64,000 nucleotides of DNA from Chloroflexota bacterium (lineage in GTDB: Bacteria; Chloroflexota; Anaerolineae; JAAEKA01): NCBI GenBank assembly GCA_034717495.1, contig JAYELL010000057.1, forward strand, positions 62,001 through 126,000. The letters run 5' to 3'. Positions 1 to 64,000 of the stretch are shown here, piece by piece. The position numbers were made by a program, and so were the translations under genes. Every line of letters starts with the position of its first letter. Position 1 is the first letter of the stretch. The notes below the pieces were generated by a model that worked only from the letters and a program-made list of their open reading frames with translations, did not search any database and was not told the DNA's origin.

Positions 1-1637
1 GCGTGTCGGGCTGTGTAGAGGGGTAGTAGTCCCATGATCAGCGGCAGCGGCGGTTGTTTGCCAAAAACGGCCACAAAATCTCGCAGCAGCTGGATGTCGA
101 ACACCGGCTGGGTAAGGGCAAACCGCGCGCCACCGTCGAGCTTTTTTCCCAGCACCCGCAGCTCGCGCGCCATCTTGGGTGCGCCCAGGTTAAGTGCACA
201 TCCAGCCACAAAGCCGGTCGGCTGTCCGATGGGGTTGCCCGCCTGATCGCGGCCCTGGTTCAGGTTATGACTGATGAGCCGGATCAGGCCGGAAGGTACC
301 ACATCATAGGAGTCGCTGGCATCAGGATAGTCGCCGATATGGGTGGGATCACCCATAACCACAAAAAGATTGCGGACTCCCAGGGCATGGGCTGCCAGCA
401 GATCGCCTTGAACCCTCAGCAGGTTACGACCGCGAGTTGGGAAGTGCAGAATCGTTTCCAGGCCCAGCTGTTCCTGGATCAGGTAGGCGCAGGCCCAGGG
501 ACTCATTCGCATGCGCGCCAGGGGGCTATCCGCCACGTTCAAGATGTTGGCGCCTGCTTCCTTCAACCGGCCGGAATCGGCCAGCATTTGGGTCGAGTCG
601 ATGCCCCGGGGTGGGTGCATTTCAACGGTGATGATGAACTCTTTGCCAAGCATCCCTTCCAACTGTGTTGGCAGTGGTGGTTCGCCCAACTCCAATTCCC
701 GCACCGGTGGCAGCACCGGAAGAACCGCCGGATCCAGCGGCGGGCGACGCAGTGCCTCTGCCATGGCTGCCGTATGCGCCGGGGTTGTCCCGCAGCAACC
801 GCCGATGAACTGCATACCGGCCGCGGCAGCCTGTTGGGCGAAGTCGGCGAAGTAGGCTGGACTGGAGGGATAGAGCAGCCGGCCACTTTGCCTGGTTGGG
901 TAACCTGCGTTGGGTTGAGCGGCATAATTCAACCGGGGGCAGGCCAGCTGCATGCGCCGGGCAACGCGCAATACCAGAGCTGGACCGGCGCTGCAATTCG
1001 CGCCGGAAAGGGTGACCCCCAGATCACACAGAGCATTGGCCACATCCTCAGGTGAGTGGCCTGCCATGGTGCGCCGGGCCTCGACGAAGGTCATCAGTGC
1101 CACGATGGGTATGCCAGGGGCTACCTGGTGGGCCATTTCGACGGCGACAGTGATTTCGTCCAGATCGCTGAAGGTCTCCAGTAGCAGCAGGTCCACGCCA
1201 CCCTCTGCCAGGACGCCGATCTGTTCCCCGTAGACGCTTCGGGCTGTCTTGCTGGAGATGGGACCGAACGGGGCCAGTCCCTTGCCCAGCGGACCTACGG
1301 CTCCCGCCACATAGGCGTGGCGACCGGAGAGGGCGACAGCCTGCTTTGCCAGACGTACACCGGCCTCGTTGATGGCAGTCACCTGTTCCGCCAGATCGTA
1401 TTCCTCCAACTTGGCCCGGTTGGCGCCAAATGTGTTGGTCTCTATGACGTCAGCGCCCGCAGACAGGTATTCGGAATGGGCGCGCAGGACCAGGTTGGGC
1501 TGAAGGTGATTGGTCTCGTCCAGACAGCGTTCCAGGGAGTAACCAAAGCTGTGCAGCAGCGTTCCCATGGCGCCGTCGCAAAGCAGTGGTTTTTTTTCTA
1601 TGGCCTGCTTGAAGGTTTGATGGGCATTTTGGGGCAT
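1..1637 (-). CDS. bifunctional homocysteine S-methyltransferase / 5,10-methylenetetrahydrofolate reductase (3' end cut by window)
   Basis: Read on the minus strand, an open frame of about 545 residues runs off the left edge. The N-terminal half (about 1-300) is a Pfam homocysteine S-methyltransferase domain: it starts with CDGAMGTLL, and the zinc cysteines lie in GANCSAG and GGCCGTTP. The second half is a methylenetetrahydrofolate reductase barrel (VEMHPPRG, then TQPVFD near the edge). Such fusions (YitJ type, about 610 residues) make 5-methyl-THF and methylate homocysteine to methionine in the cytosol, without B12. Only the last 60-70 residues should be missing. The ATG at 1637 has no Shine-Dalgarno and lies about 7 nt after a TATAAT, so the mRNA may be leaderless. 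It is divergent from def. Confidence 0.9.
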   Translation of the reverse strand, partial: MPQNAHQTFKQAIEKKPLLCDGAMGTLLHSFGYSLERCLDETNHLQPNLVLRAHSEYLSAGADVIETNTFGANRAKLEEYDLAEQVTAINEAGVRLAKQAVALSGRHAYVAGAVGPLGKGLAPFGPISSKTARSVYGEQIGVLAEGGVDLLLLETFSDLDEITVAVEMAHQVAPGIPIVALMTFVEARRTMAGHSPEDVANALCDLGVTLSGANCSAGPALVLRVARRMQLACPRLNYAAQPNAGYPTRQSGRLLYPSSPAYFADFAQQAAAAGMQFIGGCCGTTPAHTAAMAEALRRPPLDPAVLPVLPPVRELELGEPPLPTQLEGMLGKEFIITVEMHPPRGIDSTQMLADSGRLKEAGANILNVADSPLARMRMSPWACAYLIQEQLGLETILHFPTRGRNLLRVQGDLLAAHALGVRNLFVVMGDPTHIGDYPDASDSYDVVPSGLIRLISHNLNQGRDQAGNPIGQPTGFVAGCALNLGAPKMARELRVLGKKLDGGARFALTQPVFDIQLLRDFVAVFGKQPPLPLIMGLLPLYTARH

Positions 1638-1644
1638 GGGGGCG

Positions 1645-1672
1645 ATTATAACATGGCGACAGAGGATACCAA
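1645..1672 (-). promoter_or_regulatory. sigma-70 promoter of the homocysteine methyltransferase/MTHFR gene
   Basis: On the minus strand TTGGTA (1672-1667) is followed after 16 nt by a perfect TATAAT (1650-1645). The expected transcription start is at about 1638, directly at the ATG, and no ribosome binding site fits between them. Confidence 0.6.
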
Positions 1673-1683
1673 AGCCACCAGTT

Positions 1684-1712
1684 TTGACACCCTTCGCCCC
1701 TACCACTATAAT
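1684..1712 (+). promoter_or_regulatory. consensus sigma-70 promoter of def
   Basis: TTGACA (1684-1689), a 17-nt spacer and TATAAT (1707-1712) give a perfect consensus promoter. The predicted start near 1719 makes the upstream ATG at 1718 unusable and supports translation from 1751. Confidence 0.8.
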
Positions 1713-1750
1713 CCAATGTGTCTGCAGGAAAAGATTGGAGGCAGCGGGCC

Positions 1751-2290
1751 ATGGGTGTCAGAGAGATAAGCCTGATCGGCGACGAGATTCTACGAAAGAA
1801 AGCACGTAAGGTAAAAAAATTCGATCGGAAGCTGCACCAACTGATCGATGACATGGTGGAGACAATGCGCGATGCGCCGGGGATCGGCCTGGCTGCCCCC
1901 CAGGTGGGTGTGTCGCAGCGGGTAATCGTGGTTGAGTTTCCGGAGGACGAAGAGGATCTGGAGAGCAACAGATTGTACGAGGTTGTCAATCCTCAGATCG
2001 TCTTTGCCAGCGAGGATATCGTCGAGGGGGAGGAGGGCTGCCTTTCTATTCCGGACATTCTGGGAGAAGTCTGGCGGGCCCAGATGGTGGTTCTGAAAGG
2101 ACAGGACCGCAACGGAAAAACCCAGCGCCTGGAGGCCCACGACTGGCTTGCCCGGGTGTTTCAGCACGAGGTCGATCACCTGGATGGTGTGCTTTTCATC
2201 GATCACGCAGAAGGACCTCATAAACTGCGCCGTCTGGTGCTGGTCGAGGACGAAGATGGCGTGGAAAGGTTGACTGCCGTTCCTTTTTAG
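1751..2290 (+). CDS. def: peptide deformylase
   Basis: This 179-residue cytosolic metalloenzyme removes the formyl group from the N-terminal methionine of new proteins. All three family motifs are present: GIGLAAPQVG, EGCLSIP (metal-binding Cys) and HEVDHLDG (HExxH with catalytic Glu and two metal-binding His). Length is typical. The start at 1751 is chosen because GGAGG (1737-1741) lies 9 nt upstream and the promoter would place transcription start at about 1719; an in-frame ATG at 1718 is too close to that point. It is a single-gene unit ending in a strong terminator, without the fmt neighbour seen in many bacteria. Confidence 0.95.
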   Translation: MGVREISLIGDEILRKKARKVKKFDRKLHQLIDDMVETMRDAPGIGLAAPQVGVSQRVIVVEFPEDEEDLESNRLYEVVNPQIVFASEDIVEGEEGCLSIPDILGEVWRAQMVVLKGQDRNGKTQRLEAHDWLARVFQHEVDHLDGVLFIDHAEGPHKLRRLVLVEDEDGVERLTAVPF

Positions 2291-2361
2291 AAGCTTCTCT
2301 TGCGAAAAGAGTAAATGATAAGGATGCCCAGTAACGGCGCCCTTTGAACCATGCCCAAGGA

Positions 2362-2398
2362 GCCGTCGGTGGCTGTTTCGGATCCACCGGCGGCTTTT
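2362..2398 (+). terminator. intrinsic terminator after def
   Basis: An 11-bp stem (2362-2372 with 2384-2394, one G-U pair) encloses an 11-nt loop and is followed by TTTT. Confidence 0.75.
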
Positions 2399-2702
2399 CG
2401 CGTCATTCAACGGCGAACTGATCCCCTTCTAAGCCGATCTTTTTGTATCTGTGGTGTGGATCTTGCAAAAAAAAAGCTCTGCATTCGTGTCAAAATCTAC
2501 GAATTTCTTCGTCAGATATGATCTATATCATAGGCAGGCCGCCGAATCTGTATTAAAATGAAAGTGTAACGTTCCTGTAATCCCCCCCTGTGGCATGGAT
2601 AGCCCGTTTCCAGGCGTTCCGGCTGCAACAACCACCAATTCTTTGACCGTCTCCGTATCCCGGGCAGATGCCCGGACTGGAAGCAGAGTTAGGAGAGAAG
2701 GA
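2399..2702 (+). promoter_or_regulatory. regulatory gap before the Rieske/b operon: FNR/CRP-family box at 2517-2532 and -10 at 2554-2559
   Basis: No gene is seen here. TATGAT-CTAT-ATCATA (2517-2532) is a perfect inverted repeat with the TGAT-N4-ATCA core typical of FNR-like regulators. A -10-like TAAAAT (2554-2559) follows and there is no good -35. A start near 2566 puts the palindrome centre (2524.5) at about -41.5, the position of class II FNR/CRP activation. This suggests redox- or oxygen-dependent control of the operon; the regulator itself is not in the window. Confidence 0.55.
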
Positions 2703-5465
2703 ATGAAGATCCCTAAACCCCTGATAACCCTCCCGCTATTTGTCTTCCTCATGGTCGCTGTTGTCCTGATGATGACGACGGCTGCGGCCGCCACATCGGA
2801 GCCCGCCAGCCATGCCCCCAGCGTGCTTCTGCAGGACGCCGAGGGCGAAGGCTGTCTATCCTGTCACGAGGGCATCGAGTTGATCCGCGCCGAGGACAGT
2901 GGCATGATGAAGGACCTGCGCGATCGGGGAGAGTGTACCGCATGCCACGGTGGTGATCCTGGAATCACCGGAACCCCCGATGACGACGAGGCCGTTGAAG
3001 CTGCCCATACAGGTGCACCGGATACACTTCCGTTCACCGAGTTCTACCCCGATCCCGGTAGCGTATGGGTAGCACAGGACACGTGTGGCCAATGCCATAC
3101 CGATTATGCCCACGTACTCGAGCGCTCTCTCATGAACACCGAGGCTGGCAAGATCCAGGGCAACCTTTGGACCTGGGGCGTTCTCGATAGCCAGAAGGTG
3201 ATCTACGGGAACTACGACGTCACCGATTCGGAAACGCTCTTCGGTAGTGACGCCTACAAGGAGATCATGCAGGGGTTCAAGGCAGCCTATCCTGACCAAT
3301 TCCCCGACTCCCTGGAAATGTTGCTCAACCCCACCGTCGAGGAAGTCGAGGCTGACCCCAGCCTGGCTGGATTTACCTACCAGCGGCAACAGTGCCAGCG
3401 CTGCCATGTGGGCGTCACAGGGCGTTCCCGGCGTGGCGACTGGCGAGGCATGGGTTGCTCATCCTGTCATATTCCCTACGGCAACGAAGGATTCTACGAG
3501 GGTGGCGACCCTACCGTTCCCACCGACGAAGAGGGACACCTGCTGATTCACTCCATTCAGGGCACGCGGGAGGCTCGAAACGGTATTCCCAGCGAAACCT
3601 GCAACTCCTGTCACAACCGTGGCAAACGCATTGGCGTGAGCTTTCAGGGACTCATGGAATTCCCCTACGGCACACCGATCGATGACACCGGCGGCAAGCA
3701 GCCCAGACTGCACACGAAACAATATCTTTTCATCAAGGCAGACCTGCACCATGAGCAGCAGAGCAGGCCGGAGAATCCTGAAGGAGGCATGTTGTGCCAG
3801 GATTGCCATACTAGCATCGAGATGCACGGGGATGGCAATATCTTTGGCACAACCCTGAGCCAGGTGGAGATCGAATGTGCTGACTGTCACGGTACCTCCG
3901 ACGCCTATCCCTGGGAACTGCCGTTGGGTTACGGGGAGGAGTTCTCCGACGAGTTGTCGGGAGAGCCTCGCGGTGTAGCTGGTCTCACCGATCTGCAGAC
4001 AACTGACGGCACTCTCTATGATCCGGAGGATGGCTATCTGCTCAGTGCCAGGGGAAATCCCTTAGGTAACGTTACTCGTGCCTCCGACGGCAAGGTGATA
4101 GTCCATTCGGCAACCGATCGCGATTTTTTTGCGCCATTGCTCAAGACAATCGCCGAGGCGGATGAGTGGATCAGCCTGGATGCTGACGTGGCCATGGACA
4201 AGGTGGGTGCGCACATGGAAGCGCTTGAGTGTTACGCCTGTCATGCTGATTGGGCTCCCCAATGCTACGGATGCCATGTGGATGTGAACTACGGTGAAAA
4301 CCAGGATGGCGATCAACTCACCGATACCGACTGGGTCGCTTCGGGCAATGACAAGAACGATGACGGTACCCACAACAGTGTCAAATCGCCAGGCAAGGTC
4401 AGTGAAAGCCGGTCTTATCTGAGATGGGAGCAGCCAATTCTGGGCATCAACGGTGAAGGACGGGTCACGCCCCTGATCCCTGGATGCCAGGTGATCTTCA
4501 CAGTTCGCGGTCCTGAGGGTGATACATGGACCCACAACGAGATTGCTCGAACTCCTCCAGGTACGGAGGGTTCTGGACCAGAGGGCCAACGGGGCCTGGA
4601 CATGGCGCCCGTACAGCCTCACACGGCAGGACGCGAGGCACGCACCTGCGAGAGCTGCCATTCCAATCCCAAGTCTCTGGGCTACGGGACCGATGGTGGT
4701 CGCTATCTGCGTGGCTACACAGAAGATCGTTATGTGGATTTGATGGATGCCGACGGCAATGTCATTCCCCAGAACGTTCAGGTACAGATGCCGGCCATTC
4801 CCGATCTGCCAATGGATCTGAGCCAGATTGTCGATCCTGAGACCGGCCAGCAGATGATGACAGTCGGTTCTCATTGGCCTGACTCCCGACCTCTGGACGA
4901 GAATCAACGGGTCCGGATGGAGCGGACTGGTGTCTGCATGGGCTGTCATCAGAACATGGCCGATCCGGCCTTCTGGAACGATCAGGTTATTGCCAGCTTT
5001 GGCGAAGTGATCTCCAATGACGAGCACATCAACGTCATGAACGAGGTGATCAATGCCTCGGTGATGCAGCCGGTGTCGGCCGGCATGGGTGACAAGAGTA
5101 CGACCATGGCGCCACCCACTTCAGCGGCTGCCGTTGCAGCTGTCAATCTGGCACCTATCGAGGATAAGATCACCAATGTTGAGTCCATGGCGGACGAGGC
5201 CCAGGCTACCGCCCAGGATGCACAGATGGCCGCGGGTGCAGCGCAGTCCGCTGCAGATGAGGCCCAGTCGACGGCAGAGGATGCTATGGCGAAGGCCCAG
5301 GCTGCTGAAACCACGGCTACCCAGGCCGAAGTTGGTTTTACTGAGATGCAGGCGGAAGCCGAAAACGCCGCATCTGCCACCAGCAAAACCGGGTTGTGGG
5401 TCATCGTAGCATTGCTGCTGGGCTTGATTGCCGGCGGCGGCGCGGTCTACTTCGCTCGCAAGTAG
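2703..5465 (+). CDS. dodecahaem cytochrome c with C-terminal coiled coil and membrane anchor
   Basis: A 920-residue exported cytochrome. A hydrophobic signal peptide or anchor (about 5-30) ends in an Ala-rich stretch. Twelve CxxCH haem motifs lie between residues 51 and 747: CLSCH, CTACH, CGQCH, CQRCH, CSSCH, CNSCH, CQDCH, CADCH, CYACH, CYGCH, CESCH, CMGCH. Residues about 815-895 are an Ala/Gln/Glu-rich heptad-like helix without haems, then one transmembrane helix and a short basic tail. The start at 2703 follows a GGAGAG-type ribosome site; the in-frame ATG at 2595 precedes it without one. As first gene of the Rieske/cytochrome b operon it probably carries electrons to or from the complex on the outer face. 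The haem layout matches no cytochrome family that I recognise. Confidence 0.85.
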   Translation: MKIPKPLITLPLFVFLMVAVVLMMTTAAAATSEPASHAPSVLLQDAEGEGCLSCHEGIELIRAEDSGMMKDLRDRGECTACHGGDPGITGTPDDDEAVEAAHTGAPDTLPFTEFYPDPGSVWVAQDTCGQCHTDYAHVLERSLMNTEAGKIQGNLWTWGVLDSQKVIYGNYDVTDSETLFGSDAYKEIMQGFKAAYPDQFPDSLEMLLNPTVEEVEADPSLAGFTYQRQQCQRCHVGVTGRSRRGDWRGMGCSSCHIPYGNEGFYEGGDPTVPTDEEGHLLIHSIQGTREARNGIPSETCNSCHNRGKRIGVSFQGLMEFPYGTPIDDTGGKQPRLHTKQYLFIKADLHHEQQSRPENPEGGMLCQDCHTSIEMHGDGNIFGTTLSQVEIECADCHGTSDAYPWELPLGYGEEFSDELSGEPRGVAGLTDLQTTDGTLYDPEDGYLLSARGNPLGNVTRASDGKVIVHSATDRDFFAPLLKTIAEADEWISLDADVAMDKVGAHMEALECYACHADWAPQCYGCHVDVNYGENQDGDQLTDTDWVASGNDKNDDGTHNSVKSPGKVSESRSYLRWEQPILGINGEGRVTPLIPGCQVIFTVRGPEGDTWTHNEIARTPPGTEGSGPEGQRGLDMAPVQPHTAGREARTCESCHSNPKSLGYGTDGGRYLRGYTEDRYVDLMDADGNVIPQNVQVQMPAIPDLPMDLSQIVDPETGQQMMTVGSHWPDSRPLDENQRVRMERTGVCMGCHQNMADPAFWNDQVIASFGEVISNDEHINVMNEVINASVMQPVSAGMGDKSTTMAPPTSAAAVAAVNLAPIEDKITNVESMADEAQATAQDAQMAAGAAQSAADEAQSTAEDAMAKAQAAETTATQAEVGFTEMQAEAENAASATSKTGLWVIVALLLGLIAGGGAVYFARK

Positions 5466-5477
5466 GAAGGATTTATC

Positions 5478-5522
5478 GGAAAGGTCTTTGGCCTGCCGCT
5501 TCGGTGGGCCGGGGGCCTTTCC
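5478..5522 (+). other. intercistronic hairpin between the cytochrome and TPR genes
   Basis: GGAAAGG (5478-5484) pairs with CCTTTCC (5516-5522), with shorter GC pairings inside (GGCC, CCG/CGG). No T-tract follows, so it is more likely an RNA processing or stability element than a terminator. Confidence 0.4.
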
Positions 5523-5535
5523 GAGAGATGACGTC

Positions 5536-6360
5536 GTGACCGAACGTTCTAGCTTTGCCAGACGACGGCCCTTTCTGGTAGGAGCTATCGTGGGCGGCAC
5601 TGTCTGCCTGCTGGTGCTTCTTATCGGATTCCTGGTGACCAACAGCCAGGCACAGAGGGTCGCGGCCGATCAACAGGATTCTCCGGAATCGCAGGCTCTT
5701 TTGCTGGAAGCGGCTGCCCAGGATCAGATCGATCTCGGCAATCACGAAACTGCGGTGGCGTTGCTCACGCGGGCCATCGACCTTGCTCCCCATCGCTCGG
5801 AGTTTTTTTATACCCGGGCGATCGCCCATTCCGGCCTCGAAGACTTCGATAAGGCACTGAGTGATTTTGACGTTGCCGTCGAGGCCAATCCTCATTGGGC
5901 ACTTCCGCTGGCAGGCCGCGGGACCGCTCATAACGCCATGGGCAATCTGGACTCGGCGATTTCCGACCTGAGCGACGCCATTCACCTCGAACCTGGTGAA
6001 GCAAGCCTTTACACCAACCGGGGCCAAGTCTATCATCAGCGAGGGGAGCTGGAGTTGGCCAGAGATGATTTCAACCTGGCTGTGCAGTTGGCTCCCGATT
6101 CGGTAGCAGCCCGTTTTAACCGCGGTGTGCTTCTCTATGCTGTCGGCAGAGCCGAAGACGCAGTGGAGGACTTCAGCCACATCATCGCTATCGATCCTCT
6201 CCAGGCGCCTTCCTATCTCAACCGGGGGCTAATTCTGGCCGAGTTAGATGAGGCAGATCTCGCCCGTGCTGATCTTGAGCAGTTTATTGCGCTAAGCGAG
6301 AACCCGGAATGGGTCGATCTGGCGAGAAACGCATTGGCCCAACTGGATGGTGAGTCATGA
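5536..6360 (+). CDS. membrane-anchored TPR protein of the Rieske/b operon
   Basis: A 274-residue protein with a basic N-terminus (RRRPF), one transmembrane helix at about 15-37 and roughly six TPR units filling the rest, with the usual alternation of small residues and Asn-Pro/Ala-Pro turns. It probably scaffolds or assembles the complex on the outer face; it has no catalytic motif. The GTG at 5536 is preferred because an in-frame ATG at 5428 lies inside the preceding cytochrome gene, but the ribosome site here is weak. Its TGA overlaps the next ATG (ATGA), so the two genes are translationally coupled. Confidence 0.75.
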   Translation: MTERSSFARRRPFLVGAIVGGTVCLLVLLIGFLVTNSQAQRVAADQQDSPESQALLLEAAAQDQIDLGNHETAVALLTRAIDLAPHRSEFFYTRAIAHSGLEDFDKALSDFDVAVEANPHWALPLAGRGTAHNAMGNLDSAISDLSDAIHLEPGEASLYTNRGQVYHQRGELELARDDFNLAVQLAPDSVAARFNRGVLLYAVGRAEDAVEDFSHIIAIDPLQAPSYLNRGLILAELDEADLARADLEQFIALSENPEWVDLARNALAQLDGES

Positions 6361-8333
6361 CCGAGAAATACCAGGTCCAGGTGCCCAATCTGGCGTACTA
6401 CCAGGATCAGGTTAAGTGCCAGGCCGCCTGCCCCGTTCGCACCGATGCCCGCGGCTATGTCACGGCCATCGCCAGAGGTGACCTGGAGGAAGCCTACCGG
6501 ATCGCGCGCAACCCCAATCCGCTGGCGTCAATCTGCGGCCGGGTGTGCAATGCACCCTGCGAGACCGCCTGTCGCCGGGGTGACATCGATGAGCCTGTCG
6601 CTATCCGTCCTCTCAAGCGCTTGGTTACGGAGCGCTACGGCGTGGAAGCGCTGGGTCCCTCGGCCGAAATCGGCGAACCGGAAACGAGCAATGCCACCAT
6701 TCGCTCTCGCACCGCCCTGGAAGAACTTGCACAGACGCCGGGACGTCGATCTGGTCGGGTCGCTGTAATGGGATCTGGTCCGGCAGGCCTGGGCTGTGCC
6801 CATGATCTGGCCATGCTGGGGCACCATGTTACCATATTCGACTCGGCGCCGGCCAGCGGCGGCATGTTGCGCACTGGCATTCCCCTCTATCGACTGGATC
6901 GAGACCTGCTCGACGCCGAGATTCGAAGTATCATCGATCTGGGTGTGAATTTGCGCCTGGATACGGTCATCGGCGAGGAAGTCACCCTGGACTATCTGCG
7001 CGTCAATTATGACGCTGTCTTTCTGGGCACTGGTTTGGGCGAGGGACGCTCCCTGCGGATTCCCGGGGCGGATCTGGATGGCGTTCTGAAGGCGGTTGAC
7101 TTCCTGCTCAATGTCAACATGGGCTACAGGGTGGACTTGGGCGAGAAGGTAATCGTGATTGGCGGAGGCAACGTTGCCGCCGATGCTGCCCGCATGGCAT
7201 TGCGCCAACAGCAAGCGGGCGAGACTCCCCTGGCCGATGCCGACCAACGGAAATTGGAAGCCCAGGCTGCATCCTCTATGGCACCGGGGGAGGATGAGTC
7301 CCTGCACGCTGCTGTGGATGTCGCCCGCACCGCGGTGCGTCTGGGCGCACCGGAAGTGCAGATGATTGCGCTGGAATCGTGGGCGGAGCTGCCTGCCAGC
7401 GAGATCGAGGTGGAGGAATCCCTGGAAGAGGGGGTGCAGATCCAGCCCGGCTTTGGACCTCACGAAATCCTGGGTCAGAATGGTACCGTTGTTGGGCTGC
7501 AGACGCTGGACGTGGCCAAAGTGTTTGATGAAAACGGCCGCTTCAATCCCGAGTTTGTGGAAAACAGTGAGCGAATCTGGCCATGTGATACGATCATTCT
7601 GGCAATCGGACAGGCTGCTGATCTGAGTTATCTTGGCGAGAATCATGGCATAGAGGTCAGTCCTCGAGGCTTGATCGTGGCCGATACTGAGACCGGGGCC
7701 ACCACTGCCCCTGGTGTATATGCAGGTGGCGACGTGGTTTATGGCCCGCGTATTCTTATTGATGCGGTCCGCGACGGGCAGCGGTCTGCCAGGGCCATCG
7801 ATAGCCAGATCCATGGCATGGATCTGAGAACCCGTATAGACTTCGACTGGACGGTCGAGTGGGAACATAAGATGCCAGAGGGATACACCGAGCGCGAACG
7901 CAGCGCCGTGCCCATCCTGGAACTGGATCGCCGCGTCGGAATCGCCGAGGTGGAAACCGGTTATGACGTGTCCGAGGCGATGTTGCAGGCTGAACGTTGC
8001 CTGAAGTGCGGCATCAACACCATCTTCGACGGCTCCAAGTGTATTCTCTGCAACGGCTGTGTGGATGTCTGTCCGTGGAGCTGCCTAAAGATTGTGCGCG
8101 TCAACGATATGGCCGGGGACCCGGCATTGGCAGCTGTCGTGCAGGCAATGTTTGGCTCAGATTTCTCATCCCAGGCTGATAGCGAAATCCCCGCTTCAGC
8201 CATGCTCAAGGATGATACGCTGTGTACCCGGTGTGGCCTGTGTGCAGAGCGCTGCCCGACGGACGCTATTACAATGGAAACCTTCTCCTTCACGGAGACC
8301 ATGCATTACGTCGATCCACCTACCACCCACTAG
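6357..8333 (+). CDS. GltD-like FAD/NAD(P) oxidoreductase with N- and C-terminal iron-sulfur domains
   Basis: A 658-residue soluble flavoprotein. The N-terminus has a Fer4_20-type double-cluster domain (CQAACPV, then CGRVCNAPCETACRRG). The FAD Rossmann motif is GSGPAGLGCAHDLA and the NAD(P) motif is VIGGGNVAADAARMA. The C-terminal flavin-closing segment APGVYAGGDV is followed by ferredoxin-like cysteines (CILCNGCVDVCPWSC and CTRCGLCAERCP). This is the fold of the glutamate synthase small subunit and related electron-transfer subunits. Lying between the TPR gene (ATGA overlap) and cytochrome b, it probably links NAD(P)(H) to the quinone/cytochrome complex. About 40 extra residues sit after the NAD(P) glycine loop. 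Confidence 0.85.
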   Translation: MTEKYQVQVPNLAYYQDQVKCQAACPVRTDARGYVTAIARGDLEEAYRIARNPNPLASICGRVCNAPCETACRRGDIDEPVAIRPLKRLVTERYGVEALGPSAEIGEPETSNATIRSRTALEELAQTPGRRSGRVAVMGSGPAGLGCAHDLAMLGHHVTIFDSAPASGGMLRTGIPLYRLDRDLLDAEIRSIIDLGVNLRLDTVIGEEVTLDYLRVNYDAVFLGTGLGEGRSLRIPGADLDGVLKAVDFLLNVNMGYRVDLGEKVIVIGGGNVAADAARMALRQQQAGETPLADADQRKLEAQAASSMAPGEDESLHAAVDVARTAVRLGAPEVQMIALESWAELPASEIEVEESLEEGVQIQPGFGPHEILGQNGTVVGLQTLDVAKVFDENGRFNPEFVENSERIWPCDTIILAIGQAADLSYLGENHGIEVSPRGLIVADTETGATTAPGVYAGGDVVYGPRILIDAVRDGQRSARAIDSQIHGMDLRTRIDFDWTVEWEHKMPEGYTERERSAVPILELDRRVGIAEVETGYDVSEAMLQAERCLKCGINTIFDGSKCILCNGCVDVCPWSCLKIVRVNDMAGDPALAAVVQAMFGSDFSSQADSEIPASAMLKDDTLCTRCGLCAERCPTDAITMETFSFTETMHYVDPPTTH

Positions 8334-8369
8334 GCCGGGCCCATACCGGCACCGGACGAGGAGATTAGA

Positions 8370-9122
8370 ATGTCAAGACTGACAGAAGGTATTACAAGGT
8401 CGCGGGTCTGGCGATCCTTCTTCCGTCATGGGTGGCCCGATGATGAACTCAACCGTTCGTTGATAATGACCACGAACATCTACTTTCACCTTCATCCCGT
8501 GAAGGTGAACCGCCAAAGCATCAAAGCCACCTACAGTTGGGGCCTGGGTATACTGGCGACCATTTTGTTCATCATCCTGGGGATAACTGGTACCTTGCTC
8601 ATGTTCTATTATGTGCCCTCCACGGAGCAGGCGTATCAGAACATTGTGGATCTCCAAACCAAGGTGTCCTATGGGCAATTGATACGAAATTTCCATCGAT
8701 GGTCTGCCCAGGGAATGGTATTGATCGTTGTGCTGCACATGATGCGCGTCTTTTATACGGGCGCCTACAAACCGCCTAGAGAGTTCAACTGGATTGTTGG
8801 CGTCGTGCTGCTCCTGTTGACCCTGGGAGCCAGCTTCACCGGCTATTTGCTGCCATGGGATCAGCTCTCCTACTGGGCCATTACTGTGGGCACCAATGTC
8901 GCCGGCTACGCACCGGTTGTTGGACCCGATATGCGCATGATGTTGTTGGGTGGTTTTGAGGTTGGCCAGGCGGCCCTGACACGCTTCTACGCCTTGCACA
9001 TTATTGTCATTCCCGGAGCGTTGCTTTTGCTCATCTCCCTGCATCTCTGGCGGGTGCGGAAGGATGGTGGATTGGCAGCGCAGAACAAGATCGATGACAG
9101 CCTGGACATTCGAGGAGATTGA
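8370..9122 (+). CDS. cytochrome b, N-terminal (b6-like) subunit
   Basis: A 250-residue membrane protein with four predicted helices. Two haem-b ligand pairs with 14-residue spacing are visible: FHRW...LHMMR in helix B and ALHI...SLHLW in helix D. The segment GYLLPWDQLSYWA is the conserved quinol-site stretch after helix C. Its length matches split b6-type rather than full cytochrome b. An unusual N-terminal extension of about 30 residues precedes the first family motif. GAGGAG lies before the ATG. It oxidises quinol together with the following subunit and the Rieske protein. Confidence 0.93.
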   Translation: MSRLTEGITRSRVWRSFFRHGWPDDELNRSLIMTTNIYFHLHPVKVNRQSIKATYSWGLGILATILFIILGITGTLLMFYYVPSTEQAYQNIVDLQTKVSYGQLIRNFHRWSAQGMVLIVVLHMMRVFYTGAYKPPREFNWIVGVVLLLLTLGASFTGYLLPWDQLSYWAITVGTNVAGYAPVVGPDMRMMLLGGFEVGQAALTRFYALHIIVIPGALLLLISLHLWRVRKDGGLAAQNKIDDSLDIRGD

Positions 9123-9128
9123 GGCGCT

Positions 9129-9902
9129 ATGAGCGAAGAATCCAACCAGGTCGAAGGACAGGACGAGCGTTTTGCTCGCGGCCCCGTCAAAACCTATAGC
9201 CTGATGGAACTGGTGCGTGGCACCTCGCCCATGGTGGAGAAGGGACCGGACGATACGATCTTTTCCTTTCCCTATGTTGCGATTGTCGAATTGCTGCTGG
9301 TAGTCGGCTCCATCTTTGTTATCGGTTTTCTTTCATTGATACACAATGCACCGCTGGAGGAGCTTGCCAATCCTGATCTGACGACCAATCCGGCCAAGGC
9401 GCCATGGTATTTCATGGCACTGCAGGAACTGCTTCTGCACATGCATCCTGTGCTGGCAGGCATCGTGGTACCGGGAATCGTCATCCTGTTCCTGGTCACC
9501 CTTCCCTATTTCGATGTCGACCGCAGCGATTCCGGACGTTGGTTTGCCACCAGTCGGGGCGCAAAGTGGGTCTTTTTCACAGCCCTCTACACGGTTATTG
9601 TCCAGGCCGCTTTGATTTATTTCGACGAAGTCATGGGGCTGCGTGGTCTTGGAGACGCGTCCCCACTCACATTGCAGATCATCGGTCCGCTGTTGTTTGG
9701 TTTCGTGCTTTTCGTCATTCCTTTGGTGGTAATTGCCTTCAAAAAACCGACTCGCCGGGAGGTAATGATGGTTATCTTTACCATCATTATCACTTCGGCG
9801 ATCACGTTGACTATTAGCGGCTTTCTCTTCCGCGGCCCGGGCATGCACCTCTACCCGCCTTGGGGAATGCCTGATGGCTATAATCCCTGGTCCAGTCTAT
9901 AG
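9129..9902 (+). CDS. cytochrome b, C-terminal (subunit IV-like) subunit
   Basis: A 257-residue protein with a soluble N-terminal 40 residues and about five hydrophobic segments. NPAKAPWYFMALQELL is the family signature near the quinol site; the classic PEWY is PWYF here, as in many menaquinol-using complexes. It starts 6 nt after the b6-like gene. Subunit IV of b6f has three helices and about 160 residues, so this version is longer and resembles the C-terminal part of bc1 cytochrome b. Confidence 0.9.
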   Translation: MSEESNQVEGQDERFARGPVKTYSLMELVRGTSPMVEKGPDDTIFSFPYVAIVELLLVVGSIFVIGFLSLIHNAPLEELANPDLTTNPAKAPWYFMALQELLLHMHPVLAGIVVPGIVILFLVTLPYFDVDRSDSGRWFATSRGAKWVFFTALYTVIVQAALIYFDEVMGLRGLGDASPLTLQIIGPLLFGFVLFVIPLVVIAFKKPTRREVMMVIFTIIITSAITLTISGFLFRGPGMHLYPPWGMPDGYNPWSSL

Positions 9903-9917
9903 CGAGGAGAAGGGAAG

Positions 9918-10406
9918 ATGGAAAAAAACGAGCAGGACAAAAAGGTCAGCCGTCGGCAGTTCTTCGGCATCGCCTGGACTCTGGCACTGATCGCGGCAGG
10001 TGCTCAAGCTCTGGTGGGACTTCGTTCCTTCCTGACGCCGATTCTCGAGGCGGGCGCCTTTGGCACCGTGGTCAAGGCAGGCAGGGTGGATGAGTTCGAG
10101 CTACCATCGGTCAACTATTTTCGGGAAGCCCGCTTCTACCTTGTGCGAAACGAGTTGGGCTTTCTGGCACTCTATCGCAAGTGTACCCATCTGGGCTGTG
10201 TTGTGCCGTGGGATGCGCCTGCAAATGAATTCAACTGCCCATGCCACAGTTCCCTCTTCACGAGGGAAGGCGCGGTCATCAGCGGTCCTGCCCCTCGGCC
10301 AATGGATATGTTCCCGGTGACGATCAAGGACGACATCGTCTTCGTCGACACCGGCCAGGTCGTCGAGCGTACTGCCGTCCATCCCGAACAGATAACCCCG
10401 GTCTAG
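9918..10406 (+). CDS. Rieske [2Fe-2S] protein
   Basis: A 162-residue protein. A twin-arginine motif (SRRQFFG) precedes a single transmembrane helix (about 17-37), so it is a Tat substrate that stays anchored. The cluster motifs are CTHLGC and CPCHSS, giving two Cys and two His ligands and the disulfide cysteines. It takes electrons from quinol at the cytochrome b site and passes them to a cytochrome c. AGGAG precedes the ATG. Confidence 0.95.
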   Translation: MEKNEQDKKVSRRQFFGIAWTLALIAAGAQALVGLRSFLTPILEAGAFGTVVKAGRVDEFELPSVNYFREARFYLVRNELGFLALYRKCTHLGCVVPWDAPANEFNCPCHSSLFTREGAVISGPAPRPMDMFPVTIKDDIVFVDTGQVVERTAVHPEQITPV

Positions 10407-10434
10407 CAGTGGGTTCCGTCGGAGGCGTTTACAG

Positions 10435-11661
10435 ATGAAAGAGCCCAATTACAGTTTCCTTGCCTATCTCGGCGTCGTCCTTACCCTGGCAGCGATCCTG
10501 GTACTCGGACTGTTTTCGCTCAAGCAGCCAGGCCAGATGTACTCGAGCGCCAAAGCCCATGAACATGAAGCCATTGAACGCGGGGATGAAGTCTTCGAGC
10601 ATGACTGTGCGACTTGTCACGGTGTCCATGGCGAAGGAGTTCGGGGAAGTGGACCGGCCTTGAATACTCAGGAGTTCCTGTCGGAAGCTGTCGACGGCTT
10701 GATCTTCAATACCATCACCGATGGACGCCCGGGCACCTCGATGCCTGCCTGGGGCCAGGTGCGGGGTGGACCCTACACGGCGCAGGTCGTCGACGACCTG
10801 GTGGCATACATACGTTCCTGGGAGGCCACCGCACCGTCGGTGGAAGAAATGGTTTTCCAGGGCGACCCCGTTTCTGGCGCCGTGCTCTTTTCAACCACCT
10901 GCTATGCCTGTCATGGTGTGGCGGGAGAGGGAACTGCCGGAGGGGTGGCGCTGAATGATCCGGAGCGCCTGGCCCGCCTGACCGATGATTACTATCGGGA
11001 TACGATCAGGCGGGGCAGACCGGATCGCGGCATGCCAACCTGGGGGTCGGTGTTATCGCCCGAGGAGGTCGAGGACCTGCTGGCTTACATTCGAAGCTGG
11101 CAGATCGAGCCGCCGGCAATCATGGCTGATCTGGGCGGCGATCTTACTCGTGGCAAGGAGATCTTTACCTCTACCTGCGTGGCCTGCCACGGTGAAGGGG
11201 GTATTGGCACTGATCTTGCCCCCAGGCTGGCCGAAGCGCCAGTGTTGAACGATCCTCACCAGGTCCATACGGTTGTCAGTGAGGGGCGGCTGGACAAGGG
11301 AATGCCCAATTGGGGCCAGGTATTGTCACCGGCCGAGATCAATGACGTCGTCGCCTACGTATCTACCTTGAGAGCCGATGGATCGGTCGCCGGGGAGACA
11401 CTGGTCGAAGAGGATGATTCCCTGGACCGGGCCCAATTTCTCTTCCTGCAGCAGTGTGCTGAATGCCACGGCCTGACAGGTGAGGGCAAGGACGATAAGC
11501 CGGCGTTGGTTGACAATGAGTTCGTGCAGACCAACGACGACCAGGCACTTTTCAATATTGTCGCCGGTGGCCGGGCGAATACCGCAATGGAGGGGTTCTC
11601 GGGCGAGTTGAGCGATGAGGAAATCCAGGAGATCATCAAACTGCTTCACACCTGGCAGTGA
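10435..11661 (+). CDS. membrane-anchored tetrahaem cytochrome c (four fused class I domains)
   Basis: A 408-residue protein with one N-terminal transmembrane helix (about 9-30) and four tandem monohaem cytochrome c domains. The haem motifs are CATCHG, CYACHG, CVACHG and CAECHG, and each domain has a distal Met in a GMP, SMP or AME context. GGAGG lies 9 nt before the ATG. As last gene of the operon it probably accepts electrons from the Rieske protein and passes them to a terminal oxidase or soluble carrier. The fourfold repeat points to domain duplication. Confidence 0.88.
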   Translation: MKEPNYSFLAYLGVVLTLAAILVLGLFSLKQPGQMYSSAKAHEHEAIERGDEVFEHDCATCHGVHGEGVRGSGPALNTQEFLSEAVDGLIFNTITDGRPGTSMPAWGQVRGGPYTAQVVDDLVAYIRSWEATAPSVEEMVFQGDPVSGAVLFSTTCYACHGVAGEGTAGGVALNDPERLARLTDDYYRDTIRRGRPDRGMPTWGSVLSPEEVEDLLAYIRSWQIEPPAIMADLGGDLTRGKEIFTSTCVACHGEGGIGTDLAPRLAEAPVLNDPHQVHTVVSEGRLDKGMPNWGQVLSPAEINDVVAYVSTLRADGSVAGETLVEEDDSLDRAQFLFLQQCAECHGLTGEGKDDKPALVDNEFVQTNDDQALFNIVAGGRANTAMEGFSGELSDEEIQEIIKLLHTWQ

Positions 11662-11687
11662 TCGCCAAACCACCTGGTTTCTGTCCC

Positions 11688-11725
11688 GACGGCTGGAAGG
11701 ATCACCTCCCAGCCGTCTTTGTTTT
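11688..11725 (+). terminator. intrinsic terminator of the Rieske/b operon
   Basis: GACGGCTGG (11688-11696) pairs with CCAGCCGTC (11709-11717) in a perfect 9-bp stem, followed by TTTGTTTT. Confidence 0.8.
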
Positions 11726-11778
11726 CAGGCCCAAGGTTCCAGACGGGCTGAAACGTGTAACTGCGCACCCAAAAGATC

Positions 11779-11823
11779 TTGACACCCAGTGGCGGGTGTG
11801 TTATTATTGTATCGATATATCGA
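11779..11823 (+). promoter_or_regulatory. arsR-arsM promoter with palindromic operator
   Basis: TTGACA (11779-11784), 17 nt and TATTAT (11802-11807) form a near-consensus promoter. The perfect palindrome TCGATATATCGA (11812-11823) covers the expected start near 11814, the usual place for an autoregulated ArsR operator. Confidence 0.7.
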
Positions 11824-11888
11824 AACGTGTCTATGTGTATATGTTGCCGATACAAGCGTTTTTTTCATCCGATCAGACATTCACGGTG

Positions 11889-12224
11889 ATGCCCATGCCA
11901 GCCATCGAAATCGACTGCGTAGAATTCTGCAAGGCCCTTGCCGACGAGACGCGCCAGGGAATACTGCAGCTGTTGAGGCAGAAAGGAGAGCTGTGCGTGG
12001 GCGACATTGTGGAGGTTTTTGATTCCACCCAGCCCACCATTTCGCATCACCTGCGGCAGCTTCGCAATGTGGGCCTGGTCACCAGTCGAAAGCAGGGAAA
12101 ACTGGTCTTCTATACCCTTGACCAGGACAATGTGATTGAATGCTGCGGGATGCTGATGAGTAAGTTCGCGCCGGTGTTTTCGGTTCAAATGCTGGACCAT
12201 ACGTCAACGGCGGACAAAGAATAA
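11889..12224 (+). CDS. arsR: ArsR/SmtB-family transcriptional repressor
   Basis: A 111-residue winged-helix repressor. FCKALADETRQGILQLL and the recognition helix STQPTISHHLRQLRNVGLV are typical. It should bind the palindrome at 11812 and be released by trivalent arsenic. The classic metal motif ELCVCDL is ELCVGDI here, with only one Cys; other candidate ligands are the N-terminal CVEFC and a C-terminal Cys-Cys (ECCGML). An upstream in-frame ATG at 11841 is possible, but the family normally begins near 11889, and neither start has a clear ribosome site. It is 13 nt before arsM. Confidence 0.85.
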   Translation: MPMPAIEIDCVEFCKALADETRQGILQLLRQKGELCVGDIVEVFDSTQPTISHHLRQLRNVGLVTSRKQGKLVFYTLDQDNVIECCGMLMSKFAPVFSVQMLDHTSTADKE

Positions 12225-12237
12225 ACAGGAGTGTTTC

Positions 12238-13152
12238 ATGACAGTGCTACCTACCACCAGTTCGGAACAGATCAAGTTGCAGGTTCGTGATCGCTATGGC
12301 AGACTCGCCGAGGATGTATTGGAGCGCCCTGAACCGGTTGGGTGCGGGTGTGCGCCGGCGGAGTCGTTATCCGATGGCGATGTGATTTTTCTCCAGGACG
12401 GGGCATCCAGTTGCTGCGGTCCCGAACAGCAAGTCCTCGACGCGGACCACGCCAGCCGGCTCTATGAACAGGGAGAACTGGCGACTCTACCTGATAGTGT
12501 CACGGCGGCCTCTCTCGGCTGTGGAAACCCAATGGCCATCGCCGCGCTCAAGCCTGGCCAGGTGGTGATGGACCTGGGATCGGGCGGCGGAATCGATTGT
12601 TTTCTGGCCGGGCGTCAAGTCGGCCCGGAAGGGCGTGTCATCGGCCTGGACATGACCCCGCAGATGATCGAGTTGGCCGAGCAGAACAGAGCCAAGCTTG
12701 GTGCGGCGGCAGCCAATGTCAGTTTTCAATTGGGCGAGATGGAGGCGATGCCCTTGCCAGACAGCAGTGTCGACGTCATGATCTCCAACTGTGTTATCAA
12801 CCTCTCTCCTGACAAGGACGCTGTTTTTCGAGAGGCTTTCCGGGTGTTGCGCCCGGGTGGTTATCTGGCAGTTTCCGACATCGTGACTCTGCAGCCTTTG
12901 CCCGAACAGCTGGCTACCAGCCTTTCCGCCTGGTCCGAATGTGTAGCGGGCGCCCTTGATGTGGGTGACTATACTCGAAAACTGGAGGAGGCTGGCTTCG
13001 AGCGCGTGGCAGTTGCAGAGCTTTCATCCAAGGATTTCCAGGGGGGAGAAGCGCCCGCTCTGGTGACAGGTGACCTGGATCGCTGGGTAGCCAGTGCCCG
13101 GATTCTGGCATATAGACCCCTGGATAATGGTCAATTGTCAATTGGTGAATAG
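12238..13152 (+). CDS. arsM: arsenite S-adenosylmethionine methyltransferase
   Basis: This 304-residue cytosolic enzyme methylates As(III) to volatile or less retained methylarsenicals. The SAM site is [16 protein letters not shown]. Conserved cysteines lie in [22 protein letters not shown] and WSECVAGAL, which match the As-binding positions of the family. AGGAG lies before the ATG. Its position behind arsR fits arsenic induction. The last about 10 codons run into a degenerate TCAATTG-rich spacer repeat, so the stop may have been set by that repeat. Confidence 0.95.
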
Positions 13153-13184
13153 TCAATTGTTAATGGCGGAGGGCAATTGATTTT
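13128..13184. repeat. degenerate TCAATTG-type spacer repeat
   Basis: The 3' end of arsM and the following bases contain TCAATTG or a near match four times within about 55 nt. It resembles the short-unit spacer repeats at 27,073, 29,132 and 39,810. Confidence 0.5.
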
Positions 13185-13363
13185 GTGGTCCCTCGCCGAT
13201 GCGAATGCACGCCTCACCGAAAGGCGTCCCTTTGGGATTGGGAACGGGGCAGTTAAGCCAGCGCAATGCTTGCAGTGAGCGAAGTCGAACTGTTGTCGAT
13301 ATTGATGGGGCAAGCGCCTGATTTGGCACACCCGTTCAATTGTCACCCGTGAGGAAATGGCAC

Positions 13364-14521
13364 ATGTCAAAACCATGGCGCATCCTGCTGATTGTCGCGT
13401 TGTTGCTGTTCTTTGCACTGCTGGTTGGTCCATTCCTGCTGCCGGTGGCACCGCTGGAAGGTACGGTGTCGCCGGAGCAGCTTGCCCACTCCGACAGCCA
13501 GTTCGCCGAGATCGATGGTGTGAACGTGCACTACAAGGAAGCGGGTCAGGGTGACCCGCCGCTGGTGCTTCTGCACGGCTTCGCTTCCAGCACCTATAGC
13601 TGGCAAGAAGTGATGGTGCCTCTGGCCGAGGATCATCTAGTCGTTGCCTTTGACCGGCCTGCCTTTGGCCTCACCGAGCGACCCATTCCCGGTGAATGGA
13701 CAGGAGAGAGTCCCTACAGCCCGCAATCCCAGGTTGAGCTCACTATCGGATTGATGGATGAATTGGGAATCGACAAGGCTGTGCTGGTCGGCAATTCAGC
13801 CGGCGGGACTATCGCTGCGCTGACGGCGCTCACCTATCCTGAACGGGTCGAGGCGTTGATTCTGGTGGATCCAGCCATCTATTTCGCCGCCGGCATGCCG
13901 GGTTGGTTTCGGTTATTACTGGAAACGCCTCAGTTGGATCGAATTGGTCCTCTGGTGGGGCGCATCGTTGTCGGGACATTGGGGGATGATTTCGGACGCG
14001 CCGCCTGGCATGATCCAGATGGTTTGACCCCTGAAGTATGGGCTGAGTATACCGAAGTAATAAAGGCTGATAGCTGGGACCAGGCTTTGATTGAATATGT
14101 CAAGGCCTGGGAATCCCCCGGTGTTGCCGATCGACTGGACGAACTCTCTGTGCCGACCCTCGTCATTACTGGCGATAACGACGTTATCATTCCGACGCGA
14201 CAGAGTGTCCGACTGGCCTCAGAAATCCCGAATGCTGAATTGGTCGTGTCGCCCGATTGTGGACACATTCCTCAGGAAGAATGTCCCGAGGCCTTTCTGG
14301 AGGCAACCAACGATTTCCTGGCACGCCTGCCCTGGCGGCTGTTTGAACCGACTGGGGCGTCGCGAAGGAAAGTTGCTCATTACCGGTTCAAACAGCTACC
14401 TTTCCCTCCAGGTACGCCACGATTCGCGTTGCCACGTCGATATCGGAGTGCTTCTCGAGCTGTTGCCAACCAGCGCTGGGATTCACTTCAAGGACCACCG
14501 GGCCCCGCTCTGTTTCAATGA
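13364..14521 (+). CDS. alpha/beta hydrolase, membrane-anchored
   Basis: A 385-residue protein. One N-terminal helix (about 5-27) anchors or exports it, then an alpha/beta hydrolase domain follows: oxyanion HGFASS, nucleophile elbow GNSAGG, acid in TGDND and catalytic His in DCGHIPQE. The substrate is not predictable. The start at 13364 follows AGGA by 8 nt. The domain ends near residue 330; the last about 45 residues are Arg/Pro-rich and overlap the 3' end of the convergent ATP-grasp gene by 134 nt. That suggests an original stop was lost. Confidence 0.8.
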   Translation: MSKPWRILLIVALLLFFALLVGPFLLPVAPLEGTVSPEQLAHSDSQFAEIDGVNVHYKEAGQGDPPLVLLHGFASSTYSWQEVMVPLAEDHLVVAFDRPAFGLTERPIPGEWTGESPYSPQSQVELTIGLMDELGIDKAVLVGNSAGGTIAALTALTYPERVEALILVDPAIYFAAGMPGWFRLLLETPQLDRIGPLVGRIVVGTLGDDFGRAAWHDPDGLTPEVWAEYTEVIKADSWDQALIEYVKAWESPGVADRLDELSVPTLVITGDNDVIIPTRQSVRLASEIPNAELVVSPDCGHIPQEECPEAFLEATNDFLARLPWRLFEPTGASRRKVAHYRFKQLPFPPGTPRFALPRRYRSASRAVANQRWDSLQGPPGPALFQ

Positions 14522-15287
14522 TATCTACCCCTGCCAGATCCAGTTCCAGGGCTTTGGCAGCCCTGACCGCCATTTGTGCATAGCCTTCGGGTAGCTCTAT
14601 GATCTCCGCCGTTCCTCCCCGGTGGATGTTAGCGCGAAATTCCCCCGGTCGCGCCGTGCGCCGAAAGGCCCCGAGCACTTCATTTCCCAGGACTATCACC
14701 CGAATATCCTGCCCATCCCCCTCGACCAGGTACTGTTGCGCTATGAGGATACGCTCCACCGTACGCATGGTATCGTGGATGGCCAGGGCTGACTCAACGG
14801 TGTCGGCTCGCATCACGCCGATTCCCAGGCTGCCCTGTCTCGTTTTAAGGATCACCGGTGTGTCCAGGTATTCGGAAACCGCCTGTTCCAGGCTGGCCGG
14901 ATCCCAGGTGAGCACCGAAAGAGGGATAGGGATACCAGCCCGTTGCAGAAGTTGCATGGATAGGAATTTATCATGGGCGTGAAGTTTGGCCTGGGGTTGG
15001 TTTATACAGATTAACCCCGCCGATTCGAGTTGGGTCGCAACGGCCGATTCGAAGGTTCGCACGATAGTCAGGCCATAGCGCGTGTACGCGGCGCAGCGCA
15101 GAAGGACAGCGTCGGCATCGTCAACCCGCTGACCCTCATAGATCACGCCGCCGCCGACATCGCCAACATGCACAGTGCAATCCAGCGGCCGCAGCAGCTT
15201 GACCGTGTGCTTCCGGGCTTTCAGTGCCTGGACCAGGCGCTCCGTACCGTAGGTTTCGAATACCTGATTGAGGATAAGTACGTGCAT
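14388..15287 (-). CDS. RimK-type ATP-grasp ligase
   Basis: A 299-residue cytosolic ATP-grasp enzyme. The N-terminal pre-ATP-grasp domain is followed by LKTRQGSLGIGV (ATP lid), EGDGQDIRVIVLG, a FRANIHRGG loop and EVNPSAGW (metal-binding Glu and Asn). These fit the RimK/LysX/MptN group, which adds amino acids (often glutamate) to a carboxyl-bearing acceptor. The acceptor is unknown: there is no ribosomal S6 gene or lysine-biosynthesis carrier nearby. It is 37 nt downstream of the jelly-roll gene on the same strand, and its 3' end overlaps the facing hydrolase. Confidence 0.85.
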   Translation of the reverse strand: MHVLILNQVFETYGTERLVQALKARKHTVKLLRPLDCTVHVGDVGGGVIYEGQRVDDADAVLLRCAAYTRYGLTIVRTFESAVATQLESAGLICINQPQAKLHAHDKFLSMQLLQRAGIPIPLSVLTWDPASLEQAVSEYLDTPVILKTRQGSLGIGVMRADTVESALAIHDTMRTVERILIAQQYLVEGDGQDIRVIVLGNEVLGAFRRTARPGEFRANIHRGGTAEIIELPEGYAQMAVRAAKALELDLAGVDIIETERGPVVLEVNPSAGWQQLEKHSDIDVATRIVAYLEGKVAV

Positions 15288-15324
15288 GGCACTCCATTTG
15301 ATAAGACTGACAAGAAGCCAAGGG

Positions 15325-16212
15325 TCAAGAGTGGTGCGCCCTGGCTTGCGAACCGCTCTTGATGGTCAAATAATCCAGTTCCAGCCACTGGCAGCCGGGC
15401 TGTTCCAGCAAACCCCATCGAAGACGACCTTGAGGGGTGATTATCATGAAACGATTGTCCAGCCAGATGACCAGCCCCAGAGGACCCCGGGGCGCCCTGT
15501 TGCAGTCCATGATCACCTGGTCGTCGACCAGAAAGCGGGCAACTTGTTCATTCCAGTGGATGACATAGGTGTGCCAGTCGGTCATCTTGACAGGAACGAC
15601 CGCCTCGCTGACCCGGATGGCGCGCTGACCGATCGGCCACAGCCGCCGGTAGGCCCCGGGCAGATTCATTAATGGAATGGAGATCGGCATGCTTGGCGCC
15701 AGCGCAAGGAAGGGCCATCGGGAGGCATCGATCGCAGCTGCTTTCCAGCCGCAGCCCGGGGCATCCATATCCAACTTCATGTTGCTGGGCGGGGAGGCGT
15801 AGAAGAACCAGATAGCCCGGGGTCTTGCGAACATCGGTTGATTCTGGCGGACTGGCAATGACATCGGTTCGTTCCAGAAGCCGAAACCAGCCGTGCCACT
15901 CAGGATGGGTCCGCCATCGGGATCGGGCAGATACTGGAAATCACAATCGCTGTTGCTCTCCCTTTCAGGCGAAGGATGGGAGAAGCGAGCCCGCACGATC
16001 AACGTCAGCGGCGGCGACCAGGGAAATCGGTTGCGCGGCAGGGTAACGTAGTCGTCGATCTGGGCGTTGCTGTAGCGCCGGGGCGTGGTATCCCGGTTGA
16101 CCAGCCGCACCGTTTGGCCGGTCACTGTCAGCGATCCTCCAGCCGGACTGGACCGGTTCCACCGGTCGCTGAGCCCTGCGGAAAAATCGTCACGAAGCAG
16201 GGTGCCAGTCAA
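15325..16212 (-). CDS. concanavalin-A-like / GH16-like jelly-roll protein
   Basis: A 295-residue protein without a signal peptide. It begins LRDDFSAGLSDRW and has the WHTYVIHWNE...FLVDD strand pair typical of family-16-type lectin/glucanase folds. The GH16 catalytic ExDxxE motif is not visible, so it is more likely a binding protein or a divergent enzyme. Its start overlaps the end of the upstream methyltransferase by 23 nt, so the two are probably coupled. No specific function can be assigned. Confidence 0.65.
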   Translation of the reverse strand: MTGTLLRDDFSAGLSDRWNRSSPAGGSLTVTGQTVRLVNRDTTPRRYSNAQIDDYVTLPRNRFPWSPPLTLIVRARFSHPSPERESNSDCDFQYLPDPDGGPILSGTAGFGFWNEPMSLPVRQNQPMFARPRAIWFFYASPPSNMKLDMDAPGCGWKAAAIDASRWPFLALAPSMPISIPLMNLPGAYRRLWPIGQRAIRVSEAVVPVKMTDWHTYVIHWNEQVARFLVDDQVIMDCNRAPRGPLGLVIWLDNRFMIITPQGRLRWGLLEQPGCQWLELDYLTIKSGSQARAHHS

Positions 16213-16864
16213 TGGGCTTCTCCAGTAGAATCACCGGCACCTGCCAGGGAGGATCGTCGCGAACGACGACGCTGGCGCGTAATCCTGTCGCCGTGGTCTG
16301 CTTTTCGCCAGGGTCCAGCAGCGGATCGCTTGGACCTCCGAACAGCAGGCGTCCTGACCAGTTCCAGACCCGGGAATTGTTCAACACAACCGAATCGATG
16401 ATAATAGCTCGTCCGCCGGGCCGCAGTATGCGGGCAAACTCCTGTTGGGTAACGGGATCCACGATAAACTCTGCCGGAAAGGTAGAGATGATGCTGCCAC
16501 AGCTTTCATCATCGAAGGGCATGCGTTGCGTGCGGCCCCGGACAAGAGGCACCCAAAGACCGGCACAGTGCATCTTGTGGGCGCTGATACGGTGCATGGC
16601 AGGTGAAAGATCGATGCCGAGCGCAGGCCAATTGCGACGGCTCATTTCCATCAACAGTTCACCCGTGCCGAAACCCACCTCCAGAACAGGGCCGGTTTCC
16701 ACATATTCGAGAGCCAGACGGCGCCAGCCACCCCACCGTCCCAGGCTCACGATCCAGGCCGCCAGGTCGTATGCCCACGCGAATTCGTTGTAGAGTCTGC
16801 GGGTAGCCCATAGGTAAAGCCGTCCCAGGGGGGGCAGTTTGCGAGAAGTCACATTTGTTTCCAC
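16190..16864 (-). CDS. class I SAM-dependent methyltransferase
   Basis: A 224-residue methyltransferase of the type 11 group: VLEVGFGTGELLMEM is SAM motif I, GIDLSPAMH is motif II and FARILRPGGRAIIID is the post-III segment. The N-terminus includes YDLAAWIVSLGRW, as in UbiE-like enzymes. The substrate is unknown. It heads a minus-strand set with the jelly-roll and ATP-grasp genes. Confidence 0.85.
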   Translation of the reverse strand: METNVTSRKLPPLGRLYLWATRRLYNEFAWAYDLAAWIVSLGRWGGWRRLALEYVETGPVLEVGFGTGELLMEMSRRNWPALGIDLSPAMHRISAHKMHCAGLWVPLVRGRTQRMPFDDESCGSIISTFPAEFIVDPVTQQEFARILRPGGRAIIIDSVVLNNSRVWNWSGRLLFGGPSDPLLDPGEKQTTATGLRASVVVRDDPPWQVPVILLEKPIDWHPAS

Positions 16865-16908
16865 GGTGCGTACCGAACGGCGTTATCCAGTGGCATCAAG
16901 GAATTCCA

Positions 16909-17184
16909 TTAACGGGAACTGCGCCGGCGCAGCACTATCAGCGCCAACAAGCAAAGCACCGTACCTTCAATAACATGGACTTCGCCTACCGCAGGCAGTG
17001 GAAGCTGCACAAGCCTTCCCAACAGCTGTCCACCGGCAAAGCCAAGGGTGGCTGTCAGGATATCAAGTAGCCAATCCCAACCGGTGCCGCCCTGCAAGAC
17101 GAACCATGCGGTAGCCCAGATCAGGGTCAGCAGGGTGGATAGAACCAGCGAGGGTGGAATGAGGGCGATCAGTGATTCCAGCAT
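16909..17184 (-). CDS. small membrane protein
   Basis: A 91-residue protein with about three hydrophobic segments (IALIPPSLVLSTLLTLIWA, an LGFAGGQLLG segment and a C-terminal LCLLALIVLRRR). I recognise no family. The start at 17184 lies 2 nt after the stop of the SDR gene, so translation is probably coupled. The longer frame that begins at 17514 is only read-through of the SDR gene in another frame. Confidence 0.6.
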   Translation of the reverse strand: MLESLIALIPPSLVLSTLLTLIWATAWFVLQGGTGWDWLLDILTATLGFAGGQLLGRLVQLPLPAVGEVHVIEGTVLCLLALIVLRRRSSR

Positions 17185-17186
17185 GA

Positions 17187-17942
17187 CTACATCACCACGC
17201 CGCCGTTGATCATGAGAACCTGACCCGTCAGGAAGCCAGCTGCATCGGAGGCCAGATAAACGGCCACAGCTGCCACGTCTGCAGGCGTTCCCCAGCGCTG
17301 TAAAGGTGTCTGGAGACGCAGTTGTTCGTGCAGGTCCCGGCTGACTTGCTCTCCCCAACCAGTTTCGATCCAGCCAGGTGCCAGGCAATTGACGCGAACG
17401 GTTGGTGCCAGGCCGCGAGCCAGGGCCTTGGTAAAACCCATGATGCCCGCCTTGGCGGCTGCGAAAAGCTGACCGCTCTCTGTGCCTGTGCCACCGTTCC
17501 ATGCTTGATCCCAACCGATATTGATGATGTGACCGGAGCCCTGCTCGGACATTCGAGCCCCAGCCAGGTGAGAACAGAGAACGGCAGCCCGCAGGTCAAC
17601 ATCGAGCAATCGTTGCAGGCGTTCGGCATAGGGAAGGTGAAGGTTTTGCCCGATCAGGATATCGGCGCCAGCGTTGTTGATCCAGATGTCGACCTGGCCG
17701 CCTAGGAGTTGCCAGGCCTGGTCGACCAACGCGGTGATCCCGGAGAGTGTCGACAGGTCCTCCAGCACGACCGGTGCGCGGCGTCCCAGTTGCCTTACTT
17801 GTGAGGCGATTTTAGCGGCAGCATCGGCGTCCCGTCCGTGGATCAGCACGTCGGCACCCTCGGCGGCAAATGCGAGGGCTGTGGCCTCGCCGATACCGCT
17901 GGTGCTGCCGCTGACAACAGCAGTCATGCCCGATAGTCTCAT
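17187..17942 (-). CDS. short-chain dehydrogenase/reductase-like protein with degenerate active site
   Basis: A 251-residue SDR fold. The cofactor motif SGSTSGIG and the NNAG motif are intact, as is the C-terminal TGQVLMINGG. The catalytic YxxxK is FAAAK (Tyr to Phe), and the usual catalytic Ser region reads NIGWDQAWNGG with no Ser at the expected place. It overlaps folP by the ATGA junction, so a link to folate or pteridine metabolism is possible, but the catalytic changes argue against a normal FabG- or FolM-type reductase. Confidence 0.8.
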   Translation of the reverse strand: MRLSGMTAVVSGSTSGIGEATALAFAAEGADVLIHGRDADAAAKIASQVRQLGRRAPVVLEDLSTLSGITALVDQAWQLLGGQVDIWINNAGADILIGQNLHLPYAERLQRLLDVDLRAAVLCSHLAGARMSEQGSGHIINIGWDQAWNGGTGTESGQLFAAAKAGIMGFTKALARGLAPTVRVNCLAPGWIETGWGEQVSRDLHEQLRLQTPLQRWGTPADVAAVAVYLASDAAGFLTGQVLMINGGVVM

Positions 17943-18832
17943 GGGATACCCTGTCCGCCACCCCGGACGATGGCATCGGTCATACGAGCGATTCGGGACA
18001 TCGATTGCACGTCGTGCACACGCACGATATCCGCGCCGCGGTCGATGGCGATCGCTACGGTGGCAGCCGTTCCCTCAAGCCGTTGATCCGTTGGCAGGCC
18101 CAGTGTGTAACCGATGAAGGATTTGCGACTGGGACCCACCAGCAGGGGATACCCGAGATCGCGCAAGGCGTCCAACCGGTCAAGCAATTCCAGGTTCTGG
18201 GCAACCGTCTTTCCAAAACCAAGGCCAGGATCGAGGATGATTTGATCATCGGGGATACCGGCAAGATGAGCCAGTTCGATGCTGATCGCGAGCTCTCGTT
18301 TGATATCCTCGATCAGGTCCTCGTATTCGACGCCGACGTAACGCCCACCCAGAGCTGGGTCGATCCGGGCATGGTCGCGCCGGCTGCGGTTGTGCATCAG
18401 GATAACAGGTGCACCCGCCTGGGCAGCAACGCGGGCTATCGGTGGATCCAGGCGAAAGCCCCAAACATCGTTGACGAAACTGGCGCCAGAAGAGAGCGCG
18501 GCCTCCGCGACCTTTGCCTTGGAGGTGTCCACCGAGATGGGCAGGCTCACCGCTTCTGATAGCCCCCGAATGACAGGGACTACCCTCTGCAATTCCTCAT
18601 CGGTACTCACCGCATCAGCGCCAGGGCGGGTGCTTTCGCCGCCGACATCGAGCAGATGAGCCCCTTCTGCCTGAAAACGCACTCCCTGGTCTATTGCTGC
18701 AGTTATCCAGGCCTCCTTCAGGACCAACCCGTCGCCCGAAAAGCTGTCGGGCGTGGCGTTGATGATTCCCATGACATAGGTCTGGGTGCCCCATTCAAAT
18801 GTGTGTCCTCGGACAATGAGTGATGGTTGCAT
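17939..18832 (-). CDS. folP: dihydropteroate synthase
   Basis: This 297-residue TIM-barrel enzyme condenses hydroxymethyl-dihydropterin diphosphate with p-aminobenzoate in folate synthesis. Signatures: MGIINATPDSFSGDG, DVGGESTRPGA, DPGLGFGKT, GPSRKSFIG and RVHDV, all intact. The ATG at 18832 gives the usual length; an in-frame ATG at 18886 would add 18 atypical residues. It is the first gene of the minus-strand set and is coupled to the SDR gene. Confidence 0.95.
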   Translation of the reverse strand: MQPSLIVRGHTFEWGTQTYVMGIINATPDSFSGDGLVLKEAWITAAIDQGVRFQAEGAHLLDVGGESTRPGADAVSTDEELQRVVPVIRGLSEAVSLPISVDTSKAKVAEAALSSGASFVNDVWGFRLDPPIARVAAQAGAPVILMHNRSRRDHARIDPALGGRYVGVEYEDLIEDIKRELAISIELAHLAGIPDDQIILDPGLGFGKTVAQNLELLDRLDALRDLGYPLLVGPSRKSFIGYTLGLPTDQRLEGTAATVAIAIDRGADIVRVHDVQSMSRIARMTDAIVRGGGQGIP

Positions 18833-18908
18833 CGTACTTTGGTGTGACTGGCGGACCTGGTGGCTGATAGCCAGATTTGGGGCCAAACGGCGATAGATGG
18901 CTCAGATA

Positions 18909-18936
18909 ATTATAATCGTGTATCAAGTTTTGGCAA
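18909..18936 (-). promoter_or_regulatory. sigma-70 promoter of folP
   Basis: On the minus strand TTGCCA (18936-18931), a 16-nt spacer and TATAAT (18914-18909). This leaves a leader of about 70 nt before the folP ATG. Confidence 0.6.
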
Positions 18937-19033
18937 CCGGACGACTTGCCGGGGTTTTGTGGCGGTAGGGGTAGGGTCTCCCAACTCTCCGTCCACATGC
19001 TGCCGCAGCCGCTTTGAATTTCATGACCATGTC

Positions 19034-19062
19034 TTGACAGCACAATCGGCCTGTGTTATAGT
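19034..19062 (+). promoter_or_regulatory. sigma-70 promoter of the B12 capture operon
   Basis: TTGACA (19034-19039), a 17-nt spacer and TATAGT (19057-19062). Transcription would begin near 19069, just before the riboswitch. Confidence 0.75.
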
Positions 19063-19090
19063 CACCTTGATTGAATTAATAACTGAATGA

Positions 19091-19401
19091 TTTAGGCCGT
19101 TAGTGGTGCCCTAAGGCCCGATGCCCGGGGCATAAAGGCGAAGCCGGTGGCACGTGTGCTGTACCGACCGAAAGGCTGTGCACGTGGAGTCCGGCGCTGT
19201 CGCGCAACTGTGATCTGACGGATAGCATTTTTCAACGAGCTATCCCAAGTAAGCCAGGACGACCGCCACTTAACGCCCGCCAACAGACCTTCGCATGAAA
19301 GGAGGGCGGATCTTAGCCAAAAACAGGTTAGCAAATCCTTCGCAGGATGCCTACCGCATAAGATCAACACCAACGCCCGACCCTCCGTCGGGCATTTTTT
19401 G
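19091..19401 (+). ncRNA. cobalamin riboswitch with intrinsic terminator
   Basis: The aptamer core is visible as GAAGCCGGTG (about 19140), AGTCCGGCGCTGTCGCGCAA (ends 19206) then CTGTGA, and the B12 box AAGCCAGGACGACCGCC (19251-19267). About 38 nt, including CACGTG on both sides, are inserted between GGTG and TCCGGC, where most members have only a few bases. The expression platform ends in a terminator: GCCCGAC (19375-19381) pairs with GTCGGGC (19387-19393), followed by a T-run. B12 binding should stop transcription before the operon at 19430. Confidence 0.85.
19375..19401 (+). terminator. riboswitch-controlled terminator
   Basis: A 7-bp GC stem with a 5-nt loop (CCTCC), followed by A and a run of six T. 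It lies 30 nt before the first ATG of the operon. Confidence 0.75.
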
Positions 19402-19429
19402 TGCATTTTCAAGGAGCAAGGAACAGGAT

Positions 19430-21682
19430 ATGAAACCCAAGACGGCTGGCGCACGTTTTGTCAGAGTGGCAATGATTGCCGCCACTTTGAGTATTACGTT
19501 CTTTCTCGTCATCATGCTGCAGAGCAGCATGGCTGGTGAGCTAACTACCGAGGATATCAATCGGGCTGACGTCGTGGTCGATCTGGGTGATGGTCATAGT
19601 ATCACCCAGCGTGTTTCTTTTTCGACCACCCAGATTTCCGGTCTCGAGGCGCTGCTGCGCACTGGTCTCAATGTCACCACCGCTGAATTTGGCTTCGGTA
19701 CGGCTGTCTGCGCCATCGAAGGGGTCGGGTGTCCTGCCACCGATTGTTTCTGCGAAACAGAAAATTTCTGGGGGTACCAATACTGGGAGGAGGGCGGTTG
19801 GCAATCATACATGGTCGGCGCCGCTGATTCCAACGTGAGCGATGGCGGCGTAGAAGGTTGGGCGTGGGGACCCTTTGGCAATACACCACCTGCCATCACC
19901 TCCGAGATCCTGGCTGCCAATGCGGCGCTGCAATGGATCGCACCCCAACAGGAGACCGATGGCAGCATTGGCCACAACGTGGGCGCGACGCTGGATGTGA
20001 TCCTGGCTGTAGCCGCAGCCAACCAGGATCCGGTGACCTGGCGATCGTCTGAAGGTGAATCGCTTGTCGACTACGTCAAAGCGGAGGGAAGCGTCTATGC
20101 CGGTCAAACAGCCGCAGGTGCCGGCAAGATGGCCGTGGGAGCAGCCGCAGCCCATCAAGACCCTGCCGCCTTCGGCGATCTGGATCTGGTCGACATACTT
20201 GACGGCCACTACGATTCCGGCACAGGCGCTTTCGGTGCGAACAACCAGGATCAGGGCTTTGCTCTCCTGGGGTTGGCGGCTGCTGGTGAGATGGTGCCCG
20301 AAGCAGCGGTCCAGCGGCTTGTCAATGACACCAACCCCGACGGCGGCTGGGGCTGGGCCGGCGGCGTTCCCAGTGATGTCGACAGCACGTCACTGGTCAT
20401 CGAGGCGTTGATTGCCGCCGGGCAATCGGCAACGTCGACAGTCGTCGTGAATGCACTGGACTACCTTCATGATGTTCAGATGACCAACACGGACGGTGGG
20501 TTTGCCTCTTCCCCCGACCAACCCTGGGCGGTTGACAGCAACACCAACTCGACAGCCTTTGCCGTGCAGGCCATTTTGGCAACGGCGGGGGATCCATTGA
20601 GCAACGCCTGGGCGATCAGCAATACCCATCCCATTGGCTTTTTGTTGGGGCAGCAGCTGCCTGACGGCGGCTTCGTGTATGTGGACCCACCGGCTAATCT
20701 CTTTGCCACGCAACAGGCTCCCCCGGCGCTGGTTGGCAAGCCATTTCCCCTGTTGAGCCGGGCCGTTGCACAGCGCAGGGCCCTGGCCTGGATGGATGGC
20801 CAACAGCAGGCAGATGGCAGCTTTGCGGGCTTCAATCCCGGGGCCACCATTGATGCGGTTTTTGCGATCGTGTCCGCCTCACAGAATCCCCTCGACTTTG
20901 TCAGCAGCCAGGGCAATACACCGCTGGACTATCTGGCGATAGAGGGGCCTGCTTACGCGGCTCAGGGCGCCAACGCTGCTGGAAAACTGACACTGGGTGT
21001 CGTTGCTGCCGGCCTTGATCCTGGCAATTTCTCAGGTATCAACCTTGTGGATGTGCTCTGGGGCTACTTTGCACCCGCTACCGGCCAGTTCGGCGCTGGC
21101 ACGACGTGGGATCAGGCCTTTGCCATGCTTGGCCTGGTTGCTGCAGGAGAGACGCTTCCCGACGAGGCAGCCCAATACCTGCTGGACATCCGATCAGCCG
21201 GCGGCGGCTGGGGCTTTACCGCCAATTCTGACACGCCTGAGGTTGACAGCACGTCAGTATCCCTGCAGGCATTGGCGGCGACGGGCGTCAATCGACAGAA
21301 TGAAGGTGTCGCGGATGGCCTGGCTTTCCTGTATTCCCAGCAAAATCCAGATGGAGGCTTTCCCGGCTTTGGCGGTGAGACCAGTCCAGGCTCCACCGGA
21401 CTGGCTCTTCAGGCGATAGCGGCCTGCGGTGAGTCCCCGGTTGATCTGAGCTGGACCAGGATTGTCACCGACGGCACATCGAGCCGGTTGACTCTGCGCA
21501 CACCGTATGACAGCCTGCTGGTCATGCAGAGTCCCGAGGGTGGCTTTCCCGGCTATACTGGCTCCAACGATCCCTTCTCTACCTATCAGGCCCTTCCTGG
21601 GCTGGCCTTCAAGGCACTGCCTCTTAGCCCTCCGGGCAGGGTATTCTTCCCGGTTGTCGGGGTAGTAATGGCCAACCGGTAG
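19430..21682 (+). CDS. secreted transcobalamin/intrinsic-factor-like cobalamin-binding protein (DUF4430-like plus two alpha/alpha barrels)
   Basis: A 750-residue exported protein. A signal peptide (about 10-35) is followed by a DUF4430-like beta domain (about 40-150; CFCETENFWGYQYW and GGVEGWAWG). Two homologous halves of helical repeats follow, about 165-445 and 455-735, each with prenyltransferase/transcobalamin-type repeats (QQETDGSIG, GGWGWAGG; QQQADGSFAG, GGGWGF, QNPDGGFPGF). Transcobalamin and intrinsic factor bind B12 between an alpha6/alpha6 barrel and such a beta domain; here the order is reversed and the barrel duplicated. AAGGAG precedes the ATG. The B12 riboswitch strongly supports cobalamin as ligand. 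The C-terminus has a weak hydrophobic stretch and no sortase motif. Confidence 0.8.
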   Translation: MKPKTAGARFVRVAMIAATLSITFFLVIMLQSSMAGELTTEDINRADVVVDLGDGHSITQRVSFSTTQISGLEALLRTGLNVTTAEFGFGTAVCAIEGVGCPATDCFCETENFWGYQYWEEGGWQSYMVGAADSNVSDGGVEGWAWGPFGNTPPAITSEILAANAALQWIAPQQETDGSIGHNVGATLDVILAVAAANQDPVTWRSSEGESLVDYVKAEGSVYAGQTAAGAGKMAVGAAAAHQDPAAFGDLDLVDILDGHYDSGTGAFGANNQDQGFALLGLAAAGEMVPEAAVQRLVNDTNPDGGWGWAGGVPSDVDSTSLVIEALIAAGQSATSTVVVNALDYLHDVQMTNTDGGFASSPDQPWAVDSNTNSTAFAVQAILATAGDPLSNAWAISNTHPIGFLLGQQLPDGGFVYVDPPANLFATQQAPPALVGKPFPLLSRAVAQRRALAWMDGQQQADGSFAGFNPGATIDAVFAIVSASQNPLDFVSSQGNTPLDYLAIEGPAYAAQGANAAGKLTLGVVAAGLDPGNFSGINLVDVLWGYFAPATGQFGAGTTWDQAFAMLGLVAAGETLPDEAAQYLLDIRSAGGGWGFTANSDTPEVDSTSVSLQALAATGVNRQNEGVADGLAFLYSQQNPDGGFPGFGGETSPGSTGLALQAIAACGESPVDLSWTRIVTDGTSSRLTLRTPYDSLLVMQSPEGGFPGYTGSNDPFSTYQALPGLAFKALPLSPPGRVFFPVVGVVMANR

Positions 21683-21708
21683 CGGTTTGAACGCCAACAG
21701 AGCTTAGG

Positions 21709-24027
21709 ATGAAACAGAGTCGCCAGGTGCAAAAAAACTCTCGCCGTCAGCAAGCTGGCCCCCATTGGGGCGGGCCTCTGCCGGCGCGCCTGGCGACCCT
21801 GGTAGCGCTGGCATTGTTGCTTCTGGCATTGCCAGGCAGCGCAGGGGCCCAGGAGGCGTTTCCCCACCACGCTGGCCTGGTCATCGACTTCGGGGATGGC
21901 GCTGTCTATTCTGCCTGCGTCGACCTTGGGCCCGACGGTGAAGCCACCGGTGAGGAGGTGCTCCAGGCGTCCGGTTTCGATCTGCTTATCGAGTACAGCC
22001 CGATGGGTGGCGCCGTCTGCAGGATCGACCAACAGGGCTGCGACTTTCCTGGCCAGCCCTGCTGGTGCGAATGTATGAGTTCTCCCTGCGTGTATTGGGC
22101 CTACAATCACCTGGTGGATGGGCAGTGGGTCTATTCCAGCGTGGGAGCGAGTGTTTTCACCGTTCAGACCGGTGGAGTGGAAGGCTGGGCATGGGGTGAA
22201 GGCTCCATCAGCGTAGGGGCGGCACCGGCCCTCATCTCCTTCGATGACATCTGTGAAGCGCCGACGGCGACTACGACGCCATCGGCGACCCAAAGCCCAA
22301 CGCCGACGGCTACCAGTACCTCTGTGCCGACCGAGACGCCGACCGCAACTGCTACGCAAAGGCCCACATCTACCTGGACCCCTGAACCAAACAATACGCC
22401 GCTGCCAACCACAACCTGGACCGCAACCCCAACATCGGCCTGGACCCCGCTGCCTGCGGACACGCCGTTGAGCCAGGCAGTGACTATCGATACAGCTACT
22501 CCCGTTCCTACTGCTACATGGACAGCTTCGCCTACGCCATTGCCAACGGAGCCGCTGCCCCCCTCGCCCACGGCGACCGCCGTTGACCAGCTGATTGCTG
22601 CGGTGCCTGCCGGTCTTGCGCCACCAGGGTCCGGCGATCAGAGACGCATAGTCAACGCCGGCAATAGGATAGAGAGAACGTTTTTGCCACTGCTTGCGTA
22701 TAGCCGTCCGATCGATAATCCTGCGCCGGCAGTCATCCCTCCGGCTCCCCTATCCGCGGCCCTGTCACCTCGCGTCCCCTCCACGCAGATCGAGGGGAAT
22801 GTTTCTGAGCCGGCACCGCAGGCACAGGCCTCTGGCAAGGTAGTCGTGAGGCAAGACGATCTGACCCTGGTCAAATTCAGTCGTGAGCCGGCGCGTCTGC
22901 TCAGGCTGGAACCTTCTGAAACTCAGGGCCATGCCCTGGCTCATGCCCAGTCGAGCCAGACCCGGGCCGCGGTCGATTTTTCTGCCACCCTGTTGATGGT
23001 CGCTGGATTAGCGCTCATTTCCATTGTCATTCGTTGGATTGGGAGAGGCAGGCCGCTGCGACCACATCCTACTATCCGAACATCGATCCCTGTGGGGAAG
23101 TGGCAAGGGTCACTATCCACGGGCGCCAAAACATCGCAGACAATCAGCCTGATTATCTACGGCCTGGCGGCAGCTATCGGGGTCCTGGCGCTGATCTCTC
23201 CCTTTTTAGGAACGGCGATCGAGGCCACTGGCATAACGGCTGGGCCCACCGGCAATGGCCCGCTGTTGTTGATGCTGTTGATCGGGTTGGCTTTCACCGC
23301 GCTGCTCCTGGACATCCAGAGCCAGGCCGTTACCAGTAAAACAATGGCCCTGTTGGGTGTGTTGGTGGCGATCAACGCTGTGCTTCGTTTTGTCGAGGTT
23401 GGCATACCCGGGCCTGGTGGCTTCAGCCCGGTGTTCTTCCTCATCATCATGACCGGCTATGTTTTTGGTGGTCGCTTTGGTTTTTTGATGGGATCGTTGA
23501 CCATTCTGGTGTCAGCCCTGATCACTGGCGGTGTGGGCCCCTGGCTGCCGGGACAGATCTTTGCCGCGGGATGGGTAGGTCTGACGGCGCCGCTCATGCG
23601 TCCTGTGGTTCGTGTTGTCGGTGGACAACCGGGCAGTTGGCGCGAGGTGGTGGCACTGGCGGTTTTTGGCGGTCTTTGGGGTTTGCTCTTCGGTTTGATC
23701 ATGAATCTATGGTTCTGGCCCTTTATGGCAGGTCCTGCCGATCAGTACTACCAGGCGGGTCTCGATCTTTCCAGCACGATTCAACGGTACCTCACTTTTT
23801 ACCTGACAACCTCCCTGATATGGGATCTGCTTCGCCTGGCAGGCAACGCGCTGTTGATTCTGGTCTTTGGTGCAGCAACCCTGCGAGCGCTTCGGCGATT
23901 CCAGCTTCGCTTCGATTTCGACTATCAGCCCATTCCCGAGGATGAATTCGCTGGAATAAATCGCCCGGTCGGGGGTGCTGCTCCTGCGCCCTTGATGTCG
24001 TGGCAGGGTCGGGAGGGCACCCTGTGA
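21709..24027 (+). CDS. DUF4430-like domain fused to an ECF transporter S-component
   Basis: A 772-residue protein. After a signal helix (about 25-48) comes a second DUF4430-like domain (about 50-175; CWCECMSSPCVYW, GGVEGWAWG). A Thr/Pro-rich linker spans about 184-297. A transmembrane helix lies near 424-445, and an ECF S-component-like domain with about six helices covers 465-740 (ALLGVLVAINAVLRF, then GYVFGGRFGFLMG). It is 26 nt behind the transcobalamin-like gene. It may receive B12 from that protein, or bind it with its own beta domain, and pass it to the membrane. I know of no described fusion of this kind. Its last bases overlap ecfT. Confidence 0.75.
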   Translation: MKQSRQVQKNSRRQQAGPHWGGPLPARLATLVALALLLLALPGSAGAQEAFPHHAGLVIDFGDGAVYSACVDLGPDGEATGEEVLQASGFDLLIEYSPMGGAVCRIDQQGCDFPGQPCWCECMSSPCVYWAYNHLVDGQWVYSSVGASVFTVQTGGVEGWAWGEGSISVGAAPALISFDDICEAPTATTTPSATQSPTPTATSTSVPTETPTATATQRPTSTWTPEPNNTPLPTTTWTATPTSAWTPLPADTPLSQAVTIDTATPVPTATWTASPTPLPTEPLPPSPTATAVDQLIAAVPAGLAPPGSGDQRRIVNAGNRIERTFLPLLAYSRPIDNPAPAVIPPAPLSAALSPRVPSTQIEGNVSEPAPQAQASGKVVVRQDDLTLVKFSREPARLLRLEPSETQGHALAHAQSSQTRAAVDFSATLLMVAGLALISIVIRWIGRGRPLRPHPTIRTSIPVGKWQGSLSTGAKTSQTISLIIYGLAAAIGVLALISPFLGTAIEATGITAGPTGNGPLLLMLLIGLAFTALLLDIQSQAVTSKTMALLGVLVAINAVLRFVEVGIPGPGGFSPVFFLIIMTGYVFGGRFGFLMGSLTILVSALITGGVGPWLPGQIFAAGWVGLTAPLMRPVVRVVGGQPGSWREVVALAVFGGLWGLLFGLIMNLWFWPFMAGPADQYYQAGLDLSSTIQRYLTFYLTTSLIWDLLRLAGNALLILVFGAATLRALRRFQLRFDFDYQPIPEDEFAGINRPVGGAAPAPLMSWQGREGTL

Positions 24028-25103
24028 TCCATCCGGGGGCATGGTTGGCATGGCTGGTGGCTGCCATCGTGGCCCTGTCAGTTACCCGCAATCCCGCTTA
24101 CCTGTTTTTCATTTTGGGTGCTATCGCAATCACCGTGGCTGTGCTTCGCCCCCACTCCAAGGCGCCACCCCTTCCCATGTCCCTTTGGCGGTTTGGCCTG
24201 ATCATCGTAGTGTTTTCTGCCCTGTTCAATGCCTTCACCTCTCATTTTGGAGCGACAGTGCTGTTCAGCCTTCCGGAATCCTGGCCTCTCATCGGCGGAG
24301 AAATCACCCTTGAGGGGCTGGTCTTTGGTGTCCTGAACGGCCTGGTGCTGGCAGGCTTTCTCGCTGCCTTCACCGTTCTCAACCTGGCACTTCCGGTTCA
24401 CTCACTGGTCCGGATGATCCCGAGGGCCTTTTACCCGGTTGCAGTGGTCATTTCTATCGCCGTGGCCTTTGTGCCCAACACCCTGGCCCAGTTCCAGGCC
24501 GTGCGTGAGGCCCAGACCATGCGGGGACACCGGGTTCGGGGTCTGCGGGACTGGTTACCCCTCTTCATGCCGGTGCTGATTGGGGGCCTGGAACGGGCTA
24601 TGCAACTGTCAGAGGCCATGACAGCCCGCGGCTTTGGCGGTACGGGGTTGGATTCCAGGAGCGATCAAAACAGACGTGGTCTGCTTCCGGTCCGTCTTTC
24701 GCTTTTGACCGGTCTTTTTTGCGTGTTAGCTGGTCTTGCCCTGCGCTTGTTTGGCGTATCGATGTCCGGTACCCTGCTCCTGTTGGCTGGCAGTGCACTT
24801 CTGATTCTCGCTCTGTGGATGCAAGGGCGCGGTGTCCGGCGCACCGTGTATCGCCCTGCCAGATGGGTTCTCCATGACTGGTTCGTTCTCGTGGGTGCTG
24901 CCCTCGTCGCGGTTGTTTACCTGTTCCCCCTGCCCGGTCTCGATCGTTCTTCCCTGCATTACTCTCCCTATCCTCTCCTCAGTTGGCCCGATCTAAACTC
25001 GTGGATAGTTCTGGCGACGGCGGGATTGTTGGTGCCGGCCAGCATCCTGGCACGGGCCAGTTTTCGGCGCGATCCGCTGCGTCCCGACGGGGCCAGTGCC
25101 TGA
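24024..25103 (+). CDS. ecfT: ECF transporter transmembrane (T) component
   Basis: A 359-residue membrane protein with about seven hydrophobic segments. The coupling-helix motifs are QTMRGHR and MTARGFGG, the two Arg-Gly motifs that contact ECF ATPases. The GTG at 24024 overlaps the preceding TGA (GTGA) and has GGAGGG about 8 nt upstream; the GTG at 24000 is less likely. It is last in the B12 operon. No EcfA ATPase is encoded here, so the module must borrow ATPases from elsewhere. The C-terminal 120 residues (three more helices) are longer than in typical EcfT. Confidence 0.85.
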   Translation: MIHPGAWLAWLVAAIVALSVTRNPAYLFFILGAIAITVAVLRPHSKAPPLPMSLWRFGLIIVVFSALFNAFTSHFGATVLFSLPESWPLIGGEITLEGLVFGVLNGLVLAGFLAAFTVLNLALPVHSLVRMIPRAFYPVAVVISIAVAFVPNTLAQFQAVREAQTMRGHRVRGLRDWLPLFMPVLIGGLERAMQLSEAMTARGFGGTGLDSRSDQNRRGLLPVRLSLLTGLFCVLAGLALRLFGVSMSGTLLLLAGSALLILALWMQGRGVRRTVYRPARWVLHDWFVLVGAALVAVVYLFPLPGLDRSSLHYSPYPLLSWPDLNSWIVLATAGLLVPASILARASFRRDPLRPDGASA

Positions 25104-25431
25104 TTTTTCTGCAGTACTCAAACGCGTGTACGGGCAACCCATTCCTGGCAACTTCGATCTCGGCCAAACGATTTCCGTACCTCGCACCATGTACCTCAGC
25201 TAACCATCGGTCTGAGAATGGGTCGCCCCTACCGTTGACTTCCCCACGAATGCCAACCAGATGACGCTGGTCATGGAGGGGTATGACCGCGGGCACTATT
25301 GCCGGCGGTCTGTCTCTGTTATGATGGACTCGTAGATTGTGGAAAAGCCATACAATGCCGCGTTTGTGGCATGATCGAATTGAAGACGGAGGTGACGCAG
25401 GCTGCCTTGTCCCTAATGGAGGAGAATGACG
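25104..25431 (+). promoter_or_regulatory. gap with conserved palindromic element (site A, 25269-25299) and -10 (25320-25325)
   Basis: No gene is visible. GGTCAT-N8-ATGACC (25269-25288) is followed by GCGGGCACTAT and, after 20 nt, TATGAT. The same arrangement, with identical spacing, is found at 34226-34282. It is probably the promoter/operator region of the exporter operon at 25432. A lone GGGTCGCCCCTAC-like string lies near 25221. Confidence 0.55.
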
Positions 25432-27072
25432 ATGACGGAAAAAAAGAGTAGCGCGAGACGCCGGCGCTGGCCATGGATTGTTGGAGCCGCCGTCCTGTTG
25501 ATCGGAGTTATTGTGGCCGCCCCTGCGATCGTCGGTCCGGTGGTTAACGGAGAAGCCAGGGCAGCGACTAATAGCGAGTCGGCACAGATGGTCACCGCGT
25601 TTATCGGTGATCTTTCGGCAAGCGCGAGTGCAACAGGAAAAGTGTTGCCCCACCGCGAAGCGAACCTGAGCCTGGAAACCGCCGGCACAGTTGCCGAAGT
25701 TGCAGTCGAGGAGGGTGATGTGGTGCAGGATGGCGATGTCCTGGTACAGTTGGACACGACCGCGCTGCAGCGGGCTGTGACCTCTGCCGAGCAGAATCTC
25801 ATCATCCAGGAAGCTAATCTGGCAGTGTTGTTGAACGGTGCAACGGCCACCGACCTGGCATCTGCGCAGGCATCCGTGGATAGCGCCAGCGCCAATCTGG
25901 AGAAGGTTCAGGATGGTGCCGAGGCCGAAGATATCGATGCCGCCCAGGCCAACCTGCTGGCTGTTCAGAAGGCTTACGCCGAACTGGTGGCCGGGCCCGA
26001 TGACAATGTCGTGGCTCAGGCTGAAGCCAATCTCAGGAACGCCGAAGCAATCCTCAAACAGACCCAGTCCAACTATGACGAGGTCTCCTGGCGGTCAGAT
26101 ATCGGCAGGTTGCCCCAGGCGCTGGAACTGGAGAAGGCGACCAATAGCTACAACGCTGCCCAGGCGAGTTACAATTCGGCGATAGAAGACGCGTCGGCCG
26201 ATCGCGTCCAGCAAGCCCGGGCCAACATCGCCCAGGCTGAAGCCAATCTTCAGAAGTTGTTGGACAGTCCGACGCCCTCCGAGTTGGCGGCAGCCGAGGC
26301 GCAACTCGCCAGCGCCGAGGCCCAACTCACTGGTCTGGCCGATGGTGCCACGATTGAAAAGATCGCAATCGCTGAGGCCCAGGTGACCCAGGCCAGGGTG
26401 AACCTGGAGGAGGCTCAGGAGAAACTTGGCAAGGCCACCCTGCGTGCTCCCTTCGATGGTATCGTAACAGCACTGCATGTAGCCGAGGGTGAGATGGCCA
26501 GTGGCCCCGCCGTGGGCCTGGCTGACAGCAACAGCCTTGAGGTTGTTCTGGACGTGGACGAGGTCGATATCGGCGATCTGGCTGTGGGCCAACCGGCCAC
26601 CATTTCCCTGGAGACCTGGCCCGACGTGGAGATCGACGGAGAAATCGCCTCGATCGCTCCCCAGGCCACCAGCAGCACCAGTGCCATCGTATCATACAAG
26701 GTATATCTGAGCCTGGGCCAAACCGATCTACCGGTCTTGATCGGCATGACGGCCAATGCGGATCTCGTCACCGCCGCCAAAGACGATGTGCTTCTGGTGC
26801 CCAACCAGGCCATTACGCCTGACCGGGAGACTGGCACCTACTATGTCAACCGTGTAGCATTCGACGATGAAGGCGCCATGATAACTGAAGAAGTCGAGGT
26901 GACGATCGGTCTCAAGGACAGTGGCCATACAGAAATCACCAGTGGAATCCAGGAAGGTGATCGCCTCTCTCTCAATACGATTACTGCATCATCGGAGGAA
27001 ACCGGTGGCAGCATGTTCATGCCGCAGAGGCCCGGTGGTGAGAATGGCGGTGGGCCTTTTGGCAGCAGGTAA
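25432..27072 (+). CDS. HlyD/MacA-type membrane fusion protein
   Basis: A 546-residue adaptor. One N-terminal helix (about 12-35) anchors it outside the membrane. The lipoyl halves lie near 55-110 and 345-380 (TLRAPFDGIVTALHV), separated by a long Ala/Gln-rich coiled coil, with beta-barrel and membrane-proximal domains after about 375. The C-terminus is Gly/Pro-rich. The ATG at 25432 is 7 nt behind GGAGGAG; the ATG at 25426 is too close. It heads an ABC exporter set with the next two genes. Its paralogue at 36240 shares a WRSDIG motif in the coiled coil. Confidence 0.88.
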   Translation: MTEKKSSARRRRWPWIVGAAVLLIGVIVAAPAIVGPVVNGEARAATNSESAQMVTAFIGDLSASASATGKVLPHREANLSLETAGTVAEVAVEEGDVVQDGDVLVQLDTTALQRAVTSAEQNLIIQEANLAVLLNGATATDLASAQASVDSASANLEKVQDGAEAEDIDAAQANLLAVQKAYAELVAGPDDNVVAQAEANLRNAEAILKQTQSNYDEVSWRSDIGRLPQALELEKATNSYNAAQASYNSAIEDASADRVQQARANIAQAEANLQKLLDSPTPSELAAAEAQLASAEAQLTGLADGATIEKIAIAEAQVTQARVNLEEAQEKLGKATLRAPFDGIVTALHVAEGEMASGPAVGLADSNSLEVVLDVDEVDIGDLAVGQPATISLETWPDVEIDGEIASIAPQATSSTSAIVSYKVYLSLGQTDLPVLIGMTANADLVTAAKDDVLLVPNQAITPDRETGTYYVNRVAFDDEGAMITEEVEVTIGLKDSGHTEITSGIQEGDRLSLNTITASSEETGGSMFMPQRPGGENGGGPFGSR

Positions 27073-27150
27073 ACAGTGAATAGTCAACAGTGGTCAGTGA
27101 TCGGACTTCAGTTTGTGACCCGACTGATCACTAAACACTGTCCGGAAGGA
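27073..27150. repeat. degenerate CAGTGATCAGTG-type spacer repeat
   Basis: Short units such as CAGTGAATAGTCAACAGTGG and GTCAGTGATCGG, then the inverted ACTGATCACTAAACACTG, fill the gap between the fusion-protein gene and the ATPase gene. GGAAGGA before 27156 provides the ribosome site. Confidence 0.5.
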
Positions 27151-27155
27151 CAAAA

Positions 27156-27914
27156 ATGATTGAATTAAAAAACATCACGAAACTATATGAAATGGGAACG
27201 CAGACAGTTCATGCCCTCCGTGGGGTCGATCTGACCATTGATACGGGTGAGTATGTCGCCATCATGGGCCCTTCGGGCTCTGGAAAAAGCACATTGATGA
27301 ACATTATCGGTGCCCTGGATCTGCCCACCAGTGGCATGTATAAGCTTGATGGCATCGACGTCAGCGATATGACCGATGACGACCAGGCCAGAATTCGCAA
27401 CCAGCGCATTGGGTTCGTCTTCCAGCAGTTCAACCTGCTGCCGCGAACCTCGGCGCTCAAGCAGGTGGCATTGCCCCTGATGTACGCCGGTTTTGGCCGC
27501 AGCGAACGCAACGAGAAGGCCAGGGAGGCGCTGCAGATCGTCGGGCTGGGCGATCGCATCGATCACAGGCCAGATGAACTCTCGGGCGGGCAGCAGCAAC
27601 GGGTTGCGATTGCCCGGGCTTTGGCTGTGGGACCTACCATTATCCTGGCCGATGAGCCCACTGGCGCACTGGACACCCAAACCGGCAAGGAGATCATGGG
27701 TATCTTTGAGGGTCTGAATAACCAGGGAATCACCATTGTCATGGTCACGCACGAGGCTGAGGTAGCCAACAGAACAAAACGAAAAATCTGGATTCGGGAT
27801 GGACTGATCGTGCCCAACGAGCATGACATTGCCGCGAATGGCACCGCGATCCAAGCGCACAATGGGGTCCCGTCTCAGGTGCAGATCCCGCAGGCCAGTG
27901 AGGTGCTGGTATGA
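27156..27914 (+). CDS. MacB/LolD-type ABC transporter ATPase
   Basis: A 252-residue cytosolic ATPase. Walker [11 protein letters not shown]-loop FVFQQFN, signature LSGGQQQR, Walker [12 protein letters not shown] and H-loop MVTHEAEVA are all intact. The linked fusion protein and FtsX-type permease make a MacAB-like export unit. The last about 30 residues are an extra tail. It overlaps the permease gene by an ATGA junction. Confidence 0.93.
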
Positions 27915-29131
27915 ATATCTCAGAAAGCTTCATGACAGCGCTGGACAGCATTGTAGCCAATAAGCTGCGCTCTATCCTGACCATGCTGGGTGTGATCATC
28001 GGCGTTGCGGCAGTCATCGCCCTGTTGTCCATCGGCAATGGGGTCAACGCTTCGATCACCGACGAAATCAACTCGGTTGGAACAAACCTGATAAACATCT
28101 CACCTGACAAGGAAAACAGTGGCGGATATCCACCGCTCAGCATGTCCGATGCTGAGGCGCTGGCCAACCCGCTGAACGTGCCCGCGCTCTCCAATGTGGC
28201 CGCGATGGTACAGGGAAGCCAGGAGGTGGTCTATAATGGCGCTGCCTTCGGTACCTCAGTCATCGGGGTGACCCCCAACTACTTCGCTGTCAACAACCTG
28301 GATGACTTCCAGGCCGGCGATGGCATCGTGCAAAACGACCTGGACAACAGGGAGCGGGTAGCTGTCGTTGGCGTGGATGTGGTCACCGAGCTCTTCGGCG
28401 AGGAGTACCCCGTCGGTAGATCGGTCAAGATCAACGGTGTGGACTATGAAATCGTTGGCGTGTTGGAAAGCCAGAGCGGATCGATCGGCGGAAATCCTGA
28501 TGAAAACGTTTATGTGCCGCTTACCACGGCTCAGTCCCGTCTGTATCCCGACCGCACCCGCACGGGCGAACTGGCTGTCAGCAGCATCTCGGCCCAGGCG
28601 GTCAACGAACAGCAGGCGCCTGCGGCCGTCGATCAGATCACGGAAGTGCTGCGCGGGCAACATGATATCGCAGTGGGCGATGAGGACGATTTCAGCATTT
28701 TCAGTCAGACGGACCTGTTGGACACCGTCAACGAGATTACGGGCATCATGACAGCCTTTCTGGGCGCCATCGCGGCTATCTCGCTGCTGGTGGGTGGGAT
28801 TGGCATCATGAACATCATGTTGGTAAGCGTCACCGAGCGCACGCGGGAGATCGGCATTCGCAAGGCTGTCGGTGCTCTGAAGCGCGACATCATGGCCCAA
28901 TTCCTGTTGGAATCGATGGTTGTAAGTCTGTTAGGCGGCTTCCTGGGCATTGTCCTGGGCATACTTCTGGCCACCGGGGCAGCCAACGTACTGAATCTCT
29001 CTACAATTATCTCACCGGATACTGTCATCCTGGCCACCGGCTTCGCCGCCGGCGTGGGCCTGGTGTTCGGTATCTACCCCGCCTGGCGGGCTGCCAGCCT
29101 CAGGCCGATCGAGGCGCTGAGGTATGAGTAG
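27911..29131 (+). CDS. MacB/FtsX-type ABC transporter permease
   Basis: A 406-residue permease. The first helix is in NKLRSILTMLGVIIGVAAV, followed by an extracellular MacB core domain of about 220 residues and three C-terminal helices with the coupling segment ERTREIGIRKAVGA. This is the usual four-helix MacB topology. Substrates of the family include peptides, lipoproteins and drugs; none can be named here. Confidence 0.92.
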   Translation: MNISESFMTALDSIVANKLRSILTMLGVIIGVAAVIALLSIGNGVNASITDEINSVGTNLINISPDKENSGGYPPLSMSDAEALANPLNVPALSNVAAMVQGSQEVVYNGAAFGTSVIGVTPNYFAVNNLDDFQAGDGIVQNDLDNRERVAVVGVDVVTELFGEEYPVGRSVKINGVDYEIVGVLESQSGSIGGNPDENVYVPLTTAQSRLYPDRTRTGELAVSSISAQAVNEQQAPAAVDQITEVLRGQHDIAVGDEDDFSIFSQTDLLDTVNEITGIMTAFLGAIAAISLLVGGIGIMNIMLVSVTERTREIGIRKAVGALKRDIMAQFLLESMVVSLLGGFLGIVLGILLATGAANVLNLSTIISPDTVILATGFAAGVGLVFGIYPAWRAASLRPIEALRYE

Positions 29132-29318
29132 TGGACAGTGGGTAGTGGTTGGTGTATAGTGGCCAGAAATCGGAAAGCCGTGAACGGTGATCAGTATTCA
29201 GTGGATAATTCGGCGATTTCACCGTTCTGATAGCCATTATACAGTAAACTATGTTCAGGACGGGCCACGGGTTACCTATTACCGATCACTGATCACCACT
29301 CACTATCCACCAGAGCGT
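29132..29318. repeat. degenerate inverted spacer repeats
   Basis: The left side (GTGGACAGTGGGTAGTGG) and right side (CCACTCACTATCCACC) are imperfect inverted copies. AGTG/CACT units fill much of the region. No gene is supported, although a frame from the next gene stays open through it. Confidence 0.5.
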
Positions 29319-30023
29319 ATGCGTATGGAACAACCTATCATTGTTGCGCGGGAAGTTCAGAAATCCTTCCGCACCGGAAACCTGGATGTCCACGCCCTGC
29401 GGGGTATCGATCTGACTGTGGACGCGGGTGAGATGGTGGCCATCATGGGGCCATCAGGCTGTGGCAAAACCACCATGCTCAACTGTCTGTCAGGGTTGGA
29501 TGAGTTTGACTCTGGCGAGGTGTTGATCGAGGGTGTTGATCTGCGCCTGATGGGTGATCGCCCGCGCACCTCCTACCGCGCCGAGCGGATGGGCTTTGTC
29601 TTCCAGACATTCAATCTTCTGCCTGTAATCTCGGCTGTCGAGAACGTTGAACTGCCACTGCTGGTCAGTGGCGTCAAACCCAGAGAAGCCCGGGAGCGGG
29701 CCTACGACTCTCTGGACCAGGTGGGACTGTTCGATCGGGCCAGACATCGACCGGCAGAGCTCTCCGCCGGTCAGCGCCAGCGGGTGACGATCGCCCGTGC
29801 TCTGATCAACAATCCGGCCATCGTGTGGGCCGATGAACCCACCGGGAACCTGGACAGCGAGACGGCTGACAATATCCTCTCCTTGCTGCGAACCCTCAAT
29901 GAAGAACAGGGCCAGACCCTGGTGATTGTAACCCATAACCGCGAGATTGGGGAGCTTTGCGACCGCATCGTGCAGATGCGAGATGGGCAAATCCTCGCCA
30001 ACGGACCGGACGAGCAGGCCTAG
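29319..30023 (+). CDS. ABC transporter ATPase of the giant-permease exporter
   Basis: A 234-residue ATPase: Walker [11 protein letters not shown]-loop FVFQTFN, Walker [15 protein letters not shown]-loop IVTHNREIG. The signature reads LSAGQRQR instead of LSGGQ. The start is placed at 29319 because the frame further upstream encodes spacer repeat; ATG 29325 is also possible, and neither has a clear ribosome site. It is 8 nt before the large permease gene. Confidence 0.88.
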
Positions 30024-30031
30024 GGGGCACA

Positions 30032-33000
30032 ATGTCATTTGTCGATACCCTGGCCGCTGTTCTGCTGGCAGGGGTTGGTCTGATCCTCCTATGGCTAATG
30101 GTGGCGGCGATTCGTAATCCCGTTTTGATAAAACTGGGGCTACGCAATATCCCGCGCCGTCCGGCCCAATCAGCCTTGATCGTCGTGGGGTTGACCCTGA
30201 GCACGATCATCTTCATGAGCTCGCTCAGCCTGGGCGACACGCTGAATTACTCCGTTCAGCGCAACGCTATCGACGCCTACGGTGCGGTCGACGAGATCAT
30301 CGCGCCACCGATTCTCTCCCTGCTGGCAGGGGTTGGTGGCGGCGATGCGACCATCGACGATCCAACCACTGAAGCCGAAGAAAACCTGAATAGCCTGCTG
30401 GAAGGGGGGCTGACCAGCCTGCTGACGATACTGGAAGGCGGTCTTTTCGGCATAAGTGAAGAACGTTTTCAGCAATTACGGTCTGAAGCCGCCGAAGAGC
30501 CGCTGATCGATGCCGTGGCGGGGTCGATTATCTTTCCCACCATCATCCGGGATGTTAACAGCGGTCAGGGCGAACCATTGGGCTTCATCTTTGCGGTGGA
30601 TAGCGAGTACGATGAGAATTTCGGGCTTACTACGATCGATGGTGAACCGGTGCAGATCGAGAGCCTGGCGTCTGGCGTTGGCAACATCTTCGTCCAGGTT
30701 TCCAACCTGATCGATCTTGTGGAAAGCGCGGGGGCCGATCTCGGACTGGAGGGATTCAGCCTGTCAGATGCCGTGATTGCTGTTGCCGGGAGCGCGGCGG
30801 CATTGACCGCTCTTTCAGATGAGGGAATCGATCTTGCCGATCTGGATATCGACCTGGAGACCCTGCAATTTCTTGGTGTTGATACGGCGCCACTTGAGGA
30901 AGCCGGGATCGATTCCTTGAGCCTGGAAACATTGGGCCTGGACGAGCCACAGTTGGATGCGTTGGGTGTCACCACGACAACCGTGAGTCTGGAGTCCCTT
31001 GGAATCGATGTTTCTGGTGTCCAATCGACGGCATCGGACCTGCTGGCTGGCTTCAATCTGAATACTCTGGGCGGGGATATCGACAGCGCACTTGGCCAGG
31101 TCGGCCTGCAATTGCGCCAGGGTGACGTTTATCTGAATCGATTGGGCGCCGACCAACTTGATGCCCGCGTGGGCGATGTGGTGGAAGTCTATATCGGACC
31201 GATTCCCATCCGCTTTCGAGTCAGGGCCATCGTCGAGGCGGCGGGTCCCATGGGTGCCTTGCTGCCGGTGGTGATGATGCCGCTGGATGAGGCGCAGAAG
31301 CTGCTGTTCATGGATGGAAAGATCAACAATGTGTTGGTTTCCAACCTGGGGGATGAGCAGGAAGGACTGGTCCACACGGAGGCGGTCAGCGAGCGCCTGC
31401 GTGTGCTGGCGCTGGATCCGGACGCGGTAGAGAGGGTAACAGCTATCCTGCGCCGGCCCGCGGTTATGCGAGCTGTGCAAGCCAGAGCCTTTCAGCCCTT
31501 CGATGAATTCGGTGATGGTTTTCATAGGCCGCCACCTATCGTCGCCGACTTCATTCGGGATGCCGCCGGCTTCGATGAACTGGGTCAACAGATCGAAACC
31601 CTGCCGGCCGAACTGGAGACACCAGGTATCAGCGATGGATTGCGTGTATTGTTGGCCAGTAATGGGGTCCGCCAGTGGTTGACCGGACTGGATCTGAGTC
31701 CACAGGATGCCCTGGACCTCGACCAGGCACTGCGCCAGCTCAACGAGTTCGATCTGCTTGATCCGCTGAGTAAATCCACCATTGTTACAGCCGCCAACGT
31801 AGGTGGCACTGTGTTCACATCCATGTTTACGCTGTTCGGAATGTTGTCGATCCTGGCAGCCATACTGCTCATCTTCCTCATCTTTGTCATGCTGGCAGCT
31901 GAGCGCAGGAGCGAAATCGGTATGGCGCGGGCTATCGGCGTGCAGCGCAGCCATGTTGTGCAGATGTTTGTCGCCGAGGGTGTGGTCTACGACCTGGCCG
32001 CCGCGGCCCTCGGTATCCTTCTGGGATTGGCTGTCTCCTATGCCATGATCGGTTATATCGGGGGCCTCTTCAACGATGTCGTCGGTCTGCTGGGTGGCCA
32101 GAGCAGTGTCTTCACCTTTCACTTCAGAGGAGTTCCCAGTTCAATTGTTATCGCCTATACGGCAGGGGTGATTCTTACTTTTTTCGTCGTGGCTTTAGCA
32201 TCCTGGCGGGTCAGTCGCATGAACATCGTGGCAGCGATGCGGGATCTGCCCGAAAGCACCAGCCGCGGTAATGGATCAACCGCAGGTAGGCTGTTGAGAT
32301 TCTTGCTCGGTCCTTTTTTGCTTCTGGCAGGCATTCTGCTGATTGTGATCCCCGCTGAAGTCGAAGGGAATCGCGTCAGGCTGGCAGTAACTTTGCTTCT
32401 GGCAGGCAGCAGTTTCCTGGCTGGTTCTTTGCTGGGGCGCACGCGGTTGCGCAAAGAGAGCATCCGACGTGTTGTCTACACGATCATTGGCCTTGGCCTC
32501 GTGTTGATCTGGGGCGTGCCGTGGCTGGACTGGCTTGGAGTTTCCAGCAGCCTGTTCGACCAGGACCTCGGCTTAGCAGGGCTGACCTTTGCCCTGACAG
32601 CGCCGCTGGTGATACTGGGAGCAATCATGGTTGTGATGTTCAATGCCGATGCCTGGACGGGAGCGATCAATGGTCTGCTGGGAGGCATCGGCGCGCTTTC
32701 TCCCGTGTTGAAGACGGCTATTGCCTATCCTCTGAGCTCGCGCTTTCGTACGGGCATGACCATGCTGTTATTCGCCATGGTCATCAGTACGGTGACAATC
32801 ATGTCGGTGGTGATCGAGGCCACCGAAACGCTGGTTGAATCTGACGGCGCGCGCAGCGCAGGATTTGAGATTGAAGCCGGTTTTTCCCTGCTTAGCTTCT
32901 TCGATCCGATGGAAGACCTGGAGTCTGAGATCAAAACCAGTACAGAATTCTCTGGGGAAACCATCGATGCCGTTGGCAGTGTTACCGATCTGTTTATTGA

Positions 33001-34021
33001 GGCGCGGCAGGCTGAGGAAAGCACAGAGTTGGCTGATTTCTGGGGTAACACTCAATTTAGCGGCTTGAACGAAGGTTATCTGAATCAAGCAGAGCAGTAT
33101 TACATCTTCAGGGCACGGGCTGCCGGTTTCGAAAGTGACGCCGACGTCTGGCAGGCCCTGCGCGAGAGGGATGACGTCGTTGTTGTCACCAGCGACCTGG
33201 TCTCCGATCGCTTTTCTTCCTTTGAGCGAGTCGGCCCACACGGCCGGGGTCCCGGTTTTGAAGGTGGGTTTGGCGGCTTTTTCCGTCTCGACGCTATCGA
33301 TCCGGATGGTGACACGTTGCCTGAGATCCACCTGGCGCTGCGCCAACGGGAGGGACAAGGGACCATGCAATCGGTCCAGGTTATCGGAGTGCTGGAAGAT
33401 GAGAAGACACTGGCCAGTGGCTGGATCCAGGGCAACGTCCGTGTCCTGGAAGCCGTGACCGGGGAGGCGGTTGCACCCGATAGATATTACCTGAAAGTAA
33501 GTGACGGCGCCGACGCCCGGCGGGTAGCCGCCGATCTGGAGCGGGCGTTTTTAGGCAACGCCCTGGAGGCGAGCCTCCTGACAGACAGCGATTTCGCCAT
33601 CCAGGCCGCAACGCGAGGCATGTTGCAGCTATTCCAGGGTTTTCTGGCCCTTGGCCTTCTGGTGGGAATCGCTGCACTGGGTGTGATCAGCACGCGAAGC
33701 GTGGTGGAACGCCGCCAGCAGGTGGGCATGCTGCGCGCAATTGGTTATCAATCGAATATGGTGGCCCTCTCTTTTCTGCTGGAATCGAGTTTCATTGCCC
33801 TTACCGGGATCTTGATCGGGGTAGCGGCCGGCGTGATTCTGGGTGGTGACATCGTATCGGTCTTTTATGGGACCATTGCGCCCGATCAGAGCTTTGCCAT
33901 TCCCTGGTCACAGATAGGTTTCATTGTGCTGCTGGCATATCTGTTTTCCTTGTTAACGACCTTGCTGCCGGCCTACCAGGCATCGCGCATCTACCCCGCG
34001 GAAGCATTGCGCTACGAATAG
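30032..34021 (+). CDS. giant FtsX-domain ABC permease with repeat-bearing extracellular domain
   Basis: A 1,329-residue permease, three times the size of MacB. N-terminal helices at about 5-28 and 45-65 bracket RNIPRRPAQSALI. A large outer domain of about 500 residues includes a Leu/Asp/Gly-periodic stretch (about 260-350; units such as LETLGLDEPQLDALGV). Helices and an FtsX domain follow (ERRSEIGMARAIGV), then further helices, a second outer domain (about 940-1200) and a final FtsX domain (ERRQQVGMLRAIGY). Two FtsX domains in one chain suggest it acts without a partner permease, paired with the ATPase at 29319. The start at 30032 begins MSFVD. Confidence 0.85.
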   Translation: MSFVDTLAAVLLAGVGLILLWLMVAAIRNPVLIKLGLRNIPRRPAQSALIVVGLTLSTIIFMSSLSLGDTLNYSVQRNAIDAYGAVDEIIAPPILSLLAGVGGGDATIDDPTTEAEENLNSLLEGGLTSLLTILEGGLFGISEERFQQLRSEAAEEPLIDAVAGSIIFPTIIRDVNSGQGEPLGFIFAVDSEYDENFGLTTIDGEPVQIESLASGVGNIFVQVSNLIDLVESAGADLGLEGFSLSDAVIAVAGSAAALTALSDEGIDLADLDIDLETLQFLGVDTAPLEEAGIDSLSLETLGLDEPQLDALGVTTTTVSLESLGIDVSGVQSTASDLLAGFNLNTLGGDIDSALGQVGLQLRQGDVYLNRLGADQLDARVGDVVEVYIGPIPIRFRVRAIVEAAGPMGALLPVVMMPLDEAQKLLFMDGKINNVLVSNLGDEQEGLVHTEAVSERLRVLALDPDAVERVTAILRRPAVMRAVQARAFQPFDEFGDGFHRPPPIVADFIRDAAGFDELGQQIETLPAELETPGISDGLRVLLASNGVRQWLTGLDLSPQDALDLDQALRQLNEFDLLDPLSKSTIVTAANVGGTVFTSMFTLFGMLSILAAILLIFLIFVMLAAERRSEIGMARAIGVQRSHVVQMFVAEGVVYDLAAAALGILLGLAVSYAMIGYIGGLFNDVVGLLGGQSSVFTFHFRGVPSSIVIAYTAGVILTFFVVALASWRVSRMNIVAAMRDLPESTSRGNGSTAGRLLRFLLGPFLLLAGILLIVIPAEVEGNRVRLAVTLLLAGSSFLAGSLLGRTRLRKESIRRVVYTIIGLGLVLIWGVPWLDWLGVSSSLFDQDLGLAGLTFALTAPLVILGAIMVVMFNADAWTGAINGLLGGIGALSPVLKTAIAYPLSSRFRTGMTMLLFAMVISTVTIMSVVIEATETLVESDGARSAGFEIEAGFSLLSFFDPMEDLESEIKTSTEFSGETIDAVGSVTDLFIEARQAEESTELADFWGNTQFSGLNEGYLNQAEQYYIFRARAAGFESDADVWQALRERDDVVVVTSDLVSDRFSSFERVGPHGRGPGFEGGFGGFFRLDAIDPDGDTLPEIHLALRQREGQGTMQSVQVIGVLEDEKTLASGWIQGNVRVLEAVTGEAVAPDRYYLKVSDGADARRVAADLERAFLGNALEASLLTDSDFAIQAATRGMLQLFQGFLALGLLVGIAALGVISTRSVVERRQQVGMLRAIGYQSNMVALSFLLESSFIALTGILIGVAAGVILGGDIVSVFYGTIAPDQSFAIPWSQIGFIVLLAYLFSLLTTLLPAYQASRIYPAEALRYE

Positions 34022-34400
34022 CGCTGGAATCGAACCCGTAAATGGGTCCCATTTCATTAGCCTTGATGTTGATCATTGGTTTAGTCACAGGCGCGTATCC
34101 TTCTCTAAAACACTACCTTCATAATTGCTGAACAGAATTGTTTTATTCTCATTTTAGCCTTTTCGGTCAGGCTGGCCGATCGAACTTGCCTGGAACCCAT
34201 CTGCTCGCGTGACAAGGGTGTCCATGGTCATGCACGGCCATGACCGCAGGCACTATCGTTTCATTCGTTTTTTCGGTAGACTGAATGGCATGACGCGACA
34301 AGGGTGTGCCCCCGTTTTTGGCAGGTTTTCCCTTGAGCGAGCAACCGGACCCGGAAATACCCAGGTGTTTCCAGGTCCTGGCGTTGAATGGAGGTTACCA
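34022..34400 (+). promoter_or_regulatory. gap with conserved palindromic element (site B, 34226-34256) and -10 (34277-34282)
   Basis: GGTCAT-N8-ATGACC (34226-34245), GCAGGCACTAT, a 20-nt spacer and TAGACT repeat the arrangement found at 25269. An 11-bp direct repeat GACAAGGGTGT lies at 34211 and 34297, either side of it. No gene is seen. AAATGG/CCATTT near 34039 is a weak hairpin after the permease. Confidence 0.5.
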
Positions 34401-36074
34401 ATGATACAAAAAGCTTTCGTGACAGCAGTTCTTTTGACAATGATGTCGTTTCTGGCTGCCTGTGGAGGGGTTGGCCAATCATTGCCGGGCGCGCGGGTCG
34501 AAGCCCAAACAGTTGAGTCTCCAGTGGAAGTTGATGCGGACACCACCGGTCGTGTCGCTGTTGAACCCAGCGCGTCTTCTGAAGCGATTGAGGTGGTCTT
34601 CCAGCCAGCACACCAATCGCAAGCGACTGCTGCCTTGACCACAGAAACCAAATCTGAAACCGCCGCTGTCGAGATTGAAAAGGAAGAGTACGAGATTGTC
34701 GACATTATGCTCAGGGGCACTGCCCTGTCGCAAACGTCAGTTCACGATCTTCCCGATGACGCCTCAGCCGTGGTGGGCCAGTTGGAAGCCAACGACGACG
34801 TGATCGTGACCCGGGCTCAGGGGGATTGGTATGAGATCATCTATTTCGGCGATGGCAGTCGCCATGCATGGGTGCCGCAGTTGATGGTAAGCCTGGACAG
34901 CCATTCAACAGAGCCGGTTGATCAGATTGCTGAGACATCCGGCCAGGACTCCCAGGAACCCCAACTCATCGAGCAGCAACCTGCAGGTACACAGGGAACC
35001 GTGCTGGTATCGACATTGAATGCTCGAAGCGGCCCCGGTACAGAGAGTGCCGTTCTGGGCCGGTTGAACCAAAACGAAACAGTGACCGTTGTGGATCGCC
35101 AGGACGACTGGCTGCAGATCGTGTTTGAGCAGGCACCCGGGGACCTGGCCTGGGTCAGCAGTGATTACGTCTGGCTCGAGGGTGAGGAACCACCGATTCT
35201 GTCCCAGTCAGCAGTGGTCGTTAGCCCCGACAGTGGATTGCATGGGACGCTGGTTTTTCAAACCAGCAGTGGCGGCGCGATCTACACCTATGACCTCGAC
35301 AGCGGCGCACTGAATCTCCTGACGCATGGCCTGGATCCCGCGCTCTCCCCCGATGGCCGGCAAGTAGCATTTACCCGCTGGGAAGAGCCGCGCGGCCTCT
35401 ATGTTATCGATGTCGATGGCAGCAACGAACGCTTATTGCTCGGTGGCAACCTGATGAAGAGCCCGACCTGGAGCCCTGATGGCCAGCAACTGGTCTACAA
35501 CCAACAGCAGGGTGGTCGCGAATCTCAAACGTTTTTGACTCCCCGTGGCGAGTTCACGATTCCAGCCGATCCATTCTGGCGCCTGCAGGTCATCGGCGTG
35601 GATGGCCAGGGATTAGAGGGGGTTGAGGACAAGGAACACAGCTTCAATCCGGCCTGGTCAGATCGTGGCATCCTCTTTGCCGATACTATGAGCATCTACG
35701 TGACCGCTCCCGATGGGTCGCCCGGGCTGATATACGAAGGCGCGAATTTCGTTCGAAATCCCATCTGGTCGCCCGATGGGCAGACTATTATTGCCACCAT
35801 GCAGTTCCACGATCATTGGGAGGTTGTCCGCTTCAACGCCGATGGTTCCGGGTTGACACGGTTGACACAGAATATCGAGGGCGTCAACAGTGTATCGCCA
35901 ACCTGGTCACCTGACAGCAAGCAGATTCTCTATCTCAGCGACGCAAACGATGACTGGCAGTTGTGGACCGTGGACGTCGATGGCGGTAACCAGACTCCGT
36001 TGCTGTCAGACGCATTGGCCGAGATCGACTTCCAGTATGGCTTCATGGCGGAGCATGTAGCAGATTGGCGGTAG
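34401..36074 (+). CDS. lipoprotein with two SH3b domains and a TolB-like beta-propeller
   Basis: A 557-residue lipoprotein. A lipobox (LAAC) lies at about 18-21. A low-complexity Thr/Glu-rich spacer is followed by two SH3b domains (about 100-165 and 195-270; LNARSGPGTESAVLG). PD40/WD40-like blades (about 290-550) have the repeated LSPDGRQVAFTRWE and WSPDGQ pattern. It is probably an outer-face binding or sensing protein. GGAGG lies before the ATG at 34401. It stands alone between two exporter sets and shares its upstream element with the first. Confidence 0.85.
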   Translation: MIQKAFVTAVLLTMMSFLAACGGVGQSLPGARVEAQTVESPVEVDADTTGRVAVEPSASSEAIEVVFQPAHQSQATAALTTETKSETAAVEIEKEEYEIVDIMLRGTALSQTSVHDLPDDASAVVGQLEANDDVIVTRAQGDWYEIIYFGDGSRHAWVPQLMVSLDSHSTEPVDQIAETSGQDSQEPQLIEQQPAGTQGTVLVSTLNARSGPGTESAVLGRLNQNETVTVVDRQDDWLQIVFEQAPGDLAWVSSDYVWLEGEEPPILSQSAVVVSPDSGLHGTLVFQTSSGGAIYTYDLDSGALNLLTHGLDPALSPDGRQVAFTRWEEPRGLYVIDVDGSNERLLLGGNLMKSPTWSPDGQQLVYNQQQGGRESQTFLTPRGEFTIPADPFWRLQVIGVDGQGLEGVEDKEHSFNPAWSDRGILFADTMSIYVTAPDGSPGLIYEGANFVRNPIWSPDGQTIIATMQFHDHWEVVRFNADGSGLTRLTQNIEGVNSVSPTWSPDSKQILYLSDANDDWQLWTVDVDGGNQTPLLSDALAEIDFQYGFMAEHVADWR

Positions 36075-36101
36075 ACCCTTCATTCTTTCTTAACATATTC
36101 C

Positions 36102-36110
36102 TGCTATAAT
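36102..36110 (+). promoter_or_regulatory. extended -10 promoter of the second MacAB-like operon
   Basis: TGCTATAAT combines a TGn extension with a perfect TATAAT. No convincing -35 is seen. The leader would be about 125 nt. Confidence 0.5.
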
Positions 36111-36239
36111 TCTGAACGAGAACGAACCGATAGGTTCACTTCGTGAGATTTGTAAAAAAAAGAAAACATGGCCTCCGGGAGTTTAGCACAGCAAAAATCA
36201 CCCTTCCGGAGAGTAGCGAAGACAGGAGAAACAACCCGC

Positions 36240-37763
36240 ATGTCGCGCAAACTGATCATCGTTTTGCTGACTATTGGCATCATCGCTGTTGCGATCGGTG
36301 GTTATTATTACTACAACGAAGTCTACGTGGTTGCCCAGGAGCCGGAGGAGCCGCCGATTCAGACCGCGACGGTCCGGCAGGGTGAACTGGTTGTCTCTGC
36401 CACGGGTGCCGGCACGGTGATTCCCGTCACCGAAACCAATCTCGGTTTCCGCTCTGGTGGCATTCTCTCGGAACTGCTCGTTCAGGTGGGAGACCAGGTG
36501 AAGGCAGGCGATATCCTGGCCCGGGTCGACGACACCGAGTCGCAACTGCAAGTGGAACAGGCCGGGATCAACCTGCGTACTGCCGAGTTGCAACTGGAAA
36601 AACTGCTGGAAGACCCCGGAACCGCTGATCTGGCTTCCGCCCAGTCCAGCCTGGTATCTGCGTTGGCTGATCAGGAGTCCCTCCTGACGCCCGCGACCAA
36701 TGAAGAACTGGCGGCGGCCCAACAGAATCTGCTTAGCGCCCAACAAACCCTGAATGATCTGTTGTCCGGTCCGGCCGATGATGATATGGCCGGCGCCCGG
36801 GCTGAGCTGGCTCTGGCTGAAATCGCCGTTCAGCAGGCGCAGTCTGATTACGATAAGGTTGCCTGGCGTTCGGATATTGGGCAGTTGCAGCAATCCGTTG
36901 CCTTGCAGGAGGCCACCATCGCTTTTGACAAGGCCAAATCCAACTATGACGCCCAGGCGGCCGGGGCCAGCGCTGACCAGATTTCGTCTTCGCGGGCGCA
37001 GGTGTCCCAGGCTCAAGCTACCCTGGATGCTCTGCAGGAAGGGCCTACCGGGCAACAGCTGGCCGCCGCGCAGGCCAAGGTTGATCTGGCCCAGGCCCAG
37101 CTCGACTCGCTGATGGAGGGTACCGGCGTTCTCGACATCGAGCTGGCTCAACTGAGCGTGGATCAAGCGCAGAAGAATCTGGATTCTGCTGACAACACAT
37201 TGGCCGATACAGAGCTTATCGCACCCTTTGAAGGCGTTGTCACCAGCCTGGACTCGCAAGTTGGCGAAAATGTCGGAAGCAGTGCCTTCATTCACCTGGC
37301 CGATCTTGGGCAGCCTCTGCTGGAGATATTCCTGGACGAGACAGACCTGGACAAGGTGGCAACCGGCTTCGAGGTCGACGTGGTGTTTGACGCTTTCCCG
37401 GATGACACGTTTGTCGGCACCGTGGTTCAGGTGGATCCATCGCTGGCAACGGAGAGTGGCACCACCGTGGTGCGGGCGCTGGTACGCCTCGATGAAGCCT
37501 CCTTTGCCAAACCCCTGGTTCTGCCCATTGGCCTGAATGCAACCGTGGAGGTCATCGGTGGCCGAGCCAATAATGCCATGTTGGTGCCCGTCGAAGCGCT
37601 GCGGGAGATTACCCCTGGTCAGTTTGCGGTTTTCGTCATGGAAAATGGTGAGCCGAAACTGCAGATGGTAGAGGTGGGACTGATGGATTTCACCTTCGCT
37701 GAGATCGTTTCCGGTCTCGAGCGGGGCGATGTGGTCTCCACCGGGATCATACGGACGCAGTAG
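36240..37763 (+). CDS. HlyD/MacA-type membrane fusion protein, second copy
   Basis: A 507-residue adaptor. Anchor helix at about 5-25, lipoyl halves near 50-100 and 320-350 (LIAPFEGVVTSLDS), and a long Ala/Gln coiled coil between them. It is a paralogue of the protein at 25432 (shared YDKVAWRSDIGQLQQ versus YDEVSWRSDIGRLPQ). The start at 36240 follows AGGAG. It heads an operon with the next ATPase and permease. Confidence 0.88.
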   Translation: MSRKLIIVLLTIGIIAVAIGGYYYYNEVYVVAQEPEEPPIQTATVRQGELVVSATGAGTVIPVTETNLGFRSGGILSELLVQVGDQVKAGDILARVDDTESQLQVEQAGINLRTAELQLEKLLEDPGTADLASAQSSLVSALADQESLLTPATNEELAAAQQNLLSAQQTLNDLLSGPADDDMAGARAELALAEIAVQQAQSDYDKVAWRSDIGQLQQSVALQEATIAFDKAKSNYDAQAAGASADQISSSRAQVSQAQATLDALQEGPTGQQLAAAQAKVDLAQAQLDSLMEGTGVLDIELAQLSVDQAQKNLDSADNTLADTELIAPFEGVVTSLDSQVGENVGSSAFIHLADLGQPLLEIFLDETDLDKVATGFEVDVVFDAFPDDTFVGTVVQVDPSLATESGTTVVRALVRLDEASFAKPLVLPIGLNATVEVIGGRANNAMLVPVEALREITPGQFAVFVMENGEPKLQMVEVGLMDFTFAEIVSGLERGDVVSTGIIRTQ

Positions 37764-37783
37764 CTGCCAAAAAAGATAACACT

Positions 37784-38496
37784 ATGACACAGTCTTTTCC
37801 CATTATCGAAGCAAAAAACCTGCACAAAATCTACACCATGGGCGACATCGAGGTAAGAGCCCTGAACGGGGTCGATCTACACATTGATCCGGGCGAATTT
37901 GTGGCCGTCATGGGACCATCGGGATCGGGCAAGAGTACCCTGATGAACATTCTGGGTTGTCTGGATCGCCCCACCGAAGGGGACTATGTGCTCGACGGTG
38001 TAGACGTCAGCCATCTCGACAAGGTGCAGCTTGCTCACATTCGCGGCAGCAAAATTGGTTTCATTTTTCAATCGTTTAACCTGCTGTCCCGCACCAGCGC
38101 ACTGCGCAATGTGATGTTGCCTCTTGTCTACCGCCGCAACGGCAAGCTTTCACCTGCAGAACGGGAAGAGAAAGCTGTTGCCGCATTGGAAGCAGTCGGT
38201 TTGGCGGATCGTATGCACCATGATCCCAATGAGCTTTCGGGCGGCCAACGACAACGTGTTGCCATTGCTCGTGCCCTGGTGAATGATCCTGCATTGCTCA
38301 TGGCCGATGAACCCACAGGAAACCTGGATACCAGGACGGGTGAAGAGATAATGACCATTTTACACCAATTGCATGGTCTGGGTCGCACCATTGTGATGGT
38401 CACCCACGAACAGTACGTTGCCGAGCAGACGGAGCGCTCCATCGTCCTGGTGGATGGACAGGTTTCTCCCGATGGCCGGATGCCGGGAGATGCGCG

Positions 38497-38500
<4 letters not shown>
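37784..38500 (+). CDS. MacB/LolD-type ABC transporter ATPase, second MacAB-like set
   Basis: A 238-residue ATPase with Walker [11 protein letters not shown]-loop FIFQSFN, signature LSGGQRQR, Walker [13 protein letters not shown] and H-loop MVTHEQYVA. ATGA overlap with the following permease shows coupled translation. It is closely related to the ATPase at 27156. Confidence 0.93.
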
Positions 38501-39807
<1,307 letters not shown>

Positions 39808-39870
39808 TGATCAATCGTCAACGGTTGACCATTGACTATCGACAATCAACAATTGAGAATTTAATTGGAG
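39808..39870. repeat. degenerate TGACTATC/TCAACAATTG spacer repeat
   Basis: Between the permease stop and TTGGAG before 39879, units such as ATCAATCGTCAACGG, TTGACCATTGACTATCG and ACAATCAACAATTGAG repeat imperfectly. Confidence 0.45.
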
Positions 39871-39878
39871 TACAAAAT

Positions 39879-40847
39879 ATGATGAAACGAACTACGATAT
39901 TATCCCTTATGCTGGTAGCCATGCTGGCGCTGGCTGCCTGCGGTGCAGGTGGCCCGGAGGAAAGTTCAGGCGAGACGACGTCGGCGGCTGCACCGGCACC
40001 TGCTGCCAATGTTGAGAGCGACAAGGTCCGCTTAAACGAAGATCACGCCGACGCCTTGCCCGTTTCTCTCCAGTTGGCCCTGGGCTCGGTGGAACTGGGA
40101 GATGGCGATCTGGCAATCGATGAATCTGTAGCCGGCGAGATACTGCCCCTCTGGCAGGCCTATCAGGGCTTGAGCACCAGCGATTCTGCGGCCAAGGCCG
40201 AACTTTCAGCGGTTCTCAACCAGATTCAGGACACAATGGGACCTGAGCAGATCGAGGCAATCGTCGCCATGGCGCTGACGTCGGAGGATGTAACGGCCTT
40301 TACGGAGGAACGCGGCGGCGCATTCGGGCGCGGCGGTTTTGGCGGTGGCGAAGGTGCAGAAGGCGGCTTGCCAGGCGGTGGGCCTGGCGGCGGTGGTTTG
40401 CCGGGTGGCAGACCGGGCGGCGGTGATTTCTTTGGACAGAGTCCTGAAGCTCGTCAGACAGCCATTGCCGAACGGTTTGGCAGCGGTGTGGACCCCATGG
40501 TGGCCTTCGGTGAGCGCATGCTGATCAACACGTTGATTCGGGAACTGCAGGTCAAGACTGGTGAGCTCGACGAGGCTGATCTTCAGGTTGCGCCCGATCG
40601 TTTCGGCCCGGCCCGCTTTATGGATATCATCAGTGAGGCCAGTGGCATCGCCCTGGAGGCCTTGCAAGAGCAAACAACTGAGGGTGCGACGCTGGCGGAG
40701 ATCATCTCTGCTAACGGTGGCGACATGGCAGCGGCCGAAGCGGCCCTGACAGAATTCTTTGGCCAGTCTGGCAACATGGAGCCAGAGGTCATCGAGCAGC
40801 GAGTATCCGATCTTCTGTACGGAACGGAGGGAACTGGTTCCCCGTAG
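39879..40847 (+). CDS. exporter-associated lipoprotein with Gly-rich linker
   Basis: A 322-residue lipoprotein: lipobox LAAC at about 18-21, a helical region (about 45-145), a Gly/Phe/Arg-rich linker (about 150-185) and a second helical region. I recognise no named domain. It follows the MacB-like permease and ends at a terminator, so it is probably part of the same export unit. The Gly-rich segment recalls the Gly/Pro tail of the first fusion protein. TTGGAG lies 8 nt before the ATG. Confidence 0.75.
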   Translation: MMKRTTILSLMLVAMLALAACGAGGPEESSGETTSAAAPAPAANVESDKVRLNEDHADALPVSLQLALGSVELGDGDLAIDESVAGEILPLWQAYQGLSTSDSAAKAELSAVLNQIQDTMGPEQIEAIVAMALTSEDVTAFTEERGGAFGRGGFGGGEGAEGGLPGGGPGGGGLPGGRPGGGDFFGQSPEARQTAIAERFGSGVDPMVAFGERMLINTLIRELQVKTGELDEADLQVAPDRFGPARFMDIISEASGIALEALQEQTTEGATLAEIISANGGDMAAAEAALTEFFGQSGNMEPEVIEQRVSDLLYGTEGTGSP

Positions 40848-40880
40848 GATCGACGACGGTCACCATTCCCAAGAATCAAA

Positions 40881-40911
40881 CAAGTCCGCCCGCGAGGGTG
40901 GACTTGTTTTC
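40881..40911 (+). terminator. intrinsic terminator of the second MacAB-like operon
   Basis: CAAGTCCGCCC (40881-40891) pairs with GGGTGGACTTG (40896-40906) over 11 bp with a GCGA tetraloop and one G-U pair; TTTTC follows. Confidence 0.85.
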
Positions 40912-40949
40912 TTGAACATTCGTTTCTATTGAACGAGCCGATTTTCCAA

Positions 40950-42617
40950 CTACGCCCGTTCGATGTCCAGGGAATACCTGCCGAACCGGTAGGCGCCGCT
41001 CTTGGCCAGGACCTGCTCCACCAGTTTCTCTGGCACGTCGACCAGCGTATGGTGGTCCTGTATGCTGATCTTGCCCAGGGTGTGGCCGGGGATATCTGCG
41101 AAATGGGCCAGTGTGCCAACCACATGGTTGACCCGCAGGCCATCCGAGCGGCCCTTGCTGAGTGTCAACCGTACCATGCCCTGTTCATGAGACCCTTTGC
41201 GATGGGATCCATTGTTGGTCGACCCATTGCGTCGGCCTCGGTCCTTTGACCTGCCTGCACGGTTGTCAGCACGCCATGACTGCTTTGGTTGTTTTTTCCG
41301 GGCCTGGCCGATAGGGGCGATAGGACGTTGCTTTTCCTCGCCGCGAGCCATTTTCAACGCGACGGCGGCGATGTCGATAGGATCAACTCCCTGGGCTGCC
41401 AGTTCGGTCACGATTTCACGCTCCCGGCGGCAGCGGTCTCGCCGAAGCCAGACCTGAATGCTCTCTATCAAAGCCTTTTCCCGGTGTTTCTGAATCTCCT
41501 CGATCGTCGGTAACTCGGCGCGGGCGATTTTCTGCCGGGTGTATCTTTCGGTTCTTCCCATGCGCCACAGTTCGCTCGGGGTGACCAGTGAAAGGGCAAC
41601 ACCCGATTTTCCAGCCCGGCCTGTGCGCCCGATCCGATGGACATAGATCTCGGGATCTGGCGGGAAATCAAAGTTGAACACGTGGGAAATGTCGTCGATG
41701 TCCAGCCCGCGGGCGGCCACATCGGTTGCGACCAATACCTTGATCTGCTTGCGGCGGAAGCGGTTCAGGACTCGTTCCCGGGCATCCTGGCTCATGTCGC
41801 CGTTCAGTGCTTCGGCCGGGAAACCCCGAATCGTAAGCTCGTTGGCCAGCGTGCCGGTACGGGCCCGCGTGCGGCAGAAAATCAAGGCGCTTTCGACCGG
41901 TTCGATCTCGAAAACTCGAGTCAGTGCAGCCGTCTTGTCTCGTTCGTTGACCAGGTAATGGCGCTGATCGACGGTGTCCACCGTGCGTTGCTGGCGCTCA
42001 ATGCTGATGACCTGTGGGTCGGTCATGTAGCGATTTGCCAGGTGACGAATCGCCGCCGGCATGGTCGCCGAGAAGAGGGCTGTTTGCCGGATTGGCGGTG
42101 TCGCGCTGAGGATTTCCTCGATGTCCTCGATGAAACCCATGCTGAGCATCTCGTCGGCCTCGTCCAGGACGACCGTCTTGACCTGGCTCAAGTCAAGTAC
42201 ACCCTTGTTGATCAGGTCCAGCAGGCGCCCGGGGGTGCCTACGACAATGTCCACTCCCTTTCTAAGACGACTGATTTGCCTGCCATAGGGCTGGCCGCCG
42301 TAAACCGGCAGCACGCCTACACCTTGCTGGCGTCCATAGCCATGCATCGCTTTGGCCACTTGCATGGCCAATTCGCGTGTTGGCGCCAACACGAGGCACT
42401 GCACGCTGTTTCCGTTTGGCGAAAGATTGTTGAGAATGGGTAATGCAAAAGCGGCGGTTTTGCCGGTACCCGTTTGGGCCTGGCCGATGATATCCTGGCC
42501 GGCCAGCATGACGGGAATCACGGCCGCCTGGATGGGAGTCGGGGAAGTGTAGCCCAACTCAGATACTGTCTGCACCAGCTGTGGATGCAGGTTCAACGCG
42601 TGAAATTCGTTTGTCAC
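40950..42617 (-). CDS. deaD: DEAD-box ATP-dependent RNA helicase
   Basis: A 555-residue cytosolic helicase. Q-motif region TSPTPIQAAVIP, Walker A AQTGTGKT, DEAD in LDEADEM, FSATMP and HRIGRTGRAG are intact. A linker rich in Arg/Lys/Asn precedes a DbpA-type RNA-binding domain (VRLTLSKGRSDGLRVNHVVG). This is the CsdA/DeaD layout for RNA unwinding in ribosome assembly, cold adaptation and decay. The start is GTG at 42617 with AGGAG upstream. Confidence 0.93.
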   Translation of the reverse strand: MTNEFHALNLHPQLVQTVSELGYTSPTPIQAAVIPVMLAGQDIIGQAQTGTGKTAAFALPILNNLSPNGNSVQCLVLAPTRELAMQVAKAMHGYGRQQGVGVLPVYGGQPYGRQISRLRKGVDIVVGTPGRLLDLINKGVLDLSQVKTVVLDEADEMLSMGFIEDIEEILSATPPIRQTALFSATMPAAIRHLANRYMTDPQVISIERQQRTVDTVDQRHYLVNERDKTAALTRVFEIEPVESALIFCRTRARTGTLANELTIRGFPAEALNGDMSQDARERVLNRFRRKQIKVLVATDVAARGLDIDDISHVFNFDFPPDPEIYVHRIGRTGRAGKSGVALSLVTPSELWRMGRTERYTRQKIARAELPTIEEIQKHREKALIESIQVWLRRDRCRREREIVTELAAQGVDPIDIAAVALKMARGEEKQRPIAPIGQARKKQPKQSWRADNRAGRSKDRGRRNGSTNNGSHRKGSHEQGMVRLTLSKGRSDGLRVNHVVGTLAHFADIPGHTLGKISIQDHHTLVDVPEKLVEQVLAKSGAYRFGRYSLDIERA

Positions 42618-43284
42618 AATCTACTCCTACTTGTGTTTTTTTGTCAATCCCCTGAGTCGGATAACCCTCGCGGGTTGTCTCCCTGTTGTCTGTCAACAGC
42701 CGACCCATCCCACAAGCAAGAGCCTTCTGTCTGCAACAAAAACGCCCGACCAAACTGAGGCGGGCAACCATCCGGAGCATTGAAATCTAGATATCGTTAC
42801 CGTTGTTGACCCCGAAGGATCATTCCAGGGCGGGATAGTATCACGCTTTCGCGAAATGGGCGAATCTGGGACTCGATCGAACTCGGGGATGGCGTGGCAG
42901 GGTATCAGAGTATCGGAGTGCCAGAGTCTCAGAGGAACGCACCTGTGCCTTGTCACCGTGAGCCAGCCGAGCCGTTTGCGAGATCGCCGTGGCAGTCTCT
43001 CACTGTGGGCGTAACGACGGTGTTTGCCGCCCAGATCTTGTACGAGATTGCTTCGGCCATTCGACCTTTCCGGAACCGGACACCGCAACGGCATTGCATT
43101 CAAGAGATCGTGGTAGCTCGTTCCCTCTGGAGCTTCAATGAGTTCCGTCCCTTGGACAGGCCAAAGTGGCAACCGTTTCCAGAGGCACCCCGGTCTGCGT
43201 ATAATGGTGTTGAACTTTGGACATTTTCCGGCTCACCGGTAGGCGAAAGTTGCTGCGACCCATTAGAGTACAGGGAGATAGGCA
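42618..43284. other. long gap between deaD and the dehydratase gene: deaD leader, spacer repeat, weak promoter
   Basis: No convincing gene: the frames on both strands are Arg/Pro/Ser-rich and lack domain patterns. It holds the deaD leader on the minus strand, an AACCC-GCGA-GGGTT hairpin near 42660, a degenerate CAGAGTATCGGAGTGCCAGAG repeat near 42905-42935, and a TATAAT at 43200-43205 with no clear -35 that may serve the gene at 43285. Confidence 0.5.
42738..42765 (-). terminator. terminator-like hairpin in the deaD leader
   Basis: On the minus strand GCCCGCC and GG-T-CGGGC form about 7 GC pairs with one bulged T and a 7-nt loop, followed by GTTTTTG. It points towards deaD, 120 nt upstream of its GTG, so it could attenuate deaD or end a short leader RNA. 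Confidence 0.55.
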
Positions 43285-44457
43285 ATGCGAATAACCAGGG
43301 TGACGCCCATGGTGCTGGGCACCAACTGGCGCAATCTTACCTTTGTCAAGGTGGAAACCGATGAAGGCATCGCCGGCTATGCGGATGCCCGCGTGATCAA
43401 CAAGGATCGCACCATGCAGGGCTACCTGGCGGAAGCAGTTCCCCGTTACGTTATCGGCCACGATCCCTTTGATATCGAGTTGCTGGTGCAACGCATGTAT
43501 CGGGAGGACTACGGCCGCGCCGGCGAGGTCACCATGACCGGCATCGCCCTGATCGAACTGGCCTGTTGGGACATCATGGGCAAGGCGCTGGGCCAGCCGG
43601 TCTACCGGCTGCTGGGGGGCGCAGTACGGGACAGGATCAAGGCCTACGCCAATGGCTGGTATCGGGTGGAGCGCACGCCCCAGGCCTTTCATGATGCGGC
43701 CAAACGGGCAGTTGCCAGGGGATATAGAGCGCTGAAGTTCGATCCATTTGGCGCCAATTTCTTTGAGTTCGCCCGCAGCGAAAAACTCGAATCGGTAGCG
43801 CTGGTGGAGGCGGTCCGCGATGCCGTCGGCCCAGACGTGGAACTGCTGATCGAGATGCATGGGCGTTTCACCCCCAGCGGGGCAGTCGATATCGCAGGGG
43901 AACTCAAACCGTTTGACCCCGGTTGGTACGAGGAACCGATCCCGCCGGAGAACCTCAAGGCGCTCAAAAAGTTCTCCGATGCCGTGGCTCCCCTGGGCGT
44001 TCCGGTGGCAACGGGCGAGCGGATTCACACCCTGCATGAGTATCGTGAGCTCTTTGAGCTGCAGGCGGCTGATATCATCCAGGCCGACATGACTCACTTC
44101 GGTGGCTTGCTCAACCTTCGCAAGGTCGCGGCCTGGGCCGACATCTACTATGTGCTGGTGGCGCCTCACAACGTGGCCGGGCCTGTAGCCACGGCTGCTG
44201 CCCTGCACTTCGCAGCCTGCACCACCAATTTCATGATCCAGGAGAACTTCAACGATTTCGACGCGCCCTGTGTGAACCAGTCGGCGTCGGGAGTGCCGCC
44301 GGTGGTCGACGGCTATTTCTCCCTGCCCGACGGACCAGGCTTTGGTGTGACAGTGCACGAAGATGTGATAGCCGCACACCCGGCGCAAAACCTGCATTTC
44401 AGTCTCTACGAAGAGGATTGGCACCATCGGGATGTGATGAGCGAGGAGTTGCCATGA
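43285..44457 (+). CDS. mandelate racemase/enolase-superfamily sugar-acid dehydratase
   Basis: A 390-residue cytosolic enzyme. Catalytic and metal motifs: KFDPFG, EMHGRF, WYEEPIPPEN, GERIH and PHNVAG. This set, with His in the second-strand motif and in PHN, resembles galactonate- or mannonate-type dehydratases rather than muconate lactonising enzymes. It would dehydrate a sugar acid to a 2-keto-3-deoxy acid, but the exact substrate cannot be read. AGGGAG precedes the ATG. No sugar transporter or aldolase is adjacent. Confidence 0.85.
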   Translation: MRITRVTPMVLGTNWRNLTFVKVETDEGIAGYADARVINKDRTMQGYLAEAVPRYVIGHDPFDIELLVQRMYREDYGRAGEVTMTGIALIELACWDIMGKALGQPVYRLLGGAVRDRIKAYANGWYRVERTPQAFHDAAKRAVARGYRALKFDPFGANFFEFARSEKLESVALVEAVRDAVGPDVELLIEMHGRFTPSGAVDIAGELKPFDPGWYEEPIPPENLKALKKFSDAVAPLGVPVATGERIHTLHEYRELFELQAADIIQADMTHFGGLLNLRKVAAWADIYYVLVAPHNVAGPVATAAALHFAACTTNFMIQENFNDFDAPCVNQSASGVPPVVDGYFSLPDGPGFGVTVHEDVIAAHPAQNLHFSLYEEDWHHRDVMSEELP

Positions 44458-44479
44458 TTTTGCTGCGGCAGGTGCCCAC

Positions 44480-45193
44480 ATGCGTTTCCTGTTTTTGATA
44501 CTTGCTCCTGCGGTGGTGCTGCTCTTTGTCGCATCAGTACTTGTGGGGCTGCCACTGCCCGCACCATTTCCCGACGCGGGCAGCCAGGATCGAAACCTCC
44601 TGGCTGCCGTGGCCGTCGGGGTACTTGGTATCGCCTATCTCGTTTGGCTGACGGTGTATGCTGTGGTTTCCTTTCGCCAGGCAGGCCAGGCACTGGATCC
44701 CGCGTTGACTTCCCGGGGGTTGACGGCCCAGTCTCACCTGGGATTCGGCCGGAAGTATCACGGGCGGATCCGCGATCGCCAGGTTGCCATGAGCTATTTT
44801 CCGGCCAGGGGATTGCGGCGGGCGCTTCTGGATATGGCTGCGACAGCATCCATCCAGGGGAGAGCTGCAATTGGTGAGCGAAGGCCGCTGCTGGACTGCG
44901 CTAACTGTCCGCCAGTGCCGATCGAAGGGGGAGATATGGGCGAGCTACAGGTTTTCTCCGAGGACCCTGCGTGGATACAGCGGTTTCTGGCGGAGCAGGA
45001 GCATCGACAGGAGATTCTGCGATTGTTAGGCGATCAACAGGGTGCGGGATTTAGAGAGTTGTACCTGCAGCCTGGCAGGATCTGGCTGCGCGGCCATCCC
45101 ACACCTCAGGTCACTGCAAGCCAGGTGACTCAGTGGCTGGACGATCTGCTGGCGCTGGCGGAGTTGTTGGAGCGACAGAGCGGCAGAAACTGA
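44480..45193 (+). CDS. membrane protein of unknown function
   Basis: A 237-residue protein with two N-terminal helices (about 3-25 and 40-65) and a cytosolic C-terminal part that is mainly helical and ends in a Leu/Glu-rich segment. No family is recognised. It is 22 nt after the dehydratase gene and is followed by a terminator, so the two may be cotranscribed. Confidence 0.6.
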   Translation: MRFLFLILAPAVVLLFVASVLVGLPLPAPFPDAGSQDRNLLAAVAVGVLGIAYLVWLTVYAVVSFRQAGQALDPALTSRGLTAQSHLGFGRKYHGRIRDRQVAMSYFPARGLRRALLDMAATASIQGRAAIGERRPLLDCANCPPVPIEGGDMGELQVFSEDPAWIQRFLAEQEHRQEILRLLGDQQGAGFRELYLQPGRIWLRGHPTPQVTASQVTQWLDDLLALAELLERQSGRN

Positions 45194-45219
45194 ATGCTGC
45201 CAGTCACATCTGCAAGTGA

Positions 45220-45250
45220 CCCCAGGCACTGTCGCCCGGGGTTTCTTTCT
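45220..45250 (+). terminator. intrinsic terminator
   Basis: CCCC-A-GGC (45220-45227) pairs with GCC-C-GGGG (45234-45241), with one mismatch, followed by TTTCTTTCT. Confidence 0.6.
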
Positions 45251-45271
45251 GTTAGGCTCAAGGCATCTCAT

Positions 45272-45300
45272 TTGAATTCACCTTAACCTTCGGGTATGAT
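45272..45300 (+). promoter_or_regulatory. sigma-70 promoter of the two-component system
   Basis: TTGAAT (45272-45277), a 17-nt spacer and TATGAT (45295-45300). The -10 overlaps an in-frame ATG at 45296, which therefore cannot be the translation start. Confidence 0.65.
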
Positions 45301-45355
45301 ATGGAGCAATGCAAGAGAGATCGTGTTCGATACACTTACACACAGGTTGAGCCTG

Positions 45356-46648
45356 ATGAGCGATTCTCCAACGGATAGGATGGCTCGCCAAAATGACGAT
45401 GACCTGGCGCCCGGCGTTCTGCAGGTGCTTCAATTGACGGTCACGTTGAGATTCCTGGTCTTTGTGTTGGGAGGGCTTATGTTTGGCCCTCGCTTGCTTT
45501 TTGACCACATTGGCGTTCTGGCACCCTTGGCACTGTTTGATTCCCTGGTTCTTTTGGTCCTGGTTTTCTGGCCCGTACCCCGGCGCTGGCTCGGGAAATG
45601 GTTCCTGCCTATCGTGCTGGCCTGGTTTTTATTGGCTCCCTTGATTCAGCAGATGGCATTTCATCTGTGGTTGGACCCGTCGGTGGTGGGACGGTTCAGC
45701 TTCCGCGGTATCCTGAGTCCGACGTTCATGTTGTTGTGGCTCACGATTCCGGTTGTGCTGATTGCCCGACAATATGGGAGACGGGGTTTCTGGATCGCCA
45801 TGGCTTGCCTGCTTGCCGTCGATTTGGTGATATTGTGGCTGGGCTTTCATGATCCGGAGGCGCGCTTTGATCTGCTCTTCGCCGGTAGCACACAGCTGAT
45901 TTCTGTCTTCATTCTGGGCCTGGTTGTCACATGGCTGGTCGAGGCGCAGCAGGCCGAACAGCGTGCTCTGGAGGAAGCCAACAGGAAATTGGCCCAACGG
46001 GCAGCAACCATTGAGCAGTTGGCCGAGAGCCGGGAACGAAACCGGTTGGCTCGAGATCTGCATGATACACTGGCTCACGCCATGTCCGGTCTCGGCGTGC
46101 AATTGCAGGCCCTCGAAACACTGATGGTGCACGATCCTGACGCCGCGTTGGTCCAACTGCACCAGGTCCAGGCTATCGCCAAAAGCGGCATGCAGGAATC
46201 TCGCAGGGCCATCGATTCCCTTCGAGCCACACCCCTTGAGGACCTGGGCCTGTCCGAGGCGCTGCGCCAGCTATGCCGGCGCCAGGCGGAGCGCACCGGC
46301 ATCAGCATAACCTGCAAGATAGCGGAGGCCGAGGCCCTCGACCCGCTTACTGAGCAGACCTTCTATCGGGTGGCAGAGGCCGCGCTGGCTAATATCGACC
46401 AGCATTCGGCGGCCAGCAATGCCACTGTCGATCTCGGTATCATCGACGACGGTAGCCGGCTGCGACTGGTGATCCAGGACGATGGTGTCGGTTTTGACGT
46501 GAACAAGGTGGCCCAGGATCGTTATGGCCTTTCCGGGATGGCAGAGCGGGCCGCTCTGGTCGGCGTAAATCTGGCGATCGACAGTGCCCCGCAACAGGGT
46601 ACTACAGTCTCGTTGGAGACCGACCTGGCAGGAGGCGATCCTCGATGA
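45356..46648 (+). CDS. NarL-family sensor histidine kinase
   Basis: A 430-residue kinase with about five to six N-terminal helices (about 20-205) and little extracellular sequence, so it probably senses within the membrane, as LiaS/DesK types do. A short coiled coil leads to the HisKA_3 motif RLARDLHDTLAH (His near 236) and a HATPase with QDDGVGFD. The start at 45356 (MSDSP) is chosen because the promoter -10 overlaps ATG 45296. ATGA overlap with the response regulator gene. Confidence 0.88.
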   Translation: MSDSPTDRMARQNDDDLAPGVLQVLQLTVTLRFLVFVLGGLMFGPRLLFDHIGVLAPLALFDSLVLLVLVFWPVPRRWLGKWFLPIVLAWFLLAPLIQQMAFHLWLDPSVVGRFSFRGILSPTFMLLWLTIPVVLIARQYGRRGFWIAMACLLAVDLVILWLGFHDPEARFDLLFAGSTQLISVFILGLVVTWLVEAQQAEQRALEEANRKLAQRAATIEQLAESRERNRLARDLHDTLAHAMSGLGVQLQALETLMVHDPDAALVQLHQVQAIAKSGMQESRRAIDSLRATPLEDLGLSEALRQLCRRQAERTGISITCKIAEAEALDPLTEQTFYRVAEAALANIDQHSAASNATVDLGIIDDGSRLRLVIQDDGVGFDVNKVAQDRYGLSGMAERAALVGVNLAIDSAPQQGTTVSLETDLAGGDPR

Positions 46649-47346
46649 CAAACGATTCATCCTCGACTATCCGCGTTCTCATCACGGACGACCAGGACAT
46701 CGTGCGCCAGGGGTTGAGTGTCATCTTGCGCCATGCCGACGGCATCAAGGTCGCCGGACAGGCAGCTGACGGGCAGGAAACATTGGATATGGTGCCGGCG
46801 CTGGAACCGGATGTCGTATTGATGGACCTGAAGATGCCTCGCCTGAATGGTATTCATGCCACCCGTGAGATCACCCGCAGCTATCCCGGCGTCAGAGTCG
46901 TTGTGCTTACGACTTACGACGGGGATGAGTGGGTTTTTGATGCCATCAGGGCGGGCGCCAGTGGCTATCTGTTGAAGGATAGCGACGGCGATGAAATCGT
47001 GGCGGCTATTCGAGGGGTGGTTGAGGGGGAAGTGCGCATTGATCCAGCGGTGGCGGGCAAGGTGCTGGAGGAGTTCAGCCGCCTTTCGGACCAGAGTCCG
47101 GCAGCGCGCGCAACGGCGCGCCGGGAGGATCCGCTGCTGGAGGAACTTACCGAACGCGAACAGGCAATCCTTCAGCTGCTGGCTCAGGGCAAAAGCAACA
47201 GGGAAATCGCCGAGGAACTCTATCTGGCCGAGGGCACGGTCAAGAACTATGTGAGTACCATCATCAGCAAACTACAGGCCAACGACCGTACCCAGGCAGC
47301 TATTTTGGCCCTCAAACGAGGGCTGGCTACTCTGGAAGACGAATGA
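46645..47346 (+). CDS. NarL/LuxR-family response regulator
   Basis: A 233-residue regulator. Receiver: acidic DD at 15-16, phospho-Asp61 in VLMDLKMP, then the Thr and Lys of the switch (VVLTTYD, LLKD). The C-terminal LuxR helix-turn-helix is LTEREQAILQLLAQGKSNREIAEELYLAEGTV (positions about 170-200). It pairs with the kinase by overlap. No target is adjacent except possibly the genes around it. Confidence 0.92.
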   Translation: MTNDSSSTIRVLITDDQDIVRQGLSVILRHADGIKVAGQAADGQETLDMVPALEPDVVLMDLKMPRLNGIHATREITRSYPGVRVVVLTTYDGDEWVFDAIRAGASGYLLKDSDGDEIVAAIRGVVEGEVRIDPAVAGKVLEEFSRLSDQSPAARATARREDPLLEELTEREQAILQLLAQGKSNREIAEELYLAEGTVKNYVSTIISKLQANDRTQAAILALKRGLATLEDE

Positions 47347-47360
47347 CACTTGCTGCTGAT

Positions 47361-47912
47361 CTAATGGGTAGCGGCGGGCGAACCTGCTGACAACTGCTCC
47401 ACACCGGGCAGCAGCTCCATGGGCCGTATCTCGGAGCAGACGTTCACCTGAGTGGCGTTTTCGCTCTTCATTATGCCTTCGACCTTCTCAGGTTTGTCGG
47501 TCGTCACTATCAGTTCGGGATTCCCCGCTACTATGCCTTCGCGCAGATTTTGGATATCCTCTTCGGCGTCAGAACGCCCTTTGACTGCACCCATAAACAG
47601 GCCGTTGCCGCCGCCGATCAGGAGAAAAACCAACAATGTTCCCATGGCAAAGGCAGGCGAGGCATCCGTGGCCGCCATGGTGCCCAGGCCCGCCATCAGA
47701 CCAAAGACGCCAAACACGAACGTGGACAGCATGGTGAAGGAAACCATCGTCGATCGTGTTTTGTCTCTGGGGGTGCATTCCACCAGATCCTCTCTGGGCG
47801 TGGTACGGTCCTGAAGGCTGAAATCTTCCTCGGGCAGGCCAGTTGCTCTCAGTCTGACTATTCCATTCTCTGCGCTGGCTCGGTCTGGAAACAGTCCAAT
47901 TACCCACTTCAT
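47361..47912 (-). CDS. small membrane protein with stress-protein-like N-terminal domain
   Basis: A 183-residue protein. The N-terminal 55 residues (WVIGLFPDRASAENGIVRL) resemble the alpha/beta fold of general-stress-protein-17M-like domains, and two helices (about 65-120, Gly-rich) follow. The start at 47912 has GAGGAGAG 5 nt upstream; an ATG 15 nt further up lacks this. Function unknown. It converges on the response regulator with a 14-nt gap. Confidence 0.65.
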   Translation of the reverse strand: MKWVIGLFPDRASAENGIVRLRATGLPEEDFSLQDRTTPREDLVECTPRDKTRSTMVSFTMLSTFVFGVFGLMAGLGTMAATDASPAFAMGTLLVFLLIGGGNGLFMGAVKGRSDAEEDIQNLREGIVAGNPELIVTTDKPEKVEGIMKSENATQVNVCSEIRPMELLPGVEQLSAGSPAATH

Positions 47913-48253
47913 AAGAACTCTCCTCAAAATGCCTTGGAGAAGACAACTCCGACATCTGACAGGTTAACCATCTTTTCGCGTACGCGTACAAGTATAACGA
48001 GAATTGGGCTGACAGTGAAATCTTCCCAGGGCCTTCTTCCATGGGCGGCCCGAACAAACTACGAAACATCGACCTTGTCGGTGTCATGCTGACGCAAAGC
48101 GTGCCGAAGTACTTCCACAGTTGTTTCCTGTGCTGATTGTAGCACAACTTTTGCATTTGCGGGTAGCCATGCTATCATATCTGCCAACCCATCATCGTCC
48201 TTGATGATCGTATTCTGTTTTGGGGATCCACCCGCTCCCGGAGGAAGGTCACC
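47913..48253. promoter_or_regulatory. divergent gap: minus promoter with palindrome, plus promoter for the META lipoprotein
   Basis: On the minus strand TTCACT (48019-48014), 17 nt and TATACT (47996-47991) are followed by the palindrome GTACGCGTAC (47980-47989), which overlaps CGCGTACGCG (47977-47986), just after the -10. On the plus strand TTGCAT (48151-48156), 16 nt and TATCAT (48173-48178) may serve the gene at 48254. No gene is seen. Confidence 0.5.
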
Positions 48254-49252
48254 ATGGGTCGCATGCACTATTCAAAAGCTGTCAGCGTGGCAATTCTTAT
48301 CCTGGTTTTTCTCTTGATCCTGTCCGCCTGCGGATCGCCCCCGGATCCAACACCCGAACCCACCGAGCCCAGCGGCGCCTCGCCGGTTGATGACCAGATA
48401 TCGATCGTGCCCCTTTGGGAATTGCTCGGGTTCGACAATGAAGGTCAATACACCGAGGTATTGGCGGGCACCACGGTAACAGCCGTCTTTGGCAAGGATG
48501 GATCGCTGACCGGTACCACGGGCTGCAATACCTATACGGCCACCTACGTGGCTGATGAGGAACATTTGGTCATCGGAGACGCAGCGGCGACCGAAATGGG
48601 CTGTCTTGAACCGCAAGGAATCATGGTTCAGGAGAGCCGCTATCTGGCACTGCTTCCCTTGGTGGTATTCTTCGAGATTCAGGATGAGCAGCTTGTCCTC
48701 AGCAACGCCGACCGGGCCAGGATCCTGGTGTACCGGGCTTCCGAACCGCAGTCTCAGGAGCTCGAAGGCCAGCCGCAATTGCTGACCGTGGATTCCCTGG
48801 CCAACATGACCTATATGTCCAGCTGGACTGTTACAGGTGAAGCACCTCTGGAGAATGGGGTGTATCGAGGTGAAGGGGTCGAGGGAACCGGTGGTGAGGT
48901 CGTTGTGACACTCACCGAGGATATCGCCTATTTCGGGCTTGCTGATGGGGAAGAGGCCGCGTCGCCTATTCTCAAAACATCCACCTCGTCCGGGCACGAT
49001 ATCTATGATCTGGCGCTGGTGACGACCCAGGACGGCGAGGCAGCCAATATTTCAACCACCACGCTGGGTGAAGATGTGGTGATCAATGGCATCATGATGG
49101 ACAAGGGTGCCATTGCCGTGGACATGATCCAGCATGGTCCCGAGGATGACCCCTGTTGTCCCACCGAGCGGGTGATCCGAACCTACGTGGTGCGGCGAGG
49201 GGAGTTGGTTGAAGGATCCACGACCGTCATTGGCACGGTGGAGTCCCAGTGA
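48254..49252 (+). CDS. META-domain (HslJ-like) lipoprotein
   Basis: A 332-residue lipoprotein with lipobox LSAC at about 23-26 and a Pro/Thr-rich spacer. A META domain (about 50-160) has the signature GTTGCNTYTATY and TEMGC. The C-terminal 150 residues form an unassigned beta-rich domain with a CC pair (DPCCPTE). META domains occur in heat-shock and drug-tolerance proteins of the envelope. GGAGGAAGG lies before the ATG. Confidence 0.85.
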   Translation: MGRMHYSKAVSVAILILVFLLILSACGSPPDPTPEPTEPSGASPVDDQISIVPLWELLGFDNEGQYTEVLAGTTVTAVFGKDGSLTGTTGCNTYTATYVADEEHLVIGDAAATEMGCLEPQGIMVQESRYLALLPLVVFFEIQDEQLVLSNADRARILVYRASEPQSQELEGQPQLLTVDSLANMTYMSSWTVTGEAPLENGVYRGEGVEGTGGEVVVTLTEDIAYFGLADGEEAASPILKTSTSSGHDIYDLALVTTQDGEAANISTTTLGEDVVINGIMMDKGAIAVDMIQHGPEDDPCCPTERVIRTYVVRRGELVEGSTTVIGTVESQ

Positions 49253-49254
49253 TT

Positions 49255-49302
49255 AAACCCGAGGTGCAAGGTACCTGGAAGTGCCTCGCACCTGACACCT
49301 GA
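49255..49302. repeat. inverted AGGTGC/GCACCT spacer repeat between convergent genes
   Basis: GAGGTGCAAGGTACCTGG and AGTGCCTCGCACCT fold back on each other, followed by CTGACACCTGAC. It may act as a two-way transcription end. Confidence 0.45.
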
Positions 49303-50817
49303 CTATCGGTTTTCCAACAGCCAGCTACTGATTGACTCCAGGAAGCCGGGTACCAGATCCGTCTTGAGCATTGGATATTCGTTGACACTGCCGGTGACAG
49401 CATCCTGGAAGAGGTGGTTGGCGGTCGGCAGCACCTGGATGGTGACAGCGCTGTTGCCAGCCTGATCAAGGGCGGCCTGGAGTGCCGACGTGTTCTGTGT
49501 CGCATCGACCTGCGTGTCCAATTCGCCATAGAGGCCCAGAACAGGCACGGTTACCTGTGCCCAGTCCCGGGCTGGATCGTAGCTCAGGAAAAACTGATAC
49601 CACGGGCTCTGGAATGCCTGCATTTGAGCAGCGGTTTGTTGGGCAACGACCGCTTCCAGGTTGCCCAGGGTCGCTCTCTGTTCTTCAGGCAGTGCCTGCA
49701 ACTGTTCCGTTGTAATTTTCTCAAGGACCGTTTGCAGTGTCGGCCAGTCCTGTGCGACTACCAGATCCAGCACCTCGCGCTGAAGACCGGCGGACTCCGC
49801 GGCATCTTCCTGGCTGCCGCCGGCGGCGAGCACCGCTCGCTCTACCTGCTTGACGATGGTCTCGTATCCATCGACCGCTGTCCCTGCCATGGAAATCACA
49901 TTGTGGATCTGGGGGTTGCGCGCGGCGATCATGGCAGCGATCAAACCCCCTTCGCTGTGGCCCAGGAGACCGATCTGGTCGTTGCTGATCTCCTCCCGGC
50001 CCAGCAGATAGGCCAGCGCCGCTTCTGCATCCCCGGCGAAATCGGCCGACGTGGCCAGCGTGGGATCCCCGGTTGAATCGCCCACCCCGCGGTCGTCGTA
50101 GCGCAGCACGGCAATGCCCTGGCGAGTCAGGTGATCGGCGATCTCCTGGAAGGGTTTGTAGCCGGGGGCCAGGGGGATCTCCTCGTCGCGATTCTGCTGG
50201 CCACTGCCGGAAATGAGGATCATGGCCGGGAACGGGCCTCCTTCCGATGGCAACGTCAAGGTGCCTGCCAGCGAGATGTCGTCGTTCCCGAAGACCACCT
50301 CTTCCTCGAGGTAGGGCAGCGGGTCCTGAGAGACCGGCTCCGGGCGGGCCAACTCGAAGTCGCCCTCGACTCCGGCCTGGGTGAAACTGCCCTCGATGGT
50401 GCCATCTGGCTGGACCGCGCCGTCGAACACAGCCAACCGGGGGCCGTCGAGCATTTCGAAGTGGAGGGTGGAATCGCCGGCCTGGATGCTGTGCAGCGGG
50501 ATCCCGCTGGCACCCTGCGCCGGGATATCGATCGTGCCCTCAATCGTACCGCTATCCTCGCCGAAGTTGACAAGGATCTCCAGGCCCAAGCCGGGCAAAA
50601 CGATTTTTCCCTGCCATTGGCCTGCGATGGCAGCCGGCGGGTCGGTTGTTTCAGGCATGCTTTCCTCGGATGGCGCCTCGGTAGGCAGCGTTTCGGGAGT
50701 TGGTGTCTCTTCTGTTGCAGGTGCCGGTGCCGGGGGGGCACACCCACTGGCAATCAATCCAATGACCAGAACCAAGCTGACAAGGCCGGAAAGTTTCATG
50801 TGTCGTTGCTTTTTCAT
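49303..50817 (-). CDS. lipoprotein alpha/beta hydrolase (prolyl-oligopeptidase/BAAT-like fold)
   Basis: A 504-residue lipoprotein. The lipobox is IASGC near 20, followed by a Pro/Thr/Glu-rich spacer, an N-terminal beta domain (about 65-150) and an alpha/beta hydrolase domain: ISGSGQQNRDEE (oxyanion region), RYDDRGVGDSTG, nucleophile GHSEGG and a C-terminal NHLF with the likely catalytic His. It probably acts as an outer-face esterase or peptidase; the substrate is unknown. The ATG at 50817 (MKKQR) is favoured for the signal peptide, though MKLSG at 50799 is possible. Confidence 0.82.
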   Translation of the reverse strand: MKKQRHMKLSGLVSLVLVIGLIASGCAPPAPAPATEETPTPETLPTEAPSEESMPETTDPPAAIAGQWQGKIVLPGLGLEILVNFGEDSGTIEGTIDIPAQGASGIPLHSIQAGDSTLHFEMLDGPRLAVFDGAVQPDGTIEGSFTQAGVEGDFELARPEPVSQDPLPYLEEEVVFGNDDISLAGTLTLPSEGGPFPAMILISGSGQQNRDEEIPLAPGYKPFQEIADHLTRQGIAVLRYDDRGVGDSTGDPTLATSADFAGDAEAALAYLLGREEISNDQIGLLGHSEGGLIAAMIAARNPQIHNVISMAGTAVDGYETIVKQVERAVLAAGGSQEDAAESAGLQREVLDLVVAQDWPTLQTVLEKITTEQLQALPEEQRATLGNLEAVVAQQTAAQMQAFQSPWYQFFLSYDPARDWAQVTVPVLGLYGELDTQVDATQNTSALQAALDQAGNSAVTIQVLPTANHLFQDAVTGSVNEYPMLKTDLVPGFLESISSWLLENR

Positions 50818-51288
50818 CTTTAATCCACCAGGAAGAGTCGCTGCCACGTTTCGTGCTTCGTTGGTACCTTAAAAAAAAGATCAGCGTGAATCTGCGCCGA
50901 AGGTCTGCGTAATCAGCGTTCCTCTGGCTTGTCTGGGTTAGGGTATCGATTCGAAACGATGATCACCAGATATTCTACTTCATTCTGTAAACCGGGGCAA
51001 TTCGCGGCGTCACTCCCCTCCCTTAAGATTCCCTTAAGATAAAAACAAACTTCTTTTAAGGCCCCGGTAGCCTCCAGGCGGTATACTGAAAGAAAAATCC
51101 AGGCGTTTCTGCACTGGAATCGTTTTCGGTGTCCCTGAATCCTGACAAGCTATCCAAACGCGGCACTTATCCGACAATGATTATCTGTTGCCAGCGAAGG
51201 GCGATCGTTTCGCCACAGCCTGGCAACGTTTTTCCAACGACCTTTCGAACAACTGACAAAAAACCTGCACTTCCAAGGGAGTCCAACC
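50818..51288 (+). promoter_or_regulatory. regulatory gap of the Bat operon: PmrA-type direct repeat 51022-51038, -10 51082-51087, spacer repeat
   Basis: CTTAAG-N5-CTTAAG (51022-51038) lies within a perfect tandem repeat of an 11-nt unit (51019-51040). This is the arrangement of PmrA/OmpR-family boxes. TATACT (51082-51087) is a -10 about 44 nt downstream. A CAGCGTGAATCTGCG...GTAATCAGCG spacer repeat lies at about 50883-50920. No gene is visible. Confidence 0.55.
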
Positions 51289-52347
51289 ATGAACTTTCCT
51301 ACTTTTCGCAATGAAACTGCCACCGTGGCCATGCCACAGAACGGCACCAGTGGCCTGAACGACGCGGCAGTCCGTGAACTGAATAGCCAGGTGAAAGAAC
51401 AGGCCGTATTCCTTCAGGACCTGCTGACCGAGATCAACAAAGTTATGGTGGGCCAGGAAGCGCTGGTGGAGCGAGTACTCATAGCGCTGCTCGCCGATGG
51501 ACATATCCTCCTCGAAGGTGTGCCAGGCCTGGCCAAGACACTGCTGGTCAAAACGGTGGCCCAGGCCATTCAGGGAGATTTCGCCCGAATTCAATTTACG
51601 CCCGACCTGCTGCCCGCCGACCTGATCGGCACGCAGATCTACAACCCGCGCACCAGTGAATTCAGCGTCCATACCGGGCCTATCTTTTCCAACCTGATCC
51701 TGGCGGACGAGATCAACCGCGCGCCGGCCAAGGTGCAGAGTGCCCTGCTGGAGGCCATGCAGGAGCGCCAGGTCACTATTGGCGATGAGACGTTCAAGAT
51801 GGACGATCTTTTCCTGGTCCTGGCGACCCAGAACCCCATCGAGCAGGAGGGTACCTATCCCCTGCCGGAGGCCCAGGTCGATCGTTTCATGCTCAAGGTG
51901 AAGGTGGACTATCCCAACCGGAACGAGGAGCGCCTGATCATCGATCGTATGACCGGCGCTACCTTGCCCACTGTTCACCCGGTGGTTGATCCACAGGATA
52001 TCCTTCGGGCCCGCCAGATGGTGCGCCAGATCTACGTAGACGAGAAGATCAAGGACTATGTCCTGGACCTGGTTCTTGTCACTCGTAATCCTGGCAGCAA
52101 TGGTCTGAGTGACCTGAATACCCTGATCGCCTTCGGCGCGTCACCCCGGGCAAGCATCAACATGGTTCATGCCGCGCGGGCTCATGCTTTCCTGCAGGGA
52201 CGTGGCTTTGTCATCCCTGAGGATATCAAACAGATCGCACCCGATATCCTGCGTCACCGCATCATCACCACGTATGAGGCCGAGGCGGAGGACATCTCCA
52301 GCGACCACATTGTGCGTCGTATCCTTGACCACACCGACGTACCGTAG
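51289..52347 (+). CDS. MoxR-type AAA+ ATPase
   Basis: A 352-residue chaperone-like ATPase. Walker A GVPGLAKT, Walker B ILADEINRAPAKVQSALLEAMQE, sensor 1 ATQNPIEQEGTYPLPEAQ and the C-terminal lid are intact. MoxR proteins act with VWA partners in maturation or assembly. AAGGGAG is 7 nt before the ATG. It is the first gene of the DUF58/Bat operon, the standard order. Confidence 0.95.
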   Translation: MNFPTFRNETATVAMPQNGTSGLNDAAVRELNSQVKEQAVFLQDLLTEINKVMVGQEALVERVLIALLADGHILLEGVPGLAKTLLVKTVAQAIQGDFARIQFTPDLLPADLIGTQIYNPRTSEFSVHTGPIFSNLILADEINRAPAKVQSALLEAMQERQVTIGDETFKMDDLFLVLATQNPIEQEGTYPLPEAQVDRFMLKVKVDYPNRNEERLIIDRMTGATLPTVHPVVDPQDILRARQMVRQIYVDEKIKDYVLDLVLVTRNPGSNGLSDLNTLIAFGASPRASINMVHAARAHAFLQGRGFVIPEDIKQIAPDILRHRIITTYEAEAEDISSDHIVRRILDHTDVP

Positions 52348-52449
52348 GTCCAGGAATGTTAAGGTTGCCAGCGATGGACGATGTTCCTGTGGAAGCAAAG
52401 GTCGTTCATCGTTTAGCCTTTTCTGTCAACGATTGACTGGGAGTTGGTC

Positions 52450-53337
52450 ATGATATCCAACGAATTGATGAAAAAGATCCGTCGCATCGAGATCAAGACC
52501 CGCCGATTGGTCGACGATAGCTATGCTGGCGAATACCATTCGATATTTAAGGGCCGCGGCATCGAGTTCGATGAAGTGCGGCCCTATCAGATCGGCGACG
52601 AGATTCGCACCATCGACTGGAACGTGACAGCTCGAACCGGAGAGCCCTATGTGAAGCGCTACGTCGAGGAGCGCGAGCTAACCGTGATGCTGGTGGTGGA
52701 CGCCAGTGCTTCCCAGAGTTTCGGTTCCGTGGAACGCTTCAAAAGGGAGTTGGCAGCCGAATTGACAGCGGTACTCTCCTTTGCGGCGACCACCAACAAC
52801 GACAAGGTTGGTCTGCTCATTTTCACCGACCAGGTCGAGCTCTTTATCCCGCCACGCAAGGGACGAAAGCATGTGCTGAGGTTGATCCGCGAACTGCTGG
52901 CTTTCAAGCCCGAGGGCACCGGCACCGATATCAAGCTGGCTCTCGATACGGTCAACCGTTTGCTCAAGCGGCGAGGTATCATTTTCCTGGTCTCTGACTT
53001 CATGGCCGACCCGGAGGCCTATCGCCGCACGCTGGCCATTACCAATCGGCGCCACGACCTCATCGCCGTGGATCTGCACGATCCGCTGGACGATAAGATC
53101 GGCAATGTTGGCCTTTTGGCACTGGAAGACCCGGAAACAGGGGATATCCTCTGGGTGGACACTGGAAGCAAGACCTGGCGCAATGCCTTTCAGCAGCGCA
53201 TGGTTCGCCGGCAGTTGGGTAAAACCCGAGCCTTGCGACAGGCTGGGGTGGATCGGATCGATGTGAGCACTGACCTGGATTATGCCGTGCCGCTGACGGC
53301 CTTTTTCAAAGACCGTTCCCGCCGAATACGTCGCTGA
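52450..53337 (+). CDS. DUF58 domain protein
   Basis: A 295-residue protein with the DUF58 signature GRGIEFDEVRPYQIGDEIRTIDWN near 40-65, followed by a von Willebrand-like fold (VVDASASQSFG). It usually partners with MoxR. The ATG at 52450 is preferred to the in-frame TTG at 52444. About 100 nt separate it from moxR; no terminator lies between. Confidence 0.93.
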   Translation: MISNELMKKIRRIEIKTRRLVDDSYAGEYHSIFKGRGIEFDEVRPYQIGDEIRTIDWNVTARTGEPYVKRYVEERELTVMLVVDASASQSFGSVERFKRELAAELTAVLSFAATTNNDKVGLLIFTDQVELFIPPRKGRKHVLRLIRELLAFKPEGTGTDIKLALDTVNRLLKRRGIIFLVSDFMADPEAYRRTLAITNRRHDLIAVDLHDPLDDKIGNVGLLALEDPETGDILWVDTGSKTWRNAFQQRMVRRQLGKTRALRQAGVDRIDVSTDLDYAVPLTAFFKDRSRRIRR

Positions 53338-53389
53338 GAGACGGCTAAACCCGCGACCCGTGATGCGTGTCGTCAAATAGGACCGACCT

Positions 53390-54373
53390 ATGAACAAGAA
53401 ACTGTTTTTCATACCACTGCTCGTCATACTGCTGGTACTGGCAGTTACAGGACCGGCCATGGCGCAGACAGGTGATTCCATCGATGTCGAACTGAATGTG
53501 CCCTCCGGTCAGTTGACGGTGGGTGATCCCATTGAGTTGACGCTGGAAGTTACCCATCCCGCTGGCTATCTGGTCATCATGCCCGAAAAAACGGATGTCT
53601 GGGGCGATTTTTCGATTGCCTCCCGATCTATGCCGGTGACCGTCGATAACGGTGATGGCACAGAGACCACCAGTCAACGTATCGATGCTCGACTCTTTGC
53701 GCCTGGCGACTTCAGCACGCCTGCCTTACCTTTGACCATCACCGATGGCGCAGGTAATTTGATCGAGGCTAGTGTCGCCCCTGCCTCGGTAACCATAGCT
53801 TCGGTCCTGGAGGAGGGTGACACCGCCCTGCGGGACATCAAACCGTTGGCCGACCTCTCGCTGGCGAGCGTGTGGCCCTGGCTGATCGCCGGGATCGCTG
53901 TCCTGGCAATGGGCGTCGGATTCTTCCTTTGGTGGCGGCGACGCGGGATTGTTGCCGTCGATAACTGGCTGCCCCACGAGATTGCTTTCGAGGGCCTGGA
54001 TCATGTGGAGGCGCTGCGCCTGCCCGAAACAGGAAGGTTCAAGGAGCACTATACCCTGGTTTCAGAGATCATTCGGGTTTATATCGAGCGCCGCTACCAG
54101 GTACCCATGCTGGAGCGAACCACGTCCGAGATCCGGGCGAGCCTGGCGGGCAGACGGGTGCCCCAGGACATTGCAGGAGAGCTGGTTGACGTCCTGGCCG
54201 AGAGTGATCTGGTCAAGTTCTCCAAATTCGACCCAGATGTGGCCGATGCGAGGGAGTTGTTGGGCAAGGCCCGTTTGATCGTGGAGAGGACCATGCCGAT
54301 GGATGTACCCGAGGAAAGTGGCGGCGAAACCGTTCCCCAACGATCCCACCAGAAACAGGTGGTAGTGGCATGA
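53390..54373 (+). CDS. BatD/DUF4381-like membrane protein
   Basis: A 327-residue protein: signal peptide (about 5-26), an exported beta domain (about 30-140), one transmembrane helix (about 165-185, then RRRG) and a cytosolic helical domain (about 200-300) with HYTLVSEIIRVYIERRY, typical of DUF4381 proteins in Bat operons. ATGA overlap with the next VWA gene. Role: membrane partner of the VWA proteins. Confidence 0.8.
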   Translation: MNKKLFFIPLLVILLVLAVTGPAMAQTGDSIDVELNVPSGQLTVGDPIELTLEVTHPAGYLVIMPEKTDVWGDFSIASRSMPVTVDNGDGTETTSQRIDARLFAPGDFSTPALPLTITDGAGNLIEASVAPASVTIASVLEEGDTALRDIKPLADLSLASVWPWLIAGIAVLAMGVGFFLWWRRRGIVAVDNWLPHEIAFEGLDHVEALRLPETGRFKEHYTLVSEIIRVYIERRYQVPMLERTTSEIRASLAGRRVPQDIAGELVDVLAESDLVKFSKFDPDVADARELLGKARLIVERTMPMDVPEESGGETVPQRSHQKQVVVA

Positions 54374-55401
54374 ACTTTCAATTCGCTGCACCCTGGATCC
54401 TGGTCTTGTTGCTGGTGATACCTTTGTTCCTTTTGCGCGCCCTGTCCAGTGGAAAGCCTGGCCGGGCAGGGGTTGTCCAGGCACGAAACCGGCCTGCTAC
54501 CCTCACCCATGCCGCCACCAATCTGGCGCAAGGACTCTCCCGGTCATGGAAGGTGACGTGGCGTCCCTTGACACTGGTGATGCGTCTGGCTGCGATTGCT
54601 CTGATGATCGTCGCTCTGGCTCGACCGCAGATGGTGCAGGGCAAGGAAACCATCACCGGTGAGGGCATTGACATTGCTCTGGCGGTGGACATCTCTGGCA
54701 GTATGGCATCATTGGATTTCCAGCCCAACAACCGGCTGGAAGCTTCAAAACTGGTGATCGATGATTTTATCGGCGAGCGCCCTTACGACCGTTTGGGTCT
54801 GGTGGTGTTTGCCTCCGAAGCATTCAGCCAGGCGCCGCTGACTCTGGACAAAAACGCGCTGCGCCGCTCCCTGGACCAGGTTGAGCTGGCCACCGATCTT
54901 GGCATCGATGATGGCACCGCTATCGGGCTTGGCATCGCCAACGCGGCCGGCATGTTGACCAACAGCGAGGCCAAGAGCCAGATCATCATTCTGCTAACCG
55001 ATGGTGTCAACAACTCGGGTCAGATCGATCCGCTGACGGCGGCTGAGGCTGCCAAGGCCATGGGTATCAAAGTGTATACCGTCGGCGCCGGCCGGCTCGG
55101 ACAGGTGCCCGTACCGGTTCAGGGTATGTTTGGCAAGGAAATCGTTTATCAGGAAAGCCAACTCGACGAGGAAACCCTGCGCCAGGTAGCCCGGATTACC
55201 GGTGGGAAATACTACCGGGCGGAAGATACCTCAGGTCTGAGGGCTATCTATGACGAAATCAACAAACTGGAGAAATCCCAGGTTGAGGTAGAAGTCTACA
55301 ATCTCTATCAGGAACTGGCAGGTTGGTTGCTGGTGCCCGCGCTGTTCCTGATGTTATCCGAGGTCGTGCTCCGTAATACGATCTTCAGGAGGGTGCCATG
55401 A
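54370..55401 (+). CDS. VWA-domain membrane protein (BatA-like)
   Basis: A 343-residue protein with helices at about 5-22 and 70-90, a VWA domain with the MIDAS motif DISGS and the later Asp in LTDGVNNSG, and a C-terminal helix (about 315-335). This is BatA topology. Overlaps both neighbours by four nucleotides. Bat operons contribute to aerotolerance and stress survival in Bacteroides and others. Confidence 0.9.
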   Translation: MNFQFAAPWILVLLLVIPLFLLRALSSGKPGRAGVVQARNRPATLTHAATNLAQGLSRSWKVTWRPLTLVMRLAAIALMIVALARPQMVQGKETITGEGIDIALAVDISGSMASLDFQPNNRLEASKLVIDDFIGERPYDRLGLVVFASEAFSQAPLTLDKNALRRSLDQVELATDLGIDDGTAIGLGIANAAGMLTNSEAKSQIIILLTDGVNNSGQIDPLTAAEAAKAMGIKVYTVGAGRLGQVPVPVQGMFGKEIVYQESQLDEETLRQVARITGGKYYRAEDTSGLRAIYDEINKLEKSQVEVEVYNLYQELAGWLLVPALFLMLSEVVLRNTIFRRVP

Positions 55402-56468
55402 CCTTCGCACACCCCCAGTTTCTGATAGCGCTGCTGCTGGTGCCGTTGGCAGGACTCTTCCTGGCCTGGGCCAGCGGGCGTCGCAAGCAGGCGTTGGCGG
55501 CACTGGGTAATCCCAGCCTGATCGAGCGTCTCTCATCCAACGTCAACTGGCGCGGACGCCGCTGGCGGACAGCGCTCTGGCTGATCGCCCTCACCCTGTT
55601 GATCGTGTCGATTGCCCGCCCCCAGTGGGGCGCCGAGGTGCGAGAGGTGAAGCAAGAGGGCTTGCAGGTGATCGTGGCGCTGGACGTGTCACAGAGTATG
55701 CTGGCCGAGGATGTCAAGCCCAACCGGCTTGACCGGGCCAAGCAGGAGATAGCTGATTTAACCGAACGCCTGGAAGGTGACGAGATAGGCCTGGTGCTTT
55801 TCTCTGGTGCCAGCTTTCTCCAGGTGCCCTTGACATCGGACTACAACACGGCCTTGAACTATCTGGATAGCGCCGGACCCAAGCTCATCTCGCGGCCGGG
55901 CACGGTGATCGGCGATGCCATTCGCACTGCCATGCGTGCCTTCGACGACAAGCTGGACAGCCAGAAGGTACTCGTTGTGATGACCGATGGCGAAGATGTC
56001 GAGACCGATCCCATCGTCGCAGCTCAAGAGGCGACCGATGCCAACATATTGATCTATACCATTGGCTTTGGCACCCCGGAAGGTGAGCCAGTTCCGGAGA
56101 CCGACCGGAATGGCCGGGTCATCGGCTACAGGACCGATGCGCAGGGCAACGTGGCCCTGTCCAGCCTGGACGAAAGCACCCTGCAAGCTGTAGCCAGCAC
56201 TGGCAATGGCAAGTATTACCGGGCTACGGCCAGCGGACAGGAACTGGATGCCCTGCTGGCGGAGATAGATGGCTTACAGCACGCTCAGTTGGAGAGCCGT
56301 CTGGAAACTCGCTACATCGAGCGCTACCAGATATTCCTGGCTCTGGCTTTGCTGGCCCTGGTGGCGGGCGAACTGATCCCGGATCGTCGCCGCGACAAGA
56401 GCCGTGCCGCAATGACCGGGCACGCGACATCGACCACCGGCGCGACTGCCGCGCCTCAGACGGGCTGA
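55398..56468 (+). CDS. VWA-domain membrane protein (BatB-like)
   Basis: A 356-residue protein with helices at about 7-24 and 58-75, the MIDAS motif DVSQS, MTDGEDVE and a helix near 305-325. It resembles BatA in layout, as BatB does. The C-terminal about 20 residues are Ala/Thr-rich. Confidence 0.9.
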   Translation: MTFAHPQFLIALLLVPLAGLFLAWASGRRKQALAALGNPSLIERLSSNVNWRGRRWRTALWLIALTLLIVSIARPQWGAEVREVKQEGLQVIVALDVSQSMLAEDVKPNRLDRAKQEIADLTERLEGDEIGLVLFSGASFLQVPLTSDYNTALNYLDSAGPKLISRPGTVIGDAIRTAMRAFDDKLDSQKVLVVMTDGEDVETDPIVAAQEATDANILIYTIGFGTPEGEPVPETDRNGRVIGYRTDAQGNVALSSLDESTLQAVASTGNGKYYRATASGQELDALLAEIDGLQHAQLESRLETRYIERYQIFLALALLALVAGELIPDRRRDKSRAAMTGHATSTTGATAAPQTG

Positions 56469-56536
56469 ACCATTCGGGATTGGCTGGTTTTTGTCAGCTT
56501 TCCCGAACTGTTGGATACTATCGAAGGAACAGCAAG

Positions 56537-57496
56537 ATGGCACGATTGATACTAATTGTCTCTTCACTGGCTCTGGCGCTGTTGGTTACCGCCTGTGCAC
56601 CGTCGGCCCAGAAGCTGACCCAGGCGGGCAACGAAGCCTACGCCAGGGAAGCCTACGAAGAGGCGCTGGCTGCTTACCAGTCGGCAACGCAAGAAGCGCC
56701 TGAACTGGCCGAACCCTACTACAATGCTGCAAATGCCCTCTATCGGCAGGGCAAGTATGAGGAAGCGCTGGCCGAACTGCAACAAGCCCAGGAACTTGCC
56801 GAGGCTGATCTGTTGGCGCACAACAGCCTGTTCAACATGGGCAACAGCTCCTTCAACATGGAGGACTGGCAGGCCGCGGTCGACTCCTATCGCCAGACAT
56901 TGCTGCGCAATCCTGACGACCAGGACGCCAAATACAACCTGGAGCTGGCGCTTCAGAAGCTGCAGGAACAGGAACAACAGCAGCAGGAGCAGGAACAAGA
57001 GCAGGAAAACCAGGAGAATCAGGAAGAGAATCAGGACCAGCAGTCCCAGAACGAAGACGAACAGGAAAACGATCAGTCGCAAGACAGCGATGGCGAGCAG
57101 GATCAACAGAATGAGGATCAGTCTGAGGGCGACCAGGAAGCGGAACAAGAAGAACAGTCCGAATCGTCTGAAGGGAACCAGGATCAGCAGGATGAATCCT
57201 CTGAGGAAGGTCAGGAAGAGCAGAATCAGGACCAGCAGGGCGAGCCCTCGGATGAAACCAATCAGCAGGATGAGTCATCTAAGGAAGGTGAGGAAGAGCA
57301 GGATCAGCAGGACAATCGAAGTGCCGGTCAACCTGAACAGCAGCAAGAAGGAAACAGCCTGGCACCAGGTCAGCGCATGACCCGGGAGCAGGCGGAACAG
57401 CTGCTTGCTGCCATCATGCAGAATGGTGAGACGCTGCAGGAAAGGCTGGGGCAATACCTGATGGTCCGTGGCCGCCCGCCGATCCAGGATTGGTAA
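56537..57496 (+). CDS. BatC-like TPR lipoprotein with Gln/Glu-rich tail
   Basis: A 319-residue lipoprotein: lipobox VTAC at about 14-17, three TPR units (about 25-135), then a 140-residue stretch made almost only of Gln, Glu, Asp, Asn and Ser, and a conserved-looking end (MTREQAEQLLAAI). BatC proteins have the same order of TPR, acidic low-complexity region and short C-terminal helix. The start at 56537 is chosen for the signal peptide. Confidence 0.85.
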   Translation: MARLILIVSSLALALLVTACAPSAQKLTQAGNEAYAREAYEEALAAYQSATQEAPELAEPYYNAANALYRQGKYEEALAELQQAQELAEADLLAHNSLFNMGNSSFNMEDWQAAVDSYRQTLLRNPDDQDAKYNLELALQKLQEQEQQQQEQEQEQENQENQEENQDQQSQNEDEQENDQSQDSDGEQDQQNEDQSEGDQEAEQEEQSESSEGNQDQQDESSEEGQEEQNQDQQGEPSDETNQQDESSKEGEEEQDQQDNRSAGQPEQQQEGNSLAPGQRMTREQAEQLLAAIMQNGETLQERLGQYLMVRGRPPIQDW

Positions 57497-57543
57497 ATCC
57501 ATCGTAGCGGTTTGATCGAATTCTAACAATAAGAGGTGAAAAA

Positions 57544-58911
57544 ATGCGTTTGTTTGCAAAACTAATCCCCATAATGATTATAGTTACCCTTCTGTTGGGG
57601 GCTACCGTTCAGGTGGCAGCAGCAGCCAGTCCGCCGGATAGCGATCCCCGCGAGTATAGCCTGCATTGTGAAGATGGTGTCTGTTCCGTGGAAGTTGATT
57701 TTGAGCAGGCATCAGGTCTGGCCAGGTTTGGCACCGGTGCGCTGATGAACTTCATCAAGGATCAGGATCATCTGCTGCCCAGCGGAACCAACATCGAGCT
57801 GCAGGACGATCTGATGCTGGCCCTGCCTGTAGGTAATCTGCCCTTGTCCAACGCCGATGTGGCCCTGGAACTGGGCGAGAATAATGAGATCGAACGCCTG
57901 CATGGTACTACTGAAGTTTCCTTCCCCAGCCTGGGTATCTTCGATAATATCGAATTTCTCAAGCCGGTCGTGGCCGACATCGGCCTGGAGCGCGGTGAGC
58001 ACCTGGGATATGTGGATGCCGATCTGTTACCGGAGCGTCAATACCTGATCTTCCGTTTCGGCACTGGCTTTGATATGGAAGCCCGGTTGCCTGGCGCGGA
58101 TGGCGCTGCCAGGAGCCTGGGCCTGTCGATCCCGGCTGATCAGAACGCCACGCTGGTGATCGATACCGAGGACCCGCTGGTCTACTTGCTTGGCAATCTT
58201 TCTATTCGACACAACGGGCCGGTAGCCTTTGTCGACGGGATTTTCGACGAGGGTCTGGCCGATGCTCTGGATGCCCTGCCGCAACGCACAGCGCTACGTG
58301 CCGAGGGTGTCCTGACTGACGATTTGGACGAAGCCTACATAGAGTTGGGCGCCGGCCACTCGGTGGATAGCGGCCTGGTAGGGGATTGGCTGAATCTGGA
58401 TGTGATGCCCATTGCTGTTGAGGGAATGGGCAGGTTGAGCCAGGATGGTCTGTTGGTCCACGGAATCGCCAGCTCCAGCATCGAGCCGGAGGTGGTGTGG
58501 GATGGCAATCTGGAATTGGAAGCCTTTATTCCCTTCTCTGAGGATGCTCCCGTGGCCTACGTGATCATCAACGGTGACGCGGCCATACCTGTTGCAAACT
58601 CAACTGCCGATGTGACCGCCGAATGGAGTGCGGGCGACCAGCTGGTGATCGTCGGAGTCATCGACTCCCCGTTTGCACAAACGGAAATCACCATGACGCC
58701 GTCCGTTGACCTGGACGGAATCGATCCCGCAGCCGCTCCGGCGGCCGTGGCTCGCTTCGTGGGCAATCTGGCTCAGGGCGCCGCAGATGGCGCCGGCCAG
58801 GGCTGGGATTGGGTAAGCGGTGCCTCCCAGGGAACCTGGGGTTGGGTCAGCGATAACGCCAGTGATGGATACGCGGCAGTCAGCGGTTTCGTCGAATCCA
58901 AGACTGACTGA
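57544..58911 (+). CDS. secreted protein of unknown function within the Bat operon
   Basis: A 455-residue exported protein. A signal peptide (about 5-27, AAAAS) is followed by a Cys pair (HCEDGVCSVE), a long beta-rich region without recognisable motifs and a C-terminal segment with repeated GWDWVSGASQG / WGWVSDNASDG units. GGTG-type ribosome site. It sits between the BatC-like and BatD-like genes, where standard Bat operons have no such gene. Confidence 0.65.
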   Translation: MRLFAKLIPIMIIVTLLLGATVQVAAAASPPDSDPREYSLHCEDGVCSVEVDFEQASGLARFGTGALMNFIKDQDHLLPSGTNIELQDDLMLALPVGNLPLSNADVALELGENNEIERLHGTTEVSFPSLGIFDNIEFLKPVVADIGLERGEHLGYVDADLLPERQYLIFRFGTGFDMEARLPGADGAARSLGLSIPADQNATLVIDTEDPLVYLLGNLSIRHNGPVAFVDGIFDEGLADALDALPQRTALRAEGVLTDDLDEAYIELGAGHSVDSGLVGDWLNLDVMPIAVEGMGRLSQDGLLVHGIASSSIEPEVVWDGNLELEAFIPFSEDAPVAYVIINGDAAIPVANSTADVTAEWSAGDQLVIVGVIDSPFAQTEITMTPSVDLDGIDPAAAPAAVARFVGNLAQGAADGAGQGWDWVSGASQGTWGWVSDNASDGYAAVSGFVESKTD

Positions 58912-59198
58912 AGGCGATTACTCACTGGAGTAACGCAGGCAACAATTCGCTTGGAGGACGGCGGACCGCAGACGGCGGTCCGCCGTCACCAAGGCATCGC
59001 TCCGACTGCGCAACATCAGTTACTCGGGAAACCAGATCCTTGCAGGCTGTCATCCTTCGCTTTGCTCACCGTCACGCTACGCTAGCAGGCGTGCCGGGAG
59101 GCAGCAAGCGCTCCGTGAGGAGGTGCTTGGGAGTGGGCAGGGGCAGCGGGAAACCTGCCCGGTGAAACGGGTTTGAGAGAAACAAAGGAAAAGCGGAC
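58912..59198 (+). other. structured gap with a perfect 13-bp hairpin
   Basis: GACGGCGGACCGC (58957-58969) and GCGGTCCGCCGTC (58975-58987) are exact inverted copies with a 5-nt loop and no T-run. A GC-rich region follows with CCCG-GTGAAA-CGGG before 59175. No gene is seen. AAAGGA lies 9 nt before the GTG at 59199. Confidence 0.5.
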
Positions 59199-61073
59199 GT
59201 GTCAAAAACAAAACGTTCTATGATACTTGTTGTTGGCCTTCTTATCCTTGGCCTGGTGGCGATACCAGGCTATGCCCAGGGACCTGATGTCATCACGGCG
59301 ACGGTGGATCGCACCGATCTCACCACCGATGAGTGGCTGACCCTGACAGTTGCGATAAGTGGCCGGGAAAACAGTGCCGCCCAGCCTTCGCTGCCAGCGC
59401 TGGACGGCTTCCAGTTCGCGGGCAGCAGCAGCGGCACTCAGATCAGCATGGTCAACGGGGCCACCTCCTTCCAGACCGTTTACAATTACCGGTTGCGACC
59501 AGAGCGGACAGGAACCCTGGTGATAGATCCTGTTACGGTCGTGGTGAATGGACAACCGGTCAGCACCGATCCGATTTCTGTGCAGGTGAGCCAGGGAACG
59601 GGACAGGTTCAGCAGCCTGGATCCGCCCGCTCCGCCCTCCCAGGGGGAGGCATGGATCCCTTCGATCTGTTTAACATGGACCCCTTCGATCTGTTGAACT
59701 CCTTTGGTGCCGGCGGTATGATGCCTTCCAGGGCCCCGTCGACGGCTTCGCTTCAGTTCGTGCCTGCACCGGCTGAACTGGTCGGGCAGGATTACTACGC
59801 CGAGGCTGTCATCGATAATCCCGCGCCCTATCAAGGTGAGCAGGTGACCTACACCGTGCGTTTTTACCGGGCTGTCGAACCCCTGGGTCAGACCAGCTTC
59901 GATGCCCCCAGTTTCACCGGTTTCTGGAGCAGTGCCCAGCCCGAACAGCAGGACTTCAGGACGGATGCTGCAGGACGCGCCTACCGGATGACCGAACTGA
60001 AGACGATTCTGTTTCCGACGCTGATCGGAGAGACAACCATCGATCCGGCAACCCTGACGGTACCCGGCGGCTTTTCCAACAGGGGACAGACCCTGCAGAC
60101 GCAGCCAGTAGCGGTCGAGGTACAGGCTTTGCCGGCCGGCGCGCCGGCCGGTTTCCAGGGGGCTGTTGGGAAATTTGGAATCCAGTCCGAGGTAGATCGC
60201 ACGGAGACTCAGGTTGGCGACGCAATCACCTTGCGTATTACGCTGGCAGGTCAGGGCAATATCGATACTGTTTCCCAGCTGAACTGGCCCGAGTTTGAAG
60301 GCTGGCGAGCGTTCAAGAGTGAATCGCAGGTGGACTCCTGGCTCGAGGAAGAAAACCTGGTTGGTGTTCGTGCTTTCGAACGCGTCCTGGTGCCGACCAC
60401 GGCCGGTAGTTTGAGTTTGCCTGCCATCGATTTCAGCTACTTCGATCTGGATGCCGGAGAATATCGCACAATCAGCACCGACGCGATCGCAGTTGATGTC
60501 ACGCCCGATGGCAGTGTGGATAACTTTGGGCAGACGCCCGTCATAAGCGGTGGCGCAGGCGAGGCTGTGTTGATAAATAACGATCTTCGCCCCCTGAAGG
60601 TGGCAAGCGAAATCGGTGATGGCGCTAATCTTCCTCTGGCCGTTCGGCCAGGTTATTGGCTGCTGTGGATAGTTCCGCTGGCCATGCTGGCCGGGCAGTT
60701 CATCTGGCAGAAGCGGGAAAGTAGCATGTTCGCCAATGCAGCAGCGTACCGCAGCCGCAAGGCAGCCACACGGGCACACAAAGCCCTGCAGGACAGCCGG
60801 ACCGAAAAGATTGGCCGTGACATTGTGGTCGAGCGTATCCTGACGACATATATCGCCGAAAAACTGAACAAGCCGGTCACCGGACTGACCCATGATGAGA
60901 TCGCTGAACTCCTCCAGGAACAGGGAGTCGATCCGGGCTTGATTGCACGGGTATTGACCTGCCTGGCGGCGGGCGAGACCAGCCGTTATGCGCCTCATAG
61001 CGCCATCACGGCCAATGGTGATCTTCCGGCTGAAGCCGATCAATTGATCGATCTCCTGGAACAGGCTCTTTAG
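59199..61073 (+). CDS. BatD-like protein
   Basis: A 624-residue membrane protein: signal peptide (about 8-27), two or three immunoglobulin-like beta domains with the opening VDRTDLTTDEWLTLTVAISG, a Met/Asp/Phe repeat (FDLFNMDPFDLLN at about 150-165), one helix (about 487-505) and a cytosolic C-terminal helical domain. BatD proteins have this plan. The GTG start has AAAGGA 9 nt upstream. Confidence 0.9.
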   Translation: MSKTKRSMILVVGLLILGLVAIPGYAQGPDVITATVDRTDLTTDEWLTLTVAISGRENSAAQPSLPALDGFQFAGSSSGTQISMVNGATSFQTVYNYRLRPERTGTLVIDPVTVVVNGQPVSTDPISVQVSQGTGQVQQPGSARSALPGGGMDPFDLFNMDPFDLLNSFGAGGMMPSRAPSTASLQFVPAPAELVGQDYYAEAVIDNPAPYQGEQVTYTVRFYRAVEPLGQTSFDAPSFTGFWSSAQPEQQDFRTDAAGRAYRMTELKTILFPTLIGETTIDPATLTVPGGFSNRGQTLQTQPVAVEVQALPAGAPAGFQGAVGKFGIQSEVDRTETQVGDAITLRITLAGQGNIDTVSQLNWPEFEGWRAFKSESQVDSWLEEENLVGVRAFERVLVPTTAGSLSLPAIDFSYFDLDAGEYRTISTDAIAVDVTPDGSVDNFGQTPVISGGAGEAVLINNDLRPLKVASEIGDGANLPLAVRPGYWLLWIVPLAMLAGQFIWQKRESSMFANAAAYRSRKAATRAHKALQDSRTEKIGRDIVVERILTTYIAEKLNKPVTGLTHDEIAELLQEQGVDPGLIARVLTCLAAGETSRYAPHSAITANGDLPAEADQLIDLLEQAL

Positions 61074-61089
61074 GCGAGGAGAGGGAACT

Positions 61090-61839
61090 ATGAAACGTAA
61101 TACCATCATTGCCATACTCGCTGGGCTTCTGCTGGTGGCAGGCCTGGTCACGGCGACCAGCGCCATGTCCCCAGCGGTGGAAATCGACGAGAGGATGGTG
61201 GCGGCCGCTAACCAGCTCTATCGTTCTGGACATCACAGTGAGTCAGCTCAACTCTACGAACAACTGGTGGAACAAGGCGCCCGGGACAGCGGTCTCTTTT
61301 ACAATCTGGGTAACGCCTACTTCCAGCAGGGAGATAGGGAGCGCGCCATCCTGAACTACGAGCGTGCTCTGCAACTGGCCCCCCGCGACGCTGACATCAG
61401 ACACAATCTTGATCTGGCGCGCGCTGAGGCTGGCAGCCTGCCCTGGCAGGAAGCTGAGGGTCCCCTCGACACGCTGGCTGAAGTGAGTCGTCGCTGGCTT
61501 ACGGTTGATGAGCTGGCCATGATTGCTCTCTCAGCCTGGTTTTTCCTGGGGTTCCTGATCTTTTTGCGGCGCCAGAAGCGCTCGGGCGATATGCCTGCGC
61601 TACTGCGCTACGGGACACTGGTTGTTCTGGTGTTGCTTCTGGTAAGTGCCCTGTCACTGGGCAGTCGGTTGGTATCCGGGCAGATACAGCCCGGCGGCGT
61701 CATCGTCGCCTCCCAGGTGGCCCTGAGCGATAGTCCGGGCAGACGGCCGGTGGTGGTCGGTGAACGGTGGTCTTCGGGCGGCGGTCCGCTGTCAGTGGTC
61801 GGCGGCCTGTCGTCGGCAGGGGGATCGCCCCAACTGTGA
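61090..61839 (+). CDS. BatE-like TPR membrane protein, C-terminus replaced by repeat
   Basis: A 249-residue protein: signal peptide, three TPR units (about 35-120), then two helices (about 135-157 and 175-195). BatE normally ends in an SH3-like domain. Here, after VIVASQVALSDSPGR (about 210), the reading frame enters a GTCGG/GGTGG-rich repeat and stops 30 residues later (VVVGERWSSGGG...), so the domain appears lost. GAGGAGAGG lies before the ATG. Confidence 0.8.
   Translation: MKRNTIIAILAGLLLVAGLVTATSAMSPAVEIDERMVAAANQLYRSGHHSESAQLYEQLVEQGARDSGLFYNLGNAYFQQGDRERAILNYERALQLAPRDADIRHNLDLARAEAGSLPWQEAEGPLDTLAEVSRRWLTVDELAMIALSAWFFLGFLIFLRRQKRSGDMPALLRYGTLVVLVLLLVSALSLGSRLVSGQIQPGGVIVASQVALSDSPGRRPVVVGERWSSGGGPLSVVGGLSSAGGSPQL
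61735..61830. repeat. GGTCGGCGG-type degenerate repeat inside the 3' end of the BatE-like gene
   Basis: Units such as GGTGGTCGGTGAACGG, GGCGGCGGTCCGCTGTC and GGTCGGCGGCCTGTCGTCGG repeat imperfectly. They resemble the hairpin at 58957. Confidence 0.5.
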
Positions 61840-61914
61840 AACATCAGTGAATTACAGAAAACACGTTGACCCCCGATGAATACGATCTTAACGGATTGAC
61901 CAAGGAGCGCACTC

Positions 61915-62379
61915 ATGTCAGAGCTCAAAGCCCCGACTGGCCTGTTTTTCGAAGATTATCTGATCGACGGTTCTATTGTCAGCCAGGGGCGTACCATCAC
62001 AGAAACAGACATCGTCAACTTCGCCGCCTTTAGCGGCGACTGGAATCCACTGCATATCGATGCTGAAGTGGCCGGAGAATCCCAATTCGGCGAGCGAATC
62101 GCTCATGGTTTGCTGGTGCTATCGATCGCTTCAGGTCTTTCCGAGCGCCTGGGCTTTCTGGGTGGCAACGTTTTGTTCTTCAAGGAACTGATTTGGCAGT
62201 TTCGGGCAGCAGTCATGATGGGTGACACCATCCGTGTCAAGGCTACGGTTTCCGAATTGAGGCCTGTGCCCAGATTGGGTGGTGGTTACGTCACCTTCAA
62301 GGTTCAGGTACTGAACCAGGCTGACAAGGTGGTTCAGCGAGGCAGCTGGATACTGTTGATCAAGAGCAAAGAGGAATGA
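61915..62379 (+). CDS. MaoC-like (R)-specific enoyl-CoA hydratase
   Basis: A 154-residue hot-dog-fold protein. The hydratase motif is FSGDWNPLHIDAEVA, with the catalytic Asp and His, then FGERIAHGLL. It hydrates enoyl-CoA or a related thioester; the exact substrate is unknown. It is a single gene between the Bat operon and a convergent gene. Confidence 0.88.
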   Translation: MSELKAPTGLFFEDYLIDGSIVSQGRTITETDIVNFAAFSGDWNPLHIDAEVAGESQFGERIAHGLLVLSIASGLSERLGFLGGNVLFFKELIWQFRAAVMMGDTIRVKATVSELRPVPRLGGGYVTFKVQVLNQADKVVQRGSWILLIKSKEE

Positions 62380-62405
62380 TCTGCTGACGGAGTGGGCGAC
62401 ACAGG

Positions 62406-63992
62406 TCAGGGGCCAGGGCCTACCTGGATAAGGGTCCGTCGGGCGTCCTGAACGCCTTCGTGTACCACAGCGATGATTACTGTCTGTTCTCCTGCCGCCC
62501 CTGCCTCAAGACCCACGGCGGCCGTCACGACCTCATTGGCAGGCACGTGTATCGCTTGCTCCGGCACGCGAACGTTCATGCCGTCGGTGGCTTGAGCCGC
62601 CAGGCTGACTGTCATGGCCTGGGCGCTATAGTTGTAGATGCGGACGGGGGCAAACAGCGATTCGCCAACACTCATTTCCCCGGGGAAATCGGGCTCCAAA
62701 AAGAGGGGTTGGAATACAACCAGCGGCCCACTGGCGCTGCCCAGGTTGCCCGCCCGGTCGACCGCCAGTGCCGACACGCGCCAATTTGTGATGGTATCAC
62801 CAGTGGAAAACATCAGCCGGGCGTGGCCACCAGGATCGGTGACGATCTCAGGGTTCCAGTAAAGGGTTTGCGGGAAACGCTGTCTGATAATCGGTAGCGC
62901 ATCCGGGGGAATGGGTTCCGGTGTCTCAGCTGACGGGGTTCCACCATCGCCAAGACTGAATTCACCAACCGCAGCTTCCGGTAAAGGTGGCGGAGCAGGC
63001 GTGTCTGTCGGTTGCGGTGTTGGCGTCGACGTTGCTGTGGTCGGCGTGGCGCTTGCTGTGGCAGCGACCGATCGAGCGCGCGGTGTCAACCCGGTGACCT
63101 GCGCTGCGGCTGCGGGAACCGGCATTGCTGTGGGAAGTGGCGTGCTGGCCGGTGGAGGTTCTGGTGCCGCCATTGCTGCAGGCGTACTGGTAGCTTGTTG
63201 TGACATGTTGCGTAGCGCGGGCGTAGGTGCCACGGAGTCGGCTGCCTTTTGCGTGACAGCTTCTTCTTCGGTTACAGGTTGTGGTTCGGCAACGGGCGCC
63301 ATTGCCGGCTCTGCGGGCATGGGCGCTTCTTCCCTGGCCGCCTCCATCAGGGGTTCAACCCCGCTCTCATCTGCCATGGTTGCCTCTGGTTCGGACGCCA
63401 TCCCGGAGTCGGATTGTAGCGGGAGAACTTCTTCCACGGCTTCCTGGGCTGTCTCAACGGCCGCGCCTGTACTGTCAGAAGCCTCCAGGTTTTCCATCGA
63501 CGCGGGCTCTTCGGCGGGAGAGGCCGGTGCCGCTGCCTGCTCTGTCCCCGTGGCACAGCCGAGCAACAGGTTTCCTTGCAGGATGCTGAGGGATGGCCCG
63601 GTTGTCCGCTGAACCAGGTCGCCGCCGGGAAGATCACTGGCCTGGAATGCCAGCACCATGGGGATGAGCAAAACGACCAGCAAGAGCAACAGGGCGCCGA
63701 CCGTGCGCCGGCCCTCCAGGCGCAGCCCCCAGGCGAAGAGCAGGGTTGCAGCCAGCAGAACGCCGAATCCTATCGCCAGCAGGGTGGTCCAGGCTGTCGA
63801 TAGGTCGGCCCCTTGACTCAGGGCGAATGCCAACAGGCCCAGCAGCAGGGGATAGACCAGCAATAGCAGCCCGATATATTGGGCCCGTTGATCAAGCTGC
63901 TGCCAGCCGTAGAGGATCAGGGCCACCAGGACCAGCAGCGAAAGCGCCGCGGATGTGGCGAACACGATCAAAGCTGTGTCATCGCTAACCAT
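62406..63992 (-). CDS. membrane-anchored alpha-2-macroglobulin-domain protein, possibly continuing beyond the right edge
   Basis: About 528 residues visible from the ATG at 63992; an earlier start outside the window is possible. Four helices (about 5-120), then a long Ala/Pro/Glu/Thr-rich linker (about 150-350), then an alpha-2-macroglobulin middle domain (about 370-520; FPQTLYWNPEIVTDPGGHA). It stops there: the thioester GCGEQ and the receptor-binding part of full proteins are absent, and the MaoC gene occupies the space that would hold them. Confidence 0.8.
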   Translation of the reverse strand: MVSDDTALIVFATSAALSLLVLVALILYGWQQLDQRAQYIGLLLLVYPLLLGLLAFALSQGADLSTAWTTLLAIGFGVLLAATLLFAWGLRLEGRRTVGALLLLLVVLLIPMVLAFQASDLPGGDLVQRTTGPSLSILQGNLLLGCATGTEQAAAPASPAEEPASMENLEASDSTGAAVETAQEAVEEVLPLQSDSGMASEPEATMADESGVEPLMEAAREEAPMPAEPAMAPVAEPQPVTEEEAVTQKAADSVAPTPALRNMSQQATSTPAAMAAPEPPPASTPLPTAMPVPAAAAQVTGLTPRARSVAATASATPTTATSTPTPQPTDTPAPPPLPEAAVGEFSLGDGGTPSAETPEPIPPDALPIIRQRFPQTLYWNPEIVTDPGGHARLMFSTGDTITNWRVSALAVDRAGNLGSASGPLVVFQPLFLEPDFPGEMSVGESLFAPVRIYNYSAQAMTVSLAAQATDGMNVRVPEQAIHVPANEVVTAAVGLEAGAAGEQTVIIAVVHEGVQDARRTLIQVGPGP

Positions 63993-64000
63993 GCCCAGCA

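Follow-up and report, generated by a model that had tools for sequence, protein, structure and literature searches.

We conclude that the operon at positions 19034–25103 of the window, a 64,000-nucleotide stretch of a Chloroflexota genome, most probably (with a probability of about 0.87) encodes a scavenging system for B12 (cobamide) of the transcobalamin-like SLBB type that feeds an ECF importer, the binding of B12 being predicted. All coordinates below are window positions on the plus strand unless another location is named. An earlier note on this DNA had proposed a riboswitch-controlled extracellular capture module resembling transcobalamin and intrinsic factor that supplies an ECF importer, and this is supported by the riboswitch and its terminator, a CbrT-type S component, the predicted fold of the secreted protein, the apparent auxotrophy of the host, and the conservation of the operons.

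The operon is preceded by a strong sigma-70-type promoter (TTGACA-N17-TATAGT, 19034–19062) that matches 11 of 12 consensus positions and has an extended −10 (TG before the −10), and by a cobalamin riboswitch aptamer (RF00174, 19087–19284). The aptamer is complete, matching model positions 1–189 of 189; it scores 55.1 bits, where the gathering threshold is 31.5, and it is the sole copy in the 5.0 Mb assembly. An intrinsic terminator (19375–19393), with a 7-bp GC-rich stem followed by TTTTTT, lies between the aptamer and gene 1; it is likely the expression platform of an OFF switch, and the riboswitch would then impose OFF-type regulation on the operon. The riboswitch that had been read ahead of these genes is thus present, flanked by a promoter and a terminator in the appropriate order, and because the terminator precedes the ribosome binding site and an ATG at 19430, the reading frame start listed at 19295 is probably wrong and gene 1 corresponds to 19430–21682.

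A cobalamin riboswitch lies ahead of almost every related locus, both across the Chloroflexota and in Actinobacteria. Among 60 relatives, a cobalamin or AdoCbl riboswitch is found at 25 of 29 homologous loci, and in 24 it shares the strand of the matched gene and lies upstream of it by 173–429 nt. The remaining four comprise two loci at contig ends, one with a riboswitch further upstream (L036), and one without a riboswitch, and in Actinobacteria and Acidobacteria a riboswitch is present at four of the five loci tested. Related loci were also searched for with the S-component alignment as the query.

Gene 1 encodes a 750-residue protein with a signal sequence, a beta domain (approximately residues 39–155; 19544–19890), and two alpha/alpha barrels of the SHC/prenyltransferase type, and it lacks a C-terminal membrane anchor. 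Barrel 1 (19904–20758) has 12 helices in the model, and barrel 2 (20759–21631) is 40% identical to it. Signal sequence, domain searches, and model agree on the secreted protein with a beta domain and two helical barrels described in the earlier note, which had also suggested predicting its structure. With a 96-sequence alignment, AlphaFold folds the beta domain and barrel 1 into a single compact unit with transcobalamin topology (pLDDT 96.2, pTM 0.91), arranged as beta-beta-alpha-(hairpin)-beta-beta-beta plus 12 barrel helices; the full 716-residue mature protein modelled without an alignment gives a pLDDT of 35. The beta domain has strands at model residues 6–13 and 19–26, a helix at 33–38, a hairpin at 44–49/52–58, and strands at 75–82, 85–88, and 102–109, so that the hairpin is inserted after the beta-grasp helix as in transcobalamin-like SLBB domains, in agreement with the topology described for transcobalamin (PMC11107200 and PMC1796856). 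Foldseek matches of the model include transcobalamin structures 4ZRP (E 1.5e-4) and 7QBF (E 1.7e-4), with the domain order precluding a joint alignment of beta domain and barrel.

The beta domain carries a cysteine-rich C..GC..CFC motif and belongs to the transcobalamin-like SLBB clade. Its description as DUF4430-like stands in part: comparison of the beta-domain profile with the DUF4430 profile gives an hhalign probability of 92%, and no more than 8.5% in any of 200 column shuffles, but Pfam DUF4430 matches none of the 45 beta domains. HMMER likewise matches the beta domain to neither DUF4430 nor transcobalamin, direct beta-domain sequence searches of Pfam and the PDB return no transcobalamin, and the match between DUF4430 and transcobalamin in the PDB is weak (E 0.14). 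In sister operons, true DUF4430 lipoprotein-like proteins fill the same slot, in the order barrel, DUF4430, EcfT, EcfA, and S component. The window beta domains belong to a new, divergent, cysteine-rich clade that Pfam DUF4430 misses and that takes in the NCBIfam families SCO2321/SCO2322. The best NCBIfam matches of the barrel and beta domain, both below cut-off, are SCO2321 (NF053823) and SCO2322 (NF040672), families of Actinobacteria without an assigned function, and in one Actinomycetes locus (L176) a barrel scoring 205 bits to the SCO2321 family stands between a cobalamin riboswitch and downstream EcfT, EcfA, and S genes. On sequence grounds we place the window proteins as diverged members or sisters of the SCO2321 and SCO2322 families.

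The domain order of gene 1 had been taken as reversed and unusual, but it is ordinary, since the toroid lies on either side of the beta domain both in the 2007 prediction of Burroughs et al. (PMC1796856) and among the relatives compared here, where barrel-then-beta order is seen in L114, L118, L120, and L170. As for the earlier suggestion that the tandem barrels could bind two ligands, the ratio of barrels to beta domains varies freely among operons (1:1, 1:2, 2:2, 2:1, 3:2, and 1:3).

Gene 2 (21709–24027; 772 residues) encodes a signal sequence, a beta domain (21859–22215) of the same clade as that of gene 1, a Pro/Thr/Ser linker, a transmembrane anchor (22963–23049) with basic residues on the cytoplasmic side, and an S component (PF12822, 23260–23937). 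Its end is overlapped by gene 3 (24000–25103), which encodes the EcfT/CbiQ transmembrane component, and the S-component fusion and downstream EcfT of the earlier reading are therefore both found. The partner fused to the S component is a second copy of the gene 1 beta domain, which had not been spelled out before, and the fusion of a beta domain to an S component is new. The only significant PDB match of the S-component family profile is 6FNP (E 2.9e-8), which is ECF-CbrT, the B12 transporter of Lactobacillus delbrueckii (PMC5997447); there is no significant match to CbiM or to other solved S components. The EcfT of gene 3 is homologous to that of the ECF-CbrT complex.

The identity of the S component bears directly on the ligand, which instead of cobalamin itself could be cobalt, or else a compound related to B12 or preceding it in synthesis (cobinamide, other cobamides, or a lower-ligand base). 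B12-regulated ECF systems do exist for cobalt (CbiMNQO) and for the lower-ligand nucleoside (CblT) (PMC8123684, PMC2667541), and Burroughs et al. allowed for 'B12 or its precursors' (PMC1796856). We regard this as improbable, since the S component matches CbrT rather than CbiM or any other solved S component, a large two-domain trap fits a large ligand, and import of cobalt or base is ill-suited to a genome without recognised late-corrin biosynthesis; transport of cobalt or base is rejected on these grounds. The host is apparently a B12 auxotroph. In its 95.6% complete assembly, in whose missing part genes scored as absent may sit, CobB/CobQ give no match over the cut-off, and neither CbiG nor a BtuF-class binding protein is found. 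The genome contains 14 matches to B12-binding domains; because these are plentiful, we leave out as evidence that the MetH activation domain (PF02965) is not found in it.

A second alternative arises from the barrels, whose sequence and fold resemble transcobalamin less than they do the toroids of squalene-hopene cyclase and prenyltransferase, and which could belong to a secreted terpenoid or squalene-hopene-cyclase-like enzyme, with the riboswitch reflecting some other B12-dependent process. All above-cut-off Pfam matches of the barrels are to SQHop_cyclase or Prenyltrans, and terpene cyclases are the best fold matches, ahead of transcobalamin; Pfam Cobalamin_bind (PF01122) matches 6 of 42 barrels (best E 6e-5) and neither barrel of gene 1. 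However, the cyclase DxDD motif is present in just 4 of 103 family barrels, the window barrels having DVDS and EVDS, and the protein is secreted, carries a beta domain, and shares its operon with a CbrT-type S component and EcfT. Downstream of the barrel gene, relatives often encode beta domain, EcfT, EcfA, and S component as separate genes, and nearly all copies have a cobalamin riboswitch upstream. The lack of DxDD, the export, the ECF operon context, and the riboswitches together lead us to reject a terpene cyclase, which we consider very unlikely.

In most relatives outside the window's family, EcfT and EcfA are both encoded within the operon. The window operon contains no EcfA, no ABC ATPase gene adjoins it in the window, and no EcfA-kind ATPase adjoins it at the same-family loci L032–L035. 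A fused double EcfA (EcfA, EcfA') is encoded elsewhere in the genome as an orphan (G000:C6:21027–22688), and its relocation away from the operon is new. This protein is 63% identical to one B12-operon EcfA, and its median identity to 52 operon EcfAs is 55%, compared with 51% for those 52 among themselves and 35% between them and the other double ATPase of the genome. Four of five same-family genomes likewise encode it away from the operon, with 69–71% identity, the fifth genome being only 72% complete. We infer that the orphan EcfA pairs with the EcfT of gene 3. That the loss of an EcfA gene from the operon reflects a non-functional or degenerate importer is hardly credible, given that every reading frame is intact and that an orthologue of the operon EcfAs is retained in those same-family genomes.

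Under the B12 scavenging interpretation, low intracellular coenzyme B12 would lead the riboswitch to let RNA polymerase read through the terminator. The gene 1 trap would be exported, either soluble or wall-associated, and would hold cobalamin between its beta-grasp domain and alpha/alpha barrel, as transcobalamin and intrinsic factor do between theirs. In the gene 2 product, a flexible stalk would carry another beta domain at the external face of the membrane, covalently joined to the CbrT-type S component, and this tether would concentrate captured B12 at the importer and allow it to be handed over, with uptake powered by EcfT and the double EcfA encoded elsewhere. We infer that the beta and barrel domains bind B12 and that a sequential hand-over follows. 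More tentatively, the stalked beta domain may itself catch B12, with the secreted beta-barrel-barrel protein closing over it in a B12-dependent manner (each of the two barrels pairing with one of the two beta domains, perhaps with two B12 per complex) and B12 passing directly to the S component, in a living relative of the machinery behind animal intrinsic factor; we think this more elaborate version doubtful. We know of no ECF transporter to which substrate is delivered directly by a tethered receptor, and to our knowledge CbrT has no extracellular capture domain. The window S component differs in carrying a beta domain and in being co-transcribed with a secreted trap, while sharing its family and a homologous EcfT with ECF-CbrT.

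An ECF importer supplied by B12 capture is, as a general idea, not new: in 2007 Burroughs et al. (PMC1796856) predicted secreted toroid and beta-grasp B12 scavengers in CbiO/CbiQ operons, in a text where the words Chloroflexus and Streptomyces are absent. With their SLBB clade (Pfam DUF4430) the window system shares a secreted SLBB domain with an alpha/alpha toroid in either order, the hairpin insert after the helix, a paralogous second SLBB protein, an operon with CbiQ (and CbiO in relatives), and a host that apparently lacks B12 biosynthesis. It differs in its SLBB clade, which has diverged beyond the reach of Pfam DUF4430 and carries the conserved cysteines, in the fusion of the second SLBB to the S component, in its two tandem toroids, in an EcfA gene that lies outside the operon, and in control by a cobalamin riboswitch. 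Mammalian transcobalamin, intrinsic factor, and haptocorrin share the 12-helix barrel, the beta-grasp domain with its hairpin insert, and the compact two-domain unit predicted for gene 1, but the window order is beta-barrel-barrel, there is no above-cut-off PF01122 match, and delivery would be to an ECF importer rather than by receptor endocytosis. When the domains of the mammalian carriers are separate, they come together only on B12 (PMC5599065), a parallel to the numerous relatives in which barrel and beta domain are separately encoded. In Lacticaseibacillus rhamnosus, of the Firmicutes, a DUF4430 protein is encoded beside rtpR, and the annotation 'Additional lipoprotein component of putative cobalamin ECF transporter' already connects such a transporter with a further lipoprotein (PMC9963975); the passages of that paper on this protein give annotation alone and discuss no barrel partner or S-component fusion. 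When we searched the literature for a bacterial intrinsic factor that has been characterised, we obtained only the 2007 prediction and annotation-level statements.

With these observations the 2007 prediction becomes open to test, as riboswitch, trap, S component, and ATPase are now defined in a lineage apparently reliant on this system for its B12. Two families of Actinobacteria that had no explanation, SCO2321 and SCO2322, also gain a likely function. ECF transporters normally work without a binding protein, and the operon offers a route to asking how an extracellular binding protein can feed one, as well as how bacterial B12 carriers gave rise to those of animals.

The control region contains, in order, a near-perfect consensus promoter (19034–19062, + strand), a complete cobalamin riboswitch matching its RNA family (19087–19284, +), and a hairpin terminator followed by a T-run (19375–19393, +); a search of the whole 5.0 Mb assembly found no other cobalamin riboswitch. 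The first gene (19430–21682, +) likely starts at the ATG at 19430, which is preceded by AAGGAG, and not at the ORF caller's 19295, since the terminator would then fall inside the gene. In its product a signal sequence is followed by a single beta domain and then a pair of alpha/alpha barrels. The product of the second gene (21709–24027, +) also starts with a signal sequence and a beta domain, continues with a stalk in which Pro, Thr and Ser make up half of the residues, and ends in one transmembrane helix and an S component; the third gene (24000–25103, +) encodes EcfT. The operon lies between a pterin-binding enzyme, probably dihydropteroate synthase (17939–18886, −), and an unrelated export cluster whose HlyD-type protein starts at 25426. 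The product of the first gene finishes (21640–21680) with RVFFPVVGVVMANR, in which a tail follows a short hydrophobic motif, Y/F-L/F-P-V/L. Comparable ends (LFLPVVNGR, VFLPLITRQ, YLPLVVRNS) occur in large proteins, with the motif carried in relatives by L052:11209–14430, L052:8401–11163 and the end of L114:2297–4960; the motif may be a C-terminal signal for sorting or anchoring in Chloroflexota.

The earlier note called the beta domain DUF4430-like. No beta domain matches Pfam DUF4430, and a beta-domain sequence search also gave no match to transcobalamin. Profile-profile alignment with a DUF4430 profile, built from true DUF4430 domains of Dehalococcoidia-type genomes, gave a probability of 92% (86% on a re-run with other column rules), against at most 8.5% for 200 column-shuffled profiles and 0.3% for unrelated profiles. 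In Dehalococcoidia-type genomes a DUF4430 protein with a lipoprotein-like N-terminus fills the beta slot of the corresponding operon, with EcfT, a double EcfA and a same-family S component as neighbours. The sole PDB match of the DUF4430 profile is a weak one to transcobalamin-1 (E 0.14), and transcobalamins have been described as containing DUF4430 (PMC4350170). Profile alignment, operon slot and weak PDB match together connect the window's beta domains to DUF4430 and transcobalamin. The six Dehalococcoidia-type loci (L091–L096) are sister B12 ECF operons that encode lipoprotein-like proteins of the true DUF4430 kind, and two of the loci (L093 and L095) have barrel and DUF4430-like fusions in transcobalamin order; none of the six has a cobalamin riboswitch at the gathering score, and their regulation may differ from that of the window's operon.

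An alignment-based model of the beta domain and first barrel (pLDDT 96.2, pTM 0.91) has a 12-helix barrel and a beta domain ordered beta-beta-alpha-[hairpin]-beta-beta-beta, the same beta-grasp/hairpin and 12-helix scheme as published for transcobalamin (PMC11107200, PMC1796856). The high pTM for a two-domain model indicates that the two are held in a fixed arrangement, and the barrel/beta unit on which the earlier note's B12 capture proposal depended is thus predicted. Foldseek searches with the model rank terpene cyclases first and transcobalamin (4ZRP) 41st (E 1.5e-4); given the different domain order, a sequential aligner can pair no more than a single domain per match. Hardly any of the family's barrels have the cyclase DxDD motif.

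Homologues are present in 35 of 60 relatives searched. A cobalamin or AdoCbl riboswitch occurs at 25 of 29 first loci. In 24 of them it precedes the matched stretch by 173–429 nt and has the same orientation; in the 25th the matched stretch is the downstream beta gene. Two of the remaining four begin at a contig end, L036 has a riboswitch farther upstream and L037 has none. Riboswitches are also found at L163, L170, L173 and L176. A group II intron match (RF00029; L030:28–176) lies just upstream of one riboswitch-barrel locus, and in one genome (G020) two contigs each have a riboswitch-linked beta-barrel gene (L041, L042); ECF genes were seen beside only one, and the contig with the other ends close by. 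Within the host's class, matches occur in about half of 396 genomes, an upper bound because the weakest matches are probably ordinary toroid proteins. S-component searches reach Caldilineales, Chloroflexales, Anaerolineaceae, Thermomicrobiales and Dehalococcoidia, as well as Acidimicrobiia, other Actinobacteria and one Acidobacterium. Counted over 31 loci with wide flanks, a barrel occurs at 24 and a beta domain at 22. Some of these loci lie on contigs already present in the 60-relative set (for example L099 and L035), which makes the two sets not fully independent. Barrel proteins of Actinobacteria bacterium IMCC26256 (L163:5526–6854) and an Acidimicrobiia genome (L170:5489–7189) match LAVTG/GVDTG-type C-terminal sorting domains below threshold, which suggests a trap anchored to wall or membrane in Actinobacteria.

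In most relatives each component has a gene of its own, arranged as barrel, beta (one to three), EcfT, double EcfA and S component; the ratio of barrels to beta domains is not fixed, with counts ranging between 1:1 and 3:2 and also reaching 1:3. In the window's own family the operon has lost its EcfA gene, and beta protein and S component form a single fused polypeptide. Since transmembrane counts add up (two in the anchored beta protein, about six in S, eight in the fusion), these sequences point to simple gene fusion, with the overlapping beta and S genes of L039 as a near-intermediate. Only one PDB entry matches the S-component profile significantly, 6FNP, the ECF-CbrT vitamin B12 transporter (PMC5997447). 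The missing ATPase is presumed to be an orphan double EcfA elsewhere in the assembly (G000:C6:21027–22688; locus L079:9016–10740), flanked by unrelated genes and far from its presumed EcfT and S partners. It has a median identity of 55% to operon EcfAs, which share 51% among themselves; the assembly's other double ATPase has 35%. The orphan recurs at 69–71% identity in four of five same-family genomes (the fifth is 72% complete), and the split from the operon recurs across the family.

In transcobalamin and intrinsic factor the beta domain takes B12 first and the barrel then closes, the two domains associating only when B12 is present (PMC11107200, PMC5599065). The separate barrel and beta proteins of many relatives fit such ligand-driven assembly. 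Outside the membrane, B12 would be trapped by the first gene's product, and the second gene's tethered beta domain would receive or cap it beside the S component. The earlier note proposed that the tandem barrels could bind two ligands; two B12 molecules may be held in this way, and the variable barrel:beta counts of the operons give no fixed ratio to go with it. The host assembly (95.6% complete) has 14 matches to the B12-binding domain, and no CobB/CobQ above cut-off, CbiG or Peripla_BP_2 protein (the class of BtuF) was found in it, from which it follows, with reservation for that completeness, that the operon would be the main B12 supply.

Burroughs et al. (2007; PMC1796856) predicted secreted beta-grasp and alpha/alpha toroid proteins, in either order and sometimes with a second paralogue, as B12 scavengers of bacteria without B12 synthesis, encoded together with CbiO and CbiQ, and proposed that animal transcobalamin came from them. 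In L. rhamnosus one protein carries the annotation of an extra lipoprotein belonging to a cobalamin ECF transporter (PMC9963975), and Sun et al. (2013; PMC3766115) placed B12 transporters in Chloroflexi under cobalamin-riboswitch control. The general kind of system is therefore already known from prediction, still uncharacterised, and the window's operon adds a variant. New here are a divergent cysteine-rich beta clade spanning Chloroflexota and Actinobacteria, an S component identified as CbrT type, the fusion of beta domain and S component, the relocation of the ATPase gene, and a likely role for the actinobacterial families SCO2321 and SCO2322.
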